Of a stretch of DNA of 26,069 bases, positions 1 through 26,069 are shown piece by piece. The DNA comes from Pascua guehoae (taxonomy: Eukaryota > Basidiomycota > Tremellomycetes > Trichosporonales > Trichosporonaceae). The position numbers were made by a program, and so were the translations under genes. The stretch covers positions 1,003,948-1,030,016 of the forward strand of contig BCJX01000007.1 of NCBI GenBank assembly GCA_001600415.1, read 5' to 3'. The notes beneath the pieces were generated by a model. That model saw nothing but the letters and a program-made list of their open reading frames with translations, was not told the DNA's origin and did no database searches. The first letter of the stretch is position 1. Each line of letters opens with the position of its first letter.

Positions 1-140
1 TGGACATGGACATGGACATGGACACGGACATGGACATGGACATGGACATGGACACGGACATGGACATGGACATGGACATGGACACGGACATGGACGTGGA
101 CTGGACATGGACGTGGACTGGACATGGACGTGGCAGACAA
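1..140. repeat. 30-bp minisatellite plus 17-bp variant units
   Basis: Three identical 30-bp units, each made of five GGACAT/GGACAC-type hexamers, fill bases 1-90. They are followed by about 2.5 copies of a 17-bp variant (TGGACATGGACGTGGAC) up to about 136. Perfect identity between units suggests a young, length-variable array. It lies downstream of the splice donor of the leftmost Myb/SANT-like gene, so it is either in that gene's intron or part of its second exon. Both strands are open in some frames only because 30 bp is ten codons. It is not a TTAGGG-type telomere repeat. Confidence 0.9.
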
Positions 141-677
141 CCACACCAAACCACATCCCAGCACCTGACCCCACCCACATCCCAGACCTAACCCCACCCA
201 CAGACCTAACCCCACTCACGTCCAAGCCTTGTAATTCTGATTCTTGGTGCGCCCCACCACGGCGCCGTCGAACGCGCCCATCCCGCCCGCGCTGCGCGCG
301 TACCCGATGAGGTGGGTGAAGAGCTCGATGTACTGGTCGTTGGTCCATGGCGTCTTGGCGGAGCGCTTGGGGGTGGCGTGGGGTGAGGGGGGTGAGCAGA
401 CGGGGTTGATGTGGGGTTTGGCGTCGCTCTCGGCATCACTCTCGGCGATGGGGGTCTGGGCCTCGGCTCCCGTCTTCTTCGCCTTGGTCTTGGTCGTTGC
501 CCTCTTGGTGGGTCCCGTCTGCGCCTTGGTTTTGGTCGTGGTCTTGGTCTTGCGAGGCTTAGCCGTGGACGAGTCGGCACGGCCGTCCCCTTCCGTGTCG
601 CTTGCGTTGGGCAGAGGCGGGTTCGTGGGACGCGTGTACGGCTTGGTCTCGGCCTTGGGGGGTTTGGCGCGCGGCAT
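1..677 (-). CDS. Myb/SANT-like paralogue 1 (5' part; exon 2 not resolved)
   Basis: Likely nuclear DNA-binding protein; the actual target is unknown. Exon 1 runs 677..220 (152 codons plus 2 nt). It starts MPRAKPPKAETKPYTRP, followed by a Lys/Thr-rich linker (residues about 40-70, NLS-like) and a single Myb/SANT-like repeat from W111 to W152 with helix 3 GRTKNQNYKAW. The second Myb Trp is replaced by Phe (AFDGAV). The donor GTGAGT (219..214) cuts two bases after the last Trp codon, as in the three intact paralogues. Exon 2 is not certain. Possible acceptors lie at CAG in the 17-bp units, which would give a Val/His-rich repeat tail open to the window edge; otherwise exon 2 lies outside. The ATG at 677 is chosen because MPRA is shared by three members and no ATG occurs upstream for about 210 nt. 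Confidence 0.65.
141..219. repeat. Short CCTAACCCCACCCAC-type tandem repeat in the intron
   Basis: Between the minisatellite and the splice donor, a unit of about 18-22 bp (AGACCTAACCCCACCCAC and variants) occurs about three times. On the sense (minus) strand this reads GGGGTTAGGTCTG and falls inside the intron of the leftmost gene. It is G-rich and superficially telomere-like, but the units are not TTAGGG arrays. Confidence 0.65.
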
Positions 678-859
678 TGGGGCGAGGTGGTTGGGGTGGT
701 GGGGGTGGGGTTGGTGGGATGGGGGTGGTGGCTGCGGTGGTGGTTGTGTCCGTGGGGTTCAAAGTAAAGAACCAAGTAGATGGTGAGCGTATGGTTGAAT
801 GAAGAAGCTATGGCGAGGGTGCGGTGAATAGAACGACGATGGGACCCTAAGGAATCTAG

Positions 860-920
860 GACGGCTGTCTGACGCACACTGCTGACCATACGAGGCTGCT
901 GACTTGATGGCAGACACAGG
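860..920 (-). promoter_or_regulatory. Upstream block shared with paralogue 2
   Basis: A block about 185-240 nt upstream of the paralogue 1 start resembles a block about the same distance upstream of paralogue 2 (about 2065-2125). Shared words on the plus strand are GGCTGTCTG, ACCATAC and a GGCT...TGATG segment. In both genes ACCATAC holds the first upstream ATG on the sense strand. It is either a residue of the gene duplication or a retained promoter element; the sequence alone cannot separate these. Confidence 0.5.
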
Positions 921-1161
921 GCGCCCGACTCGGCCCAGCTCGGCGACGCCTCCCCAGCCTGCTGTATCCCCCTGCTCTTACTAACAGGCGTGCCGTGTCC
1001 TAGACACATGCAGCTCGTCCGAGATGCTTACAGCCGAGTCTCAACTACTGCTCAGCAAGTGTAAGCAAAGTGCTGGCTATGTGCAACTGCAATTCATTCC
1101 ATCTCCCCTCCTCATCACAGCGTCGCATTCTACAGGTCGAAAACGGCCTAAGCAAACAGGC

Positions 1162-1877
1162 CTACTCGTCGTCCTCGCCCCCGTCCTCCTCCTCGTCCTC
1201 GAGCTCGTCCTCGTCCTCAAGCTCAATCTTGACGTCGTCGGCCGTCGCACCCTTAACCTTGCCCATGGCACTCTTGGCCTCCCTGCCCTTGCCGGCCTTT
1301 TCGGCGAGCATCTTGCGGATGTACGGCTCGACCGTCACCCTGGAGTCAGCGTGTGCTTGCAACATCCCAACGACCCCTCGTGGCACCCCTGTACAACAGC
1401 CTTCTCAGTTCCGGATGCACCCACCACCCCCAACTAAACTCATGACCGGCAGCTAGCCATTCCGTGCTGTACTCACTTCCAGGTCAGGTACGTCTGGTTA
1501 CGCGTCCGCCCCTCGACGGCGCCGTCAAACACGCCCGTGCCCGCCCGCCGCGCGTGGGCGGCAATGTGCGCAAAGAGCGCGACGTACTCTGCGTTGGTCC
1601 ACGGCTTGCCCGGGCCGCCCTGGCGCTTGCGCGTGGGTTTGGCGGGGTTGAGGTCGGGCTTGGTGTCGTCGTCCGAGGCGGCCGCGGTGCTCTCGGGGTT
1701 GACGGTGTTGGTGTTGGGCTTGGTGTTGGCCTTGGGCTTGGGCTTGGGCTTGCCCTTTGTGGCCTTGGCGGCCTTGTGAGCCTTCATAGGCGACGTGTTG
1801 GCGTCACCGCCGACGCTGGCGGGGCTCGGACGGGTGTACGGCTTGGTCTCGGCCTTGGTGGCTTTGGCGCGCGGCAT
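1162..1877 (-). CDS. Myb/SANT-like paralogue 2, acidic C-terminus
   Basis: Two exons, 1877..1477 and 1339..1162, join to 579 nt (192 aa). The intron (1476..1340) has donor GTGAGT, branch GCTGAC and acceptor CCAG, and interrupts the codon after the last Trp (phase 2). The protein starts MPRAKATKAETKPYTRP and has a Lys/Pro-rich, NLS-like linker (residues about 32-57). One Myb/SANT-like repeat runs from W93 to W133, with helix 3 GRTRNQTYLTW. The second exon begins VTVEPYIRKML and ends in about 20 mostly Asp/Glu residues, which could serve as an acidic activation or histone-binding tail. The family is single-repeat Myb/SANT-like; a transcription or chromatin role is inference. The frame continues upstream of the chosen ATG, but MPRA is the conserved start and the 217 nt before it contain no ATG. 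Confidence 0.75.
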
Positions 1878-2462
1878 GGCGAGGCGGTGAGGCGGTGAGG
1901 CGGTGAGGCAGTGACGAGGTGGCAAAGTGTCGAGGTGGCGAGCGTGGTCGTGGAGCGTGGCCCGGGTCGTGTTTTGCAGAATAACCAAAGCAGCAAGGTG
2001 TCTGAAAGAATGAATGGTGAGGAGTACGAAGGAGAGAAGGAATCACACAGAAGCGTGGGGATATTCGACTGGGCTGTCTGCCCACGCCGCTCACCATACC
2101 GGGGCTAACATGATGACATCTGGGGCGTGTGTGTGACAGAGCCGCTGTGGTGCACCCTCATCCTCCGAGGGCATCAGGCTGGGCCAGGAGTGCCAAAGAG
2201 GTACGTTGAGACGAGCCGTGCTCCTCCTGCCTCGTAGCATGGCACATGGCGACCACTTGGATCTAGGACGACACCTCACGACGACTTGGGGCCGAGCATA
2301 GGTGTAAGTTGATCACATTGGCGTTGCGCGTATCTCATTGTATCTTGTATCTCTGAACAGTACCACAAGGTGCCCTCTGCTTCTCCTGCCCCACCTAGCT
2401 CCCGACTAAGGTGCCCCGCCTGCTTCTCCCTCCCACTCCCGACTACGCTCTTCGACTACGCT
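1878..2462. other. Spacer between paralogues 2 and 3
   Basis: It holds the purine-rich (sense pyrimidine-rich) leader of paralogue 2, including a GGCGGTGAG 9-mer repeated three times at about 1885-1912, the shared upstream block near 2065-2125, and the 3' flank of paralogue 3. A short direct repeat, GACTACGCTCT, lies just downstream of the paralogue 3 stop. No gene is visible. Confidence 0.6.
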
Positions 2463-2993
2463 CTACGCGTCCGACTCGTCCTTGACGGCAGCATCCTTGC
2501 CCGTCTTCTTCGGGCGCGCGCTGCCCTTGGTCTTCTTGGCGATCGTGTCGTAGATGTACGGCTCGATGACCTGCCTGGGCGTCAGTGCCTGCACCCCATA
2601 TCGAGCGGGTGACCGAGATGCCAACTAGACGTGCAGTGCAGTGCAGTGCCCTCTCGACGCCGCAACCACACCCACCGGCTTGCCTCCCACTCACTTCCAG
2701 GTAAAATACGACTGGTTCCTGTTCCGCCCCTCGACGGCATGGTCAAACGTCCTCGACGCCGCGCCGTGGCGCACGACGTGCGCGAACAGCGCCGCGTACT
2801 CGTCGTTTGTCCACGCCTTGTTGCGCTTGGTCGCGTTTGGGTGTGGTGGCGTATCCGTATCGGCGTCCTTGGTGGCGGTGCGCTTGCCTGTCTTGTTGGT
2901 GCGGATGTCGGGCTTGGCGTCGTGCTCGGGAGAGCTCGAGAGGGGGAGCGAGTAGGGCTTGTGCTCCGTCTTGGGCGGGGATGCGCGCGGCAT
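2463..2993 (-). CDS. Myb/SANT-like paralogue 3
   Basis: Two exons, 2993..2695 and 2574..2463, join to 411 nt (136 aa), the shortest intact member. The intron (2694..2575, 120 nt) has donor GTGAGT and acceptor CTGACGCCCAG, again phase 2 directly after the last Trp. The protein starts MPRASPPKTEHKPYS, has a short Lys/Thr/Asp linker, then one Myb/SANT-like repeat from W61 to W99 with helix 3 GRNRNQSYFTW. Thr of the usual GRT is Asn here, and Phe (TFDHAV) replaces the central Trp. Exon 2 begins QVIEPYIYDTIAKK and is Lys-rich without the acidic tail of its neighbour. The spliced reading frame being an exact multiple of three to a stop supports the model. Likely nuclear DNA-binding; partners and targets are unknown. 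Confidence 0.75.
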
Positions 2994-3717
2994 GGTTGGT
3001 GGGGTCGGCGGTAGTATGGCTGGTGGACGGGGTAGCGAGTTGGGGTGAGGGAGAGAGAGTGTGTGAGAGTGGATGAGAACGGAGTGTGAGTTTGAACGGT
3101 CTTGGTGGTGTGAGAATGTCGGCAATACACGTCTGGCACGTCTGGCACGTCTGGCACGCCTGGCTCACGGCTTGCACACGCCTGGCACACAGCTTGTACA
3201 CAGCTTGCACACGTCTCGTCAGCGTGGGTATGCAACTCCAGTGCGCCGTCAAGACCAGGCAGTCAGCCCTTCCAGCCCGCTCAGCGTCAGAGATGAGGCA
3301 CAGACATACAGATATACACAACCACCACCTCGAGAGCCACGCCCGTGCTGACGGCTCTTGGTGTTAGTACCAAAGTACCGGCTCGATGTCCCCGAAGACG
3401 ACACCGTCAGAACCAACTTTCCATTCCATAAACGCCAAACACATGTGCCACCCAGGTGCCACTTTCCGATCGATCGTACATGAACGCTGTAGATTATTTA
3501 TCACACTATATCTCCGAACCGTGCCCTCACAGACCCCGTCGCGACTAGTGCACACTGCCGCCGCCATTCCGCCCGGCGCCCGGCCACGCGCCACCGGGCG
3601 GCCGCCGACTGTGACCCTCGTCCGCCTCGTTGACCAGTATCGCGTCCTCGCCCGTCTCGTCTTCGCCGCCCGTCTTCTTGGCCCGTCTTCGCCGCCCCTC
3701 TTCTTCGCCGGGGACCG
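2994..3717. other. Spacer between paralogue 3 and the paralogue 4 remnant
   Basis: The first ~300 nt contain no ATG on the minus strand and look like the paralogue 3 leader (GA-rich on plus, CT-rich on sense). Beyond the 9-bp repeats, 3220-3600 shows nothing I can assign. From about 3600 to 3717 the sequence is Arg/Lys-codon-rich on the minus strand (AKKRGGEDGP-like) and is in frame with the remnant exon 2 after its stop, so it is probably decayed exon sequence. Confidence 0.5.
3131..3166. repeat. 9-bp tandem repeat in the paralogue 3 upstream region
   Basis: GTCTGGCAC occurs three times exactly and a fourth time as a variant (GCCTGGCTC). Looser TTGCACACG / TTGTACACA units follow to about 3215. 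It sits 140-220 bp upstream of the paralogue 3 start and has no evident coding role. Confidence 0.85.
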
Positions 3718-3769
3718 TTACCCATTACCACCCGACCACCCGTGCCTTATGTACGCCTCCATGGCTGGC
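3718..3769 (-). pseudogene. Remnant second exon of paralogue 4
   Basis: The acceptor CTGACGCCCAG (3780..3770) is identical over 11 nt to that of paralogue 3. The sequence after it reads PAMEAYIRHG when translated in the same phase as the other second exons, aligning with the QVIEPYI and VTVEPYI starts. A stop codon (3720..3718) ends it after about 17 residues, but Lys/Arg-rich codons continue in the same frame beyond. No donor in the partner exon matches its phase. I read this as a decayed exon; a live exon with a different first-exon junction is possible but less likely. Confidence 0.55.
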
Positions 3770-3895
3770 CTGGGCGTCAGATCCCCTCTGCTCTGCCATC
3801 GAGTGGCATCCCCTCTGCTTCCCTACTGTGGCAAATGTTAACCACCAGGCCGCCTGTGTCCCTTCTCAAGTCCCTCTCCCCTCCCCTCCTATTCC

Positions 3896-3971
3896 CACCC
3901 CCCCCCCCCCCCCCACCCCCACCCCCCCCCCCCCCCCCCCCCCCCCCCCACCCCCCCCACCCCCCCCACCC
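3896..3971. repeat. Poly-C tract (poly-G on the minus strand)
   Basis: About 75 bases of C interrupted by a handful of single A residues, including one run of about 25 C. The minus strand has many G runs of three or more and so has clear G-quadruplex potential. It lies inside the would-be intron of paralogue 4. Homopolymers of this length are also prone to sequencing length error. Confidence 0.95.
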
Positions 3972-4091
3972 AAAGCGCCAGCTCCACCCGTCGCCCCCCT
4001 TGGCCGGCGGGGCCCAGCAGATGGTCCACGGCGCGAGCGTACGCCCCCCGTCCCCCGTCCCCCAGCCCCACTCACCCCCACACCGGCGGGC

Positions 4092-4460
4092 TCAAAACTG
4101 CTTGCCGCCCGACATCATCTCGCTGACGTGCGCAAACATGGCGGCGACCTGCTCGCCCGCCGACTGCCTCCGCTTGGGCGGCGGGTGCGTGGGCGGCGAC
4201 GTGCCCGTGGCGTCGCTGTGGCCGTGGCCGTGGGTGTGGTCGTGGTTGCGATCGTGATTGTGGTTGTGGTTGTGTTTGTGTTTGTGGCCGTCGTGGTCGT
4301 GACTGTGGCCCGGACTGTGCGCGGCCATGGCCTTTGCCTTTGCCTTGATTGTCTGTGCGTGGCCTGCCTTGGACGGGTCTTGGGTGTCCTTCTCTGGCCG
4401 GTCGGTCTTTGCAAAGGAGACGTGCATGTGGTCGGTCTTTGCGAACGATACGTGCGGCAT
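4092..4460 (-). CDS. His-rich Myb/SANT-like paralogue 4, truncated
   Basis: A 122-codon frame from ATG 4460 to TGA 4092. It starts MPHVSFAKTD, with HVSFAKTD present twice (residues 3-10 and 13-20). A His/Asp/Asn-rich segment (residues about 48-82) could bind metal. It ends with helix 1 of the Myb-like repeat: EQVAAMFAHVSEMM aligns with EYVALFAHIAAHA of paralogue 2. The frame stops at SGGKQF, where relatives continue into helices 2 and 3, so GRTKNQ and the last Trp are missing. A GTGAGT donor survives 17-22 nt past the stop (4075..4070) but in the wrong phase. This points to a deletion or frameshift in a duplicated gene. It may still make a short His-rich protein; a wholly dead gene is the main alternative. 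Confidence 0.5.
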   Translation of the reverse strand: MPHVSFAKTDHMHVSFAKTDRPEKDTQDPSKAGHAQTIKAKAKAMAAHSPGHSHDHDGHKHKHNHNHNHDRNHDHTHGHGHSDATGTSPPTHPPPKRRQSAGEQVAAMFAHVSEMMSGGKQF

Positions 4461-4978
4461 GGGTGGTGGTGTGGGTGGTGTGGTATGCCGACGTCGAGCT
4501 CGTCGCGTCGGTCGTTGGGGGGGCGACGATGGGGCGCGGGCGGTGGTGGTGGGGGGAGTGGGCGTGGGCGTGAGCGTGAGAACGACAGAGGATGAGAGAG
4601 AGAGAGAGAAAGAGACAATGAGAGTGTTGGTTTCGGACAAGGTATGTCTTGGAGCTGTGAGACATGACATCGAGCCCGCAATCGGCTAACACCCGGTATC
4701 TGGCAGCTAGCAGCCGGCTGAAACCCAACGCACAATGGCACAATGGCACATAGTACAACGGCACACAACACACAACACATACATGTCAGCTATCAAATGC
4801 CCTCGACCTCTGCCGCCTACACGCGTTCCCAGTCTATGCACATGTCGACCCACAAACCCACGAGCCATACGTCGCCCCCACCGCTGGCTGGCACCGCCGT
4901 GCGGCAGCTTTGATCCCACCGACCCCAGAACTGTGCGAACCGGCGTCGCCCGGCCGTGTAAACCTCTTGGTGGGTGCG
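4461..4978. other. Spacer between paralogues 4 and 5 with simple repeats
   Basis: This holds the leader side of paralogue 4, with a (GA)n tract at about 4594-4614 (CT-rich on the sense strand). It also has a run of CACAATGG / ACACAAC repeats at about 4730-4785. The rest is the 3' flank of paralogue 5. No gene is visible. Confidence 0.6.
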
Positions 4979-5670
4979 CTATGCCGCCGTCTCCTCCGTG
5001 GGCTGCTCCGTGGGCTGCGCCGCGGTCTGCGTCTTGGGCTGCACCATGGTCTGCGCCTTGGCCACGACCGCCGCGCGGCAGGCCGGGAGGACGACACGCC
5101 TGGCGTCAGTCATGCGTCGGGCGAGTGCAGGTGCAGGTGCGCGTGCGCGTGGGAAGACGCTTCGCTGCGCTGCACTGTCGCAAAGACCCACCGCCATGCC
5201 TGGTATGCCTGGTTCTTGGTGCGGCCAGGGAGGGCCGTCGCAAAGCTCGACTTTGCCGTGCCGTACACGAGCACGTGGTCGAGGAGCTGGAGGTACTCTT
5301 CCGCCGTCCACTTTGGCCCCATTGACGTGGAATTGGAAGGCGCAGTCGACGTTGACGGGGCCGAAGCCGAAGCCGAAGCCGAAGGCGCAGTCGACACGGC
5401 TGGGGTGGGGGCGCTGCGCCGCCGGTGGTGCCGCGAATAGCTCGAGTAGGACGGCGCCGGCGGCATGAGGTAGCGCGGGCGGTAGTGCGAGTGCGGCTCG
5501 TCCGACTCGTACTGGGCGCCATACTCGTCGCTGTCGTTGCCGCCGCCAACGCGGCCGCTATAGTTCATGGCAATGTCGAGCGCGCCCGGCGACGGCGAGC
5601 GCGAGGGCGGAAACTCCGAGTCGGACGAGGCCGGGTACGTGCGGTTGAACGCCTTTGCGCGGAGCGGCAT
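4979..5670 (-). CDS. Myb/SANT-like paralogue 5, Ser/Ala-rich
   Basis: Two exons, 5670..5192 and 5099..4979, join to 600 nt (199 aa). The intron (5191..5100, 92 nt) has donor GTGGGT and acceptor CTGACGCCAG and keeps the family position, two bases past the last Trp codon. The N-terminus is MPLRAKAFNRTYP, a diverged form of MPRAK...KPYTRP. It is followed by Ser/Asp and Tyr/His-rich stretches and a low-complexity Ser/Ala segment (residues about 94-116). The Myb/SANT-like repeat runs W121 to W159, with helix 3 GRTKNQAYQAW, the closest of all to canonical Myb. Exon 2 is Ala/Gln/Thr-rich (VVLPACRAAVVAKAQ) and has lost EPYI. Reading through the intron instead gives a His-rich tail (HAHAHLHLH) ending at 5110. 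The open frame extends far upstream, but this ATG matches its relatives and no other ATG lies within about 205 nt. Confidence 0.7.
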
Positions 5671-5708
5671 GGTTGCGGCGGTGTGGGGGGGTAGGGGCAG
5701 GCGAGAGC

Positions 5709-5726
5709 GGTAGGGGTAGGGGTAGG
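5709..5726. repeat. GGTAGGGGTAGGGGTAGG in the paralogue 5 leader
   Basis: Three TAGGGG-like units lie about 40 bp upstream of the paralogue 5 start codon. They resemble G-rich telomere-type repeats, but the array is too short to be an interstitial telomere. Confidence 0.6.
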
Positions 5727-5925
5727 CGGCAGGAGAGGTAGAGAGGAGGGGCAGTAGATAAAAAACACGACCGACTGTAAGAGGCAGGTGTGAGTCCAAG
5801 TGGCCTAGTGGCCAGGCCAAGGAATGGTGGTCGTGTGAGCGAGAAGCAGCAAAGGGGCTCGCGTCAGAGGGTGGCATGTAGGGGTTAGTGGGAATCAGTC
5901 GGCGCGGCCGCGACCGGCACACCCT

Positions 5926-5978
5926 GGGTATTGGGCATTGCATTGGGCATTGGGCACTGGGCACTGGCCACTGGGTGC
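5926..5978. repeat. ATTGGGC/ACTGGGC imperfect tandem repeat
   Basis: Seven- to eight-base units (ATTGGGC, ACTGGGC, ACTGGCC) repeat about six times. No coding or structural role is evident. Confidence 0.7.
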
Positions 5979-8240
5979 AGACGATGCAGTGGCGAGCATG
6001 GCGAGCACGAGCAGCGGTTAACGGCGAGCAGTGAGCGAAGCAAAAGGGCGCGCAGAGTCCCCGACAGTGGCGTTGTGCAGACGTCATGTGTGCTCGGCCA
6101 GGCCAGACGCTCGGCACCCCGCACGGACCCACTGGCGGCCAGGCGGCCGCGTGGCCGGGCCCGGGTCGAGAATCTGTCGATCCAGTCCAGGACTGCACTG
6201 TACTCTTTCTTGCTTTTCGGGAGAGAGAGGAGATGGGTGGATGAGGGGTCGACAAAACAGATGATGCGTGCGTATCCGAATAGATGATGCGGATGGATGG
6301 TGGACGCTGCAGATGATCAGCGCTGGCGGGCGGACAGTCAAAGTGCACGTGGCGCCGAGGTCCGGCTGGCCGGCTGCCGGCTGGCGGGCCGCACCGGTTG
6401 TACCGGATGTACAGTGTCATGACTGACTGCAGCTGCATGACTTCCGAGGCACAGTGCAGACCACACCCGTACAGAGCCAGCTCCGGGCTCGCTCGTACCC
6501 GAGTAGCAACGAATTGCAGCCGTGACCCAGGCCGAGATGAGATGGATGCGAGACAGCACACCGGTCGTCGCCGCATCCCGTCCCCACCCCACACGCTCCG
6601 GCCCGGATTACGCCGACCCACCCCCACCCCCACCCTCAATCCCCCATCTGCCCATACCTTGTACCGATTCTAGCTAGCCTGCCAATGTCCACAACGGTAC
6701 ATTGCACGGTTGCTGCCGGCACCCGTGCGTGTCGGGGAGATGGACCACTGTCCCGGCCGTGACCCGAAGCCCGCATATCGATGCCGGAGACCATGCCGTG
6801 CTGGGCATGGATGGGTGTCCATGCAATGGCCTCTGTGACGTGAGATGTGACCTCAAAACGGTTTCGACCCGTGTTCCCAGAACTGTCGAGTGGATTGTGG
6901 ATTGAGATCCCACACGAGCGGTACATGCTCCCCCTCATCGCCTCTCATCTGATCTCATCTCGTCTGATCTCGTGTTCCAACGCACGGCCTTGTGGGCGTT
7001 CTGGTCGTGGATCTTCTCACCCAGGCCAGGTGCGGCGGCATACGTCTGCTTGGGCGAGACATGCGATGATTAATCATGTTGCCCATGTCGCCGCCCAGGA
7101 CGAGTTGCAGAACCTGGGTGTGTACGCCCATGACGACAGTGGCAGCGTCCGAGGCGCGACGAGAAAACGTTACATCTGACACAGGCGAAAAACTCGTCAC
7201 GCTCATTGTCGCACAAATGTGCATTCACATTCATTCGTCCTACACATGACATGCCTGCGATGGCGATGCCCGGTGGCACGCAGGGGCTTGTGGATGACCC
7301 TCACGCCCACCCTCACAGCCTCAAGGAGATCAATCAATCACAGAACAGTGATCGTGAACATGGCGGTTCCCGCGTCGGCGACTGTTCTCCCTCCCTGTGG
7401 CTGCAGGGCGTGTCGTATACTCCCATTGTGCGGACAAAAGGCTGTCTTCTGTCTGGTTACGCATGGGATGACATGACGAGCGAGTGTGTGAGGGTACCGA
7501 GGTCTGGAACAAGGATCACAGAACCCCGGCGCCAATGTATGTTCAGAGGGTTTGTCGAAAAGGAACGAGAAGTTTGCGCAGGGTAAGACTGGCCACGAGA
7601 CTGGCCTCCTCTTGCAAGCTCTCTCAGCCGCTCGACCTCCTCGACATCTGCAAGCGCCGGCATCCCTGCGCCATCTGTCGTTCCTTTTCGATACCCTTTG
7701 TCACGCTCGTACAGAATACATGTCTCAGCCTTGTCGAGATTTCTCTGACAGGAAAGCCGAGTTGGCGTGTTCAGAAGAATGGATCGTAGATCGCATCGCT
7801 GATGTCAGATCGCACTGCACCGCTGTGCAGATTGCCCCCGTCGGACGTCGAGGTAGTCTGGTGGCACCGAGGCCAACCGCTGAGATCCGAGTGCGCGCGC
7901 ACAGGACGGTACTGCAGCCATGTTCATGTTCGGCCCCAAGTAGGTCCCGCCTTGCGGCCTCGCTCATGGGCGCACGCGGAAGAGTGGCGGAAATCCATTT
8001 GGACTCCATCCACGTAACACGGATGGGAACATGCAGGTACGCGGCGAGATGAACAGGACCGTAGACTCTTGGCAAGGTGGGCGTCGTGCTCCAGTCCGTG
8101 TCCAGGTACGGAGGAATAAGCGGAATCGGCGCGGACGGCTGGTGGTGCTTCAAATCTTAAGTACTCTGCCTGGCCCGCTAGTGTCGCGATGGCCAGACAT
8201 CAAGGGCAGTGATGATGAACAAGTTGGAGGTTAGGCGTAC

Positions 8241-8384
8241 AGCACCTATTGCGGCAATGCCGACTCGAGAAACCAGATTGCTGCATCCTGCCTCGGTCAT
8301 GTTTATCGCAGCGCAGCACCCATTGTGGCAATACAGACCCGAGAAACCAGTTGCTGCATCCTGGCTCGGTCATGTCAGCGCAGC
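8241..8384. repeat. Tandem duplication of a ~72-bp unit
   Basis: Two adjacent diverged copies (8241-8314 and 8315-8384) share AGCACC(T/C)ATTG(C/T)GGCAAT, CGAGAAACCAG, TTGCTGCATCCTG and CTCGGTCATG. They differ by small indels. Neither copy carries an obvious reading frame. Confidence 0.85.
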
Positions 8385-8630
8385 AGGTAGCGTAAAGCAC
8401 AGTTGTGCCTCGGAGTACTTGGTGCCACTTTGGTGCCTCGCTCCACTGCACCACATGCACGGCAACGATCACCTGACCCATGTCCCACATGGTGCCATTG
8501 TGCTGAAAATAAACGACACCAATGGTAGGCGCAGCGCTGGGCGCCATAGTCTGGTGGAGAACGTGCTCTTAGCGCTGTCGGTACAGTGCGATAAGGCGAC
8601 GGCGGTCAACCTTGACCCAGCAACACAGCC

Positions 8631-8652
8631 CAGTGGTAGGTGGTAGGTGGTA
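8631..8652. repeat. GGTAGGT short tandem repeat
   Basis: GGTAGGT units repeat about three times directly before the TATA-like word of the following gene. Confidence 0.7.
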
Positions 8653-8654
8653 CA

Positions 8655-8665
8655 TATACCCGCCG
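8655..8665 (+). promoter_or_regulatory. TATACCCGCCG promoter word
   Basis: TATACCCGCCG lies 104 nt before the start codon of the small-protein gene. The matching word TATACCCGTCG lies 133 nt before the start of its paralogue at 16356. Recurrence at similar distances suggests a shared core-promoter element with TATA character. Confidence 0.5.
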
Positions 8666-8758
8666 ACACCGCGCCCCCCTCCCCCCTTCCACGCACACTC
8701 CCCAGAGTGAACTGTACGTCGAGAACAGGCAGAATTAGGCCGAACGCACGAGCAGCCA

Positions 8759-9109
8759 ATGGCGCCTTATCTCCTCGCCACCACACTCCGCCTCGAAGCC
8801 GGCGGGCCCAGTACGTACGCCCCCCCGCAGCCGTGCTGAAGGAAAGACGCCACGCCGCGGTCCAAAAAGTTCAAGGTCGGAATCCCGTACGTGTACGCCC
8901 TCATGTTCGAGGTGAACATCTCAAGCGACGGGCACCCGCCGCGCGACGGGGCCGACGCCATGGACGCGATCGATTTTGATGTGTCCGATGCCGAGGCGGA
9001 GGTTGGAGCTGCTGAGGCCGAGGGGCTTGATACTGCCGAGCCGCGCACGCCAGCACCCGAGCCCGTGTACGAATGGGCTGACAGGCCGTTGCCAGATTGG
9101 GGCCCGTAG
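8759..9109 (+). CDS. Small two-exon protein of unknown family, copy A
   Basis: Exons 8759..8810 and 8847..9109 join to 315 nt (104 aa). The intron (36 nt) has donor GTACGT and a phase-1 junction. The first ~50 residues (MAPYLLATTLRLEAGGPS, then ATPRSKKFKVGIPYVYA and MFEVNIS) are nearly identical to the paralogue at 16356. After PPRD the tails diverge; here the tail is Asp/Glu/Ala-rich and ends PLPDWGP. In the shared part the DNA differs mainly at third codon positions, which supports coding. PRSKKFK is a basic patch. No signal peptide or membrane segment is evident. I do not recognise the family and assign no function. The start is fixed by the homologous ATG in both copies. Confidence 0.7.
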
Positions 9110-9740
9110 GCTTGTCAGATGCGTGGTAAGATGTACAGTATGCATTGGGGATCTTACCATGTGAGAGTGTCAATTCACGCAAAGGCCGCCCTTCCACGCA
9201 AGATGGTCGCGTACCGCAGAGCACATATGTACCTAGGGCTCAGGCCATGAGGGAATATCCAGCGTCTGGGTGGAAATGGATGAAGCTCACACTCCCCCAC
9301 TTTCCTCGGTACACTCGAGCAAGGGCGAAGCTCTCAAGCCACTCCCAGGTGTCCTCGCTTTCCACACTATCACTCTCTGTCTCCCCACCACCACATCCCC
9401 CTTTCTTGCCGCTGGTCCATGCAAAGCATCTGCACCTCGCCTTTGTGCTGCCTCACGTGGACGTCCCGGTCCGGCCTCAGCGGCACATCATACAACACGG
9501 GCTGGAATCAGTTTACTCATTTTTAGTTGCCAGGTGGGACGAGAGGATGCTGCATAACAGGTCTACGTTTCCATGAAGCCTGGCCCGACGAACACCATCC
9601 GTGCTGATTAGACGGGCACACGCCAGCAGATGTGAGCTTGGCCATTCTTCGTGGCTGGGACTCCGATCCCGTCCATTTCCGTTCGTCCTTAGGGTTTTTG
9701 GGACGCAGAGTGGGATTGGTGCAAGTAGATGAGCAGACGA
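9110..9740. other. Convergent spacer
   Basis: This lies between small-protein copy A (plus) and the LtrA gene (minus). It has a C/T-rich patch near 9355-9420 and a CACGTG box near 9454. A plus-strand frame covers part of it (143 codons), but nothing protein-like is recognisable. Confidence 0.5.
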
Positions 9741-12175
9741 TCAGCTTCTCGCCAAGCCAATGTTCAAAGCCGGCAGACCAACACTCACAAATGACATGAT
9801 CATGGCGGAGCTGTAAAATCCCACAACGAACTTAATTGACGTATAGGCTGTGAAATTTTTGCTGAATAGAAAGAAGAGGACGATCCCGAGGACTAAGACC
9901 CCAAACTGGGCAACAGCGTGGTGTGACCGCAATTTGAAACCATATCGGAGCCAGCTGCGCCCAGCACCGAGCATCAGGATCAATCCCTAGATGTGAGAAA
10001 TCACCGCCACTCGGGATAACAGTAAAACTCACCGCCACCGGAACCAGCATGACGTGGCCACCGCGTTCGCTTGCCTCAAGCTCGTCCCAGGCCTTCTTAG
10101 TGTACTCGACGTATGCGTCAATCCACTTTTCACGGTCCCAGGTAATGAGGCCATAATCGCCCCGCAAAGCCGATACCGCTTCCAGCAGTTCGTTTGTGTG
10201 GTCGATATCGTAGAACTGTCGTTAGCAGACAAGAGGACGGCTTTGAGACATACAGAGGCGGCGCCCATGACTAGATCGGCAACATAGGTGCTCAGCTGCT
10301 GAAAGGTGTCTGCCTCGTTTGCCTTTGCGTGCGCATCCCTATACATGTTGTCAAAGGTTGGGTAATTGAGCCAGGTGTAGAATTTCGTTCCAAGTTCGTG
10401 TTGGTTGGAGGTAGGCAGGTAGGTTCCATTATGCCAGTGTGTGCTGAGATCGACGCAGAGCTGGGATAACTCGGGCCCCTGGCCTGCTACCATGGCCAAC
10501 TTGATAGTGTTCAGGGAATTAGCAGTGACCCAGAGGTGAGGTGCTTACGGTGATGGCGGCAACAAACACAAAGAGTGCAAAGAAGAGGACGAAGTGAAGG
10601 ACTTCGAAGCCTAACATTCGGCGGTGGTGGTGGTAGTCGCCCTCCAACAAAGTTGTCTCGGTACTGGGCTGCGACACCACACCGTCATTGTCGTAGAGCG
10701 TGTTCGGATTCGGGGTACCAAAGAGGATCATACACAGTGAATACACCATCATGGTCACTCCACGAGGTCAGCTTACTCTTGGCGGTCGACGTGGTCGCTT
10801 ACCTCCGATGAAGTTGAGCATTGTCAGACCATTGATGCTGAATGCTTCAACACTCCGGAACATGGAAGTCATGAGCCCAATACATGCTTCGCCTCTGATG
10901 GTGTTAACGAAGGCTCATCACTCCCAAGACTCACACGAGCGCAAGCGACATTGAGCCGTACCGCTCCGCGAGCCTGTTCAGCTCGTATGGGAAGTCAACC
11001 TTATCCAGTTGCGTGAGATGGTGTGTCGTTTGCCAAGCAATGACAATGTCGATCCCAACAGCATAGTAGAACAGAATCCTCTGTGGTATAAAATCCGGTT
11101 CGTAGACAGTAAGATCGTCGACGTGTTGCCCGACCATGCGACCAATGTACGTTATGATAGGGGTACAGGAGGCTGAATAGGCCAATACCAAGGGGGAGAA
11201 TAGGCTAGTGGATTGTAGATCGCGTCTCTTGTGGGCGCCTCGGTGATGATGTTGAGTGACAGCTATAGTGAGACCCAGTACGCCTACCTGTGACTCACCC
11301 CACGTGATGAAAAAACATGCCAACAGCCTTGAGAACAGATAGCACAACAACATGGTAATCACCAGCCTTGTTTCCTTTCCTAGCATCAGCAAGCACCTCA
11401 GAACGGGAACATACTGATGGTCCAATGGTCCTCCACATTGATATACGAGTAGAACCCCCCCTTTGTGACGCCACTGGACCCTCGTCCAACAATACCGAGG
11501 AACATCAAAAATCCCAATTGAAGGAGCTTGCCGACGCGGTGCAATAAATCGTTGGCCTCGTACCGAACATCATAGTGAACCTGAGAAACCCACATCCCCA
11601 TGACCACGATGTAGTACCTGAAGATGAGCTGTGCTCCTTTCCACGTGCCTTCAATCAATCTGAGCTTACAGGAGGGCGGGGGGAAGGTCGCTCTTAATGT
11701 CTTTGATGCCGTTCGACTCGCGGTAGGTCGCAAGGGCTCCTACGGCCACGAGATCTGGTGTCAACGTCCACTGTAGTCCTTTGCCATACCATAGAGAAGG
11801 TCCATCCCCCACGCGTGGTTGATGTCCTTGGGGAACCACGGTTGCGTGGGATCGCTGGGAGGGGTGTATAGAGCCGTGAACCACGGGCCGGACTTTAGGT
11901 CCATCATGCGTTTATCAAGTGGGCGTTGAGTGTCCGTATGGTTTTCAACCGGAGTGGTATTATCACCACGGGACTGGTCATCCGTTTTCTGACCACCCCC
12001 TTCCGAAGAGGTTCGCCAAGCCTGTTGATCATCTGGGATGTCAGTGGATGTGTTCCGACCTGTTCTGGTGGCGAGGCTTACCGTCCGGGATGTCAATCGA
12101 GTGGTGGGCTAGGGGCGGGAGTGTGAGCCGCTTCCTCAGTATGTGCCCAGATTGGCGTTCACAATCAGTCGCCAT
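9741..12175 (-). CDS. LtrA-family (low temperature requirement A) membrane protein
   Basis: Eleven exons: 12175..12082, 12032..11790, 11754..11670, 11617..11415, 11379..11299, 11262..10935, 10894..10803, 10757..10549, 10499..10254, 10215..10033, 9986..9741. They join to 2010 nt (669 aa) with phases consistent at all ten junctions. The introns are 35-52 nt. After a ~100-residue polar N-terminus comes the family start LLYDLVAVGALATY (residues about 111-124), then a membrane segment YYIVVMGMWVSQ with YDVRYEANDLLHR. Further helices are LVITMLLCYLFSRLLACFFI (about 214-233) and the signature ERYGSMSLALVGE (335-347). HFVLFFALFVFVAAIT and a C-terminal pair follow, with a soluble loop at about 446-588. 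Bacterial LtrA is linked to growth in the cold; the fungal role is unknown. The last exon may continue, since GTGAGT follows MIMSF. Family assignment is by pattern recognition. Confidence 0.8.
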
Positions 12176-13707
12176 ATGCACGCTAGAGGGGGGGAAATCG
12201 AGGCCGTCGGCAGAATGTGGGAGGTGGTTGATAAAGTGTTACCAACAGCTTATTAAGTATGTCATGGCGAGCACAGGTCGTTCCCCCAGAACAGCCCCAA
12301 GTGCGCTTGGCCAACCAAAGGCCACAGTCCACGAGAGTGCGAGGCTCAAGCCGTCTGGGCGTCGGGGAGCGGAAACGGAGCGGAGGAAAAGAAGCATCAA
12401 TAGTGGAGGCTGTGCCAGATGCGCGCCCGTGCGTCACATTTACTCGGCACCTGTCCATTAACCGGTGTTCCAGGAGCAGGTTCAAGGTGCGCGGTGAGGA
12501 TAAAAGAGGTCAGAATTGCAATAGTCAGCGGCAAGAGCCCATGATCACATACTGTACATGGTTTTTCCTCACGCTGAGGCTGAGGCTGAGGGCGGGTGAA
12601 CAAGTTGAAGCAGCGTAACAACAGTCTCGTGTGTGTTTTGACAGTGTTTGCTTCCTCGCCAAGCCCATTACTTGCGCCCTGGTTCAAGGCACGGGGCGGC
12701 AGAGAGATTGCGAGCTTGGACTTTTGGCCTCTGTCACCGGAGCGCAGAGCGCAACTCCACTGGCGTGGCAAGGAGGTGTGAAGAGGTGCACTGGTATCGG
12801 TCTCCCTTGGCTCCAACGGGACAGTATTCTGTCATGTTTGACGCCGAGTACAGGTGTGTCTGCAAAGTCATGAGACTGTCACATTGAGCTCGGGTGCGTG
12901 CACGGCGTGCAGGCCATAGATGCAGGGACTGTCGTGTCGCTGCTGCGACTTGCAGAACTTGGTTCTCAAGGTAAAAGGCCCCTGGTGAATGATAAAGAAC
13001 TGCAATCTTGCACCCACGTTGTCATTGGCAGAAGATTGTCCCGAGGCATGGGCCGCTTCTCGCCCCATTGGATCAAGCCAACCTGCACCTCCCTGAGCAA
13101 CTGGGCATGTCTCATCTGACCAGGGACATGACACTACTACTGCTCGCGTCGATGAGGGTACGTCTGCCATTCCCATACACCCCAATACGCCAGGTTGTGG
13201 GCTCGGGAGATGAGCATGTTTGTTATCGGCCAAGCACCTTCGAATGTTGTTACTCCTCTGCCCGAGGCTCTTTGCGCGGCCTGTGCCCCCAGTCCACATC
13301 TTGCGTAAGGGAGCGCGACCCAGGAATGGCTACAATGGACCTCGGCGAGTGCTGAAACGCTCCGACGTCTAAACCTCGTCCCAAACACGCATCTATTGTC
13401 AGCCGTCAGCGCCCTGCGACTGTCCACGCTGGCCACCGTGTTCCCCAGCCACACTAAGGCTGTTTAGTCTCGTCATCTCCCATCCGACACGTCCATTGTT
13501 AATGGGCGGTCCGCTATCTTCAGAGACCAAACTCAAACTTCATAATCGTGAGCATTCGCCGCATTCCCGTCTCCAGCGGTGGCTTTCTGCTTTCTCACCG
13601 CGAGCGCAACATTGACAGTGTCCCCCATCACCAATTTCTCACTTCACGTATGTATCTGCATCACGACTTCTTTTCTCTCTTTCCTTCTGTTTTTTTTTGT
13701 ACTGCTT
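12176..13707. other. Spacer upstream of the LtrA gene
   Basis: About 1.5 kb. The part next to 12175 is the LtrA promoter/leader on the minus strand, with no ATG for about 85 nt. Several unrelated frames of 60-140 codons occur on both strands between 12180 and 13450, none with a recognisable domain. A GCTGAGGCTGAGGCTGAGG microrepeat lies at about 12573 and a T9 run at about 13690. Nothing else is supported. Confidence 0.5.
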
Positions 13708-14121
13708 TTATGTCTTTTCTATACGTGAAGCGGTTTGCGAAAACTCGCCGCCGGAGAGGGTCGCTGCAGCAGCAGAGAATCGCCGCCGGAGAGGGATCGC
13801 ACTTGGGGGTGTGTTGGGGTTGGGTAAGCCTACTTCCTGTCGAGGCTGCTGCTGCAGGTACAGAAAATCTTGCCAGTTGATTCCCCTCTTGGTGTACGAG
13901 CGCTTGCCGGTGGGGTTGACATCGGCGTAAAACGTGACAGCGCTGGCCTTGTCAGTGCCGAGAACAAGGGCCGGGTCGCCCGAGATGTCCTGGATGGCGT
14001 AGTTGTCGTCCAGTTCAACGGTCCCGACAATGCGGTCTCCATCCCAGACGTGGGAGGTTGCGGCATTGGCGACACCGGCAGCCCAGAGGAGAGCGAGCGC
14101 GCAGGGGGCGGTGAACTTCAT
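13708..14121 (-). CDS. Predicted secreted small protein
   Basis: A 137-codon frame starting MKFTAPCALALLWAAGVANA, a clear signal peptide with likely cleavage after ANA (residue 20). The mature part begins ATSHVWDGDRIVGTVELDD and contains the dibasic sites GKR and TKR (residues about 73-80), possible Kex2 targets, then GINWQDF. The C-terminal ~45 residues (Gln/Pro/Arg/Ala-rich) include an imperfect duplication and may not be authentic coding; an unrecognised intron or earlier end is possible. A 5'-UTR intron with donor GTACGT, branch GCTAAT and end CAAG lies just upstream (about 14172..14132). It contains the only upstream ATG, and the spliced leader is otherwise ATG-free for about 150 nt. No family is recognised. 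Confidence 0.6.
   Translation of the reverse strand: MKFTAPCALALLWAAGVANAATSHVWDGDRIVGTVELDDNYAIQDISGDPALVLGTDKASAVTFYADVNPTGKRSYTKRGINWQDFLYLQQQPRQEVGLPNPNTPPSAIPLRRRFSAAAATLSGGEFSQTASRIEKT
13747..13799. repeat. Direct repeat CGCCGCCGGAGAGGG
   Basis: CGCCGCCGGAGAGGG followed by (A)TCGC occurs twice, about 34 bp apart, within the C-terminal coding part of the secreted-protein frame. The copies give LSGGE- and LRRR-type residues in different frames, so selection at the protein level is not evident. Confidence 0.75.
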
Positions 14122-14165
14122 GGTGATGAGGGTCTTGAATTCATTAGCGTCTGCAAAGGACCTGC

Positions 14166-15580
14166 ACGTACTTGTTGAGTTGTTGTTTGAGAGTAGAGTT
14201 GAGGGCTGAAAGAGAGGCGTGAGATCAAGTTGTGTTTGTTGGAGGGGTATGTCTCCCGTTGGACCCCTTTTTAACCTTTTCAGAAAGTCGTTCAGAGGGA
14301 GGCGGACTGTAAGATGAACTTGAGCGCAGACATCCCGGGTAAAATTGACCGGCCAGCGAGGGGGCAAGTGTGGAGCAATCACCCCGTCCATTTGCAAAAC
14401 CAGCGAGGTGAGAAATGACAACTCGGCCCATTTGAAAAGCAACGAGACTGGCTCGACGAGCAAGACAGCGACGGCGACGAGCAGAGTAAGCGACGGTTCC
14501 GTCCATTTGCAAAGCCATTGTCTCGTGAGACGGTAAAGACAAGTGTCATGCGGTCATCGTGAACGAACGGCGAGGATGCCGCGGTGTGAGAAACGAGTCT
14601 CGGACCCATTTGCAAAGCACCCAGCTCGTGGAAGGGGATAGAAAACACGCACAGACTAACAGTCAGCTGACGGCGATGAGTGAAGGAAGGAACGACCATC
14701 TTGCCCATGTGTGACACCATCGCCGAAGTCGAGCGGGGGGGGGGAGGAGGGAGGGAAAGGGCTTGTGTGGTGGGGCCGGTTTCAATGTGCGGGAGTGATC
14801 TGCGGGAGTGACCTGCGGGAGTGAGGAGAAGCCATCATCCAGTGCATTTGCAAAGGAATCAGCTCGAAAGAGGGGACGGAAAACACGCGTGAGTAAGAAC
14901 CTGGGGACGGCGGTGAGTCGAGTAGAGAAAGGGAGCGAGATTCAGCTGACGGCGAGGAGTGGAGTAAGGAACGACCATCTTGTTCATGTGCGACACCATC
15001 GCCGAAATGGGCGGCGGCGGCGGGGGTGTTTCAATGTGCGGCAGTGAGGAGTAGCCACAATCCAGGGCATTTGCAACAGAATCAGCTTGAGAGACGGGGC
15101 GGAAAACACGCGTAAGTAAGAATTCGGGGATGGCAGTGAGTAGAGTAGAGAAAGGGGGCGAGATTCAGCTGGCGGCGAGGAGTGAAGCAAGGAACGACTA
15201 TGTTGCCCCATGTGCGACACCATCACAGAAGTCGAGTGGATGGGCCGCGAGCATTCGGGGGACTCAATGTGCGGGAGTGATCTGCGGGAGTGAGTAGCCA
15301 CCGTCCAGTGCTTTTGCAAAACAATCAGCTGGTGAGAGGGGACGGAAAAGACGCAAGTAAGAATCTGTGCAAGGAGATAAGTGGAGTACGGAAAGGTCTA
15401 AGCGCCTCGTCCATGTGTGACGCGACCACCGACGTTAGAGGAACGTGACAGTTGTGACGAGTGAGGAGGGGCCAGGAACGGCCATCCTGTCCATTTGCAA
15501 AGCAGCCATCTACGTCTAGACCCTGGCAGGTTGTTTTGTCGCCTCGTGCTTATCGTAGCTCTTTACCTCTCCACAGCGCG
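14166..15580. other. Repeat-dominated spacer
   Basis: Besides the TTTGCAAA units, the first 160 nt are the leader and promoter of the secreted protein on the minus strand, with GGTTAAAAAGG as a possible TATA-like element near 14270. No gene is supported inside the repeats. Confidence 0.5.
14391..15501. repeat. Degenerate repeat cluster carrying TTTGCAAA
   Basis: The 8-bp palindrome TTTGCAAA occurs at 14391, 14506, 14609, 14847, 15313 and 15494. One-base variants lie at 14431 (TTTGAAAA) and 15070 (TTTGCAAC). It is usually preceded by CCA or GCA. From about 14600 it is embedded in diverged units that also share GAAAACACGC, CAGCTGACGGCGA, GGAACGACCATCTTG, TGTGCGACACCATCGCC and TGCGGGAGTGA. GGAACGAC anchors are at 14689, 14968 and 15191, so the unit is about 220-280 bp. 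Short stretches read FANG or LQMDG on the minus strand, but no frame spans the units. Confidence 0.8.
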
Positions 15581-15850
15581 ATGTCGGTTCAGTGCAGTAC
15601 AGTAGTGGAGACAACAAAACAGATGTTGATGATGACGGCGAGTTGTGGTGGCGGGAGAAAGTACTGTGCCACTTTTGGTCTCCAGGATACAATCAAGGTT
15701 GCGCTCAAACGTGCTTTTTTGATTCCGTTCCTGCTCCTTGGAAAGTGCCAGTATATCCAGTACGTCCTGGATGGCGTTTTACAGGTGTACGGAAATACGT
15801 CGAGTGCACTAGCATACATGCTACACCAACATGTAATGCATGAACCTTAA
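15581..15850 (+). CDS. Hypothetical small frame
   Basis: An 89-codon frame from ATG 15581 (MSVQCSTVVETTKQM) to the stop at 15850. It has a hydrophobic stretch, FLIPFLLLGKCQYIQYVLDGVLQVY, that could be membrane-associated. There are no introns, no recognisable family and no clear promoter, and the frame opens upstream into the repeat region. It is listed because its composition is more protein-like than other frames nearby; a chance frame is quite possible. Confidence 0.2.
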   Translation: MSVQCSTVVETTKQMLMMTASCGGGRKYCATFGLQDTIKVALKRAFLIPFLLLGKCQYIQYVLDGVLQVYGNTSSALAYMLHQHVMHEP

Positions 15851-16222
15851 TGGACAACGTGGTCGCAAGCTGTGTCATGTGAAAGCAATCGTCGCCGAGT
15901 CGACCGCGCTACAAAGACCGAAGTTCCTGGGAACAGCTCCATCACTCCATCCACTTGGCGGCCTGTAAAAATAACTTCCCATAGCCATGCCACCACATAC
16001 AGAAGGTAATCGTTTCACCCGCACTCGTGATATCGTGATACCGATACCCGAGCCCGGTGTACCTGGGCGGTGAGTGCTATGTGGGCCACATGGTACCATG
16101 TGCTTGCCAATAGCCCTAGTAGTTGCGCTTAGTACCGCCCCAACGACCCGACATGTCATGTGTGGAGTGGAATGTGATATGGGGCGAATGCTCCGCTGCT
16201 TGAACGCAGCTGTGTGATCACT

Positions 16223-16233
16223 TATACCCGTCG
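16223..16233 (+). promoter_or_regulatory. TATACCCGTCG promoter word
   Basis: Counterpart of the word at 8655, 133 nt before the start codon at 16356. A possible 5'-UTR intron (GTACGT near 16292 to TAAG near 16343) would remove the single upstream ATG at 16328. Confidence 0.5.
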
Positions 16234-16355
16234 CTCTCAACATCGCCCCCACCTCCCAACCCCTCGACGTTCTCCAAGCCTCTCCGCTCCACACCAGTAC
16301 GTTGATCTTGATCTCACAAAGCAGACACATGGGCTGAGTGTAAGAACAACCCACC

Positions 16356-16704
16356 ATGACCCCGTATCTGCTCGCGACCTCCATCCGCTTCGAGGCCGGC
16401 GGCCCCAGTACGTAGAGGGTCCCCGGCCACAGCAGCAGTGCTAACCAGCCAAGACGCCACGCCGCGGTCGAAGAAATTCAAGGTGGGGATCCCGTATGTG
16501 TACGCCATCATGTTCGAGATGAACATTTCGCGCGACGCCCGCCCCCCGCGCGACACACTGCAGAACCCCTTCGCGGACAATGTCCACGCCCTCGAGGCCG
16601 CGTACGACGCTCAGGCGCAGGCGCTTGCTGCCGAGGCCGACTCGGTCGCGGCGTACACCACCGCGCGTGCTCCGCGGGTGGCGGGTTCGGCGCCCCGCCA
16701 CTGA
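16356..16704 (+). CDS. Small two-exon protein of unknown family, copy B
   Basis: Exons 16356..16407 and 16454..16704 join to 303 nt (100 aa). The intron (46 nt) has donor GTACGT and branch CTAAC and sits at exactly the position and phase of copy A. The start MTPYLLATSIRFEAGGPS and the block PRSKKFKVGIPYVYA-MFEMNIS match copy A. After PPRD the tail is different, Ala-rich, predicted helical (LEAAYDAQAQALAAEAD), ending SAPRH. The junction restores Asn in both copies. No targeting signal is seen. Function unknown; the pair looks like an old duplication with a conserved N-terminal half and a free C-terminal half. Confidence 0.7.
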
Positions 16705-16732
16705 AGAATCCGCCGACGAGACTCCCGCCCCG

Positions 16733-16742
16733 CTATATATAA
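16733..16742 (+). promoter_or_regulatory. TATATATAAG box
   Basis: A consensus-like TATA sequence about 30 bp after the copy B stop. No convincing gene follows on the plus strand, so it may serve an unannotated transcript or simply be AT-rich 3'-flank. Confidence 0.3.
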
Positions 16743-19090
16743 GTTGTCGCAAAGAGAGTTGTAAGAGATATGTGGTACGATGAGCGGAAAGTATGAAGAA
16801 CGGCGGCACCAGGGAGATGCATTACCACCTTCTCTGGGGGCTGGAAACACGATAAACTACATAGGAAGTCGTAGATACGATTTGGTAGAGGTGTGCTAGG
16901 GCTCGGCGCTTGCCACGAGACCCAATGGACCCAAACGGCATGGTGGCGAGGCAGAGACGAGGCAGGGGGTTGTGGCGTGATGGCAGGGGTGCCGAGTGGT
17001 GATGGCAGACGTGCCGAGTGCTCCCGAGATTGAGGATGGGTTAGACGAGGGGGAGAGGACAATGGCAGGTTGGGAGAGTTGTCGATGTTGGGCCAAAGTG
17101 TGTCGGGAGGTGTATTTGGGTGGTTTGTTTGGGGTATGACACGGTTTGTGTGCAAACAAGTGTCCAGGTTGACAGGGAGCACGTTCGCCGTGTGGGTTTC
17201 GCCTTCGTGATGGAGAGTTCCTGATGTGCAGTGGTAACCAGTTGGCGGCATAGAGGGTGGCGTTGCTGTTGGTCGTCGCTCTCCAGAGTCACTCGGTCCG
17301 GTCTACACCCTGAGGGCAGACCACAGCCCAGTATTGGGAGTCTCTTGGAGTCTGCCATGGTTTTGCTTTGCTACCGGCTACCAGCTCAGCTTGTCGGCGA
17401 TTGTCGGTCAAGGGCCTCTGGGAAGGATGAGGGATGCGAGTGCCACATTCGGTGCGTGCGTGCCCAGGTGCAGTGTAGTCACTCTTCTGATCGCCACACT
17501 CAGCTCGGGCATAACGATATCTGTGCATGGCGGTACCAATGCCATGCTGCTATTGTTCCGCAGCGGTCCAGTGGTCAAGATACTGAAGTCATACATATCC
17601 TGCATGCAACCCCCGAAGCGCTCTTGCGTCTCCAAGCTTCCCCCGCAGTCTCTATTTACGGTTGCACCGGCTCCGTGCCGGGAGAATGCAATCCGAGCCG
17701 CCGCTGTCGAGCTCGGATGGCTCCCAACGCCGTTTCCAAGGATACAGAGAGTGCACGTATCATCTATTGAGGAGAGAAGTCGATGTTTCAACTGCGAGAC
17801 TCGTATACCACGCAGCATTAACATGGGCACATGGGCTGCCATCCCATCTGCACCAGACAGGGCGGCGATTCTCGCTACTGTACCTTCCATCACCACATGC
17901 ACTCTGAAACCTCGACCGTCGGCATGCCGGCATCCACATGAACGACCGGGGAGGACAAGGCCTGCGGCTGTGGACCTGAGAACAATCCGACTGTGCACAC
18001 TGTCGATGGTAGCTCTGCAAAGCTCATGTACGGCAATGAGCAGGGGGTGCCTTTGTGGAAAAAGTGCTGGGGACATCCACTTGGCTCATGCTTTTGTACG
18101 CGTCCGAGGGTGAACCCAAGGCGTCTAACGTTTGTCCATGCAACCGAGACGAGCCCAGGCGAGGCGATGCCGACAGGATGTGAGCATGCGGTGCTGCCTG
18201 ACAGTAGTGTTTGGAGTTGGTTGCCAGGCACATGGGAATAGGAGAGCGCGTCGTGATGCCTGGGACCTAGCTGGCCCGATCCTGACATTTGGACCTGATA
18301 CGCGTCCCAGTCGTTGCATTTGGCGCAGCGAGCGGTGCCAGTTTCTTGGACCGCGATCGCGGCTCGCCATTCGAGCCCACGGCCCGAGCGGCGAGCGGGG
18401 CTCGCATGCTTGGTTGCCTGACGCAATGCGTAATGTCAATGGTCAATTGGGTTCATGTCTTGATGCTCGCCGAATCTTCTTACTCGATGGGGTAGGAAAC
18501 GCGGCGGCGATGGGCAAACTAGCCCACGCCACTTGGAGAGTCTGGTATTGAGCGCCGCTCGCTTCGACGCGTCGGTGGACGCCACTGGCGTAAATCCTCT
18601 GTTTATGTCCAGCCAGGGGCTGTTTGCATTGGCGCGTTGGGGTAGTCGACCTGGGCGCTGGGCGCTTTTCTTCATGTCATTAGTCTACTATTGCGCTACT
18701 CTGTGTCAGTCGAGGCTGGTGGGCATCTGACCGATCCCCCCGATCTCGTCGGATCCACATTGCAATGCCATGCATCGCTCGCCCGCACCTGCGCATCTGC
18801 GCATCTGCGGGGCGTCTTGGTCGAATTTTGGCTCCAAAACTCGAGTCGCGCCACTGCGGCATGGCGTTGTATGGCGCTCATGGTAGTACTGTAGCTCGAC
18901 GCCACCATTGCTAATCGGCCAACTAGACAAATGGAAATCGGATCATGGCGAGACAACATGACGCTCGCTTGCCTGTACCTGCATGCCTGCATGGGGGCAA
19001 CTGTGCTCCGAGATGCGCGCGCGATGGGGTAGGCAGCCGGTGCCGAAAGAAGCATTGCGGGTCATCCAGAGCCTGGCCACTGGGTACAAT

Positions 19091-19105
19091 GCACACACAC
19101 ACACA
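19091..19105. repeat. (AC)n microsatellite
   Basis: About seven CA/AC dinucleotides in a row. Confidence 0.8.
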
Positions 19106-19183
19106 CCCTGTAGCACCGAAAGTGTGAATGCACGGATGCTCGGTGATCATTCATGTCACCAATTACAAGATTATAATTCCCCT

Positions 19184-19220
19184 CTACAGTACACGGCCCG
19201 TGCACTGTACTGTACTGTAG
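19184..19220. repeat. Inverted repeat
   Basis: CTACAGTAC at 19184 pairs with GTACTGTAG at 19212, and the inner palindrome CACGG-C-CCGTG is centred at 19197. This could form a hairpin. No poly-T follows to suggest a terminator. Confidence 0.6.
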
Positions 19221-19530
19221 TAAATGCCAGCATGGTGACAGCATGGACGGTCTCTTCTGAAACCAATCTCCTTGAACGCGTCCCAGTGTCAGGTCCCACT
19301 CCTCTCGACATTCGGGACAAAACGACCACTACTGTAGCTTCAGAACAAGCCCCGACGTGCTGGGCAACGGTAACACGGCAGTCTCCAGGATGCATACGTC
19401 CAGCCAAAAGCCAACACGGTGTCACATGTGACTCATGGCGCTTTCCATCGCGCGTGTCCTGGTGCATGTCCGAATGTTTGGGCCGAAGAAAGTCAGGTGG
19501 AAGCTTTCCGTCGGCACCCACGCTCCCACG

Positions 19531-19600
19531 CTGCCTGGCTGCCTGGCTGGCATGCTGGCTGGCTGTTGGCTGTCTGGTGCATGGCTGCCTGCTTGGGTGC
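19531..19600. repeat. TGGCTGCC-type microrepeat
   Basis: CTGCCTGGCTGCCTGGCTGG and related units repeat imperfectly over about 70 bp. Confidence 0.7.
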
Positions 19601-20285
19601 ATAATCCGGCTGAGATGAATGCCTGAATGTCGGCGAATGGCGCAGTTGGCGCAGTTTGCGACCTGGCGACCTGGCGGGACGACGTCAACACGGTGCAGAA
19701 TGTTTGCAATATGGGGAAACTGGGATGTTTCAACCGACGCGACATGTCATGATTTTCAGGGCAACATAGCAGGGGAGAGGGCAGAATGCGAGCGGCGCGG
19801 TGCAAACCTTGTACAATGCTTTGTGATAGAAAATCCTGGCCTGGCAGGGCTGGACAGGGTGTTTTTTTATGGGATTTAGGCGTTGGGCTAGGTAAAGTGG
19901 AGTAGTTAGTGTCATGCAGGTGCAAAGACAACTGGCCGCGCGGGCGGGCGGTGTTAGGAAAAACACCGCGACGACCAGGATAGCACAGGACAGGACATGT
20001 AGGACACAGGTTTTGGATCACTCTGTAGTACAAAGCTTGTAATCGAGACACAAGCGCAACAAGACACCAGGCAGGCAGGGCAGGAGAGAACTGTGGAGAG
20101 GAACCGACGCCGTAATGCGAGACAGGAACGCCAACACCCAAACATTGGCGCGTAACCACCCCAGGAACAACAACACCCTGAGACCCCCCCCTTTAAACAT
20201 CTGGGCCAGGCAAAAGGCAGAAGGCGAGCGAGGGAGAAGGCAGAAGGGAGGCGGAATAGCCCAAAGGGTCCAATGACAAACGATG

Positions 20286-21254
20286 GTTGGCGAGCAAAAT
20301 CAAACAGGGTCAACATAGTCAGTGGCCGTGCGCGAGCGCGCGCCTGACTTTGTTGGGACCCGCAGCCAGCCTAGTACCGTAACTTTGCGTACAGTGACCC
20401 AGGGGGGGGGCAACAGAGCCGAGCAAAGGGAGCCACAGAGCCATAGGCAGGTAGGTAACAGAGTGTCGTCGTGTGTACTGCCCGACGAGACAAACGTCGT
20501 AACCATCAACCATTCTCTCCTGCATCCACCATCCTAGAATCCACCTCTACCCCTCACCCCCATTCCTTCCTCCCCTCTCCCCCATTCCTGCACTGCATCC
20601 TGCATCCTGCATCCTGCAATCCCGCATCCTGTGGCCCGTAACTCCTAGTGCGAGCCAAGTGCGTGCGAGCGCAATCCACATTTTCCTCTACTCTACCTCC
20701 TTCCTCTTCTGTACCGTACTCCATCCATCGACACGACACGACATTGCCAGAGGTACCTGTTGGACAGTCTGACAGCGACGACGATACTACGCGCGCGACA
20801 CAGCTCCGACTCGCCGCACTCGCGCTCGACACATTCACTCTGTTGCGCCGCAGAGTCTAAACCCACCATCCCCGTGTCGTTGACCCCGTCACGCCGCTGG
20901 TAGACTAGTCCCCGGACCCTCGTCCGTCTACCCGCCAAACACCAACACCCACCACACACGCCCAACCGACCGACACACGTTTCGTCTCCTTCCATCTCGA
21001 CACTGAACAGTCACTTGTATCGTACCGTGTTCACCTCATCGTTGTTCCTCTCTCCTCTGCCCTCTGCGTCTCGCCACTCGCCACCGCAACGGACGGTTTT
21101 GTCGTTTCCCACCCAGCAACCAAGTCGCGTCTAGTTTTCCGGCTCGGTGTCCGGTTCCCACACCATCCCACATTCCACCTCGCCGGATCCTGTCCGTGCC
21201 ACCCCCGTCTCAAACTCCCACGACATCCATTCCCCCCCAACCCACCCACCCATC
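20286..21254 (+). promoter_or_regulatory. 969-nt ATG-free, pyrimidine-rich leader/promoter of the kinase gene
   Basis: Reading every base from 20286 to 21254, there is no ATG in any of the three plus-strand frames; the first is the kinase start at 21255. With roughly 56% GC about 13 would be expected by chance. The stretch is C/T-rich from about 20500 onward, as in many fungal promoters and leaders. Absence of upstream start codons suggests that much of it is transcribed as a long 5' UTR. A G-run at 20402-20410 marks its left side. Confidence 0.6.
20593..20631. repeat. CTGCATC 7-bp tandem repeat
   Basis: CTGCATC repeats three times exactly and twice as variants inside the kinase leader. Confidence 0.85.
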
Positions 21255-24200
21255 ATGGCTACTGCCGTCCAACACCAGCCGTCTGCATCTCGACGAAACT
21301 CTGCGGCTGGACCCAGCGCGGACCGGAGTCGGAAACGTGCATCGGCCACTTCGACGTCGAGTGGTAGGAGCGCGGATGCTCAGGTCATCGGCCAGTGGCG
21401 TATTGGCCGGACGATCGGCAAAGGTTCCTCAGGTGCGCACAGATGCCTCTTTTCCCCATCAGTTGGGTCATGCTCACACTCTTCTCCGCTGTTCCGACAC
21501 GTCTCTTGCACCTGTTTGCATCCTGTTTGCACACTGTTTGCACGCCTCGGCACCCTTCTACGCCCACTTTCCTGAACTGAACGTGACAACCATGCGGCTG
21601 TATTCCACCAAACAGGACGCGTCAAGATTGCCAAACACTCGCAGACTGGCCAGTATGCCGCCGTCAAGATTGTGCCCAAGACCATGATCATGTCGTCGCG
21701 CATGTCCATGACCGACGCCGCGGGACGCAGCGAAAAGATGCTGCTCGGCATTGAGCGCGAGATTGTCATCATGAAGCTCATTGATCACCCCAATGTCTTA
21801 TCACTGTTCGACGTGTGGGAGACTAGCCAGGAGCTGTAAGTGTCCGAGGGAGGCAATGGGTGTCCCATCGCGCCCTGAGCCCAGCCATTTCCCCACGCCG
21901 AAGAAGACGGGGTGGGCATGAGCGTGTGGGGCGCGTGGGGCGTGTAAATGGCCATGCACGCGCAGTGGTGGCCCGTGGGAGGCATGGAGGCATGTGCATG
22001 ACACTAACCCCCCCCCAGCTACCTGATCATGGAATACGTCCCCGGAGGAGAACTGTTCGACTACCTTGTCCGACGCGGTCGTCTCCCCGTCAGCGAAGCA
22101 CTGCACTACTTTCAGCAAATCATCTTTGCCGTCGACTACTGCCACCGTTTCAACATCTGCCACCGTGATCTCAAGCCCGAGAACTTGCTCTTGGATAAGG
22201 ACAAGAACATCAAGGTGGCCGACTTTGGAATGGCCGCGTGGCAGGCCGACGAGCGCATGCTCGAGACCAGCTGTGGCAGCCCACACTATGCGTCGCCCGA
22301 GATTGTGGCCGGCAAGATGTACGATGGCTCGGCTAGTGATATCTGGTCGTGCGGCATCATCCTCTTCGCACTGCTCACGGGCCGTCTCCCATTTGACGAT
22401 GACAACATTCGCACCCTCCTCCAAAAGGTCAAGATTGGACACTTTGAGATGCCCGACGACATTGACCCGTCGGCTCGCGATCTCCTCCGGCGCATGCTTG
22501 AAAAGGACCCCGCTCACCGCATCACCATGGACAAGATTAAGATTCACCCATTCTTCACTTCTCGTCCCGTCCGCCTCACCAACGGCCGCGCATTGCCAGT
22601 CCCTCCTACACTCGAAGCCATGGCTCGCCCCGTCAACTTAAGCGAGGTCGACCCCGACATCATGGCCAACCTCAAGACTCTCTGGAGCGGCGCGTCTCAC
22701 AATGACATTGTACGCGAACTCAAGAGCGCTGAGCCGACATGGGAAAAGGCAATCTTCCATCTCCTTGTAAAGTATCGCTCGAGGCACTTTGAAAACTACA
22801 ACATGGACGGCGAGAGCGACGACGAAGACTCGGATGACGGCGACCGCGAACGCGCTCGTCCCCACTCGCGCCCGGGCCGCAATCCCCACAACTGCTTGCC
22901 ATCGCCCCCCAAGCAGCGTCGTATTACTCCTCCGATTACGCAGCAGATCCGCCGCAAGCCGGCTCCGCTGTCGGAGAACGACACAATCCAGCACCACGGC
23001 ACACCCCCACCCCGGCCTCAGGCACCCACACCCAAGAAGGCCGCTACTGCTGCCGCTGCGCTCAGTGTTGCAACGGGATCGCCTGTTACCCGCGTACCGT
23101 CCAAGCTCGGCCCCCGTGGTGGACATCCCGCTGGTCCTCGTTCACCAGTGTCCCGTCCCACATCGGGACCCCCTGCCATGCCCAACAACCTGCCGTTCGC
23201 GCCGGCCATTACGCTCCAGGAGGCAACACCAGTCAAGGAGATTGCTGCACCTCAGGCCAAGGTGGTTCCCGCGGGGGTTTCTCCCTTGCGCTCCCCAGGG
23301 CCTATTTCTCCTCTGGCCTCGCCAATCTTGGCGCACTCCGAGTCGCCCCAGGTTGCTCCGTTGTCACCACCCATGGTCGGCGACGAAAAGCTGCAAAACT
23401 TCCTCTGCCAGATTGCCAACCAGCTCAACTCGATGAACATTCGTTCGTCGACTGCATCCAGTGGCTCGGGCCACTCGACGAGCCTCCAGAGCGAGTTCAA
23501 CGCCTACATGTCCTACATGTCGCAGCAGCCCCCGACGCCAGAGACGACTCCCAACGCGGTTCAGGTGGCGCTCTCGTCCAATGACGAGGACGACCAGTTT
23601 GCCGACGCCACAGACGACAACACTGAAGCCATGTCGATCTGCTCGTATGACCACCAGTCGCGCTACGCTCCGTCGCCAGTGCCTCCTTCTCCCATCAGCC
23701 CCTCGATGCCAAGCCCCAACCCCATCGGTCTTGGTTTCGGGCCTACGCCTCGTACTCACCACACGCGTAGCGGCCCGCCTCCCGTCTCTGGTCGCTGGAG
23801 CCACGGTTCCGGCACCTACCGCCCGCGCTCGTTCTCGAGCCGTGGAGAGTCACCTGTCCCTGGTCTTTCGCCCGCTCTCTCTCCTGGCCTGTACTCGCCC
23901 AACCCCAGCTTTACATCGTACACCGAGAGCCCTCCCCTCGCTACCACTCCCCATCCTCTTCCTACGCCTCCAAGCGCCACGATCCCGCTCCCCGCATTCC
24001 CCCCGACCCACCTCCAGGCTGGCCGGACGGCACCAGCTCCACCGGCCAAGATGGCCTCGCGGCGCGCCCCGGCCCCGCCCGGGCCTCGTTCCGGAGCCGA
24101 CCGCGAGCGTGTCGTGTCGCAGCTTGGTCGCGAGAACTCTTACGTCTTTGTCGACACCCCAGACATGATTCTCGACCAAAAGTCGTCGAGCTCGTGGGGA

Positions 24201-24970
24201 AGCAAGGCCTCGGCCTTTGGGTCGCACCGCGGCACAGACGGCTTTGGCATGCTGCGCAAGCGCAAGAAGAGCCAATGTGAGTGATACAACCTTTTGCGCT
24301 CTAGCATGAAAGCTAACCAAAACCAGTTGCGTCCATCGACCCCTCGGCTGTTTCGCCCGTCTCGCCGGCGGTCAACTCGCCCAAGCGCTCGTGGTTCAAC
24401 AACTTATTCTCGTTCAAGCCCGAGTCCAAGGACCTGCTCATCAAGAGCACGAGCATCAGCGAGGCGCGCGACAAGGTCCGTCGCGTGCTCACTGCACAGG
24501 GCGTGCGTGTCACGACTGCAGAGTACGACGGCCTCCGCGGCTTCCGCTGCAAGATTGCCGACACTCGCGACATCCAGGGCAACGTTGTCAAGGGCGTGCG
24601 CTTCCGCGTCGAGTTTTCGCGCACCGTCACCGCTGGCACGACGTTTGCGACCAACGCGACTCTTACCCTGGAGCGCGGCGCACTCTCGGCCTTCAACGCC
24701 GCATACAACCGCTTACAGACGTCGCTTGACAATGAGGCGTTGGCAGCGCTTGCTGCGGCTGGCCCCGAAGACCAATCCAACGCGCCCCGGCAGACGTTTT
24801 CGCTGGGCCGTGCGACTGCCACGAGCTCGCCCCGTCGCCCCAGCCTTTGGGACAGCGGACTCGCGCCCGCGCCTCCTCGCCGCGGCACCATCAGTGCCCC
24901 GGTCACGCCCATCGACATTGGCCGTCCGATGAACTTTAGCCACCAAACCGGTGCCCCGATCCGGTTCTGA
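21255..24970 (+). CDS. SAD/BRSK-Gin4-Nim1 family serine/threonine kinase
   Basis: Exons 21255..21432, 21616..21835, 22019..24276 and 24327..24970 join to 3300 nt (1099 aa). The kinase domain spans about 48-312: glycine loop GKGSSGRV (55-62), catalytic Lys in AAVKIV (K77), HRDLKPEN (D183), DFG (D201) and activation loop LETSCGSPHYASPE with T216 as the likely activating phosphosite. All catalytic residues are present. A UBA-like domain (about 344-393) follows. Then comes ~500 residues of Pro/Ser-rich disordered linker with many SP/TP sites. A C-terminal KA1-like domain starts RSWFNNLF (about 906-1018), a sequence start typical of animal SAD/BRSK kinases. Fungal relatives act at the bud neck or cell cortex in septin organisation and Wee1 control; KA1 usually binds acidic membrane lipid. 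Introns 1 and 2 are both 183 nt, far longer than intron 3 (50 nt). The start is the first ATG after a 969-nt ATG-free leader. Confidence 0.93.
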
Positions 24971-25293
24971 GACACCTTTTCTCTCCACCCTTGCTTCGTC
25001 GACTTCATTCGCACACACGACATTGTCATATCCCACATGCCCGCTGCCATCCCACTGGGCCCCCCTGCTTTCCTGCAACTGTTCTCCATGTTCTTCCTCT
25101 TATTCTTGCAATTGTGACCTGATAGGCACACGAGAGAGTGGTGTGATGCTGTGCCGCGTGGGGCCAGTGGGTCCGTAGTTGGTGTAACATTCGTCTAGAC
25201 AATTGATGCCACGCCATGATGCCATGCAATACATGAAAGTGTAGCCCGAGCGGGGGTGGAATGATGAGGCGAGGCTGGGTTGGGTGAGTGGTT

Positions 25294-25363
25294 GGTGGTG
25301 GGTTGTCTGCCTGTGTTGGGCGAGTGGTGGAGTGGGTGGTGGGTTGTCTACCTGTGTTGGGCG
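25294..25363. repeat. Direct duplication of a ~29-bp GT-rich segment
   Basis: GGTGGTGGGTTGTCT(G/A)CCTGTGTTGGGCG-type sequence starts at 25294 and again at 25335, 41 bp apart, with one mismatch. Confidence 0.85.
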
Positions 25364-25524
25364 CTTCGGCTTGATGTCCATGCTTGCTGTGACGGCTGTG
25401 GTGGCTTTCGCCAGCCCCATCTTAAGTGATGCGATCTGAAACAGATAAAAAAGCAGTCGCGAGTATGGACGAGTCCACCTTTAGCGCCGCCACATTGGGT
25501 CCCTAGAGCCCTGACACAATTGGT

Positions 25525-25541
25525 CACGTGGACAACACGTG
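25525..25541 (+). promoter_or_regulatory. Paired CACGTG E-boxes
   Basis: CACGTG occurs at 25525-25530 and 25536-25541, centres 11 bp apart (about one helical turn), 135-150 nt before the start at 25676. This is the core site for bHLH factors such as fungal Cbf1- or Pho4-type proteins. Confidence 0.55.
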
Positions 25542-25675
25542 CTTTTCCAATCTGTTTCCGTTGCCACCAGAAAGTTCGTCACGACCGAGGCAGTTTGCGT
25601 CATTAACCCACCCATCTCGAGCCCATCCTCACTCTGCGACCTGTCCATATCATCCACCCCTCGCGCCCGACGATA

Positions 25676-26069
25676 ATGTCCGCGTTCCCGTCCCTCACAC
25701 AGGCGCCGCGCGCCTTCCCCCTCCCGACCATCGCAGAGGACACGCTCCACTACGCCCTCCACCTCCCACGTGCAGATCCGAGCTCGGCAACAACAACAAA
25801 GGCAGCGGGCGATTATGGCACAAGCGAGGCAGACACGGCGGCGCTCGCGACGCTCATCACGGCGCACGTCGAGAGCCTCCTCACGCAGCCGTGGCTGTGG
25901 AACAGGGACGGGTGGCAGCTCAAAGTCGCTGGCGGGGAGCTCGGGGTGCTGGAGGGGACGATGCGCGTGGGGGACGCGGTGGATGATGAGTGGCTGGTGG
26001 TGTGGTTGTTGAGGGAGGTTAGTCGGCGGTGGGGGGAGTTGGTTATTAGGTGAGTTGGGGGTGGGGACA
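25676..26069 (+). CDS. ecd: Ecdysoneless/SGT1-family protein (5' exon, runs past window)
   Basis: Exon 1 is 25676..26049 (124 codons plus 2 nt), ending at donor GTGAGT; the rest lies beyond the window. Family features in order are PTIAEDTLHYALHLP near residue 17, PWLWNRDGWQLKV (about 72-84), LEGTMRVGDAVDDEWLVVWL (about 92-111) and LREVSRRWGELVIR. The block LEG-x(3)-GD-x(2)-DEW-x-V-x-LL-x-E-S is the hallmark of ecdysoneless (ECD, formerly human SGT1). These proteins contribute to pre-mRNA splicing with PRPF8 and the R2TP complex, and to cell-cycle and glycolytic gene expression; the fungal role is less studied. This is not the Hsp90 co-chaperone also named Sgt1. The start is the first ATG after ~200 ATG-free nt. 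Confidence 0.85.

What the first reader, a model, noticed from the sequence alone, without database searches (positions are those of the whole stretch)
1..5670. Tandem array of five Myb/SANT-like paralogues with one conserved intron position
Five genes on one strand within 5.7 kb share an MPRA-type start, a Lys-rich or low-complexity linker, a single Myb/SANT-like repeat whose central Trp is Phe in the intact members, and a phase-2 intron placed two bases after the last Trp codon. Three of the intact second exons or remnants begin (V/I)EPYI or MEAYI, and three acceptors read CTGACGCC(C)AG. Linkers and tails have diverged strongly (acidic, His-rich, Ser/Ala-rich), while the DNA-recognition helix GRTxNQxxxxW is kept. 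This looks like a lineage-specific family of DNA-binding proteins expanding in place. I know of no named family with this architecture.
Basis: partly seen in the sequence, partly recalled or inferred. Interest (0 to 1): 0.75.

Follow-up and report, generated by a model that had tools for sequence, protein, structure and literature searches.

The report
Small fungal single-Myb gene array
A yeast-like fungus carries a row of small, diverged genes for proteins with one Myb-type DNA-binding domain and one shared intron; the row looks real, but the domain is an ordinary Myb repeat rather than a new kind of protein.

Summary
The array is real, with corrections. Window 1-5670 (minus strand) holds four genes with one Myb repeat each (three complete, one cut off by a run of N at window position 1) and a fifth, decayed copy without its recognition helix. 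A model built only from relatives outside the window scores the four domains at 50.8-57.3 bits; the best of 20 shuffled windows reaches 11.7. The genome holds at least ten such domains: two more clusters on the same contig and one gene elsewhere. All eight complete gene models share a phase-2 intron at the last Trp. The domain is a Myb repeat by profile (v-/c-Myb, E about 3e-11) and, less firmly, by predicted fold. The 'EPYI' exon matches the Pro-containing end of Myb R1/R2; the shared acceptor is a generic branch site. Two old lineages are mixed in the array, so it is not one recent burst. A kinase control places the fungus in Trichosporonales. No relative was found elsewhere, but that search is weak for so divergent a family. 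Most likely: single-repeat Myb regulators multiplied by old duplications, perhaps with differing DNA targets. Expression and binding are untested.

The parts
220..677 (-). G1 exon 1 (152 complete codons; Myb repeat; donor GTGAGT after TGG AC); exon 2 not in window
1477..1877 (-). G2 exon 1 (Myb repeat)
1162..1339 (-). G2 exon 2 (VTVEPYIRK..., acidic tail)
2695..2993 (-). G3 exon 1 (Myb repeat)
2463..2574 (-). G3 exon 2 (QVIEPYIY...)
4092..4460 (-). G4 decayed exon 1: 122-aa ORF with His-rich linker and helix 1, recognition helix missing, stop follows
3718..3769 (-). G4 exon-2 remnant (PAMEAYIRHGW...), in register with the intact second exons; coordinates read by eye
5192..5670 (-). G5 exon 1 (Ser/Ala-rich linker, Myb repeat)
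4979..5099 (-). G5 exon 2 (RVVLPACRAAV...)

Best explanation
A family of small nuclear proteins (64-244 aa in the complete models), each with a single Myb repeat, mostly with a basic/Pro-rich N-terminal linker, and a variable tail. Shown: homology among ten copies, the phase-2 intron, and sequence homology of the domain to Myb repeats. Inferred: the proteins bind DNA through helix 3 (+1 to +3 net charge in all ten), either as dimers or helped by the basic linker, and act as transcription or chromatin regulators. Copies arose by tandem and short-range duplications long enough ago that mainly the domain and the start region are still alike at DNA level; G4 is one that decayed. The recognition-helix column equal to c-Myb Glu132/Asn183 is the most variable in helix 3, which would fit paralogues with different DNA preferences.
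Confidence: 0.72

Rival explanations
1. SANT-like domains: same fold, but they bind histone tails or partner proteins in chromatin complexes rather than DNA.
For: Several SANT structures are among the fold matches; one repeat only; acidic tail in G2 (-13); local RBBP4 resemblance.
Against: Helix 3 is basic in 10 of 10 members, and the best sequence matches are DNA-binding Myb repeats.
Confidence: 0.15
2. The array is largely a graveyard: diverging duplicates without function, of which G4 is the visible endpoint.
For: G4 has lost its recognition helix; A2 has no second exon that I could assign; members are highly diverged, dN/dS near or above 1 in some pairs.
Against: Eight members keep open frames and splice sites, and all ten keep the same four residues (W, R, Q, W) at 25-64% domain identity, which neutral decay would not be expected to keep.
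Confidence: 0.1
3. Domesticated or travelling transposon DNA-binding domains (Harbinger type).
For: Dispersed small clusters of a Myb-like domain.
Against: DDE_Tnp_4 (PF13359) matches only on contig C12 (2 matches); of 55 reverse-transcriptase matches one is on C7, at 338 kb, over 600 kb from the arrays; the shared intron argues for ordinary gene duplication. Only these two TE families were tested.
Confidence: 0.03

Closest known systems
Myb repeat proteins (Pfam PF00249; c-Myb/v-Myb/B-Myb repeats)
   Same: First Trp, helix 1, middle aromatic, GRTxxQxxxxW helix 3, and the Pro-containing tail of R1/R2; predicted fold closest to c-Myb R1.
   Different: One repeat instead of two or three; middle Trp replaced by Phe in 8 of 10; two or three extra residues after helix 1 in four members; scores under the Pfam cut-off where shown.
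Single-repeat MYB-related (1R-MYB) and telobox proteins such as TRF1/TRF2 (classes recalled; TRF1 and TRF2 Myb domains are among the fold matches)
   Same: A single Myb repeat in the protein.
   Different: The rest of these proteins shows no Pfam match of note; no evidence of telomere binding; the arrays lie inside a 1.44-Mb contig, not at its ends.
Fungal Myb regulators (flbD, BZcon1, MylA; seen only in listings or passages)
   Same: Fungal Myb-type proteins.
   Different: MylA was chosen from proteins with two Myb repeats (abstract); what I saw of the others does not describe a multi-copy single-repeat array.

Membership tests
Myb DNA-binding repeat superfamily | Sequence homology to Myb repeats | tested here: met
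   Profile of ten members vs PDB: v-Myb E 2.7e-11, c-Myb 3e-11; G5 alone 7.9e-4
Myb DNA-binding repeat superfamily | Reaches Pfam PF00249 gathering score (a curation threshold, not a biological trait) | tested here: inconclusive
   Members 21.8, 19.4 and 17.4 bits against 24.4 in the genome search; G5 15.1 and 19.2; bits of the best member (E 5.3e-5) were not shown
Myb DNA-binding repeat superfamily | Three-helix fold | tested here: met
   AlphaFold model with three helices, c-Myb R1 as best match; modest confidence
Myb DNA-binding repeat superfamily | Three regularly spaced Trp (or aromatic replacements) | tested here: met
   First and last Trp in 10 of 10; middle Phe in 8, Trp in 2
Myb DNA-binding repeat superfamily | Sequence-specific DNA binding | not testable with these tools
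   No binding data; basic helix 3 only
R2R3/3R Myb | Two or three adjacent repeats | tested here: not met
   One domain per gene model
SANT domain proteins | Helix 3 acidic or hydrophobic, not suited to DNA (recalled) | tested here: not met
   Helix 3 charge +1 to +3 in 10 of 10
Myb_DNA-bind_4 (PF13837, trihelix-like) | Match to the Pfam profile | tested here: not met
   Three matches in the genome, none at a family locus

The most novel reading that the evidence does not exclude
A Trichosporonales-specific family of single-Myb regulators in which duplication is coupled to change at the base-contact position of the recognition helix (the column of c-Myb Glu132/Asn183: six residues among ten paralogues) while the scaffold residues and the Asn179-equivalent (Asn in 7 of 10) are kept, so that the array encodes a set of related factors with different DNA words.
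Probability: 0.25. Interest if true: 0.55.

Novelty: new member of a known kind. Interest (0 to 1): 0.3.

Why it matters
It adds a small, divergent, multi-copy Myb family in a little-studied fungal order, mostly below the Pfam cut-off, with a conserved intron by which copies can be recognised. If the helix-3 variation reflects binding specificity, it is a compact natural set for studying how duplicated factors acquire new DNA targets. As it stands it is an ordinary kind of gene family.

Tried and rejected
Protein database: G2 domain (21 candidates, none at E 10 or better) and an alignment of ten proteins, eight complete and two exon-1 only (7,994 candidates scored, none at E 1 or better, perhaps swamped by Lys/Pro-rich words). 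So the database holds Trichosporonales, but even that conserved kinase is far from its relatives; the empty searches are weak evidence of restriction to this lineage.

Rejected: EPYI exon as a novel element; acceptor motif as a family signature; transposon origin (two TE families only); one recent local burst (the window cluster needs four label changes on the tree and is one clade in 0% of 200 bootstrap trees; the split into two lineages has 83/92 support, below the tool's strong mark). dN/dS was computed (3 of 45 pairs undefined) but is unreliable at third-position GC 0.77-0.95.

Literature: eight full-text searches listed no paper that I recognised as being on such a family. Passages seen: PMC3998117, PMC7026411 ('myb' 0 times in the main text), PMC12820176 ('myb' 0 times), PMC4613820 (one passage). 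No paper was read whole.

Full report
What is there. The window is C7:1003948-1030016 of a 33.6-Mb, 28-contig genome. On the minus strand of window 1-5670 I modelled G1 (exon 1, 677-220), G2, G3 and G5 (both exons) and the remnant G4. The window begins at the edge of a 3,259-base run of N (C7:1000689-1003947), so the second exon of G1 cannot be seen; whether the N are an assembly gap or a withheld stretch I cannot tell. G4 keeps a start, a His-rich linker, helix 1, a donor-like site and an exon-2 remnant in register (MEAYI), but the recognition helix is missing and the pieces are in different frames (partly by eye).

More than chance. An HMM built from the six relatives outside the window scores the four window domains 57.3, 53.6, 52.2 and 50.8 bits; the best of 20 shuffled windows reaches 11.7.

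The family in the genome. Single-protein searches give ten places: cluster A, C7:975.2-977.7 kb, plus strand (A1, A2, A3); the window cluster (G1, G2, G3, G5); cluster C, C7:1126.96-1127.73 kb, plus strand (C1, C2); and D at C14:59.4 kb. The tool says such counts are lower bounds. A six-frame HMM scan of the stretches fetched and the window found the same ten (11 rows, G1 twice because the window and L013 overlap). The scan also found five of the second exons at E below 0.01 as separate frames (G2, C1, G3, D, C2).

Gene structure. Eight models are complete (G2, G3, G5, A1, A3, D, C1, C2), 64-244 aa, introns of 39-199 nt, all phase 2. In seven the intron follows two bases after the last Trp codon; in A3 it lies one codon earlier. 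A2 has a donor but no second exon that I could assign. The acceptors were chosen by me for frame and for likeness among members, so they are predictions.

How it has evolved. Domain identities run from 25 to 64%. The tree splits {G1, G2, G3, D, A1} from {G5, A2, A3, C1, C2} with 83/92 support, which the tool does not count as strong; A2+A3 (93/92) and C1+C2 (96/93) are neighbours in the genome and on the tree. The window cluster is one side of a branch in 0% of 200 bootstrap trees. At DNA level the window copies resemble each other in the domain and around the start: 77 bp at 85.7% between G1 and G2, 139 bp at 72-74% for the domains. So the duplications look old, with local pairs A2/A3 and C1/C2.

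Function, inferred. Helix 3 is basic in all ten (+1 to +3), which favours DNA over histone binding. Within helix 3 (columns 37-48 of alignment A3) R38, Q42 and W47 are invariant, column 41 is Asn in 7 of 10, and column 45 is the most variable with six residues. By the alignment column 45 matches c-Myb Glu132 (numbering recalled), and PMC4613820 (one passage) lists Glu132, Asn179 and Asn183 of c-Myb (1MSE) in describing the DNA interface, Glu132 and Asn183 at equivalent positions. Against over-reading this: several columns outside helix 3 (21, 28, 30) are more variable still. A second shared element is an N-terminal KPYxxP, in 6 of 10 (G1, G2, G3, A1, A2, C1).

Who it is. The Gin4/Hsl1-type kinase of the window is 55% identical to that of Vanrija albida and 54% to V. 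pseudolonga, 50-51% to Cutaneotrichosporon, and up to 60% to unnamed proteins. I place the fungus in Trichosporonales without naming a genus. The same database gave no family relative, which is weak evidence for restriction to this lineage.

Verdict. The interpretation needs trimming: an ordinary Myb repeat, an old and dispersed family, lineage restriction not shown.

Noticed in passing
window 1-135 and C7:1000689-1003947: A TGGACA-type tandem repeat runs into the 3.26-kb run of N that abuts the window.
   Followed up: partly
window 3898-3970: Long C-rich tract inside the G4 intron remnant; such tracts are prone to sequencing error.
   Followed up: no
window 22008-24967: Gin4/Hsl1-type kinase: Pkinase E 3.9e-53 and Fungal_KA1 E 3.7e-6 in two open frames.
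   Followed up: partly
G1, G2, G3 (window) and A1, A2, C1 N-termini: KPYxxP motif near the start in 6 of 10 family members, across both lineages.
   Followed up: partly
L010 8279-8938 (-), next to A3: Open frame whose end looks by eye like the start of an ING-type PHD finger; no Pfam match at 0.01.
   Followed up: partly
L010 3-365 (-): Nucleosome assembly protein (NAP) fragment, E 1.7e-32, about 4.5 kb before A1.
   Followed up: no
window 13711-14553 (-): Open frame containing a signal-peptide-like start MKFTAPCALALLWAAGVANA (by eye); no Pfam match at 0.01.
   Followed up: partly
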